Source of the DNA: Kazachstania africana CBS 2517
Lineage: Eukaryota > Ascomycota > Saccharomycetes > Saccharomycetales > Saccharomycetaceae
Length of the DNA: 64,000 nucleotides
Direction: 5' to 3'
NCBI RefSeq assembly: GCF_000304475.1
Contig: NC_018942.1
Location: 1,116,001 to 1,180,000 of the forward strand
In this document: piece after piece, positions 1 through 64,000 of the stretch
How the letters are laid out: each line of letters begins with the position of its first letter
Numbering within the stretch: the stretch's first letter is position 1
Translations under genes and position numbers: made by a program
The notes under the pieces: model-generated
Seen by the model: only the letters and a program-made list of their open reading frames with translations
Database searches by the model: none
What the model was told of the DNA's origin: nothing

Positions 1-632
1 CTTTTTACAGCTTGTCTTTTATTTTGAAACCAAATCTGGACAGCTTTTTCTGTCATGTTACAACGATCTGCTAGTTCCAATCTTTCCTTTTTATCTGGAG
101 TTGGACATTTATCAAAACTTGCTTGTAAAATATTTAACTCTTGTGTAGATGTTCTTCTTCTCTTACGACGTGCTAAAGGAGCATTATCAATTTTTGGTTC
201 TTTGACACCAAATGTCTCCTGTGAATGTGTTATAAAAGCAAAAGCACGCTTTTTATCATTACTCGATGGCGTTATAGCATCTCTAGCGGCAGTTAATGGA
301 GTAATCATACTATTTATTCTCTTAGCGTCATGGTTTTTAACGACTGGTGTTGCTGGTGACTGTAAAGTGGTTATCATATCATTTCTCAAAGCGTTCTTTG
401 GTTCTAATTCTGGAGTTGGTGTAGGAAGTGGATCAGAGGAATGTCTCAATGCACTTTCTAAGGGCTTTGGACGGGTATTGTGACCGGCATTTGTGGATAA
501 AGGTGGCAATCTGATTATTCCATGATCATCTGTACGAAATTTCGTTGGGAACGAATCAATTGGGGAAGGAAGTATTGAATCAGTACTTAAAAGCATAGAC
601 AATGATGGTAAAGAATGATTACTAGTAGACAT
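1..632 (-). CDS. YOX1: Homeodomain repressor Yox1 (partial, 3' end cut off)
   Basis: Reverse-strand gene that starts at an ATG at 632 and runs off the left edge of the window, so only about 210 N-terminal residues are visible. The frame is open throughout. A block containing [14 protein letters not shown] is followed by a basic ARRKRRR stretch and a homeodomain ending at the edge with the recognition helix [11 protein letters not shown]. Those blocks are characteristic of Yox1 and its paralogue Yhp1, which bind next to Mcm1 at early cell-cycle box promoters and repress M/G1 genes. I choose Yox1 over Yhp1 because the neighbour is TSA1, as in S. cerevisiae YML027W-YML028W. The N-terminal third is Ser/Pro-rich and probably disordered. 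Confidence 0.93.
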
Positions 633-1983
633 GTTCGTTTTTATTATAGCAAATAATATCACAGATAACGAGTTAACTTTTAAGTATGTTGTTGAATAGA
701 AAGCAATGAAAAGCTACAAGAGGTTATTGAAGGGAACAACTATCAAGTAATATTATATATACATATATATATGTATCTGTATATATGCATGGTGATTCTG
801 ACATATACGCCAATTAATGATATATCTGCATTGGGTTTTAATTATGAGCTTGCAACTGTTGATTCGACGCCATCGGGACGAACTACCCGTGTTTGTTTAC
901 TTCCGAGTGGATAAACCATGAATAATGAGACAAGTGTCGTGTTTGACCCAAAAGAGGAAAGTGATCTGAAATTTCCGACTAAAACAGGAAAGAGCTGGCT
1001 CAATTTGGAATTCAAATTGAGTTAAATGGGCAATTCAACTCAAATTGGCCTCCTTTTCTGTTTTGGGAATCAAATTACCAAATTTATCAATTTTCGCGCA
1101 TCTATTGTCTTTTTTTTCTCGCGTTTCAAGAATTTTAAAGGTACTTTGTTTCCGTTCAGCTAATGTTTTTTTTGCCCGCCAAGACGAAGTTAAAAGGAAG
1201 AGCGAAACAGACACCAAAAGGGGAAGCTTGCCTGGCGACTTCTATAGAAGCTCAGTGCCAATCAATGATGCGAAGTTGAGCGCGTTTCGCGGTAGCCAAT
1301 TAATCTTTGTATTCCAAATAGAGCCATGTAATGTGGGAGGGAAGTGCAGTGTTATTTAGGATAGTCTGAAACTGGAAGGATGGCAGGACACGACCATTGT
1401 TCATTCGTGACCACGATTGTAACAATCATTGCCCTGTGCTTAAACTCTGAACTCGACCACACATGGAGGGTGGGCGCACTTGTTCTGTCTCTTTCTATAG
1501 TCTAATTAAATGCAACAATCAGTCTTCAGTAACCCTTTTTTCGCGTCCGTGTAGAACTCACCGCCAGGTTACGATGCCATGTGGTGCCTTTCAAGTTAAC
1601 CAACCTTGCATTGTTAGTCAGAGTTCTTTTGATCTTGTTGCAGCTTTTCTCTGTTAATCTACTGCATGCCTTATTCCTTATATGGTTAGACTGATCTACG
1701 TATTTAGTACATATGTCCTGGGGTTTTTGCCCCTTTAGTAACTCAACACAATCAGTTGACTGGCCAAGCTTTATGGTTTGCAACCTTCATTTTTAAGACC
1801 ATGACTGCACCAGTCTCTCTTTTAGTATGCTCCGGCATAAAGCGATGTTCCCAGAACAAAAAGGCGTTTATGAAGAAAAGAAGGCAAACTCATCATTGCT
1901 TAAAAATGGTGCAATTGTGTTTTAAACTTACTTACATTATTTGGGTTAGAATATATAGATAACAAGAAGTGGCGTATGACTTC
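633..1983. other. Intergenic: YOX1 promoter and TSA1 3' flank
   Basis: No gene is supported here; short open frames look like chance. It is unusually long for a yeast spacer (1.35 kb). It contains three exact TTTCGCG words described separately, an AT-rich stretch near 740-790 next to the YOX1 start, and nothing resembling a tRNA or LTR. Confidence 0.6.
1092..1545. promoter_or_regulatory. Cluster of SBF/MBF-like TTTCGCG sites upstream of YOX1
   Basis: Exact TTTCGCG (reverse CGCGAAA) occurs at 1092-1098, 1285-1291 and 1539-1545, with a further CGCGTTT near 1119. CGCGAAA-type words are bound by the G1/S factors SBF and MBF, and YOX1 is a G1/S-expressed gene in S. cerevisiae. The sites lie 460-910 bp upstream of the YOX1 ATG, so the assignment is inference. 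Confidence 0.4.
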
Positions 1984-2574
1984 TTATTGGTTGGCTTCTT
2001 GAAAGTATGCTTTGGAACCTTCAACATCAGGTTTGATGGTGGCAGAACCAGGGGTCCAGTTACATGGTAAAACGGTACCGTGCTTGTCGGTCCATTGGAA
2101 ACCTTCAACAACTCTTAAAGCTTCTTCAACGTTTCTACCAACTGGCAAGTCATTGATAGTAATATGTCTGACGATACCCTTTGGATCAATGACGAATAAA
2201 CCTCTTAATGCTACACCTTCTTCTTCCAATAAAACACCATAATCTCTGGAAAGAGAGTGGTTGTTGTCAGAGACTAATGGGATATTAACAGGACCTAAAC
2301 CACCGTCCTTTCTTGCTACATTAGTCCAAGCTAATAATGAATATTCAGAATCAGTAGAAGCAAACAAAACTTCAGCACCGACGTCTCTGAATCTGTCGAC
2401 AGCATCAGAAAATGCTACAATTTCAGTAGGACAGACGAAAGTGAATGCCATAGGAACGAAAGCAAGCACAACATACTTACCTCTGTAAGATTCTAAAGAA
2501 ACTTCTTCAAAGATACCATCGACGACAGCGGTCTTCTTGAAAAGTGGAGCAGGTTTTTGAACTTGAGCGACCAT
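1984..2574 (-). CDS. TSA1: Thioredoxin peroxidase (typical 2-Cys peroxiredoxin) Tsa1
   Basis: A 196-residue cytosolic peroxiredoxin, the same length as S. cerevisiae Tsa1. It reduces hydrogen peroxide and peroxynitrite using thioredoxin and, when over-oxidised, acts as a chaperone and peroxide signal relay. The peroxidatic cysteine is Cys48 in the TFVCPTE motif; the resolving cysteine is Cys171 in VLPCNW. The GGLG loop and C-terminal YF motif that make eukaryotic 2-Cys enzymes sensitive to hyperoxidation are both present. The start is the only sensible ATG ([10 protein letters not shown]). Position between YOX1 and USA1 matches YML028W. An exact Yap1-type site lies 360 bp upstream. Confidence 0.98.
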
Positions 2575-3163
2575 TATTGTTGTTATTATTCTATCTAATT
2601 TAGGAGTATATATATAGCTCTTATTTTAAGGATACAATTAGAGAAACAATATTATTACGAAATCAGACAAGTCCCTACCCTATTTATACATTAAGATCTC
2701 AACATCTGAAACTCACTCAGTAGCCGAATTAGTTTACTCCATTCTTCTCAATAGGGATTTTATCGCTTTGAGTGCGCAAGTATCCTACCGATACGAATAA
2801 AGAAAAAGAATGGCCTATGGGATACAGCAGATCTCGGCAGAAAATCGTAGAATGTTTTTTACACGCTGGAGATACGAAAGGGGAAGGTAACTCTGTCTGG
2901 CTGCCACGCAAAGTGACAGACATCTTACTGAGAGCTGACTAATTTTTCGATGCCCGGAAAAATTATATGGACCGTGTGCGTCTAGCCCAGTATTTCACAT
3001 TAGCTAAGCATATCTTCTTATTCGTCAGAAGGAAGAGAGGGCTGGATCTCGCATTTGACGAGGGGAGGGTGGCAAACGATTACTTTGAAGGTCAATTATT
3101 TAGGAGTGTCACCCTACTCTAAGTAAACTATACGTATTTCTAGTAATTATTTATATGCTAAAT
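2575..3163. other. Intergenic: TSA1 promoter and USA1 3' flank
   Basis: No gene supported. Apart from the Yap1-type site the stretch is ordinary promoter sequence with a TATA-like run near 2607-2616. Confidence 0.6.
2934..2942. promoter_or_regulatory. Yap1 response element in the TSA1 promoter
   Basis: GCTGACTAA, the reverse complement of TTAGTCAGC, which is the Yap1 element known from TRX2 and other peroxide-induced yeast genes. It lies about 360 bp upstream of the TSA1 ATG. Functional role is inferred. Confidence 0.6.
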
Positions 3164-5611
3164 CTAGTCAACCTGGCCTCTGTGAAGATCAATACCTGTA
3201 GATGTTGATACGTCATTCTGAGTGGATGCCAGATCATTATCTATTACTTCCTCCACTAGATCTTCATGTATAGTAGAATTAACGTCACTGGCTGATACGT
3301 TATCTTGGTTATGAGAAGCTGCTTCATTTTCTTGCTCCTCATGTTGCATTCTCTCACGTACTCTTATCTGCTCTTGTATAATTTCATCAACTTTGTTTCT
3401 GATGGGACCAGGTAAGAATAGAAAGAAAAACAAAACGAAATTCTTCAAAACTGTAATTATGACGTTATCATGTAATCGGTTTGGTACAATTTTTCTCATT
3501 ACATTACCAAATAAATCATTCCCTTCGATAGAATCAATGCGAAGTTGAATCTTCTCAAAAATTCTTCTCGGTAATGACAATTCATTCAGTGTCAGCCTAC
3601 TCATGTCCCTATACAAAATGTTTAAAAACTCCTTTAACGAATATTGTTGCTCCGTCGTTAGCGTACTTTTCACATCGTATAACCCAACCACATTGCATAA
3701 TAAATCATTTAAAGAATCAATGGGGATTGTTTCGGATTGAATCAATCTGAATATTTCTTTTAAGGAAGAGGCATCTCTAGTGGCGTCTCCACCATATTTT
3801 TCATACAGTTCATTTCTTTTCTCTTGGAGTTGAGGCAGTAAAAATAAATCCATTATATGTGTGTTCTTCTCAATCTTGTTAACGTAAAAATCATTATCTA
3901 ACTGATCAGAATTGGAGTATTCTTTCAATTGAAGCAATATTTTATCTTCCATGTCGTTTAACCTCAAAAAATGTGACCACATTACTCTAATCTCCCTAGT
4001 TACCCATATGGTTCTACATAATAATACAACCAGCAACAATATTCGATATTTCCAACTCAGGAAAGCTCCAAATTCGACCATAATGAAAAAAGTTAGAAAT
4101 GAATTTCTTCCAACCAAATAAACAGTCTTAGCGGCCAATACGATAAATGGGATAATATTTCTAACATACCTAAAAAAACTTCTTTGATCATTTCTTCTTA
4201 TTGTAGATATTTGAGGGATATTTTCTTTCACAATCTTGATATTGAGCTTCTGTTCAATCTCCTGAATTTTTGAGGGACTTAACCTAACGATATTTCCCTC
4301 CATACGATAATCTTGCGTGGACAGTGAGAAGAAGGCATCTGAGGTCACTAACATTGTTGTCACTGGGTCCAAATATTTCTCTTCAATAAATACTTCCCTG
4401 CCATCTACTAAACATTTTCTGTATAGACCCTTTTGTGGCTGAACTATTTTACCTGACTCAGTAACATATTTACTTCTGACGGGTTCTCGTGCTTCATAAG
4501 TAGATCCTTGTTGTTCATTCATAAACCTATCGGCTGTGACATGTATTGGTCTATCAGAGGGATCCACAATCGATATATTTTCATTAGAATGTTGAAAGGG
4601 CTCTGACCAAAACTTATCTAAAGTGATAGAATTATACTGGGCGACTTGCACATGCAATTTTCCTGCATGGAATTCATTAATATAACTTTTTATCGTCGCA
4701 GGATGTCCCGTTAATGTTTTGTTGGGAATCAATTGCCCTCTGTATATTAATTTGACATTATCTGGAGTGACATTTGACGACTGCATGTATATGCAGCAGA
4801 TGAAGTTCTTAACGTCTTCGACAGATGTAGAGGAATCAACTTTTAATTTAGAAATAGACAATTTATCGTTGCAGAAAAGCTCAAGCGTCATCACATCAGA
4901 TGATGGATTAGTAATCTTTTGAGTATGTTCAACTTGAAACATTAAAGCAAAACAGCTTGTTTTTTCTGGTAGTAAGTCAAAATTTAGAAGTTGCAATAAG
5001 GAATAATCCATATAGAAGTCATTTGAATTATCTAAGGGTATTGATTGATCCTGTCCTTTGATTTTAAATCCAATAATACTATCTAAAGAGTGTTGATTTA
5101 CCATTGAACAATAACCTTCATTGTCTGAGGTTAGCTCCAGATCATTGACTAGTTCTAATGCCATCTTTTCAAGTTTTGCCATAGTTATATCCACTCTAAT
5201 ATCAGTAAATTTTCTTTTTTGAATTTTATCACGAGCCAATATATTCACTTCAATTTCCAGGTCTGTTTTCGAAAATTCACTCTCATAATTATAATCTAAA
5301 TCAGAATTTTCTTCTGAAAGGCGTTCCAACTGTTCAAAATCTAAAGGTATGAAAGCAGAAGCTATATGAGACGCTAGTATAGTAATCAGTGTGGAATCAA
5401 GTGGCAACTCCTGTCCATCGTGCTTCAAACAATATTTTGAGACGTGCTGTAATGTAGTATCTCCCTGTGACGATATGATCGAATGGATATATTGCAAAAG
5501 TCTGGATATCTTTGTTTGAGGATGTGCATTCAGGGCAATATTAGTACTAATTAAATTTGCATCTGATGAATGTATCGTAAGCTTTATGGGAGGCTCCGCT
5601 GAACAAAGCAT
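3164..5611 (-). CDS. USA1: Usa1, scaffold of the Hrd1 ER-associated degradation ligase
   Basis: An 815-residue protein (S. cerevisiae Usa1 is 838). In the HRD complex Usa1 bridges Hrd1 to Der1 and promotes Hrd1 oligomerisation in the ER membrane, so that misfolded lumenal and membrane proteins are ubiquitinated and extracted. A ubiquitin-like fold is visible in the first half (about residues 240-325, with LELFCNDKLSISKLKVDSS and a KLIYRGQLI strand typical of ubiquitin-like domains). Two closely spaced hydrophobic segments in the middle (around KTVYLVGRNSFLTFFIMVEF and ILLLVVLLCRTIWV) fit the membrane hairpin, and a further hydrophobic stretch lies near the C-terminus (FVLFFFLFLPG). The tail is acidic and low in complexity. 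Identity rests on this architecture plus position between TSA1 and RCF1 (YML029W). Confidence 0.88.
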   Translation of the reverse strand: MLCSAEPPIKLTIHSSDANLISTNIALNAHPQTKISRLLQYIHSIISSQGDTTLQHVSKYCLKHDGQELPLDSTLITILASHIASAFIPLDFEQLERLSEENSDLDYNYESEFSKTDLEIEVNILARDKIQKRKFTDIRVDITMAKLEKMALELVNDLELTSDNEGYCSMVNQHSLDSIIGFKIKGQDQSIPLDNSNDFYMDYSLLQLLNFDLLPEKTSCFALMFQVEHTQKITNPSSDVMTLELFCNDKLSISKLKVDSSTSVEDVKNFICCIYMQSSNVTPDNVKLIYRGQLIPNKTLTGHPATIKSYINEFHAGKLHVQVAQYNSITLDKFWSEPFQHSNENISIVDPSDRPIHVTADRFMNEQQGSTYEAREPVRSKYVTESGKIVQPQKGLYRKCLVDGREVFIEEKYLDPVTTMLVTSDAFFSLSTQDYRMEGNIVRLSPSKIQEIEQKLNIKIVKENIPQISTIRRNDQRSFFRYVRNIIPFIVLAAKTVYLVGRNSFLTFFIMVEFGAFLSWKYRILLLVVLLCRTIWVTREIRVMWSHFLRLNDMEDKILLQLKEYSNSDQLDNDFYVNKIEKNTHIMDLFLLPQLQEKRNELYEKYGGDATRDASSLKEIFRLIQSETIPIDSLNDLLCNVVGLYDVKSTLTTEQQYSLKEFLNILYRDMSRLTLNELSLPRRIFEKIQLRIDSIEGNDLFGNVMRKIVPNRLHDNVIITVLKNFVLFFFLFLPGPIRNKVDEIIQEQIRVRERMQHEEQENEAASHNQDNVSASDVNSTIHEDLVEEVIDNDLASTQNDVSTSTGIDLHRGQVD

Positions 5612-6025
5612 CTTTTCTTAAAAGCGTTTCACCTCACCCACTGATGCTTAAGGCGACTCTACGAATCAAATCTTCTTCTCATAACTTTGATGTAACTTGA
5701 ACGTCCATACTCCGCCAAAGAACAGTCAATAGTTTTCCCTTAGTGAAGCGCGTGTGCATAGCTTCGCATAGCTTCGCATAATAGAAACGTACTCAGAATA
5801 AAGCCAAACGTTAGAAATGACGACTGTCGAACTAGTGTCAATTTGGCTCATGAAGATGACAGAGATGGCCCAATGCACCAGTCAGGCGGTTGGGACATAC
5901 TTTGCTATATAGTTCATCTTGCAAGATATGGTATGTTTTACTTCGGTGCGTCAACGCCGCTAATTTGGTTTTGGAATAGATAAAAGAGGAAGAATATAAG
6001 AATCTTTATATACATTTTGATTGAG
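5612..6025. other. Intergenic: USA1 promoter and RCF1 3' flank
   Basis: No gene supported. A short tandem duplication of CATAGCTTCG is visible at about 5757-5780; otherwise nothing notable. Confidence 0.6.
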
Positions 6026-6511
6026 TCATTTCTTATTTAATTTGCTTTCTAGTTCACTCAGCTCTTTCTCCAGCTGGCGTATTGATTCTTCATTCTCCTT
6101 AACTTTCAATCTAGCATTTTCCGCTTTCTCTTTTCTAGCCTGAGTTTCTCTGTCCCTTCTTTCCAATTCCTGTATCCACAATTTCTCCCTCATCTTTGCT
6201 TTCTCTTTCATACGTTCCTCTTTACTCTTATTACCTGCTACAGTTGTACCGTAAATAATAGACCCAGCGACTAAAGCTGTCAACGTTGCCGCCTGAAGGC
6301 CCACACGCCAACGGAAGTAGTACTGTGCATTACGTTTATTACCTACTCTAATACTTTCAGCTGCCATAATAACAGCACCAGTTGTCAGTAGGGCGCCAAT
6401 AGGAACGAATGGCTGTTGTTTACAATGATGCTTCACTCTCTCCCAAAAGGACATTTCTTCCAATTCCTTTTGGGTCACATCAAAACTTGAAGGTATACGT
6501 GACATATTCAT
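6026..6511 (-). CDS. RCF1: Respiratory supercomplex factor 1 (HIG1 domain)
   Basis: A mitochondrial inner-membrane protein of 159-161 residues that stabilises the cytochrome bc1-cytochrome oxidase supercomplex and modulates cytochrome oxidase. The HIG1 domain occupies about residues 25-100: [16 protein letters not shown] is the first membrane segment and [18 protein letters not shown] the second. A charged coiled coil rich in Lys, Arg and Glu forms the C-terminus. The first ATG of the frame is at 6511; a second at 6505 gives [11 protein letters not shown], exactly aligned with the S. cerevisiae start and with an A at -3, so the true start could be either. The frame continues upstream only to a GTG, which I do not use. 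Confidence 0.95.
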
Positions 6512-6791
6512 TGAGATCACACAATTTAGGTATTATAACTCGTAAATAGAGTAGTAACAGTCCTTAAATGTATATTATCAAGTCGCTTCTATCCATCAAA
6601 AACTCCGTAATGATCAATATATTTCCCCTTCCTTGCTTGATTGATAAAAAAAACACTAAAAAAAAAAGAGTACATCGAAGACATTGCACTATATCATAGT
6701 TGACTTGACAGATTCAAAAGCAGATCGTGACTTGTATGAACTTTTCACACACATATACATATGTATACATAATTATATTTCAAAAGTGTAT

Positions 6792-8618
6792 CTAGTTTAC
6801 AGGGTCTTCATTCGAGCACATATCTAATACCCACTTGCTTAACTTAATGACATCTTCATCGAGGTAGACCTCGTTTAATAACACATTATATTTTAGTACA
6901 ATTTCCAAAAAAGCACTAATTGAGGATTCGTATAGAATGGAAATAACATTCAATGAGTTAGCGGTGGATTTTCCATCAGGGTTCCATTCATTGAATTTTC
7001 CCAAAATTGCAACAGAACGTTCTAGGTACTTTAGTACTTCTCCAACTGATGCGACGACGCTCCCCTTTGGAGATTCATCAATAGCATTTATTAGGAAGCC
7101 CATTAATGACACAATACTTTCAGCATGTATTATAGACAATGGAACTAATCTTTCAGCTTGCCTACTCTTTGAAAGGTACCATGCCTCAAAAATTGATAGA
7201 GAACTTATTTGGTCCTTTGCATCGACTGTCGATGGGAAAAAGAATGAGGTTATTGAATTTTTGAGTTTATTGAAAAGCTCCCTAACGAAAGCAAAAAGCT
7301 TTGTATCGTGCGTTATCAAAGATTCATTATACGTATGATAGTGATCCGTCAATCCTGGAGTATTATCATGCTTGAAACGGTTTCTTTTCAATAAAACGTT
7401 CTCTTCACGCAATGAAATCTTATGAGAAACGCTTCCAGAAGAAGTGTCATAGTTGGATTGAGGTGCCGAACCAGGAATATGTGTTACATTGTTAGTTGAT
7501 ATAGTGATAGGTTCGTTTCCAAATAATCCTTCATTGTCAGCAGCTGGGTTGTAATTAACCTTTTTAGCCTTCTCCAAAGAAGAGGTAGTTTCCATACTTT
7601 TCTGTAAAGTTCTTAAATAATTGTTGACTGCATCATTAGACTCTTGAATAACGCTCAAACATTCCCTTAAGATACTCTTCCATATATTGACGTTTCTATA
7701 TGGATTGTTGTAAATCAGCAATCTTAGAGATGGATCAGAAGAAGTGGCCCTATAAGATAATTCCTGGAACGCAGTTAATTTGGTGAATGGCTTCTTGGAA
7801 CTTAGACCTGTGATTAAAGTTTCGATGGGCGTTGAAGATAAAGCTGAGATTGGTTTCCCCTTATGTAAACATCCAATTGACATGTGCGCTGTGAAGGCAA
7901 CATTGATAAATTCGAAATTGATAAATATACAGAACGCTAGCATTGATAGTTTCAACAGTGGGAAAATACCAATAAACCAAGTTGTAGTCAAAAATCCGAA
8001 AATGAATGGAGAAATAAATATCAATAGTAAAGATAGAATCAGACATTTCATTACACCTTTCGAGAGATTTGTGGCAATGTAAGTTTGTGGTGGCTGGTAC
8101 TGAGAATCTAGACTGAAAAATAACTTGTCTAAATCAAAGATTACATGTTGTAGAGTATAGATCGTTGGTATAGCTATCCAAACATAAATCCTGTAAAATT
8201 CTGCATATTCTTGGCTAATTGCAGACATGCCAAAACAGTCACTGACAACAAATGCTACCAAAAAACTGCAAAATGAATATAATGTTTCATAGACAAAAAA
8301 TCTTACTGATAGTATCTGTCCAATAATTTGAGTGAAAAGACTGGTATAGCCCAAAGAGTCTATATGCAAATAATTCTTTCTTGTAATTATCATAAAGATG
8401 GACACAGAATAGACCAACAGAACTTTTGGTAGAAACATAAGAAGCAACTCTAATGCAGATGAGTTTCCCTTTGACAATAGAGTAATTATGACGGACTGCA
8501 ACACAGAAGTCGTTAAGAAAAGGCGGGTCACCATATGATTGAAACGTGTCTTACAAATATCACTAAATATAACATTGTAACTATGTTTAGAGTTGGATAT
8601 AGTCGGTGTTTCCAGCAT
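6792..8618 (-). CDS. NDC1: Nuclear pore and spindle pole body membrane protein Ndc1
   Basis: A 608-residue polytopic membrane protein (S. cerevisiae 655). Ndc1 anchors nuclear pore complexes in the nuclear envelope and is needed to insert the duplicated spindle pole body. The N-terminal half (about residues 35-260) holds six hydrophobic segments, beginning with RLFLTTSVLQSVIITLL and ending with LLKLSMLAFCIFINFEFI; the C-terminal half is soluble and faces the cytoplasm or nucleoplasm in the family. Divergent from RAD52 across a 417-bp shared promoter, as in YML031W-YML032C. Assignment uses membrane topology, length and synteny. Confidence 0.9.
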   Translation of the reverse strand: MLETPTISNSKHSYNVIFSDICKTRFNHMVTRLFLTTSVLQSVIITLLSKGNSSALELLLMFLPKVLLVYSVSIFMIITRKNYLHIDSLGYTSLFTQIIGQILSVRFFVYETLYSFCSFLVAFVVSDCFGMSAISQEYAEFYRIYVWIAIPTIYTLQHVIFDLDKLFFSLDSQYQPPQTYIATNLSKGVMKCLILSLLLIFISPFIFGFLTTTWFIGIFPLLKLSMLAFCIFINFEFINVAFTAHMSIGCLHKGKPISALSSTPIETLITGLSSKKPFTKLTAFQELSYRATSSDPSLRLLIYNNPYRNVNIWKSILRECLSVIQESNDAVNNYLRTLQKSMETTSSLEKAKKVNYNPAADNEGLFGNEPITISTNNVTHIPGSAPQSNYDTSSGSVSHKISLREENVLLKRNRFKHDNTPGLTDHYHTYNESLITHDTKLFAFVRELFNKLKNSITSFFFPSTVDAKDQISSLSIFEAWYLSKSRQAERLVPLSIIHAESIVSLMGFLINAIDESPKGSVVASVGEVLKYLERSVAILGKFNEWNPDGKSTANSLNVISILYESSISAFLEIVLKYNVLLNEVYLDEDVIKLSKWVLDMCSNEDPVN

Positions 8619-9035
8619 ACTAGATGACTTGTGGATTGAAATATGATATTAACTGGAGCACAGTCTAGTGGACAATTTTGCACAGTAGAGAAAGAAATAC
8701 GATCCTTTCTTGCAAATGAAACTTCGAGACAGACACACTAGAAACTAAAGAGGACTGAGTTTCAACTCAACATCCTAAATGATGCTTTGATTCAAATTGT
8801 TTGTATTGCTACTATTTTTTTTTCGTTTCCAGTATGGGAAGATGATGATCTCGCAATGCGGGTAAACAAGAACCGATCATCACTGATTGAGAAAAAAGAG
8901 TTTGCCACAGCAAGCTTCAATTAAAATGAGAATAGTAGTATACTAGATTAATAGAGCGACAGGTAAAGGGCACTGTAATATTGGTCTGGTCTACACGGTG
9001 TGTCAACTTCCAAACTTCGCCGAAAAAGAGCTCCA
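8619..9035. other. Divergent NDC1/RAD52 promoter
   Basis: Intergenic, 417 bp, no gene seen. A poly(T) run at about 8814-8823 is the kind of nucleosome-excluding tract found in yeast divergent promoters. Confidence 0.6.
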
Positions 9036-10427
9036 ATGGATGAGAAAAAGCCATCTATTCCCTTACCAGATGATGTTCAATCAAAATTGGATAAGAAGCT
9101 AGGACCCGAGTATATCTCGAAGAGAATAGGTTTTGGTACGAGTAGAGTAGCATATTTGGAAGGATGGAGGGCCATCAACCTAGCTAACCAGATTTTTGGC
9201 TACAATGGTTGGTCCACTGAGGTTAAAAATGTCGTGATCGATTTCTTAGACGAAAGACAAGGTAAATATAGCATTGGTTGCAGTGCAATCGTAAGAGTCA
9301 GTCTTGCTGATGGGACCTATAGAGAGGATATTGGTTATGGTACCGTTGAAAACGAAAGAAGAAAGGCGGCTGCTTTTGAAAGGGCTAAAAAGTCCGCTGT
9401 TACAGATGCACTAAAAAGATCGTTAAGAGGTTTTGGTAATGCCCTTGGAAATTGTCTGTACGATAAGGATTTTTTAGCTAAAATCGATAAAGTGAAATTC
9501 GACCCACCAGATTTTGATGAAGGTAATCTATTTAGACCTACCGACGAACTAAGTGAATTGTCAAGATCTGCCACGACAGAAGGTGATTCCTTTCCAAATA
9601 AAAAGAGACAATTGACAAAGCCGGGTTCCACAATACAATACCCAAAAAATACAAAGCAAGAGCGCAATATTCAACTACCACAGCTTCAAGTTCAAAATCC
9701 GGCATCGAATTTAAATTCTAGCGACATGGCGGCCTTGTCAAATAGAAGTAGCAGAACTGTAATAACAAGGCAAGAAGCAGATGATTTGTTAGATGATTCA
9801 TTTATGTTCAGTGATGATTTACAAGATGATGACCTTATAAATGTGGATAATAAAGACAGAAGTACCACGTTAAAAATGAAGGAGAATAATGAAGGAGTAA
9901 CGTTTGTTTCCGCTAAGGGTGCCACCACTTTGCAGAATAACAATAAAATACCAGAAAATAGCATTTTTGATCCCAAATATCAAGCACAATCTATCAAACA
10001 TACTATAGATCAGAGCACTTCAAAACATGTTCCAGCTAGTATATTGAAAGAAAAGGGCGTTAGTACATCAAGAACTGATCTTTATCAGAAATATGCACCA
10101 AAGGGTAAAGAACTGAATTCAAATACTAATTCAAGCACAGTTGATAGCAATAAGAATAATTCTGGAATGTCCGCACCTCCGATTAGTGCAACGGAGTCAT
10201 CTTCCAGTATCAATGGCAATGCCACAGCGCCTACTAGACCCATTGCCGCAACAAATATAGCTAGTCCTACCGTAGCAAATAATAATTCAAGCAAATTTGC
10301 TCCACCTCCAAATGGGGTTGTTCATCCAAATTCCCATATACAACCACTACCTCAAAACAAATCAGCTAGAAGGGAGGTCGGAAGGCCTAAAGTAAACCCA
10401 TTACAACTTAGGAAGCAAAATCCTTAA
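9036..10427 (+). CDS. RAD52: Recombination mediator Rad52
   Basis: 463 residues from the ATG at 9036; the frame is open 36 bp further up to a GTG, but MDEKKP aligns with the S. cerevisiae start region, so 9036 is used. Rad52 loads Rad51 onto RPA-coated single-stranded DNA and anneals complementary strands in homologous recombination. The highly conserved DNA-binding and ring-forming domain spans about residues 15-180, including KRIGFGTSRVAYLEGWRAIN, GYNGWSTEV and the block ENERRKAAAFERAKKSAVTD. The middle has an acidic segment (DDLLDDSFMFSDDLQDDDL) that corresponds to the RPA-binding region, and YQKYAPKGKELN near the C-terminal third matches the Rad51-binding motif. The rest is Asn/Ser-rich linker. 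Convergent with SRC1. Confidence 0.98.
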   Translation: MDEKKPSIPLPDDVQSKLDKKLGPEYISKRIGFGTSRVAYLEGWRAINLANQIFGYNGWSTEVKNVVIDFLDERQGKYSIGCSAIVRVSLADGTYREDIGYGTVENERRKAAAFERAKKSAVTDALKRSLRGFGNALGNCLYDKDFLAKIDKVKFDPPDFDEGNLFRPTDELSELSRSATTEGDSFPNKKRQLTKPGSTIQYPKNTKQERNIQLPQLQVQNPASNLNSSDMAALSNRSSRTVITRQEADDLLDDSFMFSDDLQDDDLINVDNKDRSTTLKMKENNEGVTFVSAKGATTLQNNNKIPENSIFDPKYQAQSIKHTIDQSTSKHVPASILKEKGVSTSRTDLYQKYAPKGKELNSNTNSSTVDSNKNNSGMSAPPISATESSSSINGNATAPTRPIAATNIASPTVANNNSSKFAPPPNGVVHPNSHIQPLPQNKSARREVGRPKVNPLQLRKQNP

Positions 10428-10733
10428 AAAGCATGTTTATATTTGAAGTTTTGAGTGACTGACAGTATAGTCTTCATATTCTGAAACTAACTCTCAACGA
10501 TAATGGAACAACCATCATTTATTGCCTTTAAATATTCTCATTAAATACATTTTTTACTTTCCCTGACTTGTGTAATAATATATGGTAACTTACGTAACGT
10601 AAGTTTCGTATAACGATTATAATACTATATATATCTGAAATAACAATTATATACTGATTTGCATACAAACGTTCACTTGACCGAGGAAAGTTGATAATAT
10701 TACTACAAAAAGCCTGAGCACCATCTAATTCCC

Positions 10734-13262
10734 TCAATCATTTCCATTAGTGATATTTTCGTCATCTTCAAGCGGGCCTATCCATTCAAGGCATTTCATG
10801 ACTTCCCCATGTATTTCCACCAAATTTGTTTTGATATTTGTATTGGATCTCAACTCTTTTAATGCTTTCTCCCACAAATAATTCTTGTATTTCAAGTCCA
10901 CTAGATCAGACAGGAATATGTCACGTAATTGCACTGTACTTAAATAGGCTGGGTCGGCATTTTGTTTTTTGGCTTTCTTGAGCCTCTCGATAGTCTTTTT
11001 AGCTAACTGTACAGTTTCTTTCTTCTCCTTGAAATATTTTTTTAGGCTGACCTCTATAATTTTTATGAATGATAATGTAGCAACAAGGGCCCAAATTAGA
11101 TATCTGAAATTGTAATAGGTTCTGTATACTTCACTTTCAAACTTGCATTTGAGGCTGATATATTTCTTGGACGATGAGCGAAAATGTCCGTTTTTTGATT
11201 TGGTTCTTGTTTGTGAAATATATCCTTCCTGTCCTTGAATCTCATGGGCTTGAATGTGTTTATCGGTATCGTTTGAAAAGTCGGGGTTATCATCGAATAA
11301 CTGTTTAGATTTGTTAGTAATTTCATTCTTGTTTGATTTAATAAAAAATAAGTCATCATTACTCACTTGCCTCCATGTGATTTCTGGTTTTTCTTTTAAA
11401 ATTTGAACAACTTCATCCCATAGCTCTGAAAACTCTTCCGCTTCAATCCATGGGGCGCGAGATTCATTAAATATTTCGTAAAGTTCATCTTCACTTAGGC
11501 CGCTTTCCAGATCATTATTGCTTTCGCCACACATAATTTGTGCATTTTTTATTCTTAAAAATTCTAGTGATTTTTCGACCACTTCTTTAACTAATTGGTC
11601 TCTCTTATCATCCCTTTCACATTTATGACTGATTGGTATCAATCCAAATAAATTGAATTTGGATCTTACCAGCTTGTGATCAGGCTTACATTTTAGTTTC
11701 ATGTGAGGGTAGCAAATTGAATTTTCAGGACATGGTATGCATTCGGGCAGTAAAGGCACTAAAATGTTATCTAATGTGGAAGCTAGGGGGAAATGTGGAT
11801 ATAAAGTTTCAAATTTAGAAGTAGGTAATTCATGACCACAATAGCCAACCAATAATTTTTGCTCACGGTACCAAAGTCCCAGTAATATTGGTACCATTAT
11901 GAAAGATAAAGCTAGAGAATTAAAGAAACAAGTCCTAATAAAACGAGCAAATGTTCTTGGCTTGGTATCTTCATGCCCATTTATAGCAGCAGTTTGTTCA
12001 TCATCATCTGAGATGACCTCTAACTCATCATCTTCTTTAATTTCTATATTGTCATCTAGGATATGTTTCACATCATACTTTTCTTCTTCTTTTCGACTTC
12101 TTGATAAAATTGGCTCTAGACCTTGTTTTATGTGTTGTTCTGTTAAGATTACATCTTTGGATCTTATAACTGGTGTCTTCTGTAATTTTGGTAAATTGGA
12201 TTCTTTAGCCTTTTGCGCCAAGTCCTTTTTTGGATTGGTAAATGATCCTGACTCAGCACTTGAATTCTCGTCATGGTTGTCAATTTGATTCTGCATTTGT
12301 TTAACACGGTTTTCACTTTCTTTTACATCATCCTCATCTGGCAATTCTGGGGTCTTAATACGGCCAATTTGGAGATTGTCATCCATATCATTGTCAACAT
12401 CAGTTATTTCCACTAATGGTTCACCCCTTTCAGGTTTACTGAAATCATATGCGGGAGACAATTGTTCGTTCAGTGAAGGTACGTTAGGAATTTTACTTGA
12501 AGAAGGTATGAAATCAGTAATGCTACTTTCATCAGATAACAAAGGGGAATAATTTGATTTTCCTTCCTCGGTTGCCTCTGTGGTATTTTTATTTTCTTCT
12601 AGTGCCCTATGAAGTTGTTTAGCAAATGCAGGTGACACCTTCAAGTTATTAAAACTTGGAGATGCTTCATTTCCTTTATATGAAAAATCTAAGTTATTTT
12701 TCGATGGTGTTGATGATGTTCTTTGTTGAGATTCAAACAATTTTGATTCTGTAAACTGAACTATTGAATCGGCTAAATCAGAATCAGAGGATGAGGATGA
12801 CAATTCAAATTTGTCAATCATAAGTGCTCTTTCTGGGGATTTTGATGGACTTTTCTTCGATACTTTATCGATTATAGGTGTCATAGATTTAGAATCTTTT
12901 TTCGATTTTTTGTTTAAAGGAGTAGATGCATCTTTCAGAAACTCTTCATTAAGTTTTCTTCCAGTGGAGTTAGTTTCTGGATTAATAGCACTTTCATTTT
13001 CTAAAGATTCTCTCTTTCTTTTCTTTTTGATTGTATTATCTGGGGTAATTCCTTTGATTCCGTTACTGCTTGGTTTCACATTTAGGTGTTTTTCCCTTAA
13101 CTCAGGAATCAATGGAACAATATTTTCCTTGTATAATTCTAATAACTGAGATTTCTTAGAATGTGATGAATAGTCGATCGAATTTTCTGTTAAAATCCTT
13201 CTCAGATCAGTTACTTTTAAGGTCGATGTGTCAAAATCAGGATTTAAATAATCTAGATCCAT
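10734..13262 (-). CDS. SRC1: Inner nuclear membrane LEM-like protein Src1/Heh1
   Basis: 842 residues unspliced from the ATG at 13262; upstream codons extend the frame only to a TTG, and MDLDYLNPDFD aligns with the S. cerevisiae N-terminus, so the longer frame is rejected. Heh1 tethers rDNA and subtelomeric chromatin to the nuclear envelope and takes part in nuclear pore quality control. The N-terminal helix-extension-helix fold (residues about 13-50, LKVTDLRRILTENSID) is followed by a basic, Ser-rich linker with nuclear-localisation clusters (KKKRKRES). One membrane segment is CFFNSLALSFIMVPILLGLWY, then a Cys-containing lumenal domain, a second segment YLIWALVATLSFIKII, and a C-terminal winged-helix-like MAN1 region. 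A double splice donor at 11370/11366 and branch site at 11313-11319 predict two isoforms (see next entry). Confidence 0.94.
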   Translation of the reverse strand: MDLDYLNPDFDTSTLKVTDLRRILTENSIDYSSHSKKSQLLELYKENIVPLIPELREKHLNVKPSSNGIKGITPDNTIKKKRKRESLENESAINPETNSTGRKLNEEFLKDASTPLNKKSKKDSKSMTPIIDKVSKKSPSKSPERALMIDKFELSSSSSDSDLADSIVQFTESKLFESQQRTSSTPSKNNLDFSYKGNEASPSFNNLKVSPAFAKQLHRALEENKNTTEATEEGKSNYSPLLSDESSITDFIPSSSKIPNVPSLNEQLSPAYDFSKPERGEPLVEITDVDNDMDDNLQIGRIKTPELPDEDDVKESENRVKQMQNQIDNHDENSSAESGSFTNPKKDLAQKAKESNLPKLQKTPVIRSKDVILTEQHIKQGLEPILSRSRKEEEKYDVKHILDDNIEIKEDDELEVISDDDEQTAAINGHEDTKPRTFARFIRTCFFNSLALSFIMVPILLGLWYREQKLLVGYCGHELPTSKFETLYPHFPLASTLDNILVPLLPECIPCPENSICYPHMKLKCKPDHKLVRSKFNLFGLIPISHKCERDDKRDQLVKEVVEKSLEFLRIKNAQIMCGESNNDLESGLSEDELYEIFNESRAPWIEAEEFSELWDEVVQILKEKPEITWRQVSNDDLFFIKSNKNEITNKSKQLFDDNPDFSNDTDKHIQAHEIQGQEGYISQTRTKSKNGHFRSSSKKYISLKCKFESEVYRTYYNFRYLIWALVATLSFIKIIEVSLKKYFKEKKETVQLAKKTIERLKKAKKQNADPAYLSTVQLRDIFLSDLVDLKYKNYLWEKALKELRSNTNIKTNLVEIHGEVMKCLEWIGPLEDDENITNGND
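11301..11370 (-). other. SRC1: Predicted alternative intron in SRC1 with overlapping donors
   Basis: On the coding strand GCAAGTGAGT sits at 11370-11361, giving two donors 4 nt apart: GCAAGT from 11370 and GTGAGT from 11366. An exact TACTAAC is at 11319-11313 and the first following acceptor, ACAG, ends at 11301. Removing 66 nt (GTGAGT donor) keeps the frame and gives about 820 residues with the second membrane segment. Removing 70 nt (GCAAGT donor) shifts the frame, adds 68 different residues and stops at 11096, giving about 698 residues without the second membrane segment. S. cerevisiae SRC1 uses the same kind of overlapping donor pair at the equivalent place to make 834- and 687-residue forms. 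Unlike a constitutive intron, the 66-nt version contains no stop, so unspliced RNA is also translatable. Confidence 0.82.
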
Positions 13263-14013
13263 GGTAAAAAGATTAATAATAAAACTTTTTTCTTTCTCAA
13301 ACAAATATATGGATTTGTTAGACGATAAAACTTCCTTTACAATTGGTAAGTTATCATAAAAACGGCTCTTAAATTCAATTGAATGGAATAAGCTTTGTTT
13401 GTTTTTGTTCAACTTAATTTCTCAAATCATCAACATTCATCGCGAATTCAACAACGAAATCTAATGGTACATAAAAAAACAACAGCGAAGCAGTTTCTCA
13501 TTTGGAAATATGAGCCCTAACTGATTTTCCGGGCTTAGGCCGATTTTATGCGTTCGAGATTTGTTTGCCCTATTTTAAGTCATTAACTAACCCTAGGGTT
13601 TCTGTTCATCCCGTTTTGTGAACTAATAGGGTAATCTTACCCCAATGCGTTGATTTCGCCTGAAAAGGGAAGGTGTATTTGTCAATGATGAAAAAAAAAA
13701 TTATATAAAAAGGAATGGCTCTCGCACAATCTTGCCATCTGAGATACTTTTTTTGATGCTGGTGGGAATTTTCTACATAAAATCTAAATATAATCATTCA
13801 TTTGTATCTTTCTATTACTTATTTCTCGTTTGTGATTGCAATTTCAGCTTTTTTCGTCTTCCTTTGCTGCACTTATTGACACTTTTTTCCATATTTGTCA
13901 AATACTGTTCACAATCAATTATCCTCGATAATAACGGGTCTTAAAACAATTTTCTTCTGAACCCTGTTTTCAAGTACGTTTTGTGAGAAAATATAAAGAT
14001 TAACATAGAAAGA
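13263..14013. other. Divergent SRC1/AMD1 promoter
   Basis: A 751-bp spacer with no supported gene. It has poly(A)/poly(T) tracts (for example 13689-13698) and pyrimidine-rich sequence before AMD1. A TGATTTTCCG word near 13520 was considered as a centromere element and rejected. Confidence 0.55.
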
Positions 14014-16380
14014 ATGGACGCTGATAAGGTTAATACTAATTTATCAGACTTGTCACTTGAAGCTGCCCCATCTCACGATGATGTAACAAATCCGGGGTTG
14101 TTGGTAGATAGAGAGGATAACCTTGACGCTTCTGATGATGTTGCGAATCAGATGGAATTGCAACTGTCGAATGACGGTAGTGACAACAATATTTCTTCAA
14201 TGAATGCAAATTTCTCATACCATGAAAGCCAAAAGTTGATTCAGAATAATTCAAAGCATATTGCAGTTGATGAGCATGATGTGAATTCTGCTATCTTAGA
14301 ACAACCGAGACATGCTTCCAATCTAAGTACAGAGTCTCCCACTACTAAGAAATCAAGAACTCTTTCTGCAAGTGCCCAACATACCATTCCGGAACCACCA
14401 AGACCACTTTGGAATAAGGAACCGAAAGTAAAGAAGGAGACTACCCTTTATAAGATGGGTATGCTCGCTGAAGATGCAGAGCAACAGTTCTCTGAAGACC
14501 CTTCCCCGGAGCTTATCGATTTATATTCCAAAGTGCAAGAATGTAGAGATTTAAGAACAAAATATCAAACCTTATCAGTTCAAAATGACAACCAAAATCC
14601 AAAAAATAAGCCAGATTGGAAGGTTTACCCATATCCACCAAAACCTTCATATAATGCAGATACTAAAACGGTAGTCCCAGTATTTAATAAGCCAGATGTG
14701 GAGGTGTTTGATTTTAATCAATGTGAAATTCCTGGCATAGATGAAGAGTGGGATTTTGGTTCCAATGGAGATGATAGCTATATTGTTCATAAAGCCGGAA
14801 ATCCAGATGATCTTATTGCCGATATTCCAACATTGCGTGATTACTATAGAGATTTGGATAAAATGATTGGAATCTCATCTGATGGTCCAGCCAAATCTTT
14901 TGCCTTCAGAAGGTTACAGTATTTGGAAGCTCGTTGGAACTTATATTACTTATTGAACGAATATCAAGAAACTAGCGTGTCAAAGAGGAATCCTCACAGA
15001 GATTTTTATAACGTGAGAAAAGTCGATACTCACGTTCATCATTCTGCTTGCATGAACCAAAAACATTTACTACGTTTTATCAAATATAAATTAAGGCATT
15101 CTGCTGAAGAGAAAGTTATATTCAGAGATGGACAACTGTTAACTTTAGAGGAAGTTTTCCGTTCTTTGAATTTGACTGGATATGATTTATCAATTGACAC
15201 ATTGGATATGCATGCCCATAAGGACACTTTTCATCGGTTTGATAAATTCAACTTGAAATATAATCCAATTGGCGAATCCCGTCTAAGAGAGATTTTCTTA
15301 AAGACAAATAACTATATTAGGGGTTCATACTTAGCTGAAATTACTCAGCAGGTCATATCTGATTTAGAAAATTCAAAATATCAAAATTGCGAATACAGAA
15401 TATCCATTTACGGAAGATCCTTGGATGAGTGGGATAAACTGGCTGCCTGGGTCATAGATAATAAAATAATTTCTCACAATGTCCGTTGGTTGATTCAAAT
15501 CCCTCGTCTTTACGACATCTATAAGAAGACAGGTATCGTTCAAAATTTCAATGATGTTTGTAAAAATATTTTCCAACCATTATTTGAAGTTACAAAGGAT
15601 CCAAGAAGCCATCCAAAATTACACGTATTTTTACAAAGAGTGATCGGGTTTGATTCTGTTGATGATGAATCTAAAGTGGATCGTCGTTTCCACAGAAAAT
15701 ACCCAAAGCCATCTTTATGGGAAGCTGATCAAAATCCACCATATTCTTACTACTTATACTATCTGTACTCAAGTGTAGCATCATTAAATCAATGGAGAGC
15801 AAAAAGAGGGTTCAATACATTGGTTTTGAGACCACATTGTGGTGAAGCTGGTGATCCAGAACATTTAGTCTCGGCATACATGTTAGCCCATGGTATCTCA
15901 CATGGTATCTTGTTGAGAAAAGTGCCATTTGTTCAATATCTTTACTACTTGGATCAGGTTGGTATTGCAATGTCTCCGCTATCAAATAATGCTCTGTTTT
16001 TGACCTATGATAAGAATCCATTTCCTCGTTATTTCAAAAGAGGTTTAAATGTTTCCCTATCTACGGATGATCCACTACAATTTTCATATACTAGAGAGCC
16101 ATTGATTGAAGAATACTCTGTTGCAGCTCAAATTTACAAATTATCTAATGTTGACATGTGTGAACTGGCAAGAAATTCGGTTTTACAAAGTGGTTGGGAA
16201 GCACAAATTAAGCAGCACTGGGTAGGTAAAGATTTCTACAAGGAGGGTGTTGAGGGTAATGATGTCGTAAAGACTAATGTTCCAGATATTAGAATCAATT
16301 ACAGATACGATACCCTTTCAACGGAGTTAGAATTGGTCCATCACTTTGCAACTTTTTCTCGTCATGCAGTGGAAATTTAA
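14014..16380 (+). CDS. AMD1: AMP deaminase
   Basis: A 788-residue enzyme that converts AMP to IMP and ammonia in the purine nucleotide cycle and adjusts adenylate energy charge. The first 150 residues are acidic and poorly conserved, as usual. The catalytic TIM-barrel carries the metal-binding VDTHVHHSACMN motif (about residue 340), then the RPHCGEAGDPEH block and the family signature SLSTDDPL near residue 685 (the two Asp residues bind metal and substrate). The start ATG is followed by an open frame with no competing upstream start. Convergent with CGI121, leaving 124 bp between them, as in YML035C-YML036W. Confidence 0.98.
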   Translation: MDADKVNTNLSDLSLEAAPSHDDVTNPGLLVDREDNLDASDDVANQMELQLSNDGSDNNISSMNANFSYHESQKLIQNNSKHIAVDEHDVNSAILEQPRHASNLSTESPTTKKSRTLSASAQHTIPEPPRPLWNKEPKVKKETTLYKMGMLAEDAEQQFSEDPSPELIDLYSKVQECRDLRTKYQTLSVQNDNQNPKNKPDWKVYPYPPKPSYNADTKTVVPVFNKPDVEVFDFNQCEIPGIDEEWDFGSNGDDSYIVHKAGNPDDLIADIPTLRDYYRDLDKMIGISSDGPAKSFAFRRLQYLEARWNLYYLLNEYQETSVSKRNPHRDFYNVRKVDTHVHHSACMNQKHLLRFIKYKLRHSAEEKVIFRDGQLLTLEEVFRSLNLTGYDLSIDTLDMHAHKDTFHRFDKFNLKYNPIGESRLREIFLKTNNYIRGSYLAEITQQVISDLENSKYQNCEYRISIYGRSLDEWDKLAAWVIDNKIISHNVRWLIQIPRLYDIYKKTGIVQNFNDVCKNIFQPLFEVTKDPRSHPKLHVFLQRVIGFDSVDDESKVDRRFHRKYPKPSLWEADQNPPYSYYLYYLYSSVASLNQWRAKRGFNTLVLRPHCGEAGDPEHLVSAYMLAHGISHGILLRKVPFVQYLYYLDQVGIAMSPLSNNALFLTYDKNPFPRYFKRGLNVSLSTDDPLQFSYTREPLIEEYSVAAQIYKLSNVDMCELARNSVLQSGWEAQIKQHWVGKDFYKEGVEGNDVVKTNVPDIRINYRYDTLSTELELVHHFATFSRHAVEI

Positions 16381-16504
16381 TTAATTAGTTACTTTTTTCA
16401 TTGTATATAATCTACATTCATTATATATGTCTATCTGCCTGAAGTCATACCATTTCTAATCATGTGGGTTCTCTATTGATATTGATGTATTAATTAAGAT
16501 GTAA

Positions 16505-17095
16505 CTATAAACCTCTCAGCAAAATGGCATCTACAACAGCTCTTGAGAGATCAGAGTTCGTTTCTGGCCTAAAAGTTTTTTCCAGCTTATAGATCTAAAT
16601 TAATAATAATGTTAGTAACTTGTGGAGTGGTCATTAAACAGTGAAGAAAAATATTAAAAAAAATCATACCTTTGAAATGTAATCTTTGTCAGCCAGTCTT
16701 CCTAGATTTTCGTCAGTAAACTCAATACAGGTCCCTTGAATAAAATCATAATTTATCTCCTCCTTTTTGGCTCCTATATGGACAGCAATTATAGATGTAG
16801 AGTTATCTAAAATACCAAACTTCTTGAAGGCATCGCCAATATTGGAAGTTGGTGAAAGGCACAAAAGACACTCTGAATGCAATGATTTCGTTCTCATTTT
16901 ATTATAGTTTACCTCGATGAGCGCTCTATGAATGGCTGAAAGTAGTTGCTCCCCAGATATGATTGCTTTCGCATCAATCAACGCATAGGGCAAATCTGCA
17001 ATTTTAGCTCGTATTTCCTTGCTATTCTTCACATTTTCATATAATGCAATATTAATCTCCGTACCTTCAAACTGTGGCAAAATTACGGTTGTCAT
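16505..17095 (-). CDS. CGI121: KEOPS/EKC subunit Cgi121 (two exons)
   Basis: Spliced gene: exon 1 is 17095-16670, intron 16669-16595 (75 nt), exon 2 16594-16505, giving 171 residues (S. cerevisiae 181). The donor is GTATGA (a variant of GTATGT), the branch site TACTAAC lies at 16617-16611 and the acceptor is TTTAG ending at 16595. The join falls between codons: exon 1 ends ...DYISK and exon 2 begins IYKLEKTFRPE and ends with LSRAVVDAILLRGL, matching the S. cerevisiae C-terminus closely. S. cerevisiae CGI121 also has an intron. Cgi121 is the KEOPS subunit that binds tRNA and Bud32, helping make the t6A modification; the complex was also linked to telomere upkeep. Without splicing the frame ends one codon into the intron. 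Confidence 0.95.
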
Positions 17096-17297
17096 GCTTG
17101 AGATCGACTGTTTATATGGGCCTACCTGTGATGTTCACTGGGTTTTTAGATATAAAATTATCTCATCAATTTTTTTTTAGTCCTGATGTTATGTTCATAT
17201 AGGAAAAAATGACAATATAAATTGAATGGTACAAGTGTATATCCCATATAAATGAAGCATAGTACTTGAAAAGTGTGTGTATGTATCTCGTTTTGTG

Positions 17298-18386
17298 ATG
17301 GTAGAAAATTCAACAGATGAAGATGTATGTGAGCTATTGAATTCTTTGATCCCAGATTCTATTGAAGCAACTATCAACGATGAAGAAGAAGAGAATGATG
17401 CGAATCTGTACAGATTATTGGATGAAGTTCCTGGTGGACGCAAATTAATGGCTCGTCTTTTTGCATCAAATAATGTACTTGATAGCGCATCTTTAGGGAC
17501 CCCAGCAATTTCTGCAGCGATCATTGAGATTGGCGAGCGATGGTTTGATGAAGAGAAGTTGGCAAGTTCTCAATTGTCCACGATGACGCTACAATTAGAG
17601 TCACCAGTAGTTTTCTCTTGGAGTAACAACGCTACTAGATCATTTAATAAGGATAAACATGAAGAAACGCCGAAAGATCAATTAAAAGAAAGTACTAATC
17701 AAAGACTGTTTGAAATGGCAACTGAAGAATTTGACAAGATCCCAAAGTTGCCGATATCGTGGAAGCAACTAGTTAGAGGTGAGACAAGTGCAGTAATGGA
17801 ACATCGTTTGCGCAATTTTGAAGACAAAGTTGCTGGATCACCTGGAAGGCAAGACAATAATCTATCATTTTCTACCTTTAAAGTGAACCCATTAGAGGAA
17901 TTTGTTGCGCAAGAACTACCAAGAATGAAAAAAGAGATGAAAGAAAAGAAGAAATCCAAGAAAAAAGGCATACTATGGTTCTGGGGTAAAAATAAAAGCC
18001 ACTCAGATAAGTTGAAAAATAAGGGTAGCATAGATGTTAATCCTATCTCAGTCGTAGCCTTAGATGAGCCAGTTCAAGAATCTGGTTCCGCAGAAAATAT
18101 TATAATAGAAGATAGCTCAAATGTTGACGAAGTGCTGAGCACGCATTCTGAAGATGAACTCAAATCGAACAGTTTTGTAGCAGAAGAGATATCGACAAAG
18201 TCCGGCACTGCAGAAAATACTGTGGCCACAGAAGATCTTTTATCATCCTCAAAGGGAACAAGTAAGGTCTCATCGCCATCTCTCTCTCTTTCTCTTGACG
18301 AAGCTGCTAATCTCATGGAGGACGATGGTAAGAAGGGTTTGAGCATGAGCACGTTCGTTCCACTGCAGCCAAAGAAGAAAACGTAA
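17298..18386 (+). CDS. YML037C-like protein of unknown function
   Basis: A 362-residue protein from the ATG at 17298; the frame is open 21 bp further up only to a GTG. It has an acidic N-terminal region with a conserved-looking LLDEVPGGRKLMARLF block, a short strongly basic stretch (KKEMKEKKKSKKKG followed by ILWFWGKNK) and a long Ser/Glu-rich tail ending in basic residues. No enzyme motif or membrane segment is visible. Position between CGI121 and YMD8 and strand match S. cerevisiae YML037C, a protein reported with clathrin-coated vesicles. The assignment depends on synteny more than on sequence I can recall, and I give no gene symbol. Confidence 0.72.
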   Translation: MVENSTDEDVCELLNSLIPDSIEATINDEEEENDANLYRLLDEVPGGRKLMARLFASNNVLDSASLGTPAISAAIIEIGERWFDEEKLASSQLSTMTLQLESPVVFSWSNNATRSFNKDKHEETPKDQLKESTNQRLFEMATEEFDKIPKLPISWKQLVRGETSAVMEHRLRNFEDKVAGSPGRQDNNLSFSTFKVNPLEEFVAQELPRMKKEMKEKKKSKKKGILWFWGKNKSHSDKLKNKGSIDVNPISVVALDEPVQESGSAENIIIEDSSNVDEVLSTHSEDELKSNSFVAEEISTKSGTAENTVATEDLLSSSKGTSKVSSPSLSLSLDEAANLMEDDGKKGLSMSTFVPLQPKKKT

Positions 18387-18865
18387 AGCAGCAGTATGCA
18401 CTGTGTTGCCCTCATGATACACAAAGAAGGTGAACTTTCAGACATGATTGATTGCACCTATTTTTTTTTCGTGAGATATCCACAAACTATCTCTACAAAT
18501 GCTGTAGACCCGCCCGACATTGTACATGCGTCTGCTGTCGTCTGTCAGTCTTCTCATAGAAGTGCTGTCACCAATGAACTTTCCACTTGGTGTTCTCATT
18601 CCAGCATATTTAGCACGCATCGACTGGCCAGTGGCTCATCAATTTACTCAAGTTAATGCTCTAATTGGGTAATTCTTTCTTGTTCCGGTAAGCGGGTTTC
18701 GAACATGATATGAAAATTTTCACCTGATTTTGGATATAATACGTGCTCATGTAAATATACATATATAAGGGAAGCAAGTAGTTAAGTGATATCGAGAATT
18801 ACGTTTATGACCTCAGATCGATAGATACTAGAGTGATTTTGTGTTAAAAGAGACGTCCAAAGTAT
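18387..18865. other. Intergenic between YML037C-like gene and YMD8
   Basis: 479 bp, no supported gene; it is the YMD8 promoter. TTTCGAAC near 18696 resembles a tRNA B box on the reverse strand but there is no A box, so it is not a tRNA. Confidence 0.55.
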
Positions 18866-20248
18866 ATGCTAAAATTGATTTTATTGTATACCGCAGGTTG
18901 GTATATTTGTGCGATCACACTATCAGTGTACAACAAATGGATGTTCGGTGGCACTAATGGTTTAGGCGTGGCATATCCTATTTTGGTAACGACTTGTCAT
19001 CAAGTGACTTTGTGGGTGCTGTCCTTTTGTTACATTAGGTACTATCTAAAGGATACGGGTAATGTCTTCAAAAGATTGTATAATAAAGAATGGCAGTTTT
19101 ACTTAAAATTTCTAGTTCCGACCGCTGTAGCAACCGCTGGTGATGTAGGGTTGAGCAATGCCTCTTTCAAGTATGTTCCGTTAATTATTTACACTATAAT
19201 CAAATCATCAAGTATAGCTTTCGTTCTATTATTTGGTTGTCTTTTCAAAGTTGAGAAATTCCATTGGAAACTTGGAACGATTGTTATTTCCATGTTCGTT
19301 GGTGTATGTATGATGGTTTATCAACCTTCCAATGGTTCTGCCGCTGACGAGAATAGCAATTTTCTCATCTTGGTGGGATCGTTGATGGTTTTGGCAAGTA
19401 GTTGCTTATCTGGCTTCAGATGGGTGTATACTCAGGTTATACTGAAGGGTGTACCAAACGAAAATGTAGAAATCAGATTACCAGATGATGATGATCCTCA
19501 TATTCAAGGTAACTTGGATTCGAGGTTAAACTCGTCAACTGGCGATAAAGTTAATGGCTCTGAAAGCGACAAACCGCATCCCGTATATACTATCTGCCAA
19601 TTAGCGCCACTAATGGCAGTTGCCTTGGTCATAACATCGTTGCTCGTGGAACAGCCAACATTTAGTTTATCTGACTCAAAATTATTCTCGTATGGTAGTG
19701 ATACCGGAGTTACAACACGATCATTTTTTGTCGGGATAATGTTACTTCTCATTCCAGGTGTGTTAGTTTTTGGACTAACGTTATCAGAATTCGGTATCTT
19801 ACAAATTACAAAAGTTTTGACTGTCTCGGTCATTGGTGTCATTAAAGAAGTTCTCACGGTGTTGATTGGTGTCTGGTTCTTGCATGAGAGAATAAGTGGA
19901 TGGTTAAACTGGTTGGGTGTCGTACTCATTTTAAGTGATGTGTTGTACTATAACTATTTCAGATATGGACAAAATCAAGAACAAGGCTATTCTAGCTTGG
20001 CTATGAACGATTTAGAATCACCAAGCGATATAGAAGAGCACTTTACATTGGGGGATAAGATTGCTACTGAGCCTTATCCACTGATGGGAACTACAATGCA
20101 AGGGTATGAAGCGGATGTTTTGACCAGAAAACTGTCTGGCGGTGCTTCAAATCTTGGAAGTGATGTGCCAGTAGACGAGGTTCTGTCAACATACGCCCCA
20201 AATTTCGAATTGCAAACAAATTCAGGAGAAACTGAAAATAATGCATAA
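18866..20248 (+). CDS. YMD8: Nucleotide-sugar/triose-phosphate transporter family protein Ymd8
   Basis: A 460-residue membrane protein of the drug/metabolite transporter superfamily (S. cerevisiae Ymd8 is 442). About ten hydrophobic segments run from LILLYTAGWYICAITLSVYN at the N-terminus to WLNWLGVVLILSDVLYY. The NKW motif after the first segment and the GDVGLSN and IKSSSIAF blocks are typical of the TPT/nucleotide-sugar transporter family. A hydrophilic loop of about 45 residues sits between the two halves, and the C-terminal 90 residues are acidic and cytosolic. Ymd8 is placed in early secretory membranes or COPI vesicles in S. cerevisiae; its substrate is unknown. It is the last gene of the YML block. 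Confidence 0.93.
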   Translation: MLKLILLYTAGWYICAITLSVYNKWMFGGTNGLGVAYPILVTTCHQVTLWVLSFCYIRYYLKDTGNVFKRLYNKEWQFYLKFLVPTAVATAGDVGLSNASFKYVPLIIYTIIKSSSIAFVLLFGCLFKVEKFHWKLGTIVISMFVGVCMMVYQPSNGSAADENSNFLILVGSLMVLASSCLSGFRWVYTQVILKGVPNENVEIRLPDDDDPHIQGNLDSRLNSSTGDKVNGSESDKPHPVYTICQLAPLMAVALVITSLLVEQPTFSLSDSKLFSYGSDTGVTTRSFFVGIMLLLIPGVLVFGLTLSEFGILQITKVLTVSVIGVIKEVLTVLIGVWFLHERISGWLNWLGVVLILSDVLYYNYFRYGQNQEQGYSSLAMNDLESPSDIEEHFTLGDKIATEPYPLMGTTMQGYEADVLTRKLSGGASNLGSDVPVDEVLSTYAPNFELQTNSGETENNA

Positions 20249-20569
20249 TTATCAATATATCAAGGCCATTCTATCGCATGAAGTAGTATTATAACCATAT
20301 ATAATATAACATATGTATATTCATTTAGTAGCATCGTTTCCGTAAGCATTTAAAGCCATTATGTTACGAGGTTCATTGCCATGTTGTGAAGCCTCTGCAA
20401 CTCTCAGGATCAGATCTTCAAAAGCATGTAATTAGTTCTCGAAAGTCTCGTTAAATAGTCTATAGGAGTTTATTATTTTAGATATAATCAACTACTGTCA
20501 TATATGTTTAGCCCTAATTAGGGTATGGATGTTTTTTTTTCATTCCGAGTGTAGCGAGAACTAATAAAA
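20249..20569. other. Intergenic at the YMD8 / STP synteny junction
   Basis: 321 bp between the last gene of the YML-like block and the first of the YHR-like block. I see no tRNA, LTR or gene relic to mark the rearrangement, only a poly(T) run at 20532-20540. Confidence 0.55.
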
Positions 20570-20704
20570 ATGGAATTTCAGGTCAGCCAATGGAAGCATT
20601 TATCGAGTATATTGCTCGAGATCCAAGAGAAACTATCCAAGAATATTGTTGTAGGAAGTATTAAGTTTATACAAGAAGGGGATAGTGAAGTACATGGAGG
20701 GTGA
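20570..20704 (+). other. Short upstream frame resembling the Stp1/Stp2 regulatory helix
   Basis: An ATG at 20570 opens a 44-codon frame that ends at TGA 20702-20704, eight bases past the ATG of the main STP frame at 20694 and in a different register. The peptide contains an amphipathic stretch, SSILLEIQEKLSKNIVVG, in the position and style of the N-terminal region I of S. cerevisiae Stp1 (KIYAFFRELVSGVI). The main frame is +1 relative to this one, and the two would join by skipping the T of TGA after GGG. It is either an overlapping upstream ORF, the displaced N-terminus of the STP protein, or a sequence error. Confidence 0.55.
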
Positions 20705-22022
20705 TAATACGAAAATTGACGACTTATCGGCAGCTGTACATGAAAATTCAAGAAATGGTGTAATTGTAATGCCCTCAAATTCTCATGCCAATGCGAATTT
20801 AGCAGATAAAGTAATTACAGATAGCAGAAGTCTTGAACAAGAATACAGGCCACTTTCTAGAAGGCCCGTGTCCCTATTTATACGGCGTTCCAGTGCGATT
20901 CCATCGCCCGCAGGTAAAGAAGAGGTATTTAGTCCTTACATGGAAATAAATGGCCCGCCTGGGCCTTCAGGTCAACTTCTCTCACCCATTACTCCAGAGA
21001 GCATTGCTTCACCAAAGGACTTTACACCTGAGAATAAGAAAAATGACGAAGAGGCGTTTATCTGTCATTATTGTGATGCTAAATTCAAGATAAGAGGATA
21101 CTTAACGAGACACATCCGAAAACATGCGATTGAAAAGGCCTTTAAATGCCCGTATTTTAATGCTACTCTACCAAAGACCCTGAGATGTCATTCTACGGGA
21201 GGATTCTCTCGCCGGGATACTTTCAAGATTCATCTAAAGTCGCGGCATTTCATATTCCCCAACGACGTAAAGGTTCCTAATAAAACACATTCAGGAGGAA
21301 ATTGTAAACATTGTCAGGGAAGTTTTAGTGACATTGAAACTTGGATTAATGATCATGTTGGTTTGCGTCGATGTAGAGCGATACAGAAAGAAGTATCGGA
21401 TGATATTATGAAGGACAAGAAAAAAGTGGGTAATAAATTGAAAATGATTAAGACGTCAAATGGTAAGTCTAGATTCATTTCTACACTGGATAGTATAGTC
21501 GAGCCAAAAGTATTGTTGAATGAGGATGCCATTGAGGCAATGGCAATTGTGGCAAATAATACCAATCGTTCGGATGTTCTTTTAAAGGATGAACACGATA
21601 AATTAGTGTTGAATTCTGCTAATTTTGAAGGTTATAAGAAGCCCAAGAGAAAATATCAAACTAAGAAACGTAGATTGAAAGAAGAAAAGGAGGTGGAGCA
21701 TACGCAAAATAGTAAGATTTCGACATCTATGCAATTTAATGCGGCAGCATCTTCTGATTTTATTACACCAACTTCAAATACCCCAATGTCGTCATTTTCT
21801 AGCCAAGAGAACGTTATCCCGTTGGATTGTGAGCAAGCATCATCTCACTATGACATCCTGCAGGAAGCGTGTGCGACCGCCACGCCCGTTGAACCCATAG
21901 AGATATCAATAAATGCTACTTTGGAAAGACAGATGATACCTGCGAAATTAGGTGAGAGACATTTAAACGAGGTGAAACAATATCTAAACTTTTATAATTA
22001 TTCATTTGATTGTAGTGTATAA
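20694..22022 (+). CDS. STP2: SPS-sensor transcription factor Stp1/Stp2 family
   Basis: 442 residues from the first ATG of the long frame (20694). Stp1 and Stp2 are latent cytoplasmic zinc-finger factors; amino acids trigger the Ssy1-Ptr3-Ssy5 sensor, Ssy5 removes the N-terminus, and the factor enters the nucleus and induces amino-acid permeases. Three C2H2 fingers lie at about residues 118-250: FICHYCDAKFKIRGYLTRH, a finger with an inserted loop (CPYFNATLPKTLRCHSTGG), and CKHCQGSFSDIETWINDHV. The C-terminus QYLNFYNYSF matches Stp1 QYLNFYNDNF. STP2 is chosen over STP1 because ERG11 follows, as YHR006W-YHR007C. The region I helix normally at the N-terminus is missing from this frame and appears upstream in another, so the annotated start may be wrong. 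Confidence 0.85.
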   Translation: MEGDNTKIDDLSAAVHENSRNGVIVMPSNSHANANLADKVITDSRSLEQEYRPLSRRPVSLFIRRSSAIPSPAGKEEVFSPYMEINGPPGPSGQLLSPITPESIASPKDFTPENKKNDEEAFICHYCDAKFKIRGYLTRHIRKHAIEKAFKCPYFNATLPKTLRCHSTGGFSRRDTFKIHLKSRHFIFPNDVKVPNKTHSGGNCKHCQGSFSDIETWINDHVGLRRCRAIQKEVSDDIMKDKKKVGNKLKMIKTSNGKSRFISTLDSIVEPKVLLNEDAIEAMAIVANNTNRSDVLLKDEHDKLVLNSANFEGYKKPKRKYQTKKRRLKEEKEVEHTQNSKISTSMQFNAAASSDFITPTSNTPMSSFSSQENVIPLDCEQASSHYDILQEACATATPVEPIEISINATLERQMIPAKLGERHLNEVKQYLNFYNYSFDCSV

Positions 22023-22142
22023 TAGACTCAATTAGTAAGAAATAAGAAATTTGCATTTTAAAAGGAAAGATAGAATAAATACTATTGAAATAAATAAATA
22101 TATGTAATTGTGTAAGTCATACTAAAAGGAAATTTTTCACTT

Positions 22143-24736
<2,594 letters not shown>

Positions 24737-25447
24737 TTATGATATATTGATTGTCTCGTTATCGTATCTCTTGGCGGCTTCTTCCCAGTTAATCACATTC
24801 CAAATGGCTTTGAAATAATCGACTTTCTTGTTCTGGTATTGTAAATAGTATGCATGTTCCCACGCATCTATGGCAACCAATGGAATCAGCCTACCCGTAA
24901 CAGTGTCTTGATTGTATCTCTGTACAACTTCCAGTTTACCACCATTTTCCAAGTTCTTGACAATAAAGGCCCAACCAGACCCTTGAATTCCAGCCAGTTT
25001 CTCATTGGTCAATTTAATCAATTCATCTTTGGAGCCAAATTGTTTTTTGATTGCTTCAGACAGTCCAGTATCCTTCGATAAATGTCCCCCACCTTCCTTC
25101 TCAGGCGTTAAATTCTTCCAAAATAGACAATGGTTCGTAAATCCCCCTCCATGGAATCTAATGTTATGTTGAAGTCCCAAAATTTCTCTAACAATCTTAG
25201 GTGATGGATCTTTTTTCAATTCCTCATTAAGCTCAAGCACTTTCTCTGTATTAGTATTAAATCCATCTACGTATGCCTGGTGGTGCTTCTTGTAATGTAT
25301 TTCATTAATCTGTCCACTGATATATGGTTCTAAGTCTCCAAAATCCCAGTCTAGATCAGGTAGCGTTATCTTGTTTCTAACAAAAGTACTAAGAACCTTA
25401 CTATTACCCTTAGTACCGTATTTTAAACCCGTTCTAGCTAGCATCAT
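24737..25447 (-). CDS. SOD2: Mitochondrial manganese superoxide dismutase
   Basis: 236 residues with an N-terminal mitochondrial presequence of about 28 residues (basic, Ser/Thr-rich, MMLARTGLKYGTKGNSK). The enzyme turns matrix superoxide into peroxide and oxygen. The four metal ligands are visible: His in INEIHYKKHHQAYV, His in FTNHCLFW, and Asp and His in the signature DAWEHAYYLQY. The length and the GGHL segment fit Mn-type enzymes. It is tandem with ERG11 and TDA3 as in YHR008C. Two ATGs start the frame; the first is used. The promoter toward TDA3 is short (231 bp). Confidence 0.98.
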   Translation of the reverse strand: MMLARTGLKYGTKGNSKVLSTFVRNKITLPDLDWDFGDLEPYISGQINEIHYKKHHQAYVDGFNTNTEKVLELNEELKKDPSPKIVREILGLQHNIRFHGGGFTNHCLFWKNLTPEKEGGGHLSKDTGLSEAIKKQFGSKDELIKLTNEKLAGIQGSGWAFIVKNLENGGKLEVVQRYNQDTVTGRLIPLVAIDAWEHAYYLQYQNKKVDYFKAIWNVINWEEAAKRYDNETINIS

Positions 25448-25678
25448 CTTGAATACACTACGTTTGAATATTCACGTAGCTTCTTTTTACTAGTAGCATG
25501 TAAAAGTACATCTATATATATATATATTTCTGATGCAATATTAAATTCCCTTAACACCCCGACCTGTTGTTTAATGCTCATTCGCTCGGAATTTCTGAGA
25601 AGCGCTTAGGGGGAAAAAACGTCGATAACAATAAATTCATGTTTTGTCTACATTTCTTATTCATACACATTATTTCAT

Positions 25679-27100
25679 TTATATACTGGCATCAAAATAT
25701 AGTTTAGGGTTCAATTTATCGATTTTTGCAGATTGTGCACTTCCATCAAATATTATTTCCGACAATAATTTCCCCGTGGCTGGTGCATTATTTATGCCCC
25801 AACATGAATGTCCACTTGCCAAATATAAATTTTTCATATTAGTCTCTCCAATTAATGGGCCAGAACTCGTCGCAACGTTCAATACAGGTAGATAGCATGC
25901 TTGACTTGCGTTTATCTTACCATTGGATAAATTCTTCGACAATTTAGACGCATATCTAAACAATTCTTGACATTTTAATCTAGATACTTCGACATCCTGC
26001 GTCGCATCAGGTAATTCAACCAGTGTATCGCCTTCACCGCATACGTAGACCTCATCCTTCCTTGCATATATTTCAGGTGAGAAATATTCCGTGTCTCCCG
26101 TTCTTAATTCAGTGAAAATGGCATAAGGAGTGACTTTCTTGATATCTTCAGGTTCAATTGTTATAGAATGTGCTCTTAATCCAGATATTGGACAATCTGG
26201 TAGTAATCTCGAAGTCCACGGTCCCGCGGTTATTATGATTTCATCCACATCGTTGATATCGATCACCGTATCACTGACACTTGAAGGCGTGTTATGTGAT
26301 TTTGGAATTACCGGAATATAAGACACCCCGGTAGCCTCATTTGAGTTTTCTTTTTTAATAATGTCTGAAACTTTGCCATAAATTAAATCAACAGCGCCTG
26401 ACTCCATTGCCTTTTCAAGAACAAAATGTGTAAATTTGTACGGTTGTACCTGCGCAGTGGATTCAGCGTCTCCCAAAGTAGACCAATCATCCACCAATTT
26501 TCTTTTAATCCATTTCAGTCTCCTAGGTAGTGGATTACGTCCTTTCATCCTATCATCATGATTTATGTTTAATGAGACGGAATTAGACGCTGATGATGAA
26601 GATGCTGAACTATACGAACCTGTGCTAACAGTTGAATATGAACTGCAACTACTAACATCATCAACAAGACTATCAATGCTCTCCATCGATGGATCACCCT
26701 GTATAGCAAATTTATTACTTTTCTTCGGCATATCAACATCTAAATTGTAACCTCTTTCTTGTAACAATTCTTCGTCATCACCTAATTCATTTCTAATATC
26801 AGCCTCAATGGATATCGTATCTAATACTCTATAATCCCATTTTTCATCCCCATGAAATTTCTTGGCTAATTCCTTATGCATTCTAAAACTCAATTCACCA
26901 ATCTGTGATGGAAACGCCCAACTGGCTAATAAACCACCAGCCTTACCTGATGCACCACATGCAACGTTATTGCTTTCAATAATAGTTATATGATGATTTT
27001 CTCTAGAAAATGCAGGATGTGTCGTGAGATAATACGCTGTTGTACAGCCTATTATGCCTGCTCCCACTATGACTATTTCCTTCTTATTTTCATTTGGCAT
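25679..27100 (-). CDS. TDA3: FAD-dependent oxidoreductase Tda3
   Basis: 473 residues from the ATG at 27100 (the frame extends 21 bp up only to a TTG). A DAO-type flavoprotein: IVIVGAGIIGCTTAYYL at the N-terminus is the FAD-binding GxGxxG fold, GASGKAGG follows, and LYLASGHSCWGINNAPATGKLLSE near the C-terminus is the second flavin-contact block of the family. An unconserved Ser-rich insert (about residues 155-185) is low in complexity. S. cerevisiae Tda3 (523 residues) is linked to late-endosome to Golgi transport and rapamycin or topoisomerase-drug sensitivity; the substrate is unknown. Position after SOD2 matches YHR009C. Confidence 0.92.
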   Translation of the reverse strand: MPNENKKEIVIVGAGIIGCTTAYYLTTHPAFSRENHHITIIESNNVACGASGKAGGLLASWAFPSQIGELSFRMHKELAKKFHGDEKWDYRVLDTISIEADIRNELGDDEELLQERGYNLDVDMPKKSNKFAIQGDPSMESIDSLVDDVSSCSSYSTVSTGSYSSASSSSASNSVSLNINHDDRMKGRNPLPRRLKWIKRKLVDDWSTLGDAESTAQVQPYKFTHFVLEKAMESGAVDLIYGKVSDIIKKENSNEATGVSYIPVIPKSHNTPSSVSDTVIDINDVDEIIITAGPWTSRLLPDCPISGLRAHSITIEPEDIKKVTPYAIFTELRTGDTEYFSPEIYARKDEVYVCGEGDTLVELPDATQDVEVSRLKCQELFRYASKLSKNLSNGKINASQACYLPVLNVATSSGPLIGETNMKNLYLASGHSCWGINNAPATGKLLSEIIFDGSAQSAKIDKLNPKLYFDASI

Positions 27101-28206
27101 GACAAACGGATACAATAGCAAGTGATATTGTGAAAAAAAAACATAATAAATGAAAAATAATGGTATCTAATATCTGTATGTTAAATATTATTTTTTTTTC
27201 TGTTTCCTTTTAAGTGGATAAATGATTCACGGAGTTTTTTATATTATGGGTTCAATAAATGTGAGGATAAACAAACAAGATAATTGCAAATTTTTAAAAA
27301 GAGCTGACAATCTAGAGAGCCCGAGGGGTTTAATAAACCATAACTGGACTTTCGAAAATAGTGGGTATTTTCAAGTAAAATGCAGAAAAGAGGATTAGGA
27401 AATTTTCATTCGCTAATTAAAGAAAAATCAAGCGTTTTATAAAATTAACCGTTTATTTCGTTCTTTGTCTTTTATTATTACGGGGTGACAGCGTTCATCA
27501 AACCCAAAGAAGTATCGATTTTTCTTCCGAATTTCTCTCTCGTTGGCTGATTCTTCTGTTTCCCTTTTTTTATCACTTCTTCTGGTATTTTCATACAGCC
27601 GCGCCTTGGGGAGCAACGTGATGGCAACCACCACTCTTGTTTTCTTTCTATCGCGTTGTTTGACTGCTTTTTCTACAACATCTGTACATTACACCCATAA
27701 CGGTTTTTCTTGGTTCTATTTTTTTTTTTATGAAATTATAGAACAGCGCGCAAAGAAATGATCTGTTTGCAGTCGACAGACGCACAATATCATTGAAAAT
27801 GAAACGGCGCGGGAAACACTAGCGGGAAGGTCTCATGCATGGCCCTCCTCCCTCACTTTCGACAGCCTGTCTCTAAGCGACAATTCAGCCGGCCCCCCCC
27901 CTGTCTCGATGAGCTCAGTGGACACAGTCTCCTTCTAGCATGAATGCCTCCCTCACCTGGAGAGCCCGTCTGGTATCGTTTGTCCAGGCTGACCATCGAG
28001 CACTCTCTCGCCTAAACACTCTCTCCTCGGAGCACTCTCCTTCCACTCACGGTCGCATAGACTTCCTTACTATCGTCAACGTTAGCAATACTCTAAACTA
28101 GCTGAAAAAAAATTGATATTTCTTAAAACAGTGTATAATTCAGCATTTAAACACTATTATCTTTCTGTACTTAACGAGTATAAAATAGAAATATCACCAA
28201 GAAAAA
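27101..28206. other. TDA3/RPL27 divergent promoter with a C/T-rich block
   Basis: 1.1 kb without a supported gene. It contains tandem Rap1-type sites (separate entry) and, at about 27825-28080, a C/T-rich, GC-richer block (with a run of nine C at 27893-27901 and repeated CACTCTC-like words) that stands out from the AT-rich surroundings. A pyrimidine-rich block just upstream of a ribosomal protein gene probably marks its initiation region. Confidence 0.55.
27678..27703. promoter_or_regulatory. Tandem Rap1-type sites of RPL27
   Basis: ACATCTGTACATT (27678-27690) is followed directly by ACACCCATAACGG (27691-27703); both are close to the Rap1 consensus ACAYCCRTACAYY in the same orientation. Tandem Rap1 sites are the hallmark of yeast ribosomal protein promoters. 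They sit about 505-530 bp from the RPL27 ATG, a little farther than usual. Confidence 0.65.
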
Positions 28207-28959
28207 ATGGCTAAGTTCTTAAAAGCTGGTAAAGTTGGTACGTATCATATAAGCAATTTAATCATACCCAGAGTACTGTTCTTTTGAATGTTGTGGAAAT
28301 TTTTGAAATAAAGAAAAAGTGATGAAATTTATAGTAATATTGTACAGTTAATCGAACAACAACAGTGGAATTTTTGAAAGAAAACAATAATACCGATGAA
28401 ATCCATATTTTAGTTATAAACTGGGGGAAAGTAGATTTTTATCATCCCACAAGAATTATCAACTCAATAGGCATATTCTAAAAAGTGAAGGCTTCCCATC
28501 ACTTCTAGATTAACCAACATTCAACTCAAAGGGAGAATAAAACAAAAAATTTAATACTAACAATAATATTTTAATATAGCTGTTGTCGTCCGTGGTCGTT
28601 ACGCCGGTAAGAAGGTTGTCATCGTTAAGCCACATGATGAAGGTTCTAAATCTCACCCATACGGTCATGCTTTAGTCGCCGGTATTGAAAGATACCCATT
28701 AAAGATCACCAAGAAGCATGGTGCCAAGAAGGTTGCCAAGAGAACTAAGATCAAGCCATTCATCAAGGTCGTTAACTACAACCATTTATTACCAACCAGA
28801 TACACTTTAGATGTTGAATCTTTCAAGTCTGTTGTTTCTACTGAAACTTTTGAAGAACCATCTCAAAGAGAAGAAGCTAAGAAGGTCATCAAGAAGGCTT
28901 TCGAAGAAAGACACCAAGCTGGTAAGAACCAATGGTTCTTCTCTAAGTTAAGATTCTAA
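28207..28959 (+). CDS. RPL27: 60S ribosomal protein eL27 (two exons)
   Basis: Exon 1 28207-28237, intron 28238-28579 (342 nt), exon 2 28580-28959; 136 residues, the family length. The donor is GTACGT, a common variant in ribosomal protein genes, the branch site TACTAAC is at 28555-28561 and the acceptor ATATAG ends at 28579. The intron splits the Ala codon after [10 protein letters not shown], as in S. cerevisiae RPL27A. The protein is almost identical to yeast eL27, with [19 protein letters not shown] and the C-terminus [10 protein letters not shown]. It is a large-subunit surface protein near the P-stalk side. Codon use is highly biased (AAG, GTC, AGA). Position matches YHR010W. Confidence 0.98.
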
Positions 28960-29188
28960 TTGTTATCTTCTTGCATTATGGTACAATATATTATCGAGAC
29001 AAAATAAACAACAACTTCTAAATAAATGTTATATAATTTAATTTTTTATTATTATCTTTACTCCCACCAGTGTCTTCTCACGCTTGAAACTCTTCCACTA
29101 TTTAGTTGCTGTGAAAAACATTCATATATATATCATCTCTATATTGCGAATTATCAAGAAAGAAAAGGATAAATGGAATATTTCATCA

Positions 29189-30547
29189 ATGTTAAACGCT
29201 AAGCGTCAATTAACATTCTATCGTGCTTTATCAGCCGGTGTGAAACATTATTCATTCCTTAAGAAGCCTCAACTGGATGTCAAATTTATTATAGCGAACT
29301 TGGATAAATTTGAGGAGTCGATAAAGAAAAGGGAGTTGATACAAGCTCCACATTTATTAAATAAATTACACGAGTTACCATTATTCTATGACAGGTTGAG
29401 ACAGATAAAACAACAAATTAACGATATTCAAAAGGTTAGAAATCAACTTGAATCTGAAGTCAAAAATGATAAGAATAGACTCCCGACGCTTTTGCAGGAG
29501 ATTCAGAAATTGAAAGCACAACATAAAGAAAAGTCAGAACAATTAACAAGAGTATCTACTGAAATAGCTGAAATTACCACTTCTCTCCCGAATATTCTAC
29601 ATCCAAGTGTTCCTGCGACAACACCACAAATTGTGCAATGGCTAAATAGACAGCAGTCCTCATTTTTACGAAACTCAGAATCTCATGTCGATATAATGAC
29701 CAGAAAAGGTATGTTGGACTTACAAAAGGCTGCTAATACCAGTGGAACATCGTCATATTATTTGATGAACGATGGTGCTAGACTAGAACAAGCCTTGATT
29801 AACTACTGCATCGATGTTGTCACTAAACATGGGTTTGCTTATGTGATTCCCCCCTCATTGACTAGGTTGGAAACAATTGACTCGTGTGGATTTAGACCCA
29901 GAGATATGAATGGAGAGAAACAGATCTACAGTGTAGGAAATGAATTCGGATTGGTCGCAACATCAGAGATAACGTTAGCGGCATTTTATGCTAATGAGAG
30001 CATCACTTTTAAGAAAAATGAGTATGTGAAAAAGATAGCTGGCTTGAGTAGGTGTTACAGGGCAGAGGCTGGTGCTAGGGGGAAAGACACTAAGGGACTG
30101 TATAGGGTTCATGAATTCTCAAAGCTGGAGATGTTTTGTTGGTCAATACCTGATTATGCAGACGACGTGCTGGAGTTATTGAAAGATATTCAAATAGAGA
30201 TCATTCAATCACTGGGCTTGTATGCTAAGGTGATCAATATGCCAGCCAATGATCTGGGAAACCCAGCATCTAAAAAATATGATATTGAAGTTTGGATGCC
30301 AGGAAGAGGTCAATTTGGTGAAGTAAGTAGTGCGTCAAACTGCACAGATTTTCAAAGCAGAAGATTGAATACTAAATTCAGAAATGAAGAAAAGAATTAT
30401 TCTTATGTTTATACTTTGAATGGCACGGCGGTAGCTATTCCAAGAATTATTATTGCGATTATAGAAAACTTCTACGACGCAAATTCTGGTAAAATACACA
30501 TTCCAAGCTGTTTGAGAAAGTATATGGCGGATAGAGAATATATCTGA
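29189..30547 (+). CDS. DIA4: Mitochondrial seryl-tRNA synthetase
   Basis: 452 residues from the ATG at 29189; the open frame upstream begins with TTG and is not used. A class II synthetase that charges mitochondrial tRNA-Ser. The first 25 residues are basic and fit a mitochondrial presequence. A long coiled-coil arm (about residues 60-130, ending in SLPNILHPSVP) binds the tRNA variable arm. Motif 2 is CYRAEAGARGKDTKGLYRVHEF and motif 3 includes NGTAVAIPRIIIAIIEN. Serine-site residues around the ASNCTDFQSRR block are present. S. cerevisiae Dia4 (446 residues) was named for altered invasive growth. Adjacent genes match YHR011W context. Confidence 0.97.
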   Translation: MLNAKRQLTFYRALSAGVKHYSFLKKPQLDVKFIIANLDKFEESIKKRELIQAPHLLNKLHELPLFYDRLRQIKQQINDIQKVRNQLESEVKNDKNRLPTLLQEIQKLKAQHKEKSEQLTRVSTEIAEITTSLPNILHPSVPATTPQIVQWLNRQQSSFLRNSESHVDIMTRKGMLDLQKAANTSGTSSYYLMNDGARLEQALINYCIDVVTKHGFAYVIPPSLTRLETIDSCGFRPRDMNGEKQIYSVGNEFGLVATSEITLAAFYANESITFKKNEYVKKIAGLSRCYRAEAGARGKDTKGLYRVHEFSKLEMFCWSIPDYADDVLELLKDIQIEIIQSLGLYAKVINMPANDLGNPASKKYDIEVWMPGRGQFGEVSSASNCTDFQSRRLNTKFRNEEKNYSYVYTLNGTAVAIPRIIIAIIENFYDANSGKIHIPSCLRKYMADREYI

Positions 30548-30731
30548 TGTTTTCAACCTGTCATTAATATTCTTGTACTCTGTAAATATATATTATCATT
30601 TTGCTTAGAGATTTTATTTTCTCATGAGCGCGCTAACTTGAGAAATTCAAATTGGATGGAAATTAAACAATTTAAATCAAATATATAGTAATTAATATAT
30701 CTGAGTAAAATTAAGGTACATATAGATAACC

Positions 30732-31606
30732 ATGCTGTTATTAGCTTTAGGTGATGCACATATACCAGATAGAGCAATTGTATGTGGTTTTGTGAGTTTA
30801 GATCACGTTTTAACCTAAGTCGATTACTAACAAGCGAACCCCTGTTTTAAAACTAGGATATTCCACTAAAATTCAAAAAACTACTAAGTATACCTGACAA
30901 GATTGCACATGTTGCTATACTTGGGAATAGCACACGATCTTCAGAATTTCTCGATTTTGCAAGGCTAGTTTCAAGTAATATCACCATTGTACGTGGCGAA
31001 CTGGATAATGCTACCATACGAGATGTGACCGACGAAGGCAGTAAAGCAGAAGTAACACTACCTGTCAATGCAATAATAAAACAAGGACAGTTCAAAATTG
31101 GTTGCTGTAGTGGGTATAATGTAGTACCGAAGAACGATCCGCTTGCCCTTCTAGCACTAGCACGTCAATTAGATGTCGATATATTGCTATGGGGAGGCAC
31201 CCATAATGTGGAGGCTTATACACTAGAAGATAAGTTTTTTGTTAATCCTGGTAGTTGTACAGGTGCTTTAACAACAGATTGGCCAGTCACTTCCACTTTA
31301 GCTCAGCCATCTTCAGACAAGGCTTCTTTAAAGGAAACTGAAAAACTAGGCAAGGAGAAAGAAGATCCACAACCTGACACATCTGATAAAGACATGGAGG
31401 AAAGTGAGGAAAAATCAACAAAAACAGGACAGGAAGAAGAGAGAGAACTTGAGGAAGAAGACATAGAAATTTCAGAATTTGATTTGACCGGATCTAATGT
31501 TCCAAGTTTCTGTCTGTTGGATATACAAGGCAATACATGTACGCTGTACATCTACATGTACATTGATAATGAAGTCAAAGTCGATAAAGTGGTATACGAA
31601 AAGTGA
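30732..31606 (+). CDS. VPS29: Retromer subunit Vps29 (two exons)
   Basis: Exon 1 30732-30779, intron 30780-30856 (77 nt), exon 2 30857-31606; 265 residues. The donor is GTATGT, the branch site TACTAAC is at 30825-30831 and the acceptor CTAG ends at 30856; phase 0. Exon 1 encodes MLLLALGDAHIPDRAI and exon 2 continues DIPLKFKKLLSIPDK, matching S. cerevisiae Vps29, which has an intron at this place. The protein has a metallophosphoesterase fold (GDAHIPDR, LLGNST-like block, GGTHNVEAY) used as a scaffold in the cargo-selective retromer Vps26-Vps29-Vps35 for endosome-to-Golgi recycling. As in other Saccharomycetaceae an acidic Glu/Lys-rich insert (about residues 190-235) interrupts the fold before the conserved PSFCLLDIQGNTCTLYIY. 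Confidence 0.96.
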
Positions 31607-32180
31607 GGCACTATTCTCTAATATAAGTCATATAGATGTGTGTTGAATTGAACCCTAACGGCATGTAACTTACGCTGACGTCTAAAATGACGCTTTTATA
31701 TGCATTCTTTTTGCTTAAACCACAATTTTTCAAAATGCTCGAAAGAAAAATTACTATATAAAAGCGTTGAATTTTTTTGAAATTTGTGAGAATTATTCTT
31801 TTGTTACAATTTTAATACTTCTTAAAAGAAGTAGGAAGTTTTTTCCTTTTATTTTAGTGATGATTGTGAGTGCATTTGGCTCGAGACGTTCCTTTTTGGA
31901 GCATCGGTGTGGAAAAACTCAAGCTACCTATTTTTCTTATTGTCTGACATTTTACAATGGAAAAACTTCCTTTTATTGAGAACCGTAGACGAAGTAAATT
32001 TTCTTGAACACGTAGAGAGTATTATTTTGGTTAATGAGATTAATAAATCAATATGCTTACTTGTATATATACATTATAGAACGAAATGTTAGTGCCGAAC
32101 GATCTTACAATAAACCGTAGAACGGTTATGGTGAAATGGAATGTATGCTTCCTTCGACAATGTTATAGTTGCTGATACAA
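31607..32180. other. Long spacer between convergent VPS29 and ARD1
   Basis: 574 bp between two gene 3' ends, longer than other convergent spacers here (about 120 bp). It contains a strong TATA-like CTATATAAAAG near 31753-31763, followed by a GTGATGAT word (31857-31864) and CTGA farther on. This could be a small RNA gene but I cannot show the structure needed, so none is called. Confidence 0.4.
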
Positions 32181-32867
32181 TCAAACTGTGATATTAGTCA
32201 AACCTTCGTTAATCAAACCTTCTAAAAGATCACTTTCCAAATCGTCTTTGGGTCCATTCTGTACTTTCTTACCATGAACGAAATTGCTTATTTTCAATTC
32301 ATCTAAATCTAAAATTTTCTTCATAGCATAGGCATCTTCTCCATCTTGATAATAGCTGCTTTCGATTTTCAAGACTCCAAATTCTAAAGCGTCCCTGTAC
32401 AGGTGTAAAGCAGCTCTATTACTTTGTCTAACATGTAACGAAACATATTCAGCGTTGTAAACCTCTCTTAAAGCAAAAAGAGCTTGCCTCATCAACTTTT
32501 CTGCAATACCCATCCTTCTATATGTTCTCATCACACTAAGTGAGGTGATGTGGCCATTTGGTGGTTCGCTTGCTTGATCTGGATCATCGTTCATTTTAGC
32601 CAAAACGTACCCTACTAATCTTTCTCCCGGGTTCACATATGTTGGATCAAGTTTGATACTACTGCCACTCTGATTTTCCAAAGTCAAAGAACCAGCTTCA
32701 TCTTCCATGTCACAATCTGTGGTAGTAGCAACGAACGATGCTTCAGGCCATGATAAAATGTGATACATATAATACTTCATCATATAATTTTCAGGTAAAT
32801 TGTGCAAATTGGCATTTTGCATACAGATTATGTCATCTATAGTCGCCCTTCTGATAGTAACTGGCAT
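32181..32867 (-). CDS. ARD1: NatA catalytic subunit (N-alpha-acetyltransferase 10)
   Basis: 228 residues (S. cerevisiae Ard1 238). The GNAT-fold enzyme of NatA, which with Nat1 acetylates N-terminal Ser, Ala, Thr and Gly of nascent proteins at the ribosome. The N-terminus [28 protein letters not shown] is the conserved substrate-binding start. The acetyl-CoA motif [14 protein letters not shown] follows the strand [11 protein letters not shown]. Downstream [22 protein letters not shown] completes the GNAT core. An acidic, poorly conserved insert of about 40 residues splits the N-terminal part, as in yeast homologues. Position matches YHR013C. Confidence 0.97.
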
Positions 32868-33133
32868 TGTAGGTCCTATATGTAGTCGGTATCAGCTTTC
32901 TTTGTCAAAGAAGCTTACATAAGTTTTTCTAACAAAAATTTTATAGGTTTGTTAAGCTCGCTTTGCGACAGATATTTTTGGAAAATGTAACAAACTCTTA
33001 GCGCCATAAAATATCCAATATTCAAAAGTGCTAAAAGAAAGGGGACTCATCAATAGAAGAGTGGTATAGATCTTGTGGATAGTTGAAGCCAAATTTTGTA
33101 ATTCAAATAAGGTTTGAAAAAAAGGTCCTAACT

Positions 33134-34015
33134 ATGTCTGAGAAGTATTCGAAGGAGCGTAACGTTTCAAAACCGTTGCGTGACAAGATTACAAATATTA
33201 ATCATTCACCAAATAAGCCATCAGTAAATATGAGAAAGCGGGAAAAAAGTAGAGAGGAGTTTCGAGGTTCTCGTAAGTTATCCAAGACAAGTCATAACGA
33301 ACTGAGAGAAGGCGCTACAAAATTTCTCGATGGTGTCAGTGATTCTGAAAGCGATCATAATAGGAAAAGGAAAATTGTTGGTGATGACGCGTTCACTACA
33401 CCAAGTAAAAGAGTTAAAAAGGTGTGTGATCCGGGAAATAAATCATTAAAATTTGATGACTTCGACCAGCCTCCAGATTCCACGTCAACACCTGTGCTTT
33501 CGAATAATGTCACGTTAGATAGTGAGTTACGAAGGGGTATCTGTAATTCCCACAATGATATGTTGCATCAACAGCAAAGTTATATGATAACTAACCAAAA
33601 CTCCCATATATGCAGTCAAATTTATACATCAGTTTTGGTCCCTTGTATTCCATTTCCATATCCCTATCAAAGTCACCAAAATGTTGATGCTGAGTCTCTT
33701 TCAAAGTTTTCAACTGGTTCTGATCCATTTAATTTTGCAAATGATTCTCCACTATTGAATAAAGGCCCAAGAAAACAACCAAAAATTATGCCAATGTTTC
33801 AATTAAATCAACCAAACTCTCCACCTCAATTACCCGTATATTATCCATTTTATGGTTCACAGCCGATGCAACGGTATGCGACCATCCCTCTAGCATTGAC
33901 AAACAATGCTGGGCATGCTGAAGAAATTGCACAACATGAAAATACAGATACCCTTTCCTATAAATCCAGTGGAGGTAACGCCACCTATCAATATAGTAAA
34001 AATTCGAAAGATTGA
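33134..34015 (+). CDS. SPO13: Meiosis I regulator Spo13
   Basis: 293 residues from the ATG at 33134 (S. cerevisiae 291); a TTG start 51 bp upstream is ignored. Spo13 acts in meiosis I to keep sister kinetochores mono-oriented and protect centromeric cohesion, working with polo kinase Cdc5. The family evolves fast; the diagnostic block is KSLKFDDFDQPPDSTSTPVLS, close to the S. cerevisiae segment that contains the Cdc5 polo-box docking site (Ser-Thr-Pro). The rest is basic at the N-terminus and Asn/Pro/Gln-rich, with no folded domain visible. Last gene of the YHR block; in S. cerevisiae MIP6 follows but here a tRNA and LTR island do. Confidence 0.9.
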   Translation: MSEKYSKERNVSKPLRDKITNINHSPNKPSVNMRKREKSREEFRGSRKLSKTSHNELREGATKFLDGVSDSESDHNRKRKIVGDDAFTTPSKRVKKVCDPGNKSLKFDDFDQPPDSTSTPVLSNNVTLDSELRRGICNSHNDMLHQQQSYMITNQNSHICSQIYTSVLVPCIPFPYPYQSHQNVDAESLSKFSTGSDPFNFANDSPLLNKGPRKQPKIMPMFQLNQPNSPPQLPVYYPFYGSQPMQRYATIPLALTNNAGHAEEIAQHENTDTLSYKSSGGNATYQYSKNSKD

Positions 34016-34372
34016 GTTTTTATGTGCACTCGGGAATATTTGCTGATAGATATATAGTTATACATATTACATTAGAACTGATGACTCCTGAAATCAAAAA
34101 TTTTGTATATGTGTGTCACAGTATTAATAAGATTGAACAAGTATGGGTTTTTCGTTTCTTTTTAGCCCTATGTTGCTAGTTCTTGTACTCTACATTCATT
34201 CATAAAGCTTTTATCGAATGATTGTTATATCAAAATGGAGAAGGTTATAATATTTTAAAAATATAAACATTTTGGTAAGACTTTCCTTCATTAACCAAAG
34301 AAGAGATAGATCAGACGTGACAAACAAAACATAAAAAAAAATATCTGCCTTCTGAAAAGTGAAAAAATATGA
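34016..34372. other. Intergenic between SPO13 and tRNA-Ser
   Basis: 357 bp with no gene seen. A run of six A at 34362-34367 is the Pol III terminator of the reverse-strand tRNA. Confidence 0.6.
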
Positions 34373-34454
34373 CGACAACTGCAGGACTCGAACCTGCGCG
34401 GGCAGAGCCCAAAAGATTTCTAATCTTTCGCCTTAACCACTCGGCCAAGTTGCC
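34373..34454 (-). tRNA. tRNA-Ser (anticodon AGA)
   Basis: 82-nt reverse-strand tRNA with the long variable arm of serine tRNAs. The 5' end is GGCAACTTGGCCGAGTGG with the A box; the anticodon loop TTAGAAA puts AGA at 34421-34419; the T arm holds GGTTCGAGTCC. The sequence is nearly the same as S. cerevisiae tRNA-Ser(AGA), which decodes UCU and UCC after A34-to-I editing. No intron. A T6 terminator follows the 3' end. A Ty3-like LTR begins 17 bp upstream of the mature 5' end, the usual Ty3 target distance. Confidence 0.98.
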
Positions 34455-34797
34455 ATATTATTTACAATCTTTTTTGTATCATAGACTGGGGAATACATCA
34501 TTAGGCTTTGAGTTCCTGTGACAACTTTCTTAGAACCAAAATCTAGACACCCGCTGTTCAATTTATATTTTATTAACTTATATATTTCACATTATTGAAT
34601 TTGGTTGAATATTAGTGAAAACTTTTCATAGACGCAACTTTTGTCATCTTGAAGAATTCCACACTAGAAAAAGGAATTCGTCATATTTATTTGTTTTCCT
34701 TTCCTCTTCTCTTCTTTTTCTTTTTTTTTTAAATTCAATTTATATCATGTGGCGCGTGGGCCGGTCCGTCGACCCAACCTGACTCTGCGAGCACGGC
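34455..34797. other. Spacer with LTR fragment and pyrimidine tract
   Basis: Between the tRNA and the toxin-like stop codon. It holds the LTR fragment, then a T/C tract at 34691-34730 (purine-rich on the toxin coding strand), then about 65 bp of GC-rich sequence continuing the composition of the toxin-like gene. Confidence 0.6.
34472..34696 (+). repeat. Ty3-like LTR fragment upstream of tRNA-Ser
   Basis: About 225 bp that align, in inverted orientation, with the LTR at 35720-36075 over its first 210 bp. The best-kept stretch runs from ACACCCGCTG through TTTCACATTATTGAATT to GAAGAATTCCACACTA. The element starts TTTTGTATCATAGACTGGG where the other copy has TGTTGTAACATAAACTGGG. Its first base is 17 bp from the tRNA-Ser 5' end. 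The TATA box is mutated (TAGAAAAAGG) and the 3' third is missing, so this is a decayed relic. Ty3 origin is inferred from the TGTTGTA terminus, length and target position; no protein-coding Ty sequence is present. Confidence 0.72.
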
Positions 34798-35673
34798 TTA
34801 GATCGCAGGACACTGGATGTCGCCCAAGCTGAAGTGACATGGTTCTGAGACCTCCACCCTCATCACTTTAACATGTGATCGCCAGGTGCCGCTGTGCGTT
34901 AGGGTGGTACACCATCCGGCTGACTTAAGTTTCTCGCCCTCTTCTATCATATCTCCGATAATAATTTCGATCTCCTCAGTTGTAAGTGTTGTATCACACT
35001 TCGACCCAGCAGTATATGGGTATATACCTATGGTATACCTGTACGATTTGTTCCCACTAGTGTACTTCAATGTCTCGACCCGGCCATAGCAGGCGGTCGC
35101 ACTCGAGCTGCTTTTGGTTATGGAAGCTATGTTCGCTGCCATGGACAAGACGTCTAGGCCCATGTGGTACAGGCTACTGATCCCTTCACCTATGTATTTA
35201 GCTTTAAATTTCCTATCTGACGCTAGCATGGCCTGGTAAGCAGTCGAGTCCTTAATATATCCTATAAATGTCGAACACCATGTGGTTCTTTTCACCAAAG
35301 TCGTAGTCTGGTTGCCATAGAAGTCGTTGACCAAGGCCTGCGTGATACTCATCACCAGGTCAACCACGTCATGTTCATCAGACCCGCGCTTGTAGAGACC
35401 GTTTGCGATTATGTCGCTGGCGTACATCTGGATAGCTGTGTGATTAAGTACGATCTCAGTAGAGAGCAATGTCGTATTAGGGTGCACGCCCTTTTCCTCT
35501 AGAGCATCTATGACCCTAGGAGGTGTTCCGTAATACAAGGTATATGAGTCTAATGTTGCATTGTACCCGCTAGAAGCGCTGGTGTCATTGCGGGGGTAAA
35601 TAAGGTGCCAGTCTTCTTCGGCATTAGCACAAGCTATGAGGAATATCAACGAAAGAATAGTGGGCAGTCTCAT
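34798..35673 (-). CDS. Secreted killer-toxin-like precursor
   Basis: 291 residues from the ATG at 35673. The frame stays open to a TTG at 35772, but that extension is LTR sequence, whereas the ATG begins a clean signal peptide (MRLPTILSLIFLIACANA, cleavage near 18). Two Lys-Arg sites at residues 95-96 and 128-129 fit Kex2 processing into a pro-region and a C-terminal chain. The pro-part has several N-glycosylation sequons (N29, N38, N66, N77, N121). The last chain has six cysteines (133, 195, 226, 255, 279, 288), a GSKCDTT motif and a HSGTW motif seen in small secreted fungal killer-like proteins. It resembles chromosomal or virus-encoded yeast killer preprotoxins in layout; I cannot name the subfamily. 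It is visibly GC-richer than its neighbours, suggesting acquisition. Activity and immunity are unknown. Confidence 0.7.
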   Translation of the reverse strand: MRLPTILSLIFLIACANAEEDWHLIYPRNDTSASSGYNATLDSYTLYYGTPPRVIDALEEKGVHPNTTLLSTEIVLNHTAIQMYASDIIANGLYKRGSDEHDVVDLVMSITQALVNDFYGNQTTTLVKRTTWCSTFIGYIKDSTAYQAMLASDRKFKAKYIGEGISSLYHMGLDVLSMAANIASITKSSSSATACYGRVETLKYTSGNKSYRYTIGIYPYTAGSKCDTTLTTEEIEIIIGDMIEEGEKLKSAGWCTTLTHSGTWRSHVKVMRVEVSEPCHFSLGDIQCPAI

Positions 35674-35680
35674 GGTTATC

Positions 35681-35718
35681 CTTATTTTTCCTTCTCTTTC
35701 TTTTCTTTTCTTTTTTTT
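35681..35718. repeat. Purine-rich tract (coding strand) before the toxin-like gene
   Basis: T/C-rich on the given strand, so A/G-rich on the toxin-like coding strand, lying between the LTR and the ATG. A similar tract of about 40 bp lies past the stop codon at 34691-34730 in the same orientation, so the gene is bracketed by two like-oriented purine tracts. Confidence 0.6.
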
Positions 35719-35719
35719 A

Positions 35720-36075
35720 TGACACACTGCTTGTGTATATTCTAATTCAGGGACAGAGAGCCTGGAAATCAATCTAATCGTATAACTATAGCTAAAATTG
35801 TATCGAAAAGCTGGTCTTTTTAATATATAAAATTATAAAGTATAATAAAAGATTAAGAACAATTATGACGAAGAATTCCTTTTTATAGTGTGGAATTCTT
35901 CAAGATGACAAAAGTTGCGTCTCTGAAAAGGTTTCACTAATATTCAACCAAATTCAATAATGTGAAATATATAAGTTAATAAATTGAACAGCGGGTGTCT
36001 GGGTCTTGATTCTGGAAAAGCAGTCAACACGAATTTAGAGCTTAATGTTGTAGTTTCCCAGTTTATGTTACAACA
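35720..36075 (-). repeat. Ty3-like solo LTR upstream of the toxin-like gene
   Basis: About 356 bp read on the reverse strand from TGTTGTAACATAAACTGGG at 36075 to GTGTGTCA at 35720. It is homologous, inverted, to 34472-34696 and, in the same orientation, to 63783-64000. TG...CA ends, a length near the 340-bp Ty3 sigma element, and a TATA box in the middle support an LTR. No primer-binding site or gag/pol sequence follows, so it is solo. The 3' boundary is approximate. It lies immediately upstream of, and points into, the toxin-like gene. Confidence 0.7.
35879..35889 (-). promoter_or_regulatory. LTR TATA box driving toward the toxin-like gene
   Basis: CTATAAAAAGG on the reverse strand, about 206 bp upstream of the ATG at 35673. 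The same word, CTATAAAAGG, is kept in the LTR copy at 63927-63936 and mutated in the fragment beside the tRNA. Confidence 0.55.
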
Positions 36076-37043
36076 AAATTTGGGAGGTAGAACCGAAATT
36101 ACATTAGAGTTGAAATGTTCACACTTCATATCTCTTATCACGCTGTAACAGATTTATCTCAAATCTTGAACAAACACGATTACATTCAAAATATTACAAA
36201 CTCTCAGGATCCGATGATGAACCATACTAAAGCAAACAAGTAAAAATTAAGTGGTGCAAATCGTATTGAAGAATGCATTGGTTAAGAACCTGAATGAAAA
36301 TGAAAAATTTGCAAACAGAGGAATTTAGAAACGCATACATACTCAAGATAAAAGCATGAAATAGAGTTTTGAATGTTAGATCTCGAACACGCTTTGATAA
36401 ATAATTTCAAAAATCGTAGTATGTCTACAAGGCTTATCACTCACTAACCTATTTCTAGTTTTATGCTATGAAAGCCGTTGCAGGATTTATGTTGTAGCTA
36501 CGAAATTCTATATTAGAATAAGCAGCCAATGAAGACCCTTTTAGCGTAAAAATTGGCCCTTCACGTATTGATCAAAAAAATATGGAAACAATTAATATCT
36601 TCTCTAGAAAGGCAAGATACGAGATGCTAAGTGATCGCTTTTTGGTTAATAGCATCATCCACAGTGAAATATCTGCACAAAAATGCCCATTGTATCACGA
36701 ATCATAAGCACTATTCCAACTGGATGATTACTGCTTCTACCACTCACCAATGGATGTTATTTGGCAGTTTTATTACATCGGTCATAGAAGCCCTAACATA
36801 TATCATCATATAGTACGATGACCTACTTTTCAAGTTTTGTTTTCTTCCATTTTCTCATATTTTCCTTTAATGTAACAGACGAAACAAATATAAACTAAAT
36901 AAATAAGTTATTCTCCAGCATAATACACTCTCGATTTCAAGCCAATCAAGAGGATGTCAGTCTAATTCATATTGTAAACATTCAACATTCGGTTATATTC
37001 CGTAGTAATAAAGGCATTATTTAATACATCCCGAATTTATATT
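36076..37043. other. Intergenic between LTR and AHC1
   Basis: 968 bp with no supported gene. A short TGTTGTA...TACAACA inverted pair is at 36046-36075, overlapping the LTR end. The remaining AT-rich sequence is the AHC1 promoter; I see no tRNA that would explain the LTR insertion on this side. Confidence 0.5.
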
Positions 37044-38594
37044 ATGACTAAGAAAATAAGCACTCGTATTGATACATCAGGAGGAACTTCCTCCGTACAT
37101 GTAATACCAAACAACAACGATGAATCCATGGACGCGCCACAATCTATGCTAATTCAGCACTCTGATAATGGTCTATCCCTGAATACTTCGAATAGTACCA
37201 ATAATAACATTCCAAAATACTACCAAGTGGCTACTCCAAATTCGCCTCATGAAGAGTTTAATGATGACTCTATGCTTATTCATCCAAGAGAAGAAAGTGC
37301 TAAAGAAAGTGAAGATGTGGAAAGACTTAAATATGAGACCGCAAAAAGTGAATTATTGGACAAACTAAATCTACATATTTTAATAAATCATAAAAAAATA
37401 AGATCAATTGAAGATGAGATCGGTCGGATTGACTCACAACTTAAACTTGTTGAAACTTTGCACGATGACACTGACTTATTAGATAAAATCGAAAAAAACA
37501 AACTGAAAAAAATTGAATTGCAAAAAGCCCGGTCGTCATCCTTTATGTCATTTTATCCTTCATCCACTTCAAATAATGAAAATCTTCCGATATCAGCGAG
37601 TAGCAATATTCCACAGCATCACTATCAAACAAGAAGCAAAAGCACGACGAACACTTTTGAACTTACACAGGACGATTCTGTTCTTGGTAAGCGATCTAAA
37701 AACCCTTCTAAGGGCAAGTTAACAATATCTAATCCAAATGCATTTCAGGTTCAAGAATTTAAACCAAATCAGATGAACGCACATCATAGAAGAACATATT
37801 CGACATCATGCCTCTCAAATAACAGTGGTATCATTGGACAAACTGAAAATAACGAACCTATATTCAGAAGATTTGATGGTGTACTTGTAGTTATAATGTG
37901 CTCAATGTGCACACGTTCTGGATTCACCTCAGCACAAGGGATGGTGAATCATGCACGTCTGAAACATCACAAAACGTATTCCAGCCAACCACTTGCAGTG
38001 CTGAACAATCAAGTTTTATTGCCATTAGAGAAGCAAGATTCGACTGTATTAGATAAATTTAAAAAATTAGGTTTGGATCCCCAAAAAGATTATTTACCTT
38101 ATAATGTGGCAATTCCATCTATGGAGTGCAAAAAGAAGGATTACCAAAAGATACGAAGCACCGAGCACTTACAAAAAATGTACGAAAATAAAAGTGAATT
38201 TATTGATTTGATGGATATGGTTGATACGACACAAAATGATCTAGATATCGTTTTGGCACAATCAAGCGGAGAAGAGGACGAAGTGGAGGAGGCGGGAGAC
38301 CCTGATGATACCGAAGGCTCATATAAACCATCTGACTTTAATTCAAACTCAGCATCCAGTTCTAGCTCTAACTCAGACCTTGAAAGTGAAAATCACAGCG
38401 AGGGTGAAACTCCACGTACTAATGTTGATGAAAAGAAGGTTTTGAGGAACAAAAAACGTAAGATTATACATGACGATGAGGAGGAAGAGGAAGAAGAAGA
38501 GACTATTGGCTTAAGATTGCGAAAAAGTGCCAAACCAAAACCTGAAAGTGAGAAACCTAAACAGTACTTCTTGCGCAGTAAATTCAGTGGTTAA
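37044..38594 (+). CDS. AHC1: ADA histone acetyltransferase subunit Ahc1
   Basis: A 516-residue protein (S. cerevisiae Ahc1 566). Ahc1 holds together the ADA complex, a Gcn5-Ada2-Ada3 assembly distinct from SAGA. The central conserved block starts PIFRRFDGVLVVIMCSMCTRSGFTSAQGMVNH and continues with an HxxxxH-like zinc knuckle (HARLKHHKTY) and YSSQPLAVLNN. A coiled-coil segment (about residues 95-160, rich in Leu, Lys and Glu) precedes it. The C-terminus alternates acidic and basic runs (DDEEEEEEEE, RLRKSAKPK) and ends with QYFLRSKFSG. Identity comes from the central block and from DDL1 following directly, as YOR023C-YOR022C. Confidence 0.85.
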   Translation: MTKKISTRIDTSGGTSSVHVIPNNNDESMDAPQSMLIQHSDNGLSLNTSNSTNNNIPKYYQVATPNSPHEEFNDDSMLIHPREESAKESEDVERLKYETAKSELLDKLNLHILINHKKIRSIEDEIGRIDSQLKLVETLHDDTDLLDKIEKNKLKKIELQKARSSSFMSFYPSSTSNNENLPISASSNIPQHHYQTRSKSTTNTFELTQDDSVLGKRSKNPSKGKLTISNPNAFQVQEFKPNQMNAHHRRTYSTSCLSNNSGIIGQTENNEPIFRRFDGVLVVIMCSMCTRSGFTSAQGMVNHARLKHHKTYSSQPLAVLNNQVLLPLEKQDSTVLDKFKKLGLDPQKDYLPYNVAIPSMECKKKDYQKIRSTEHLQKMYENKSEFIDLMDMVDTTQNDLDIVLAQSSGEEDEVEEAGDPDDTEGSYKPSDFNSNSASSSSSNSDLESENHSEGETPRTNVDEKKVLRNKKRKIIHDDEEEEEEEETIGLRLRKSAKPKPESEKPKQYFLRSKFSG

Positions 38595-38625
38595 AATACC
38601 CAAAATATTTAGATATACCTATTTA

Positions 38626-40662
38626 ATGTCTTTAAATGATTATGTAAATAGCTGTCTTTACCGCTTAAAGAAAACTTCGGAGCGCAAATTATTGCAAAAT
38701 GTGGGAACTACAATTCACCAAATATGTTCAATGAAACGAGTAGTGACTAAGATACACCAGACAGTACTCACTCAAAGAAGATTTATAACAACATGGTATT
38801 ATGCTACAGATATACCAAAATATAAGCCATATGAACCAGACTATAAACCAAAGATACAGCCGAAATCTTTCAAGAAGTTTGCAATTCAAGACTCTCATCA
38901 ACTAGAATCTACTTTGAAAGCAAAAACAGATAGGTTTGTTCAAGTCAATGAAGATGATTTATTTACTGTTGACTTACAGAAAATGACTCTAAAACCAACA
39001 TACTGGGAGGGTCCAACTTATGAAGTACGAAGAGGAATATGGTTCGACTCAAATAAAAACCCACTCTCACCTCAATTATCGGAAGAACTGGATGAACTCC
39101 ATGGCAAAAATGAACACAACGTGGTATTAAAATTAAAAGGAAACTATCCTGAAGGAAGACTGATATATTTCATTGATGACGGAAACGTTGGATTTATCCT
39201 CAAAAATCTGGACGGTGGTAGCCTCATTTTAAATTACCTAAAGTCTGGCATTGGACAGTACTTACCAATCAATGGCATTAAAGTAACAAAATATGTTCAT
39301 GAGCAAGAAAGTTCAATTTCTGATGTCAAGAAAACTAAGAATAACAATTCGAAAGAGAATCCTATCGAAAATAATACATCTTCCTACCTCAGCAAATTAA
39401 CAGGTTCGGACTTAGTAGATGGAATATCATCATATCTTAGCTGGAATGATGTTAAAACAGAGACAGAAGAAAATAAGGAGTTCAAACATGAGATGGAAAA
39501 CGATTATCAAACTAGTGACAGTAAAGGGTCACCTTACAAGAAAAACAAACGGCATGTTAAACATCTCATCCTCTGCGTACATGGAATTGGCCAGACTCTT
39601 GGCAAAAAGTATAAATATATTAATTTCGCACATACTATTAATCTTTTAAGATTAAATATGAAAAAAGTCTATTCTGAAAGTGTGGGTATACGACATTTAA
39701 ATAAAGAAAATAATATGGAGGATCCGGAAAATAACTGTGGTATACAGCTATTACCTATAACTTGGAGACACTCAATAAATTTTGAAGCAGAAAAAAATGC
39801 CGCAATCGCTTCTGATCTACCCTCTCTTTCAAACTTAACTATACAGGGAATCAAACCCTTCCGAAAACTTTTAGGAGATGTGGCAGTTGATGTTTTACTT
39901 TACACGGATCCATACTACAAACATATTATATTAGAAGAGGTCAAAGATCAATTGAATAAAGTATATGCCTTATACAAAGAAAGAAATCCTGACTTTGAAA
40001 ATTTGCAGATTCATTTACTAGGTCATTCACTCGGTAGCCTCATATTATTCGATATATTATCAGAAACAAGCAGATATAAACTAGACTTCAATGTGTCGAA
40101 CTTTTTCTGTATTGGATCACCAATAGGTATCTTGAAGTTGGTTCAGAGAACAAAGATCAGCCCTCCAAAAAACAACTTTAGTAAACTTAGTTTGAATGGT
40201 ATAAAGACAAATATGCCAGTTTGCAAGAATCTTTACAACATATACCATATTTGCGATCCCGTTGCTTACAGAGTGGAACCACTCATTAATAATCTTATGT
40301 CACAGTATGAACAAGACTATCTCCCGAGGTCGTCAACCTTTGACGAACTAACATTGAAAGTAATGAAAATTGGCGGATCTATTTGGGATGGGTTGCCTAT
40401 GGACAGTAGCAAAGAAAACGTTACATCGTCAGTCCCAAAAGAAATCAAACTTGATAAGAGTTTGACATCCCTCTTGACCAAGTTCAACCATTCAGGAAGG
40501 ATTGATTATGCCATCAAACCAAATATTTTAGATGTCGATCTGATCTCTGCTATAAAGTCACATGTATCATACTTTGAAGATATCGACATTGCCGGTTTTT
40601 TACTCAGAGAAATTTTATCCAACCACGAAATAACCAGTGAAATTCTGGTAACGAAGATATAG
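38626..40662 (+). CDS. DDL1: DDHD-domain phospholipase Ddl1
   Basis: 678 residues from the ATG at 38626, only 31 bp past the AHC1 stop; the frame is open farther up inside AHC1 but only from a GTG. A second ATG at 38731 begins a basic Arg/Thr-rich mitochondrial presequence directly before the conserved WYYATDIPKYKPYEPDY block and may be the real start. Ddl1 is a mitochondrial phospholipase A1/A2 that remodels cardiolipin and related lipids. The serine-hydrolase elbow is LLGHSLGSLILFD (GHSLG, about residue 467), preceded by LILCVHGIGQTLGKKY. The C-terminal DDHD region includes ICDPVAYRVEPLI and RIDYAIKPN...ISAIKSHVSYFEDIDIA, conserved in sequence with S. cerevisiae YOR022C. Confidence 0.93.
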   Translation: MSLNDYVNSCLYRLKKTSERKLLQNVGTTIHQICSMKRVVTKIHQTVLTQRRFITTWYYATDIPKYKPYEPDYKPKIQPKSFKKFAIQDSHQLESTLKAKTDRFVQVNEDDLFTVDLQKMTLKPTYWEGPTYEVRRGIWFDSNKNPLSPQLSEELDELHGKNEHNVVLKLKGNYPEGRLIYFIDDGNVGFILKNLDGGSLILNYLKSGIGQYLPINGIKVTKYVHEQESSISDVKKTKNNNSKENPIENNTSSYLSKLTGSDLVDGISSYLSWNDVKTETEENKEFKHEMENDYQTSDSKGSPYKKNKRHVKHLILCVHGIGQTLGKKYKYINFAHTINLLRLNMKKVYSESVGIRHLNKENNMEDPENNCGIQLLPITWRHSINFEAEKNAAIASDLPSLSNLTIQGIKPFRKLLGDVAVDVLLYTDPYYKHIILEEVKDQLNKVYALYKERNPDFENLQIHLLGHSLGSLILFDILSETSRYKLDFNVSNFFCIGSPIGILKLVQRTKISPPKNNFSKLSLNGIKTNMPVCKNLYNIYHICDPVAYRVEPLINNLMSQYEQDYLPRSSTFDELTLKVMKIGGSIWDGLPMDSSKENVTSSVPKEIKLDKSLTSLLTKFNHSGRIDYAIKPNILDVDLISAIKSHVSYFEDIDIAGFLLREILSNHEITSEILVTKI

Positions 40663-40736
40663 TTTAGAATTTTGAATATTCATTTTACGTAATATAAACA
40701 TATAGATTTACAATTCAAGGGCCCAACAGATCATTT

Positions 40737-40973
40737 TCACCTTGGTTTTTCATTATCTTGATCCTTCAGGAAGTTGTTTATCACTTTCTCTACATCAATC
40801 TCATCTTTTCTATCTGTGGACCCAGATGTCATAGGTACCTGATTATTTCCTTTTTTTGAATTTGAAGAATTCCTACTCAAATAGTATGCTACTGCACCAG
40901 CAGTAGTTAGCGTTGCAATTGCTAACGTATGTGACTGTACTGTCCTTCCAAAGATGGTATATGCACCTGCCAT
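40737..40973 (-). CDS. MCO10: Mco10, small ATP synthase-associated mitochondrial protein
   Basis: A 78-residue protein starting MAGAYTIFGRTVQSHTLAIATL, very close to yeast Mco10 (YOR020W-A) and related to ATP synthase subunit k (Atp19). One membrane segment (residues about 15-32) is followed by a polar tail with FLKDQDNEKPR. In S. cerevisiae Mco10 associates with the F1Fo ATP synthase and has been linked to the permeability transition. MAGAY rather than MGAAY at the N-terminus and position beside the YOR019W-family gene favour Mco10 over Atp19. Confidence 0.88.
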   Translation of the reverse strand: MAGAYTIFGRTVQSHTLAIATLTTAGAVAYYLSRNSSNSKKGNNQVPMTSGSTDRKDEIDVEKVINNFLKDQDNEKPR

Positions 40974-41226
40974 TATAGAAATGTGGCTTAACTGGTTTGT
41001 ACAGTGTTAGATGACTATAAACTTGTGAATGGTCGGTTGTTCAATAAACTTCAAACTCAGAGTAAGTATCCCTCGCTTTCATTATGGAACTCGCGGAAAG
41101 CATTTGCTGAAAATATTGAATCTTTAAATTGACAGCAATACTGTTTGACAGTTATTTTATCAGCAGAAACTACACGAGCACTGCAGAGTTTTCTCTTAAG
41201 TAAGGCATATATAATTGATTATCTAT

Positions 41227-43068
41227 TTATTTTTTTGAGCTTTTGAAGAAAAGTTTTGCCATTTGATTCGTTTTCTCTTTTTGGGGACTGGAATGACTTG
41301 AACTGTCATCTGTGTTTTTGGTGCGATTTCTATGACTATTATTGCCTTTAAAAAATGTTAAAAAGCTACCAAGGGCTTTATTATTTGATGCTTTGCTATG
41401 AGAGCTCGAAGAAAAGGTACTTCTTGTGGATTCAAAGGATTTTCTTTTCGTTAATCCACTGGTGCTTTTAGTTTCCCTTAATGGAATCAGATTTTTGTAT
41501 CTCAATAGGCCATTCTCTTGCTGTACATGGGTATCAAATGTAATTTTGTTAGGTAAATTCCTAGAATCCTCAGAGAAGTTCCCACTGATTGTTTTCGAGT
41601 CGTCATCAGAAACATTACCTTGTGAGTTGATCAATTTGGGTCTGTGAAGTAATTTACCGTTAATGGGGGGTTCAGCCTCCACCATTGGAACACTATATAG
41701 CTTTGTTGTAAACCTGAGGATTACGTCTACTTTGTCTAAGGTGATGTCATTTAGTGATTTACCAGTAACGCTTTCAACCTCTCGTAATGCCTGTTTCATT
41801 GCCATTCTTTTCCTTGTGGTTTGTGAGGCTTCTACACGACAAATCCCAGATGAAAAAGTCAACGATGAAGAACGTGGAGGTGAAGAAGAAACTATGCTTT
41901 CAGGACCATCAGAGCTGCTGTCATCATTTGCATTTTTCTTAAAAAGTTGCCATTTTTCCAATGAGCTGGCCATATCTGTAGAATATGAATCAAATGAAAA
42001 AACATCATCATGACGATTATTATCGACACATTGCTTTTGTAATTCAAGATGAAATCGTATCATTCTTCGTGTTGGCACAACAAATACAGGAATAGAAAAT
42101 TTTGAGGTGACTTTATTAACCAAAGTTTTCGAGTTTTTCCAAGTGATTAGATTAGAATTTCTTTCCCACTTTAACGTGCTGAATACGAGTAAATCTGGAT
42201 GATAATTGTTTATTGCATCAATTAGTATTTTCTTGGTTTTCCCCACCATTGTCTCAATTGTAACTTTAGTAATTTTTGGTTTAGGTACCGAATCCAATAA
42301 TGTGGATATATATTGAAATATGTTATCCATTTTATCCATGATTTCATCTTTATCGTAGCCATAAAATTTATTATAACCGTGCTGTTGTTCTTTATCAGAA
42401 GAAATGAGTTTTGGAATATTTGTAATCACTATAATATGATCAACATCCTTTGCAAAAATTTTGATCATCCAGTCTAGTGAAACCCAAGTATGTCTCCTAC
42501 CATTGATATGACATAATATAGTTCTAGGCTTCTTTTGAATTGGGGTTTTCAAATTCAAAATTTTCCTCTTTCTCATTTTTGAATCAGGAATATGTTGTAA
42601 CATTTCATCATGTAGACCATCTCTGAACAAAAAATTAGGAAATTTAAAGAAACGCTCTTTATTATTTAAGCGATAGTTAATTTGATCTTTAAACAGCATC
42701 CACAATTCTAACCACAATTTATGTGATTTATTCCGAATAATTGCATTATTTACCACGCATGGTCTACTGGGATAATCCTTTCTGACACACTTCCCATCTT
42801 CGGTGAAATAAATCTTGATCTTTTTTTGCCTTTGTCTTTGTGATAAATTGTGAGTTGAGCACTCCTCAATACAAACATCATGAAGCTTTGAAGTTCTTAC
42901 GATTTTGACACCTTCAAATTCAGGTTCTTCGTAAGTCGGATTCACAATGCACTGAGGTGCCGTATCGAAGGAGACGCCATTTATAAAATAGTCGTAAGAT
43001 TTCTGAACGCTTGCACGTAATCTTACCCTTCTGTAAGTGTTCCTCAAATCTCCCCACGAGTCATCCAT
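41227..43068 (-). CDS. YOR019W/YDR475C-family protein (function unknown)
   Basis: A 613-residue protein. The N-terminal half is conserved in type: YRRVRLRASVQKSYDYFING, CVRKDYPSRPCVVNN, then a Rossmann-like, UspA-type nucleotide-binding region (KKPRTILCHINGRRHTWVSLDWMIKIFAKDVDHIIVITNIPK; LLVFSTLKW; FSIPVFVVPTRRM). The C-terminal 240 residues are Ser/Lys-rich and disordered, ending in a basic KKEKTNQMAKLFFKSSKK-like tail. S. cerevisiae has two copies from the genome duplication (YOR019W and YDR475C/JIP4) of uncertain function. The neighbour MCO10 is a YOR neighbour while SNF1 is a YDR477W neighbour, so the copy cannot be assigned. Confidence 0.8.
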   Translation of the reverse strand: MDDSWGDLRNTYRRVRLRASVQKSYDYFINGVSFDTAPQCIVNPTYEEPEFEGVKIVRTSKLHDVCIEECSTHNLSQRQRQKKIKIYFTEDGKCVRKDYPSRPCVVNNAIIRNKSHKLWLELWMLFKDQINYRLNNKERFFKFPNFLFRDGLHDEMLQHIPDSKMRKRKILNLKTPIQKKPRTILCHINGRRHTWVSLDWMIKIFAKDVDHIIVITNIPKLISSDKEQQHGYNKFYGYDKDEIMDKMDNIFQYISTLLDSVPKPKITKVTIETMVGKTKKILIDAINNYHPDLLVFSTLKWERNSNLITWKNSKTLVNKVTSKFSIPVFVVPTRRMIRFHLELQKQCVDNNRHDDVFSFDSYSTDMASSLEKWQLFKKNANDDSSSDGPESIVSSSPPRSSSLTFSSGICRVEASQTTRKRMAMKQALREVESVTGKSLNDITLDKVDVILRFTTKLYSVPMVEAEPPINGKLLHRPKLINSQGNVSDDDSKTISGNFSEDSRNLPNKITFDTHVQQENGLLRYKNLIPLRETKSTSGLTKRKSFESTRSTFSSSSHSKASNNKALGSFLTFFKGNNSHRNRTKNTDDSSSHSSPQKEKTNQMAKLFFKSSKK

Positions 43069-43510
43069 TCTAACCTCACCAATTCTCGAAAAGATACTAT
43101 AGTATTAAACACTCCCATTACATTGCTCCACAACTGCTAATAAAAGGTTACTACTATTTTCCTCGATGCGCCTTATTGAAACGTCATTAAGGGAAACGAG
43201 AAATTCCATATTCGGCAACTGTTTTCTATTTTGAGTAACGTGTATTACCTAATCAAGTAAGTGACACAAAATATAACAGACCTGAACAGCCCCAAAATGG
43301 TCGATTCTAGCTTTTATTTCATCTGGCTTCACCATTCAATTGGCTGCGAATTGGCTGGACACTTGCAGTAAATCAGTTTTAGAATGCATGAAGTTGTGCC
43401 GAAATCACTCTCTGGCCTCTTGGGACGTGTGTCTCATCTCTGAAATCAAATAGGTACATTTTTCATCTTTTTTTCTCGTTCTTTGACGTTGTAGTATATA
43501 GGATCATTTC
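43069..43510. other. Divergent promoter
   Basis: 442 bp between the YOR019W-family gene and the following forward gene. No gene or RNA is seen; a short T-rich run lies at 43468-43476. Confidence 0.55.
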
Positions 43511-44281
43511 ATGATTTGTGATATTTATATAGTCTGCAATTCCTGGGTGTTCGAAAAAGCTAGGATCGTCTGTTCAATGTACAAAATTCGTACCATCCCC
43601 GTTATTATCATATTGGCCTTCCTTTTATGTCTTAATGCTACTAGTATAGCTGTGGAATACGATTCGCCCCTCCCCGTAGCAAATTTTGACCAAACAGTGA
43701 AACAAATAGAAGATAGTCTTTTAAACCGGACTCTAACTGAAAAGGACCAAGAAAGAGTACAATTACTCTCTGTAGGTTTTAAGAAAGTATATAGAAAATA
43801 TAATACCAGTCCGGTGCTTCTCTATGGAATAAGCAGGTTACTAAAACAAAAAATCGAATTTATGAAGAACGAAAAGAATGTTTCTATCCATCATCAAATT
43901 GAAAGTTTGCATAGGGCACTACAATTTGCATTAAACCATCATCCTAATGATAATGTCAAAGTAACTGTACAACATTTGGAACGTATGGAAAAGAGTAAAG
44001 TGAAAAAAATGTACGATAAAATATTTAACAATGGCTCTAAACAACAAAATGACTCCGTCAATGCCATTCAAAATAATAAGGGCATAATTGGCCCAGAAAT
44101 CCTGAGATTTGCTAAAGGTGGTGCTACTTCAATGATACTTCTGGCGGGCGTTGCAGACCTTTGCGCTTTGGCCCCTGCTTTCTTCTGCGTGTTATCCGCA
44201 GTGGCTTCTACAATAGCTATAGTAAGATGGTTAGACCACTTCAACTTACATCTGTACGATGACACAATCAACTATCCATAG
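43511..44281 (+). CDS. Unrecognised small ER or secretory-pathway membrane protein
   Basis: 256 residues from the first ATG; a second ATG at 43577 begins a more typical signal sequence (MYKIRTIPVIIILAFLLCLNATSIA) and gives 234 residues. A charged, helical middle with one sequon (LLNRTL) and Lys/Glu-rich segments is followed by a hydrophobic stretch near the C-terminus (GGATSMILLAGVADLCALAPAFFCVLSAVASTIAIV) and a short polar tail. This looks like a lumenal domain with a C-terminal membrane anchor or hairpin. S. cerevisiae has YDR476C between YDR475C and SNF1, but that gene is on the other strand relative to SNF1, so I do not equate them. Function is unknown. Confidence 0.72.
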   Translation: MICDIYIVCNSWVFEKARIVCSMYKIRTIPVIIILAFLLCLNATSIAVEYDSPLPVANFDQTVKQIEDSLLNRTLTEKDQERVQLLSVGFKKVYRKYNTSPVLLYGISRLLKQKIEFMKNEKNVSIHHQIESLHRALQFALNHHPNDNVKVTVQHLERMEKSKVKKMYDKIFNNGSKQQNDSVNAIQNNKGIIGPEILRFAKGGATSMILLAGVADLCALAPAFFCVLSAVASTIAIVRWLDHFNLHLYDDTINYP

Positions 44282-44585
44282 TATACAATCATATATGAAG
44301 AAATCGTCATCTTACTTAGCTTAAATTCTTCTATATTCGGGTAACTGCGCGCCTCGGCCCCCTTTGTTGCATGGTTGATCTTTTCATTAAACAAGAGAAA
44401 CAATCGTAAACGTATCCGTAGAATATTTCGAAACCAAATAAATAAGCAACAAGTTCTGAAAGAGCTTAGATATTCTGTATCATAAATACTGCCAGGAGAG
44501 TCTGAATCCTGTGATATACTGATAATAAAAGATTGGAGAAACTGTCTCAGAAAACTAATAACAATATAGTCATACATTGAAAATC

Positions 44586-46520
44586 ATGAACAATCCCGAT
44601 AGTTCAAAATCTCACCATCATCACCATCACCATCATCATCACCATCATCATGGTAGCAGTACTTCTTCTACAGTCCCTTCCCAACCTTCTTCGAAACAAA
44701 GGCTCTCAGATGGTTCTAAAATTGGGAATTATCAAATAGTGAAAACTTTAGGTGAAGGGTCTTTTGGTAAAGTTAAGTTAGCTTATCATATTACCACTGG
44801 ACAAAAAGTTGCTCTCAAGATCATCAATAAGAAAATTTTGGCAAAATCTGATATGCAAGGAAGAATAGAAAGAGAAATTTCTTACTTGAGATTATTGAGA
44901 CATCCACATATTATTAAATTGTACGATGTCATTAAATCAAAGGATGAAATTATCATAGTCATTGAATTTGCAAGTAATGAATTGTTCGATTATATCATCC
45001 AAAGAGACAAAATGAGTGAAAATGAAGCTAGAAGGTTCTTTCAGCAAATTATTTCAGCTGTAGAATATTGTCATCGACATAAGATTGTCCACAGAGATTT
45101 GAAACCGGAAAATTTGTTACTGGATGAAGATCTTAACGTCAAAATTGCCGATTTTGGTCTTTCAAATATAATGACTGACGGTAATTTTTTGAAAACCTCA
45201 TGTGGGTCACCAAACTATGCTGCCCCTGAAGTTATCAGTGGGAAATTGTATGCTGGGCCTGAAGTCGATGTCTGGTCATGTGGTGTTATATTATACGTCA
45301 TGCTTTGTCGTCGTTTACCATTCGATGATGAGAGTATTCCAGTTTTATTCAAGAATATTAGCAATGGTGTTTACATCTTACCTAAATTTCTATCACCAGG
45401 TGCTTCAAGTCTCATTAAGAGAATGTTAATTGTTAACCCATTGAATAGAATCAGTATTCATGAAATTATGCAAGACGAATGGTTTAGAGTAGATTTACCT
45501 GAATATTTGATTCCTGCCGAATTGAAAAAAAACGACAATAAAAGTGAAGAATCACGTAATGGAGAAGAACGAAAGGCTAAACAACCAGAAGAAATCGACA
45601 ATGATTTGGTGGATGCATTATCGAGAACAATGGGTTATGAAAAGGAGGAAATCTATGAATCGTTGGAGTCTAATGAAGATAACTCAAATTTAAACGAAAT
45701 TAGAGACGCATACATGCTCATGAAAGAAAACAAGACACTATTAAAGGATTTGGATCCAAATGACGTTAATAGTACAGCCGATGAGCTAGACACTTTTTTG
45801 GCACAGGCGCCACCTTCTTATCAGAAAAAGCAGCAGGAAGAAGAAGAACAACATGCTAGTAGTGTTTTAACGGAACAATCTTTGCAGCAACAGCAACAGC
45901 AAAATATCCACACAGGTAGACGTATCGAAAGCTCAACGACAAGACAAAGAACGTATCATAAGCCTCCTTTCATGGATCAATCTAACGAAGAGGATTCTAC
46001 TCTTTCCATTCTGCCAACTTCTTTACCACAAATCCACAGAGCTAACATGTTAGCCCAGGGGTTCCCAGCGGCATCTAAAATATCTCCTTTGGTAAATAAA
46101 AAGTCAAAGACAAGATGGCATTTTGGTATACGATCTCACTCGTATCCTTTAGACGTTATGGGTGAAATATATATCGCTTTAAAGAATTTAGGAGCAGAAT
46201 GGGCAAAACCATCGGAAGAAGACTTATGGACCATCAGAGTTAGATGGAGATATGATGTGTTAGAAAATTCAAATGCGTTTAATAGCGAAGACGGCAAAAA
46301 GATTCCAGACCTAATGAAAATGGTTATTCAATTATTTCAAATCGAAACAAATAATTATCTCGTTGATTTCAAGTTTGATGGTTGGGAAAGTAATTATGGC
46401 GATATGACCAAGAGATCAAACATTTCAGAAGATGAAATGAGCACGTTTTCTGCTTACCCATTTCTACATTTAACAGCTAAGTTGATCATGGAACTCGCAG
46501 TCAACAGTCAAAATGCTTAG
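44586..46520 (+). CDS. SNF1: AMPK catalytic subunit Snf1
   Basis: 644 residues from the ATG at 44586; the TTG three codons up is not used. Snf1 is the serine/threonine kinase that derepresses glucose-repressed genes and responds to energy stress. A run of 13 His (codons at 44613-44651) near the N-terminus, typical of yeast Snf1, is followed by the kinase domain: IGNYQIVKTLGEGSFGKVKLAY (glycine loop), VALKIINKK (catalytic Lys), HRDLKPENLLL, DFGLSN, and the activation-loop Thr in FLKTSCGSPNYAAPE that upstream kinases phosphorylate. The regulatory region includes the UBA-like autoinhibitory segment (ALSRTMGYEKEEIYESL) and the KIS/alpha-CTD starting TRWHFGIRSHSYPLDVMGEIYIAL and ending HLTAKLIMELAVNSQ. 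A short poly-Gln lies in the linker. Confidence 0.99.
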   Translation: MNNPDSSKSHHHHHHHHHHHHHGSSTSSTVPSQPSSKQRLSDGSKIGNYQIVKTLGEGSFGKVKLAYHITTGQKVALKIINKKILAKSDMQGRIEREISYLRLLRHPHIIKLYDVIKSKDEIIIVIEFASNELFDYIIQRDKMSENEARRFFQQIISAVEYCHRHKIVHRDLKPENLLLDEDLNVKIADFGLSNIMTDGNFLKTSCGSPNYAAPEVISGKLYAGPEVDVWSCGVILYVMLCRRLPFDDESIPVLFKNISNGVYILPKFLSPGASSLIKRMLIVNPLNRISIHEIMQDEWFRVDLPEYLIPAELKKNDNKSEESRNGEERKAKQPEEIDNDLVDALSRTMGYEKEEIYESLESNEDNSNLNEIRDAYMLMKENKTLLKDLDPNDVNSTADELDTFLAQAPPSYQKKQQEEEEQHASSVLTEQSLQQQQQQNIHTGRRIESSTTRQRTYHKPPFMDQSNEEDSTLSILPTSLPQIHRANMLAQGFPAASKISPLVNKKSKTRWHFGIRSHSYPLDVMGEIYIALKNLGAEWAKPSEEDLWTIRVRWRYDVLENSNAFNSEDGKKIPDLMKMVIQLFQIETNNYLVDFKFDGWESNYGDMTKRSNISEDEMSTFSAYPFLHLTAKLIMELAVNSQNA

Positions 46521-46914
46521 TGAACTTTCATATTATTTTTTTCTTGTACCTAAATATTCCATGTAGGAGGGCTCCTTCCTCTGTAACTTTTATATATCAA
46601 GTACTAAATATTACACCATATTAAGAGATGAAGCAAGACGTCTGAATATTGAGCACCCCACGTTCATGTGATCAGGAAAGTTGAACCCACTACTTGGATT
46701 ATCCAGTTAGCGAGGCTATTCCACCAGTGTTTACCCGGTCCCTCTGATTTTTTTTCCCCAAAACGGAAAAATATCAATAAGCGTACAGTTATAGTCCTTC
46801 CTTTGCTTGCCAGGTTAGTAAAAAGATAGATACTTCATTTACTTGATAAACAAGTGTGGCAAGCTGGGAAAGCAAGTCGTTAACGTGCATACCATCGAAT
46901 CAAGACATATTTAT
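46521..46914. other. Intergenic between SNF1 and HST3
   Basis: 394 bp, no gene seen. This is where an inverted AHC1-SNF1 block meets the HST3-STI1 block, yet no repeat or tRNA marks the join. CATGTGAT near 46665 resembles a CDEI or E-box word without other centromere parts. Confidence 0.5.
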
Positions 46915-48384
46915 ATGATGCCACCTTTACTTCTGACGAAAGATCAAAGATCTATGTCGTTTGACGAAGAGAATTTGTCAATAAACAAGAGGAGAACAAC
47001 TAAGAGCCCTTTATCTCCCACAAAGTTATCACGTTCAAAATCACAGATCCCTGATCTTCAAACTACAAAATTGGAACATATATTTCAATTGAATGCCTGT
47101 GACGAAAATTTACAAAGTATTAATAGACAAATCAATAAATCCAAAAAAGTGGTAGTATTGACTGGTGCAGGGATCTCATGTAATGCGGGTATTCCTGATT
47201 TTAGATCGTCCAATGGTCTCTATAATCTAGTGAAAGCAGAACATCCAAACGTTTCAATAGGGTCGGGAAAAGAGATGTTTGATATCTCTTTATTTAGAGA
47301 TGAAATAAAGATATCTGTCTGGGCAACCTTCATGGAAAAATTATACTCAAGTTGTAGGTTGGCAAAACCCACTGTAACACATAAATTTATTGCACATTTA
47401 AAGGAAAGAAACAGGCTTTTGAGATGTTATACCCAGAATATTGACGGATTAGAAGAATCCCTTGGTTTAGAGATGTCTTCATCATTTGAAGAAAATGAAA
47501 AGGAAAACTTTACGTTAAGTAGATGGAGGAGTTTTGACGTCGTACAACTACACGGTGATTTGAATTCACTCGCATGCACACAGTGCTTCCAGACATTCCC
47601 TTGGAGTAGATACCGGTCAAGATCATTTAGAAGAGGTGAACTTCCCAACTGTCCCAGATGTGAAGAAAAAATTTTCAAGAGATCACAGGAAGGGAAAAGA
47701 TTAATCAATAACTGCGGGATATTAAGGCCAAATATTGTTCTTTATGGTGAAAACCATCCTTCCGGGGAATTAATAAGTCATGGCCTAAATTCTGATATTA
47801 TGAGAGGGAAGCCTGATTTTTTTATTATTATGGGAACAAGTCTCAAAGTTGACGGTGTTAAAAATGTTGTCAAACAAATAAGTAAAGAAGTCCATGAACG
47901 AGGCGGTATAGTCATTTTAATAAATAAAACTAGCGTAGGGGATTCAATGTGGCATGGAATCATTGATTATCAAATATGGCAAGATTGTGATGATTGGGTA
48001 ACTTACTTACAAGGTGAGCTTCCCGATTTTTTCAAGTCTCAGAAAGAGATTGAGAAGATGAAAAAGCTGAAACGAGAAGCAAGTGACCTAAAGAAGAAAA
48101 AGCTCGAGGAAAAAAGGAACAAAGAAGTATCTAGTTTGACAACTCCACCAACTACGCCTATAGGTAGTGGGAAAAATGACGAAAAGATAGCAAATGATAG
48201 TTCTAGTGATGTGACCTCATTGAATAAAGTAAAAAGAAAATTAATACCACCAAAACAGAATAAAATTCAGAAGCAAAAGAAACAGACAAAAGATGCAAGA
48301 TGTCCTCCCAAGATTGAAGAATTTTGCTCAAAAGATGAGAAGAATCTTGCATTAACAGAACATATTTTGGTAAAGATCGATTGA
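46915..48384 (+). CDS. HST3: NAD-dependent H3K56 deacetylase Hst3
   Basis: 489 residues from the ATG at 46915 (a further ATG follows at once); the frame is open upstream only to a TTG at 46843. A sirtuin that removes acetyl from histone H3 Lys56 after S phase and supports genome stability. The NAD-binding motifs are VVVLTGAGISCNAGIPDFRS and YTQNIDGLEESLGL; the catalytic His is in VVQLHGDLNSLACTQC. Two CxxC pairs (CTQC and CPRC) form the structural zinc site. ILRPNIVLYGE and IMGTSLKVDGVK complete the Rossmann fold. The C-terminal 110 residues are basic and Lys-rich. HST3 rather than HST4 fits its neighbour BUB3 (YOR025W-YOR026W). Confidence 0.95.
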   Translation: MMPPLLLTKDQRSMSFDEENLSINKRRTTKSPLSPTKLSRSKSQIPDLQTTKLEHIFQLNACDENLQSINRQINKSKKVVVLTGAGISCNAGIPDFRSSNGLYNLVKAEHPNVSIGSGKEMFDISLFRDEIKISVWATFMEKLYSSCRLAKPTVTHKFIAHLKERNRLLRCYTQNIDGLEESLGLEMSSSFEENEKENFTLSRWRSFDVVQLHGDLNSLACTQCFQTFPWSRYRSRSFRRGELPNCPRCEEKIFKRSQEGKRLINNCGILRPNIVLYGENHPSGELISHGLNSDIMRGKPDFFIIMGTSLKVDGVKNVVKQISKEVHERGGIVILINKTSVGDSMWHGIIDYQIWQDCDDWVTYLQGELPDFFKSQKEIEKMKKLKREASDLKKKKLEEKRNKEVSSLTTPPTTPIGSGKNDEKIANDSSSDVTSLNKVKRKLIPPKQNKIQKQKKQTKDARCPPKIEEFCSKDEKNLALTEHILVKID

Positions 48385-48645
48385 TCGATTGAATTATATA
48401 CTCATTCTTCTTTTATACACATTAGTTAGAGTATCCCACGCATTTCTAAACTAGCAATCATAGTTTTAGACAAAAATTCAAGATTTTTCTACGTATAAGG
48501 TAGAGACATCATAGCATTTTAATAAAAATTTATTCTTATATTGATATTTTCTCGCCCCATTACGCGTTAATCAATTATACAAACAATCCATCGATCCATC
48601 CTACAGCAACATCTCCGTGCATCTAACAGGCAGAAAGTTTATATT

Positions 48646-49626
48646 ATGAACAATTCAACGCATAAGCTACTTCCCGATGTTCCTGATGACTACATAAGTG
48701 ACATTAAAATCTTTGAAAATAAAATATTAGTCACTGCCTGGGATGGTACGTTGTCAGTCTATGAAGTCAATAACGAGAGTACAGAAGTGACTCTTTCAAG
48801 CAGAGTGACACATAATTTTCCTCTGTTAACATCCTGTATGATCGATTCGATGATTTACGTTGGTAGCGTCCAAGGTGAACTGTTGAAGTACGATCTCGAG
48901 AAAGGTGCACTTAACCAATTGTTTAACAATGATGACGACAATCAAATAGCACAGTTAGGCATCTGTAAAATGTTCCAGTGCAAGGACAGATGTCTACTAG
49001 CTGCATCATGGGACGGTATACTGCAGTTTATAAATACCGAGACATATCAACTGATAAAAGTGATACGGTTGGCAGTAAATGTAAAAGTTCTGACAATGGA
49101 TTGTGACGGTGAACAAATAGTAATTGTCACTACGGGTAATAAAATTAGATGGTTGAAGAATTTATTCGATGAATCTAGCCAAGATGTCGAAATCCAGTCT
49201 CCATTGAAATTTCAAATTAGAGATATAAAATTGACGACAAATGGTACCGGCTATGTCGTGAGTAGTATTGATGGACGTGTTGCAGTGGAATATTTCGAAG
49301 ACCAATCGAAACAATTTGCATTCCGTTGTCACAGAATGAATTTGACAGATACCCAATTTGTGTTCCCAGTGAACACACTAGCATTCCTGCCAAAATCGAA
49401 TACTCTGTACACAGGTGGCTCCGACGGCTGTGTTTCCTGTTGGAGTCTGGATACAAAGAGAAAGATTAGACAATATGCAAGATTTGACTCCAACAGTGTA
49501 GTCAAATTATGTTGTAGCGAAAAGGCTCTAGTGATTGCTACGTCGGATGATTCATTCAAGACAAATGCTACTGTCACGAGTGACATAGAATTACAATCAA
49601 GTAATATATACATAGACTTCTTTTAA
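48646..49626 (+). CDS. BUB3: Spindle checkpoint WD40 protein Bub3
   Basis: 326 residues (S. cerevisiae 341). A seven-bladed WD40 propeller that binds phosphorylated MELT motifs of the kinetochore protein Spc105 and recruits Bub1 and Mad3. Blade motifs are visible as DYISDIKIFENKILVTAWDGTLSVY, MIYVGSVQGELLKYDL, LLAASWDGILQFI, GYVVSSIDGRVAVEYF, FAFRCHRMNLTDTQFVFPVN and LYTGGSDGCVSCW. The start is the only early ATG. Order HST3-BUB3-STI1 matches YOR025-YOR027. Confidence 0.97.
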   Translation: MNNSTHKLLPDVPDDYISDIKIFENKILVTAWDGTLSVYEVNNESTEVTLSSRVTHNFPLLTSCMIDSMIYVGSVQGELLKYDLEKGALNQLFNNDDDNQIAQLGICKMFQCKDRCLLAASWDGILQFINTETYQLIKVIRLAVNVKVLTMDCDGEQIVIVTTGNKIRWLKNLFDESSQDVEIQSPLKFQIRDIKLTTNGTGYVVSSIDGRVAVEYFEDQSKQFAFRCHRMNLTDTQFVFPVNTLAFLPKSNTLYTGGSDGCVSCWSLDTKRKIRQYARFDSNSVVKLCCSEKALVIATSDDSFKTNATVTSDIELQSSNIYIDFF

Positions 49627-49931
49627 TTCTGAATGGCATGGATGGCGCATCAAATAGACATACTAGTCAGTCATGGCGTGTGATAGTCGAAATAGTTAGC
49701 TTACAATAATAGGTGAAGCCTAAGCAGTTGCGACCTCGTATTGAACGACGCACCGAAGTTTCTAGAAGGAAAAAAAAAACTTACCAAAGGGAAACAGGAC
49801 CCGCTGCCCAAATCATTGAAAAATATATAAAGTTCTCCAGACACATACTTTTCAATTTTGAAGTTGTAACCCATTAAGATCTTGAATATTCCGTTGGAAA
49901 TTAATCAATCTAATTAATCCATATATATACG
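49627..49931. other. STI1 promoter
   Basis: 305 bp between BUB3 and STI1. It holds the heat shock element and a poly(A) run at about 49772-49780, with no gene. Confidence 0.6.
49755..49767. promoter_or_regulatory. Heat shock element of STI1
   Basis: GAAGTTTCTAGAA, a perfect three-unit nGAAnnTTCnnGAAn array, lies 165 bp upstream of the STI1 ATG. Hsf1 control is expected for this Hsp90 co-chaperone gene. Confidence 0.75.
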
Positions 49932-51659
49932 ATGTCTAAGACTGCCGACGAATACAAGCAAGAGGGTAACACTGCTTTTGTTGCCAAAGATTATCAAAAA
50001 GCCATTGACGCCTTCACTAAAGCCATTGAAGTTTCCGAAACACCAAACCATGTTCTTTATTCAAACAGATCTGCCGCTTATACCTCTTCAAAACAATACG
50101 AACAAGCTTTAAGCGATGCTGATGAGTGTATTAAGATCAATCCAAGTTGGGCTAAAGGGTATACCAGAAAAGGTGCCGCTTTACAAGGTTTACATAAATA
50201 TGAGGAAGCTGAACAATGTTACAATGAAACTTTGAAGATAGATCCAAACAATGCAATTGCTAAGGACAGTCTGGCACAAATTGTCAGTGCACAACAATCG
50301 GCATCTCGTGGATTCCCAGGTGGATTCCCGGGTGATATGGGACTTGGTGAATTATTCAAGGATCCTAATTTAATGGAAAAATTAAGACGTGACCCAAAAG
50401 TTGCTGAGTTGATGAATGACCAAGACTTTGTTGCCAAGATAAATTCTTACGGTAACAACCCACAAGCTTTAACAAATGACATGATGACTGATCCAAGAAT
50501 TATGCAGCTTTTTGGTGCACTACTTGGCTTGAATCAACCCGAAGAAGCTGCATCTGCTTCTTCACAACCAGACTCCAAGAATGAAGAAGAACCTAAGAGG
50601 GAAGAACCTAAAAAGGAAGCTGAACCGGAAGCCATGGAAGTCGATGAAGAAGAACAAGAACAAGACACTGCAAGAATAGAAGCTGACAAGGCTAAGGCAG
50701 AAGGTAACAAGGCTTACAAAGCTCGTCAGTTTGACGAAGCCATCTCACATTACAATCAAGCATGGGAAACTTTCAAAGACATTACTTATCTGAATAATCG
50801 TTCTGCTGCAGAATATGAAAAGGGTGATTATGAAACTTGTATCAAGACTCTGACTGAAGCTGTTGAGAATGCCAGAGAACTAAGAACTGATTATAAAATT
50901 GTTGCCAAGTCGTTTGCACGTATGGGTAATGCTTATGCTAAACTTGATGACTTAAAAAAAGCTATCGAATATTATCAAAAATCTTTAACTGAGCATAGAA
51001 CACCCGATATCTTATCTAAATTAAGAAAAGCTGAAAAAGATTTGAAGCAACAAGAAGCCGAAGCATACTTAAGTCCAGAAAAGGCTGAAGAAGCACGTCT
51101 AGAAGGTAAAGAATATTTTACAAAGGCTGATTGGCCAAATGCTGTTAAATCATACACTGAAATGATCAAGAGGGCACCAGATGATGCAAGAGGTTATTCT
51201 AACAGAGCAGCTGCATTAGCAAAATTGATGTCCTTCCCAGATGCAATTTCTGATTGTAATAAAGCTATCGAAAAGGATCCAAGCTTCATCAGAGCATATT
51301 TAAGAAAGGCTACCTGTCAAATTGCTGTTAAAGAGTTTGCTGGTGCCATTGAAACTTTAGATTTGGCAAGAGAACGTGATGACGGTAAGAATGGTAATGA
51401 AATCAATCAACTATATGCTAAAGCCAGTGCCCAAAGATTCCAGCCAGCCGAAGGGAACGAAACTCCGGAAGAAACCTATGCCAGGGCAATGAAAGACCCA
51501 GAAGTTGCTAAGATAATGCAAGATCCTGTTATGGTCAGTATTTTACAACAGGCTCAGAACGATCCAGCTGCTTTACAAGAACATATGAAGAACCCAGAAG
51601 TTTTCAGAAAGATCCAAACTTTAATTGCTGCCGGTATTATCCGTACAGGAACTAGATAA
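49932..51659 (+). CDS. STI1: Hsp70-Hsp90 organising co-chaperone Sti1
   Basis: 575 residues (S. cerevisiae 589). Sti1 links Ssa Hsp70 with Hsp90 and passes clients such as kinases and hormone receptors between them. Three TPR domains are seen: TPR1 at about residues 4-118 (ADEYKQEGNTAFVAKDYQKAID), TPR2A at about 250-375 (KAKAEGNKAYKARQFDEAIS) and TPR2B at about 385-500 (ARLEGKEYFTKADWPNAVKSY). DP1 follows TPR1 and DP2 is at the C-terminus (MKNPEVFRKIQTLIAAGIIRTG). The linker between DP1 and TPR2A is acidic and Lys/Pro-rich, with a nuclear localisation-like stretch. Codon use suggests high expression; a heat shock element lies upstream. Confidence 0.99.
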   Translation: MSKTADEYKQEGNTAFVAKDYQKAIDAFTKAIEVSETPNHVLYSNRSAAYTSSKQYEQALSDADECIKINPSWAKGYTRKGAALQGLHKYEEAEQCYNETLKIDPNNAIAKDSLAQIVSAQQSASRGFPGGFPGDMGLGELFKDPNLMEKLRRDPKVAELMNDQDFVAKINSYGNNPQALTNDMMTDPRIMQLFGALLGLNQPEEAASASSQPDSKNEEEPKREEPKKEAEPEAMEVDEEEQEQDTARIEADKAKAEGNKAYKARQFDEAISHYNQAWETFKDITYLNNRSAAEYEKGDYETCIKTLTEAVENARELRTDYKIVAKSFARMGNAYAKLDDLKKAIEYYQKSLTEHRTPDILSKLRKAEKDLKQQEAEAYLSPEKAEEARLEGKEYFTKADWPNAVKSYTEMIKRAPDDARGYSNRAAALAKLMSFPDAISDCNKAIEKDPSFIRAYLRKATCQIAVKEFAGAIETLDLARERDDGKNGNEINQLYAKASAQRFQPAEGNETPEETYARAMKDPEVAKIMQDPVMVSILQQAQNDPAALQEHMKNPEVFRKIQTLIAAGIIRTGTR

Positions 51660-52201
51660 ATCAAGTGAAAAATAAATATGTGTAATTTAAAAACAAATAT
51701 GTGTAATTTAAAAACAAATAAATAATTAGAGATCAAAATAACATAATAAAACGTCAGATAATGATATGAATCGGTTATCATCATCATCATTACGTGATGT
51801 GAAGAATGTTTGATAATCGACGAAGATTTTGTTACTGAAAAACTCATTTTCTCACGGTACGTCAATTTGACGAAAAAGCGCCGGAAGAATGTGCTTGCGA
51901 CAAAAAAAAGCACTTGGCAGTTCACTGTACTGATGACAGAAATTCGGTGCTACGGGAGAGGCTGGGGCTTGAAACCTGAATAGGAGTAACACAGATAGGC
52001 ATGTGTTAGGTCACAATAGAAGACTTGATTTGATTGTGTAAGATAATAATATTAGTTAAAATACAATGGATAAATAAATTAGTAAATAGGATAAAAAAAT
52101 ATGAAGAGACAAATTTATACAGTACGAGATAAGAATAATAGTAAAGTTGTTTTAGGAATAAGTATTACGGAATGTGATGAAAAGAAGCCTGTCTTCGTAT
52201 T
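51660..52201. other. Convergent STI1/CIN5 spacer
   Basis: 542 bp between two 3' ends. It starts with two perfect tandem copies of a 21-bp unit, AAATATGTGTAATTTAAAAAC, at 51674-51694 and 51695-51715, inside the STI1 3' UTR. No gene is seen in the rest. Confidence 0.6.
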
Positions 52202-53029
52202 TCATCTGTTACGTAACTCTTTTTCCTTTCTTAGCTCTTCAACAAGCTCCTTCAATTTTGAATTTTCAGTAAGTAGGGCATCGAATTCTTCAGCCTTCTT
52301 CTCCAATCCTTTGATATACTTTTCACGTCTCAATCTGAATGCCTTTTGAGCATAACGATTTTGTGCAGCTCTCTTTGTATCTCTCAATACTTTGCCTGAT
52401 TTACCAATGAGTTGACCGTAGTCATTATATTTTTCGCCAGAATTATGAGCTAAGTGTGCTTTCTCGGAAACAACAGGTTCAGTCTTCACTATTAAGGAAG
52501 GTGTTGTTGGATTACTATTGTGCACACCTCTTACCATTTGAAGACTAGTGAAATTATCCTGTTCTTTAGAAATGTAGGAACCTCCAGCTGAAGTGCTGAA
52601 TGAATGTCTTCTACTGTCGTGCAAAGCAGTTAGAGTTGGAGGAAAGGTTGAAATTGGACTCGTGCTAGTAGCAGTATGACTGTTATTATTATTGTTGTTG
52701 GTAATGATGACAGAGTTCAATGTGTAGATACTTTCTCTCTTTGGCTGAATCTGGGGGACAGTGTAGACGGGAGGAGGTAAAACTCTTGGAAGTCTGCTGA
52801 AACTTGTATTATGGGAACAAGAAGGACTTGACTCAGATTTTTGGGAAGAAGTTGGAGTTATGACCGGAGCAGTGGAAGCTATGGAGTATGTATAACTTGA
52901 TCTTGAAGGTATCGAAGGAATGTCTTGGTGGTTTACTATAGATGAAATATTTGTGGAATTCATAGTGTGGTACGAAGGTAGACTGTTGGAAGGAGGGACA
53001 GTTTGTTGGGTATTAAATCTAGATAGCAT
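52202..53029 (-). CDS. CIN5: Yap-family bZIP stress factor Cin5/Yap6
   Basis: 275 residues, of which the last 70 form the bZIP. The basic region RDTKRAAQNRYAQKAFRLRR keeps the Yap-specific Asn, Gln, Ala and Phe contacts; two positions (Tyr after NR and Leu after FR) differ from the most common Yap sequence. The Leu zipper runs LEKKAEEFDALLTENSKLKELVEELRKEK. The upstream part is Ser/Pro/Thr-rich with a KRESIYTLNSVI block and an Asn run. S. cerevisiae Cin5 and Yap6 are paralogues that regulate osmotic, salt and drug-response genes, often with Tup1. The neighbours STI1 (YOR027W) and DFG16 (YOR030W) favour CIN5, while EXG2 is a YAP6 neighbour. Confidence 0.88.
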   Translation of the reverse strand: MLSRFNTQQTVPPSNSLPSYHTMNSTNISSIVNHQDIPSIPSRSSYTYSIASTAPVITPTSSQKSESSPSCSHNTSFSRLPRVLPPPVYTVPQIQPKRESIYTLNSVIITNNNNNNSHTATSTSPISTFPPTLTALHDSRRHSFSTSAGGSYISKEQDNFTSLQMVRGVHNSNPTTPSLIVKTEPVVSEKAHLAHNSGEKYNDYGQLIGKSGKVLRDTKRAAQNRYAQKAFRLRREKYIKGLEKKAEEFDALLTENSKLKELVEELRKEKELRNR

Positions 53030-55626
53030 GCTAATTATTGTAAATAAATCTTTGATGATCTGTAAGGGTAAAGAATAAGTTACAATGTAAGAAAGGAAAG
53101 CCCATGTAAGGTTAAAAGAAATTCGAAAGGTTTATATATAATTTTTCTGGCAGTTTAATCAGTGATAAGATTAGAATACAATGATAGAGACAAAGACAAT
53201 GAAGGAAAAGCAATGTATATGGGTCACTGTCTCTCGATGGGATAAGATCTCTCGTATGCTATTAACTAAAGTGGGAGATGATGCCAGGGAATATTGTTAC
53301 AGAAGCGTCCATAGACATGTTTACTTAAAAGAGGAGATAAGTATTCTCGGATGGGTATCATCATCATCATTATCATCATCACCACTCTTTTTCCAGTGCC
53401 ATTATTGGTATTATTGTAACTATTATTGTTGTGATTAATTTGGGCAGGTAAGTTTTGGTACGCCTTTTTACCCTCGACGACGTGCATCTTTTCAGTACTA
53501 AGAGGGAAATTGTACCGAGGAGTAATCCGGTTACTGGAAAAAAAGATTAAATGGGAATTGTTGAAGGCAATGTGAGGTTGAAGGAACCGGGATTTCTTAA
53601 ATGTATGCTTTCTTGTGCAAGAATTCTTAGGGGACTCACCGATTGGCGACATCAATTCCGTAATTTTCTGTATTGTTTTTCCTCATTTATCTTTGCTACG
53701 GTCGTCAAAAGAGGCTCTTCAATCTCCAAATTTATCAGCGGTGACGGCAGCGGGTGAAATGAATCATGTGTGGAGAAAAAGACCGCACGGGTCTCGAGAG
53801 GAGGGAGCAATCCGGCAAGCAGCAAAAAAGAAACAATCCAAAGAAACAAAAACAGGCCAAAAAGAAATAACGTCGATGACGTCTGATCTAAATGTACATA
53901 TGGTTCTGTGTTGTTGGCGAAGCCTGTACCCCATCGTAGTCAGAAACTCCGCAGATGGGTCTTTTATCTTTATGTCAAATGAAACGCAACTACGACGACA
54001 ACGCAATGCAGAAATTGTCAAGAAGTTAGGCTGATTTGCTTTGTCTACGCATGTACATTAAACGGAACGTCTGGTTACATAACTAAGCATATTGTGTGCG
54101 CAAAACGTGAGCCATTAAACTCGCATAGAGAGAGGTGTTAATGGAAAGTGAAGAAAAATCGGCCTAATAAAAAAGGTAATGTTAAAGTACTTGATCTATT
54201 ATTAGCTATTCTTGAAGGACACCAAATTTCCTAAGTTGGAAGAGTGCCATTCTTTCTATCCTCTTATGGTCTATCTATGTGCTCAAGAAAGTACATCCGA
54301 ACATATTTTGCTAACGTAAACCTAACAGTAAAGTGAAAAAGATCTCAGTTACAATAGGCCATGTGCAACGCATGATTTCCTCATGGGGCTCTTCCAGTCT
54401 ATGGTTATCGATGGGTAAAACAACAAGCATAAGACAGTGTCAGCAATACCCTCTCAGTTTGCAACCAATAGGTTTACTGCGACCTAAATTGTCTCCCTAT
54501 AGTATTGCTACCAATACGAAAGAAACAAAAAAAATCGAGAAATACCGATTTTTCTTACATTTGGTTCCTACAGCTCATCCCCAACATGGAATTACATCCT
54601 TTGTTTTGCATCTTTGTCTCTCAAAGTACACGAGTTCACTTATATTTCCTCACCCTCACCTATTCCTCATTGAGGGTACCACTCAGCTCTTACGACTCGG
54701 TCAGCCTCTCCCCCGCTAATCGGCCTGTCGCGAAGAAAAACTCGCAGCTCCGGCGCCTTCTCAATTTTCAACGCGTAAAAGCTAATAATGTCATTGGAAA
54801 GTAATCATAGTATCAGTTCTATTAATCGGACTACTATTTACTACGTACCACCAGATATATTGACTTACTAGAAAAGCCATTATATTTAACTTTTGTTGGA
54901 TTATTATCATCATGTGTTTTGTCGCAATCTGTCAAACGAATAATTTGACCCTAATAATAGTTTCCAGTCCACTATGAATTATTCGAAAGTTTTCGTCCAG
55001 CAGTAGCTTCTACTTAACCCGGTATTTCTATACTCACAGTTCACGTGTAATGGCTAACTATCTCTGCAGCCATGTTGCAATGACAATTTGACCAGCTTTC
55101 TATCAAAGACTGCTGTACACTCTCATCTTTTTCTATTGTCCGTTCGGATTAATTTGTGTATGTCCGCTTCCCCTTAGTCAAAAACAGAGAAAAAAGGAAG
55201 AGCGAACGAAAAATGCTGGCTCGGAATTTTCACTGTCTCAAATGTGTCAACTGATTGTTTAGCGTAATGCGCGCTATGCACTATTTAGCCTAGGAGAATA
55301 CATTGGCAACGCTTGCCTAATTAATCGATCCTCGATTTACGGATTATTGCGTTTGTTATTATTTTTAGACATCAATAGAATTCCTTATTACAAAATGCGT
55401 CAAGGGCCATTCAACTTCTTTCTACGAGGCGTTCTCAGTCGATTCAGTCTTTAATTAATCTTCAAAAAGGTTAAAAATGCACATAAGTTACATTAATTAC
55501 TTAATGAGTCTATATTGTATACGAATGCTTCGTTTGCACACAAAACTTACATAGAAAAGGAAAAAAAAAGAGGACCCAACTTATCACATTTCCCTCTGCA
55601 AATGCTCCAAAATGGAATTAAACTTT
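53030..55626. other. 2.6-kb gene-free region upstream of CIN5
   Basis: Longest gene-free stretch of the window, between the CIN5 start and the EXG2 3' end. S. cerevisiae has SWM1 in this interval on the YAP6 side, but I find no SWM1-like frame. Open frames of up to about 139 codons are present with no signature and unbiased codon use. AGGGG near 53629 and CCCCT near 55168 match the stress response element. The length suggests a large regulated promoter or an undetected non-coding transcript. Confidence 0.5.
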
Positions 55627-57300
55627 TTACAGCGCTATACAGATGACGGCAATTATACCAACAGTGCCTGTCAAGATGCCCTTCCATGTATTGCCCTGGC
55701 TCAGAGTACCTATTATTAAAGTTGGCTTATGAAATGCTCTGTTTGCCATGTTTTTACTCTTTGTAGAAGTACTTGTAACAACATCAGACGTCGAAGAAGG
55801 AAATGCCTCCCTCGATAACGATGCAGAAACCGCGGATATTATGTTACCATTTGTATTAAAGTATGTATAATTATCAAAGGGAACTGGAAATAAGTCGGCA
55901 GCCTTCAATTTTAGATAGTCCCATTCCGTGGCATTTTCAGTCTTCCAATTCCAGAAAATCCAGCCAGTGGTCTTAGCACCGTATGTAGCTAACTGTGCTT
56001 CTACGAATTGCCTAACTTGTTCACGGTACTCTGAAGTCCATTCTTCAATGGGCATTTGTGAGGTGCAATTTCCAACTGGTGAATCGTTCGTAGTATACAG
56101 TGTAGTGTTGTAATAAGAACCATCGTATCTGGCCCCAACACCAACACCATTCAACCAGGTGGCACAGTCAGTAAGAGCTCCCGACCATTCGCCGACAACG
56201 GCCGGATGGTATCCTAATTGCTCGTTGATAGATTCACCATAGTTGATAATATTCATAATACGTGCGTATTGCGTTTCAGCCAATTGATAATCGGTGAAGA
56301 CCTCGTAATGATGATGATCTACTAAGATATTCTGCGCATCATAATTGAATTCGGTCAGGTTAGCATATTGGTCAGAAACATTTCTGTATTGTGGATTGAA
56401 ATCCAAGTTGAAATAATCAACACCTTCAAATGCATCATGAATGATAAATGTGCTGTTGTCATTTTCTGGCATCGTTTCCTTGAACGATACAAAGGCATCA
56501 TAATAAGCTTGTGTAATATTATCTATACCAATTTTTGAGTTGAGCGGTTCATTAACAATTTCTACTCCAACAATACTATTATTACTAGCTAAATAATCAT
56601 TAAACATCTTATCCCATACCGTGTATGTTAATTCTCTCGTACCATTCTTAGATAACCAACCAAGATTCGAATAAAAGATTCGTTGTCCAGAGTTATCAAA
56701 CCCGTTCTGTGAGCCTGGTGCACCATGCAAATCTAGCCATACGTTGAGACCATACTTTTGAGCCCATTCCAGTGCTTTATCCAAATATTTGAGTTGAATC
56801 CCTTCGCCAACGTATGGGTCAATAAATGTAATATTATTTATGTATTTGTTCTCCTTGTGATCTACTTTGTATGCCCAATAACCGATTGGAATCCTTACCA
56901 AATTGAATCCATCTTCACTTATTTGCTTGAAATCATCTTCTGTTATCCATGTTGCATAATGGTTAGATAATAATTCTTTTGAAGTATTGTAACCCAAGGC
57001 CTCGCACAATGTATATTCGTCGATTATAGTATTATTGCTCGAGAGGAAACTACTATTCATATAGGTTGCCATAGAAGTGGCATTCTTGAAAAGGGTAGGT
57101 GTAATGTACGGTTCTGTAACCAACCACCCACCGATAGTGATGCCTCGGACAGATATATGACTGCTGTTCGAGGATGTGTTATAGTAAGATGCAAACTTTT
57201 TCTGTAAACTTTTCAATTGGCCATTGGTCAGGCCTGAGTTTACAGATAATGCAAGCGTGCAAACTGAGCTTGTCAATATGAAGGCAAGATTGACCAACAT
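55627..57300 (-). CDS. EXG2: GPI-anchored exo-1,3-beta-glucanase Exg2
   Basis: 557 residues (S. cerevisiae Exg2 562). A GH5 glucanase of the cell surface that trims wall beta-1,3-glucan. A signal peptide (MLVNLAFILTSSVCTLALS) is followed by the GH5 barrel: ITIGGWLVTEPYITP, GFNLVRIPIGYWAY, WLDLHGAPGSQNGFDNSG, the acid/base Glu in VEIVNEPLN and the nucleophile Glu in VVGEWSGALTDCATWL. Many N-glycosylation sequons are scattered over the protein. A Ser-rich stretch and a C-terminal hydrophobic tail (ILTGTVGIIAVICIAL) fit GPI attachment, which separates Exg2 from the secreted Exg1 and Spr1. Divergent from DFG16 across 731 bp. Confidence 0.93.
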   Translation of the reverse strand: MLVNLAFILTSSVCTLALSVNSGLTNGQLKSLQKKFASYYNTSSNSSHISVRGITIGGWLVTEPYITPTLFKNATSMATYMNSSFLSSNNTIIDEYTLCEALGYNTSKELLSNHYATWITEDDFKQISEDGFNLVRIPIGYWAYKVDHKENKYINNITFIDPYVGEGIQLKYLDKALEWAQKYGLNVWLDLHGAPGSQNGFDNSGQRIFYSNLGWLSKNGTRELTYTVWDKMFNDYLASNNSIVGVEIVNEPLNSKIGIDNITQAYYDAFVSFKETMPENDNSTFIIHDAFEGVDYFNLDFNPQYRNVSDQYANLTEFNYDAQNILVDHHHYEVFTDYQLAETQYARIMNIINYGESINEQLGYHPAVVGEWSGALTDCATWLNGVGVGARYDGSYYNTTLYTTNDSPVGNCTSQMPIEEWTSEYREQVRQFVEAQLATYGAKTTGWIFWNWKTENATEWDYLKLKAADLFPVPFDNYTYFNTNGNIISAVSASLSREAFPSSTSDVVTSTSTKSKNMANRAFHKPTLIIGTLSQGNTWKGILTGTVGIIAVICIAL

Positions 57301-58031
57301 TTTTGAGCTATAGCCGTTAATTCTAATACTGGGTTATTAGCACTTAGTGTATACTACTTGACTATAATTCTTTATTTACCATAACCTTGGAACAATTGAA
57401 TGCAACCAACATGAAAATTGATCTCAGTCTTCTTCCGCTATTTTTAGATCCATTTCAAAAGCTTTCCCTCACCTACGAGGAAACATGGCAGGAAAAAAAA
57501 ACTTTCCTCGTTTCATCGCAATTATTAAAAACACCGCAAGATGTGCTGCCTCTGGACCTGAGAATCCATTATACTGTCACGTTTCCCCTACAGAAAAGAT
57601 TTGCTTCTAACCAGGAAAACCGTAACTTGTAACATCCCTTGTAAAGACAAAATTCTTCACCGATCAGCGTTTTTTCCTTCGAGGTTTTTATTTCTCATTA
57701 AATTCTTGGCTGAAAAAGTCATTCGAGATCGCAGCAACGCATCTTCATCCGGTTTTAGAATTTCTGCCAAGGCGAGAATTATTATTCTCAAAAAGAAATT
57801 CAAGAAAAATACTCTCGAGATTTATAAGAACATAGACAATTCCTGCTTATTTCATTCAAACTGCTGAAGTAAGGAATCCTCAAGCTTATACTATCCTTCA
57901 GTTAGTGGGTGTGAAAGTTTTTAAACAGACTGCTCCTTATAAAAGGTTGTGCTGTTAATTTTTGAATAGACAAATTTAGAAAGACAAGTCTATTTCCGTC
58001 CCTCAAACACATTATTAAAGAACAACGATTT
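57301..58031. other. Divergent EXG2/DFG16 promoter
   Basis: 731 bp with no supported gene; open frames here begin at non-ATG codons or lack any signature. Confidence 0.55.
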
Positions 58032-59990
58032 ATGAATAGATCGACTACGTTTTTACTTTGCCTCCTGCTCCTATCAACAAATTGCATTGCGAACCCTCAC
58101 CAAAACAATGGCATACGGCATATTCCAGAAGCTGAAAGGAACCTATTGCCATCCACTTTGAATAATGACCCTCTGTTGAAAAGTGGCCCCGTACCTCAAG
58201 GATCCATCTTTTTACAGGAAAGATCTGATACTACAGATGAGGAAAGTTTGTATAGTCGTGCTAAATTTGCTTTACCACTTTCCGGAGGCTCTACATATCT
58301 AAAATTATCTGAAGCTGAAAATCCATATCTTTCTGGTTTATTGTACGAAAATATATTTCAAAGCTATAAAAATGAATGTAACCCTTATCTATTAAGTAGC
58401 GGGAACATAACTTTAGTTACTCGCTTAAATGGCACACTGAACACTTCCTTGTCTAATCAAATATTACGAGATCCTACATTATTTATTCAGTGCAAAAATT
58501 CTTCATATTCTTCCCTCCAAACTCATAGAAACGTAACTCATCTTTTAAAAAAATTAGTTACAAATCTATCAACAACCAATTACACAGATGACATGAAATT
58601 TTTTCTGAGAAAAGATGATTTCAATAGTGGAATGATTGTAATTCTTTTCTGTGAAACAAGTTTCTGTGTCGGAGGCTGGATGCTTTTCTTAATTATTATG
58701 CTGCTATCTTCTGATAATTATAACAAAAAAATCATCATAGTTAGGCTCTACGTATTGGTTTATGCAGTAATTCAATCGGTCGACTTGAAGTATACTAATG
58801 ATCATGTTTTAAGACTGCAATACGAGAAAAATTTTCAAGATGCAATATTGTATGAAGATAGGGTCGTCACTGCTACTTTCTCTAGAGTACTGAACTTAAT
58901 AATCAATATTCTAAGTAATTTGAACTGGCTTTACATTTCGTATTTCATTTATATCAAAAACAATAAGGTACTAAACTGGAAATGGTTGCCATCGTTTATG
59001 AGAACAAAGGTAAGAGCAATTCTTACATTAGCTACGATCATTAGCACTTTTGATAACATTTTGCTGTTGACACTTATATGTACTCATACAACTACGGTAG
59101 AACATCTCTATAAAGCGGTTGAATGCTTAACGTGTGTTGCTTTTTTTGTACTGGTGATCTATTTCATTTATGACAACTTTGGTTTCATTTTATCTCCAAA
59201 GAGAATAGAAGGAAGATCAAAAATAAGTTTTAAAGAAAAGGTAAGATACAGCTGGAGAGACTATCATCATACCATACCTGTATTGGTTTATAATATGCTT
59301 GTTTGCGTCAGTTTTTTATTTGTAAGTATCTTCCTTGCGGCCAGGGTTTCAAAACGGTATGGTTGGAAATATGATGCTGTTTATTTCCTAAAAGTTTTGA
59401 TTACCGTTAATCTATGGGGTCTAATTGGTATACTAGAAAAAAGAGAGTTGAAATTAAGTAAAGAAACTATCTTAGGTAAAAGAATCAACAATAAAGATGA
59501 GTTTTTCTTAAATCCATCTGTGGATTATAATGAAAAAGACTACCCTCAAATCAATCAACCAGTGAGCTGCCAAGATATAGAAGAAACATCCCCTGGGGGG
59601 GATATCAGTTTGTCCCATCCATTAAGAGGATGGAAATCGCGTATTGAAAGATTCAGAGATCGTAGAAAGAAGCATATGCTCAATTCAACAGAGAGGACAA
59701 GAAAATCAAACCCATTTTCAATGGCGCGTACGCAAGAAGGACAATCTTCAAAGCCTGTGAATGGTGCCTGGAGAAGTAGAAGCACCAATAACGAAAATTT
59801 CGCTAGCAACTGTACAAGAAGTTCTGCTGTTTTTGATGACGACAGCTCAAATATTTGTCGAAATGTAAATAACGGAAAAGGGTCAGGTATACATGGTTCA
59901 ATAATATCTGTCACAGCTACCATGTCAAGTGCTGAAACAGAACTGGCGAGAAACTACATATACAATCATGATAATGAATCAAGTAACTAA
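58032..59990 (+). CDS. DFG16: Rim101-pathway pH sensor component Dfg16
   Basis: 652 residues (S. cerevisiae Dfg16 619). Dfg16 is a plasma-membrane protein of the PalH/Rim21 family that works with Rim21 and Rim9 to sense alkaline pH or lipid asymmetry and start proteolysis of Rim101. An N-terminal signal sequence (LLCLLLLSTNCIA) precedes about 180 extracellular residues with several glycosylation sites, then seven hydrophobic segments from about residue 201 (MIVILFCETSFCVGGWMLFLIIMLL) to about 475 (VYFLKVLITVNLWGLIGIL), and a long Ser/Arg-rich cytoplasmic tail. DFG16 rather than RIM21 is chosen from the context next to CIN5 (YOR028C-YOR030W) and the length. Confidence 0.85.
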   Translation: MNRSTTFLLCLLLLSTNCIANPHQNNGIRHIPEAERNLLPSTLNNDPLLKSGPVPQGSIFLQERSDTTDEESLYSRAKFALPLSGGSTYLKLSEAENPYLSGLLYENIFQSYKNECNPYLLSSGNITLVTRLNGTLNTSLSNQILRDPTLFIQCKNSSYSSLQTHRNVTHLLKKLVTNLSTTNYTDDMKFFLRKDDFNSGMIVILFCETSFCVGGWMLFLIIMLLSSDNYNKKIIIVRLYVLVYAVIQSVDLKYTNDHVLRLQYEKNFQDAILYEDRVVTATFSRVLNLIINILSNLNWLYISYFIYIKNNKVLNWKWLPSFMRTKVRAILTLATIISTFDNILLLTLICTHTTTVEHLYKAVECLTCVAFFVLVIYFIYDNFGFILSPKRIEGRSKISFKEKVRYSWRDYHHTIPVLVYNMLVCVSFLFVSIFLAARVSKRYGWKYDAVYFLKVLITVNLWGLIGILEKRELKLSKETILGKRINNKDEFFLNPSVDYNEKDYPQINQPVSCQDIEETSPGGDISLSHPLRGWKSRIERFRDRRKKHMLNSTERTRKSNPFSMARTQEGQSSKPVNGAWRSRSTNNENFASNCTRSSAVFDDDSSNICRNVNNGKGSGIHGSIISVTATMSSAETELARNYIYNHDNESSN

Positions 59991-62075
59991 TGATAGGCAA
60001 AAGGAGACCTTTAGAACAGTAATTAATGATACTATATAATTTTGCATCTTTTTTTTCAAAATTTAATATTCCTTTTTAAGTTTCTTTAGAGAGTATTTCT
60101 TGACAAGCTCTTCGTTCCATATTCTGGTAGCCATGAATTGGCATTCCGGATAGTCATTAACTTCAATAAAACATATTTTATCAAGAGACTAGGAAAACAG
60201 GTTTAATTTTTTCTAATAGAAAATGAGGAGCCTAAAAACCCTACTGTTGGTCACAAGCAAAGTAACGAAGTATCTTTCCCTGGAAACGAATTTTTGACAT
60301 GTACAGACGGGCCCAAAGTTAGAGAATGGACACAGTGATGATTGAGGTTGGCAGAAACTAGCAACAGATATCAGATTGCTGGAGTTGACAATATACTGCG
60401 ATTCACAATAAATTAATGGCAAAGGTAGCAAATTTACGGTAACTCTAAAACAATATGTTCTGCTTATATCATGGATTGTAATCAAACAAACTATCAAAAT
60501 TTAAATAGTGCAAATCATATGAAAGTTTACAGATAGAGAGAGCGTTAGAAACGTATAAATATGTGAAAGAGAGAATGAATGATCGATCAATTTTTTATAA
60601 TAACTTTTTTATTTATAATTAGTTCACACAAGGCCAGTGATAACTTTGGAATTACGCTCAATAAAATATCAAGTTTCTTATATTTGATTATTAACTTAAA
60701 AATATCAGCCGCTAAATAAAATGGCTATTTCAAATAATAAATTACTGATTCTTCTTGACGTCGGCGACAGAATGCAAGAAATTATGTGCAAATTATTCCG
60801 CTTATGTAGTAAACTGTATCAAATAAATTTTGGATGAAAGCAATTCGAAGAGTTTTCTAAAGAAGAATTTATCTCTTCATTCTCCTCCTTTGATTCAATA
60901 ATAGATATATTCTATTGGCACTGCTCACTTTTACTGCTTTCTCTGTTTTTATCCCTAGCATTGTGCTATTTTTGGGTACACATCTTATTTCATTATTCGC
61001 CACAAAACAAGACAGACAGGGTTAAGCTTGAACCATTCATACTGCAAAAAGATCCCAGCAAGCACAAAATCCAGTAAAATTACCCAGAGCAGTGATTTCC
61101 CGAAGTCACATTATTTGAGGCCTTATATGACCCTCGGAATTTTGGAATTGATAAGGATTAACTCATCATATAACTGTGAGCTCAAAAAAGGAAGTTCCTC
61201 AGAATAATATGCCATTTTTATTGTTCATATGCTGTGAATCAGTGAACTGACTGAAGGGTCTATATTAATTACTGTGAATACCATAGACCCTTGTGATCTC
61301 TAACGTAATCAAGACATAAAATAATATACTGTGATAGTATTCTTCATCAGGCTTTGGTTTTCATCTGAGCATTTGCACTTTTTCCATCACAGTTTGACAT
61401 ATAATACTAAGTTCCTTCGGTCATTATCTAAATTCTCATTCCTCATGTTATGCAATTCAATGATTCTAGAACATTACAAAATTTGTTATTCTAACTCTCA
61501 AATACTGTCTTTCTTATTAGAGCATCTCAGAACTTTGCTCTTAGATATAATTATTATAATATTTATCACTTTTATTTTATGGAGATCTATATAATTTTCG
61601 ATTTTCATAGTTGTATTTCTACAGTTAATGATTTAGGTAAATATTCAGTAGGAACGTTTTATGTGCCGCATCTCATGTTCCACTTTATATAATTTCATTT
61701 GTTGGCTTTAGTCATAGTAAGTTTAAAAGGGTCAACAATTTTACTGTCGTTGACTGAGAGAAGTATAAAATTGCTAAAGCTATGTACTTCACAAGGATGC
61801 AAAATAACCTTAAATAAAACTAATTCAAAAATGACGGGCAGCTTCCCATGGATAAACTAAAAGAGAGAAAGCAATAACGGATATACAGAGCTCGAAAATC
61901 ACCCTGTAATATTTTAAATTAAGTGTTTCAATACATAAAAAAGAGAATAAGATAAAAAGTTATCGTGGCCATACACGAACATAAAAGAAAAAAAAATAGT
62001 CAATAACATGTTACTGAAATCAGAGGAACAAAAAGAAATGTGTTCATAATCATAGATCAAATATTGACGCGATTA
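59991..62075. other. 2.1-kb gene-poor region after DFG16
   Basis: No gene is supported. A 41-codon reverse-strand reading frame at about 60070-60195 has an ordinary protein-like composition but no start or homology I recognise. The rest is AT-rich with only chance frames. CRS5, the next gene in S. cerevisiae, was looked for and not seen. Confidence 0.45.
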
Positions 62076-62802
62076 TTATTCGCTTGCTGTGCCAATGGAG
62101 ATACAGATTTTGTCTCCGTCATTAAAGGAAACCGTACCATTATTGTAGATGTACAATAGGTCATCTGTCAAACCAGTCTGTTCCTCAATAGTCTTTGATG
62201 AATCATAGAAAATTGAGATACATTCACCAAAATCGGCTGAGTTAACTGGGCCATAAGCTTCTTCCGCTAGTTGTTGGCAGATGTTAACATTACCAATAGA
62301 TTGGGTACTAGTGTAGAAATCATAGCCCTTACCCATACTCCATGTCTTAACAGCTTCATCAACATAATCTTCATGTTCTTCCTCAGCAACAATAAAACCA
62401 TAAGTAGTTTTTGGGTCACCTGTATGAGACTCAAAATATAAATAGTTGCTGAGACTATTCAAGATGGTAGCGTAACCACTAAAAAGAGTCAACAGGTTAG
62501 TCATACCAGCATAAACTTGAATACCTCCGAAAAGACCGAAATCAAGTCCAGAGTCAGATAATTTAAACGCTTGAGTAGTTCCGGTACCGTCTAGAACAGC
62601 GTCTAGAAAATCGTCAAAAACCATCTTCCAAACCGTCTATACCATCAGTAGGCAAATCACCATCCCAATAGGCGAAGCCTTCGTGAGTTATCATAAAAGA
62701 TCCTTCTGAACAGTCAGCTGGAGAGGATGGAAATGTGACATCTGGAAGAGTAAGTTCGCACAAAACGACTCGGATGAGGAAGAATAGCACTAAAAAAAAC
62801 AT
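62076..62802 (-). pseudogene. Frameshifted gene for a secreted protein
   Basis: Two reverse-strand frames, 62802-62614 and 62624-62076, look like parts of one gene. The first begins at an ATG with a signal peptide (MFFLVLFFLIRVVLC) and about 45 acidic residues; the second continues with 170 or more acidic residues, a hydrophobic middle and three cysteines, and ends at 62076. The first frame stops at a TGA that follows TTT and precedes C; the second lies in the +1 register. A run of five A on the given strand (62616-62620) marks the break. It could be an inactivating indel, a sequencing error in the homopolymer, or a +1 recoding site. The product type is unknown; a secreted toxin-like or surface role is only a guess based on signal, size and the nearby LTR. 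Confidence 0.6.
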
Positions 62803-63782
62803 TAAGTAAATATCTTGTTTTTATTTATAAAATAAAGGACTTTGTAAAATGTAAATGTCAATACCTATTCAGAAATCAATAAACCGTTATCGATTAAGGA
62901 TTTGCAATAGTATGTTTCTTTTACAAACTAGCATATAGATAAAATGGAATCGAAATATCAGTGGGAACTCGGAATAAAGCCAGCTATTTATATGTTTTAA
63001 AAAAGAGCCTTCTAGGTAGTCTCCTCTTCATTAGTATATGAACTTCAGTGATAGTGACCTCAGAAGTTCGTCTATGATTTATTAACTTTTTCCACCGTTC
63101 TAATCCCTTACTGCGCGAAACTCAGCTCTCGAAAAATTGTACCTCAATTGAGCGTCTACAGTTGGCCACACTAGAATATGTACCTTCTAATTCGGAGCTA
63201 CATCGAACTGTTTTTGAAGACGTCATATCTACTTGTAAGATTGTTTTTCAAAGCGGGGTGGTCCTGATAGCGCCGTATAATTTTAGAGTTACTCCGATTA
63301 TCACGATGACGGGATATATCCAAAAATGGCAATTTATATTCAATTCTAATGAGGTTCTTGGTGCAGTGCGTACATAGAAGTGCTATTTGAGGCAACTTTT
63401 CTCTCAGCTTGAAAATGCAGTACAGAACAAACTTTGAAATGTGATTAGATGTATGGAAACATTAAGATTAAATGGCAATCCAGATCACAGTTTCATGATT
63501 CTACCAAAACATTGGAATGTGTTAGAAATGTCAGTGTAAGGCTATTTCCAGAACTTATTCACTGTTCAGCAACACATATCATGCATACTTTCCTATTGTA
63601 TCTTCCTCACTGTAAGCCTCGTGTAGTCCGCATAGAGCGTCTTAGAGTGAGGTCATATTTATATGCGCATTAGTATCGAGAGAAAATATTAAAAAAAGTT
63701 GTAATTCCCCAAGTATATACTGTAAGAAAATTAGTGCAAGTTCAATCCAGTAACCAGACCGATGATAACAGAGGGAATATAG
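62803..63782. other. Promoter of the broken secreted-protein gene and LTR flank
   Basis: 980 bp without a supported gene. Short open frames are present on both strands but none has a signature. The LTR remnant begins at its right end. Confidence 0.5.
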
Positions 63783-64000
63783 CACGGCTTCTGCATATTC
63801 TAATTCAAGGAATAGGAGCAGTGGAAACATATCTGATCGTAGAACTGTAGCTAAAAGCGTCCTGTCTTTTTTCCAAATAGAATTATAAAGTAAATAAAAT
63901 TAAGAAACAAATGTGAGGAAGATTTCCCTTTTATAGTGTGGAAGTCCTCAGTATGACAAAAATTTGACCGATAGTTCTCTTGTCCTCTCTTCAGGTATTG
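63783..64000 (-). repeat. Third copy of the Ty3-like LTR (cut by the window edge)
   Basis: From about 63783 to the window end the sequence matches 35720-35930 in the same orientation: TGCATATTCTAATTCAAGG, CTGTAGCTAAAAG, AATTATAAAGTA and CCTTTTATAGTGTGGAA are shared with few gaps. The conserved TATA word lies at 63927-63936. The LTR 5' end should lie about 110-130 bp beyond the window. No adjacent toxin-like gene is seen on its downstream side. Confidence 0.68.

Follow-up and report, generated by a model that had tools for sequence, protein, structure and literature searches.

A killer-type gene between inverted Ty3-like LTRs beside a tRNA gene of Kazachstania africana: a candidate retrotransposon capture

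It is not settled how killer toxins move from dsRNA satellites to chromosomes or back. The question is raised by a locus of the yeast Kazachstania africana CBS 2517 at which a gene for a putative secreted precursor lies between two inverted Ty3-like LTRs, next to a tRNA gene: how did the gene come to be there, and from what source? The locus was analyzed in a window, the whole stretch of 64,000 nucleotides at contig 3 (C3:1116001-1180000), and compared with the entire genome (11.13 Mb, 12 contigs). We consider it fairly probable that a killer-type gene was captured here through the action of a retrotransposon.

The window cassette and its gene

The layout first read from the letters alone, consisting of tRNA-Ser, an LTR part, a minus-strand gene and a longer LTR, was confirmed by ARAGORN, Rfam (tRNA match at 34373-34454, 58.8 bits) and an alignment of the LTRs (Table 1). 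The outer end of the left LTR copy lies 16 nt from the 5' end of the tRNA gene, and its gene-side end is blurred by A/T-rich sequence. The two copies, here termed LTR-A, are inverted and show 84% identity across 227 columns, in agreement with the approximately 200 bp claimed before, with 165 nt aligning ungapped at 83%. This likeness is not due to chance, since the right-hand copy has at least 41 matches in the genome, itself included, and full LTR-A copies are 400 bp long with 5-bp target duplications; the other LTR part has at least 35 matches. An older LTR-A fragment was also seen near the right end of the window (~63732-63976; 78% to the reference, positions 1-242).

Table 1. Features of the cassette, in positions of the window
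Feature	Position	Strand	Remarks
tRNA-Ser (AGA)	34371..34455	-	5' end faces cassette; ARAGORN and Rfam
LTR-A part copy, downstream of ORF, antisense to ORF	34472..34695	+	right end approximate
A-rich, purine-only tract (gene strand), between 3' UTR and LTR	34694..34730	-	sequence
ORF, 291 aa, putative secreted precursor	34798..35673	-	PF20521 (DUF6736) at residues 168-276
Leader, 17 nt, starts GAAAAA	35674..35690	-	directly precedes ATG
Purine-rich tract (gene strand), leader to LTR	35691..35717	-	sequence
LTR-A copy upstream of ORF, gene sense	35718..36075	-	outer end intact, ~355/400 nt

The ORF is intact and scores 37.7 bits against PF20521, the CSS2 C-terminal domain (Pfam cut-off 27 bits). 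The proposed signal peptide corresponds to a hydrophobic N-terminus, judged by eye, and the two Lys-Arg sites were located at residues 95-96 and 128-129, the second being followed by six cysteines (Cys 133, 195, 226, 255, 279 and 288). Such dibasic sites for Kex2, together with cysteines located in the C-terminal half, are the pattern of Klus and KHR, toxins for which an alpha/beta sandwich fold near DUF26, Gnk-2 and SMKT is a further trait; in the available text of PMC13211469 and PMC5618225, Klus, KHR and CSS2 are likewise Kex2-site precursors with cysteines mostly in the C-terminal half. Klus is, however, encoded on dsRNA and its domains end at 242, whereas the window gene is chromosomal and longer. 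The same sources relate CSS2 to Klus by homology. The link of the window ORF itself to Klus is putative, drawn from the name given to its relatives and from the available part of PMC5618225. Ksino-like proteins, a Klus-related family, are stated to have members in K. africana (PMC12875307, in the part available). The GC3 of the window ORF is foreign, at 0.55 vs 0.29-0.35 in five neighbouring genes.

In a search of ~5.8 billion proteins at E<=10, the ORF matched only itself and KAFR_0A08240, the nearest relative found (49%), which is encoded in the same genome. One further K. africana protein was gained with a profile built from 11 paralogues. Both searches depend on 5-residue words in common and may overlook distant orthologues. 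A search with another PF20521 branch matched a metagenome protein and a protein of Fusarium tricinctum, so the family is not restricted to K. africana. Among the 15 PF20521 matches in the genome, 13 exceed the cut-off, one of them only when framed with its neighbours; one ORF (L009) is identical to KAFR_0F00115. The open frame was considered as a sign of constraint and set aside: at 8% random substitution it would stay open with a probability of 0.13, which makes openness alone weak evidence.

Two other arrangements of PF20521 genes were observed. At L013:3864-5990, two identical proteins are encoded divergently in an inverted duplication with arms of >700 bp. At L021, a 142-bp block is perfectly repeated on both sides of a PF20521 gene (4048-4189 and 5497-5638); used as a query, this block gave five genome matches, three of them upstream of PF20521 genes.

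Sister cassettes, tRNA spacing and target duplications

The order LTR, secreted ORF, A-rich tract and inverted LTR is common to five loci, namely the window, C1:1653 kb, C5:509 kb, C3:1049 kb and C8:145 kb, four of which adjoin a tRNA gene, one of these judged only by eye. At C1:1653 kb, KAFR_0A08240 lies between inverted LTR-A copies with tRNA-Gly adjoining. The pair at C5:508.7-510.3 kb encloses a broken secreted ORF of a different family from that of the window, and no tRNA was found near it in the fetched loci. A second protein family occupies 12 places in the genome and includes an intact 278-aa ORF beside tRNA-Val at C3:1049 kb and a broken ORF at C8:145 kb; ARAGORN calls no tRNA at the latter, where a tRNA-Pro-like start was seen by eye 16 nt from the LTR end. 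In a sixth locus, C2:1402 kb (C2:1401.5-1403.5 kb), the LTRs are direct repeats and a polypurine tract is present; its ORF, intact and 329 aa long, belongs to a third family. No relation among the three families was detected in a BLASTP comparison of 11 proteins (best cross-family E 2.3), and a profile comparison of the first two gave a probability of 0.2%.

Two side observations concern pairs of LTRs. The C5:509 kb pair (L031:596-1449) is 98.4% identical across 253 bp. At C1:938 kb and C4:148 kb (L034 and L027), LTR-A copies adjoin each other back to back with hardly any intervening sequence, possibly as empty relatives of the cassettes.

In its insertion sites and target duplications, LTR-A behaves as expected of a Ty3-like element. 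For Ty3 itself, integration has been described where pol III initiates, ~10 bp upstream of the mature tRNA (PMC5911963, in the part available). Within 30 loci, 22 LTR-tRNA pairs lie no more than 60 nt apart, and 20 of these are spaced 14-17 nt, on the side of the tRNA 5' end and at the pol III start. Four composites are among the spaced pairs, with the tRNA-side LTR end 15-17 nt from the tRNA (window, 16), a spacing that resembles that of solo copies. The target duplication of the 14 solo copies scored matched at 5/5 letters in 10, 4/5 in 3 and 3/5 in 1; L030, L043 and L050, which have incomplete ends, and L037 were omitted from this count.

LTR-A was first taken in the opposite sense, with the gene-side part as R-U5. 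This was reversed, and the sense fixed, by two loci: at C2 a 15-nt purine run abuts the 5' side of the full LTR, as expected of a polypurine tract, and on contig 6 a single RVT_1 copy (Ty3-type reverse transcriptase) is followed by LTR-A in matching sense. A 5' LTR was not found at this copy (reverse-complement-sense score 39.0 vs a shuffled maximum of 44.5), and no complete Ty3-like element bearing LTR-A was established. With the sense fixed, the strands of the window LTRs, + then -, proved to have been read correctly from the start, and the LTR upstream of each ORF points along the gene. As judged from LTR end positions, the TATA-bearing central part is retained in five of the six cassettes, C1 being the exception; the exact TATATA persists in the window and C5, and TATA-like variants occur in the other three. 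The gene-sense upstream LTR may serve as a promoter. The gene-side LTR ends are cut at internal LTR positions and are not full ends with target duplications of their own.

Insertion as one unit was assessed from the outermost flanks. At C2, GGTTT is found on both sides of the composite (5/5), while the first LTR lacks a target duplication of its own (2/5). At C8, AAATT is found on both sides (5/5) if the LTR end is aligned over one substituted terminal base. The other composites score 4/5 (C1), 3/5 (window, weak), 3/5 (C5, uncertain end) and 2/5 (C3:1049 kb). Altogether 22 of the 30 letters match (P ~1e-5 vs mismatched pairs from 20 loci); when flanks are permuted only among the six composites, 24 of the 720 arrangements score at least as high, because AAATT recurs. 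This test on six composites supersedes an earlier one on four. An LTR at C5:618 kb was rejected as a further composite, since a six-nucleotide shift yields CTCCG on both sides (by eye).

The window duplication by itself would not prove insertion as a unit. The two window LTRs also seem to differ in age, an argument against their having arrived in one event: the terminal branch is 0.030 for the upstream copy and 0.077 for the downstream copy, and identity to the nearest relative is 96% and 90%, respectively. The LTRs at C3:1049 kb differ more (90% vs 72% identity to the reference). The age gap could have arisen by gene conversion or from the use of different source copies.

A second LTR family and the putative source RNA

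Killer-like genes are also linked to a second LTR family, LTR-C, with 19 genome matches and a sense given by TATAAATA at 204. It follows five genes: four PF20521 places, at C7:450, C7:452, C7:621 and C2:1301 kb, and a gene of family 2 at C3:1213 kb. At all five junctions LTR-C starts at reference-stretch positions 260-272, either behind an A-run or within it, whereas a start at position 1 was seen in the three ordinary copies used for comparison; the junction would match the start of the element's RNA. Two family-2 ORFs (L060:736-1629 and L061:443-1297) start in or beside LTR-C sequence; at L061 the similarity seems to extend into the signal-peptide codons, and at L060 the start codon resembles, by eye, an ATG within LTR-C.

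The three families together occupy 30 killer-like places (15, 12 and 3, four family-3 matches being counted as three), 21 of which are >25 kb from contig ends. Of these, 15 lie within 1 kb of LTR-A or LTR-C, vs a mean of 0.31 and a maximum of 5 in 2000 draws of random placement, a count that is inflated because such flanks were the route to families 2 and 3 and to the LTR-C query. LTR-A alone accounts for 10/21, three being the index loci (window, C5 and C2). Nearer the contig ends, one of nine places is within 1 kb of an LTR.

As to the RNA, M genomes are described as starting with GAAAAA and having a central poly(A) region (PMC5618225, in the part available). GAAAAA occurs within 25 nt of the ATG in four of the five cassettes scored vs 3/44 ordinary ORFs (Fisher 8e-4), C8:145 kb having been left out because of its broken ORF; this leader evidence is weakened by the same hexamer in LTR-C, which bears it at its presumed RNA start. 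A 14-mer leader, GAAAAATAAGGATA, has exactly two occurrences in the 11.13 Mb, one at the window gene and the other at a C12 gene of family 2. It was rejected as a satellite 5' end common to both, since LTR-C aligns with the leader on C12. An A-rich tract, as in M-type satellites, follows the ORF in the window, where it is purine-only, and in C1, C5, C3:1049 kb and C8; the tract is absent from C2. M-type satellites also have a non-coding 3' half that bears replication signals; in the inverted-LTR cassettes the tract is followed by the LTR.

A dsRNA satellite and a chromosomal mRNA are both possible as the captured RNA. That the RNA was the ordinary mRNA of a resident CSS2-type paralogue, retroposed without any killer satellite, is possible though rather doubtful. 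In its favour, several of the 15 PF20521 matches lie near contig ends, and the A-runs preceding LTR-C in five genes resemble poly(A) tails; an ordinary mRNA tail would have the same appearance at these junctions. However, the tracts of C1 (201 nt) and C5 (96 nt), with >=95% A+T and an A fraction of 0.64, are mixed A and T and not pure A. The LTR-linked PF20521 copies also differ in GC from those near contig ends (44.7-49.8% vs 36.8-41.4%).

Proposed capture by a retrotransposon and its precedents

We infer that the cassettes were captured as hybrid cDNAs from killer-type RNAs by a retrotransposon reverse transcriptase and integrase. For the window, the RNA for a CSS2/Klus-related preprotoxin would have been reverse transcribed inside a Ty3-like particle, the enzyme changing templates between the RNA of the retrotransposon and the foreign RNA. 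The A-rich tract behind the ORF would mark one switch or priming point and the leader side the other. Integrase would then have inserted the resulting hybrid cDNA, bounded by an LTR end on either side, at the site where pol III starts on the tRNA gene. The upstream LTR, in gene sense and with its TATA-like stretch, may act as a promoter. The gene would yield a precursor that is secreted and cleaved by Kex2, with the last, cysteine-rich domain as the putative active part.

Capture is supported by the order repeated in five loci and in the C2 variant with three unrelated-looking families, by the composite target duplications (22/30 letters), the purine run at C2, the 20/22 LTR-tRNA spacings, the 15/21 LTR proximity, the common start of LTR-C and the foreign GC3. 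Against it stand the 3/5 window duplication, the unequal LTRs of the window and of C3:1049 kb, which weaken the case for one event per cassette, the GAAAAA hexamer of LTR-C, the bias of the proximity count, the lack of a complete LTR-A element and C2 without its A-rich tract. The sequence-only reading had proposed an acquired killer-type island, and this gained from PF20521, the GC3, the finding of no close relative outside the genome and the sister cassettes with target duplications. The ORF had no sequence match to solved killer toxins. Where the same reading saw a rearrangement hot spot at a tRNA-LTR site, the data favour a retrotransposon-made hybrid cDNA.

That the gene was captured and yet encodes a secreted CSS2-like protein with another role is somewhat unlikely. 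Pfam labels the domain as a family of unknown function and the available text of PMC13211469 likewise gives no known function for CSS2, so the homology may be only to a non-toxin secreted family; the failure to match solved toxins points the same way.

It is quite improbable that the ORF was resident first and that two Ty3-like elements, drawn by the tRNA gene at the fixed LTR-A spacing, inserted independently later, as the unequal ages would allow, since the gene-side LTR ends are internal cuts, the same order recurs with unrelated proteins, and C2 and C8 carry composite target duplications. Similarly improbable is the patching of cDNA or DNA into an LTR-rich break by end joining: sites of breakage and rearrangement can trap retrosequences and the cDNA of retrotransposons (PMC7175516, in the part available) and the 5' junctions fall at varied LTR positions, but the outer ends are LTR termini at the integrase position beside tRNAs and two target duplications are 5/5.

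Retrotransposon capture of killer-type genes has precedents, in the parts of the accounts available. KTA2, a K62-like gene of S. cerevisiae Y55, is LTR-flanked and lies 1,459 bp from a tRNA gene, and its authors suggest acquisition by retrotransposition; unlike the cassettes, it is one locus of another toxin family, and junctions, inverted order and target duplications are absent from that part of the account (PMC12691639). For K1-like genes, including those of K. africana, retrotransposon capture has been proposed, with tRNA-adjacent insertions in two Naumovozyma species; they share GAAAAA near the start codon with the window cassette but are mostly subtelomeric, and the term LTR is absent from the main text as available (PMC7888664). 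Ty1 retrosequences show that cellular RNA can be copied by a retrotransposon reverse transcriptase and put into the genome (PMC7175516, in the part available). Unlike the Ty1 retrosequences, the cassettes mainly involve a Ty3-like LTR, are placed as if by integrase and concern killer-type genes repeatedly. In the literature searched, which takes in few subscription journals, no account of killer cassettes with inverted LTRs was found for K. africana.

In the accounts available, earlier support for retrotransposon capture came mainly from location. Junctions, target duplications and recurrence in three protein families provide a concrete, testable footprint, and a gene-sense upstream LTR would be a way to express a promoterless RNA gene after capture. 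We tentatively suggest, as a real possibility short of an even chance, that K. africana has a recurrent RNA-to-chromosome route, in which a Ty3-like element and a second LTR element copy killer-type RNAs, most likely those of dsRNA satellites, into hybrid cDNAs, which integrase inserts beside tRNA genes and which thereby gain a retrotransposon promoter. If true, this would explain how unrelated killer families have repeatedly become chromosomal genes.
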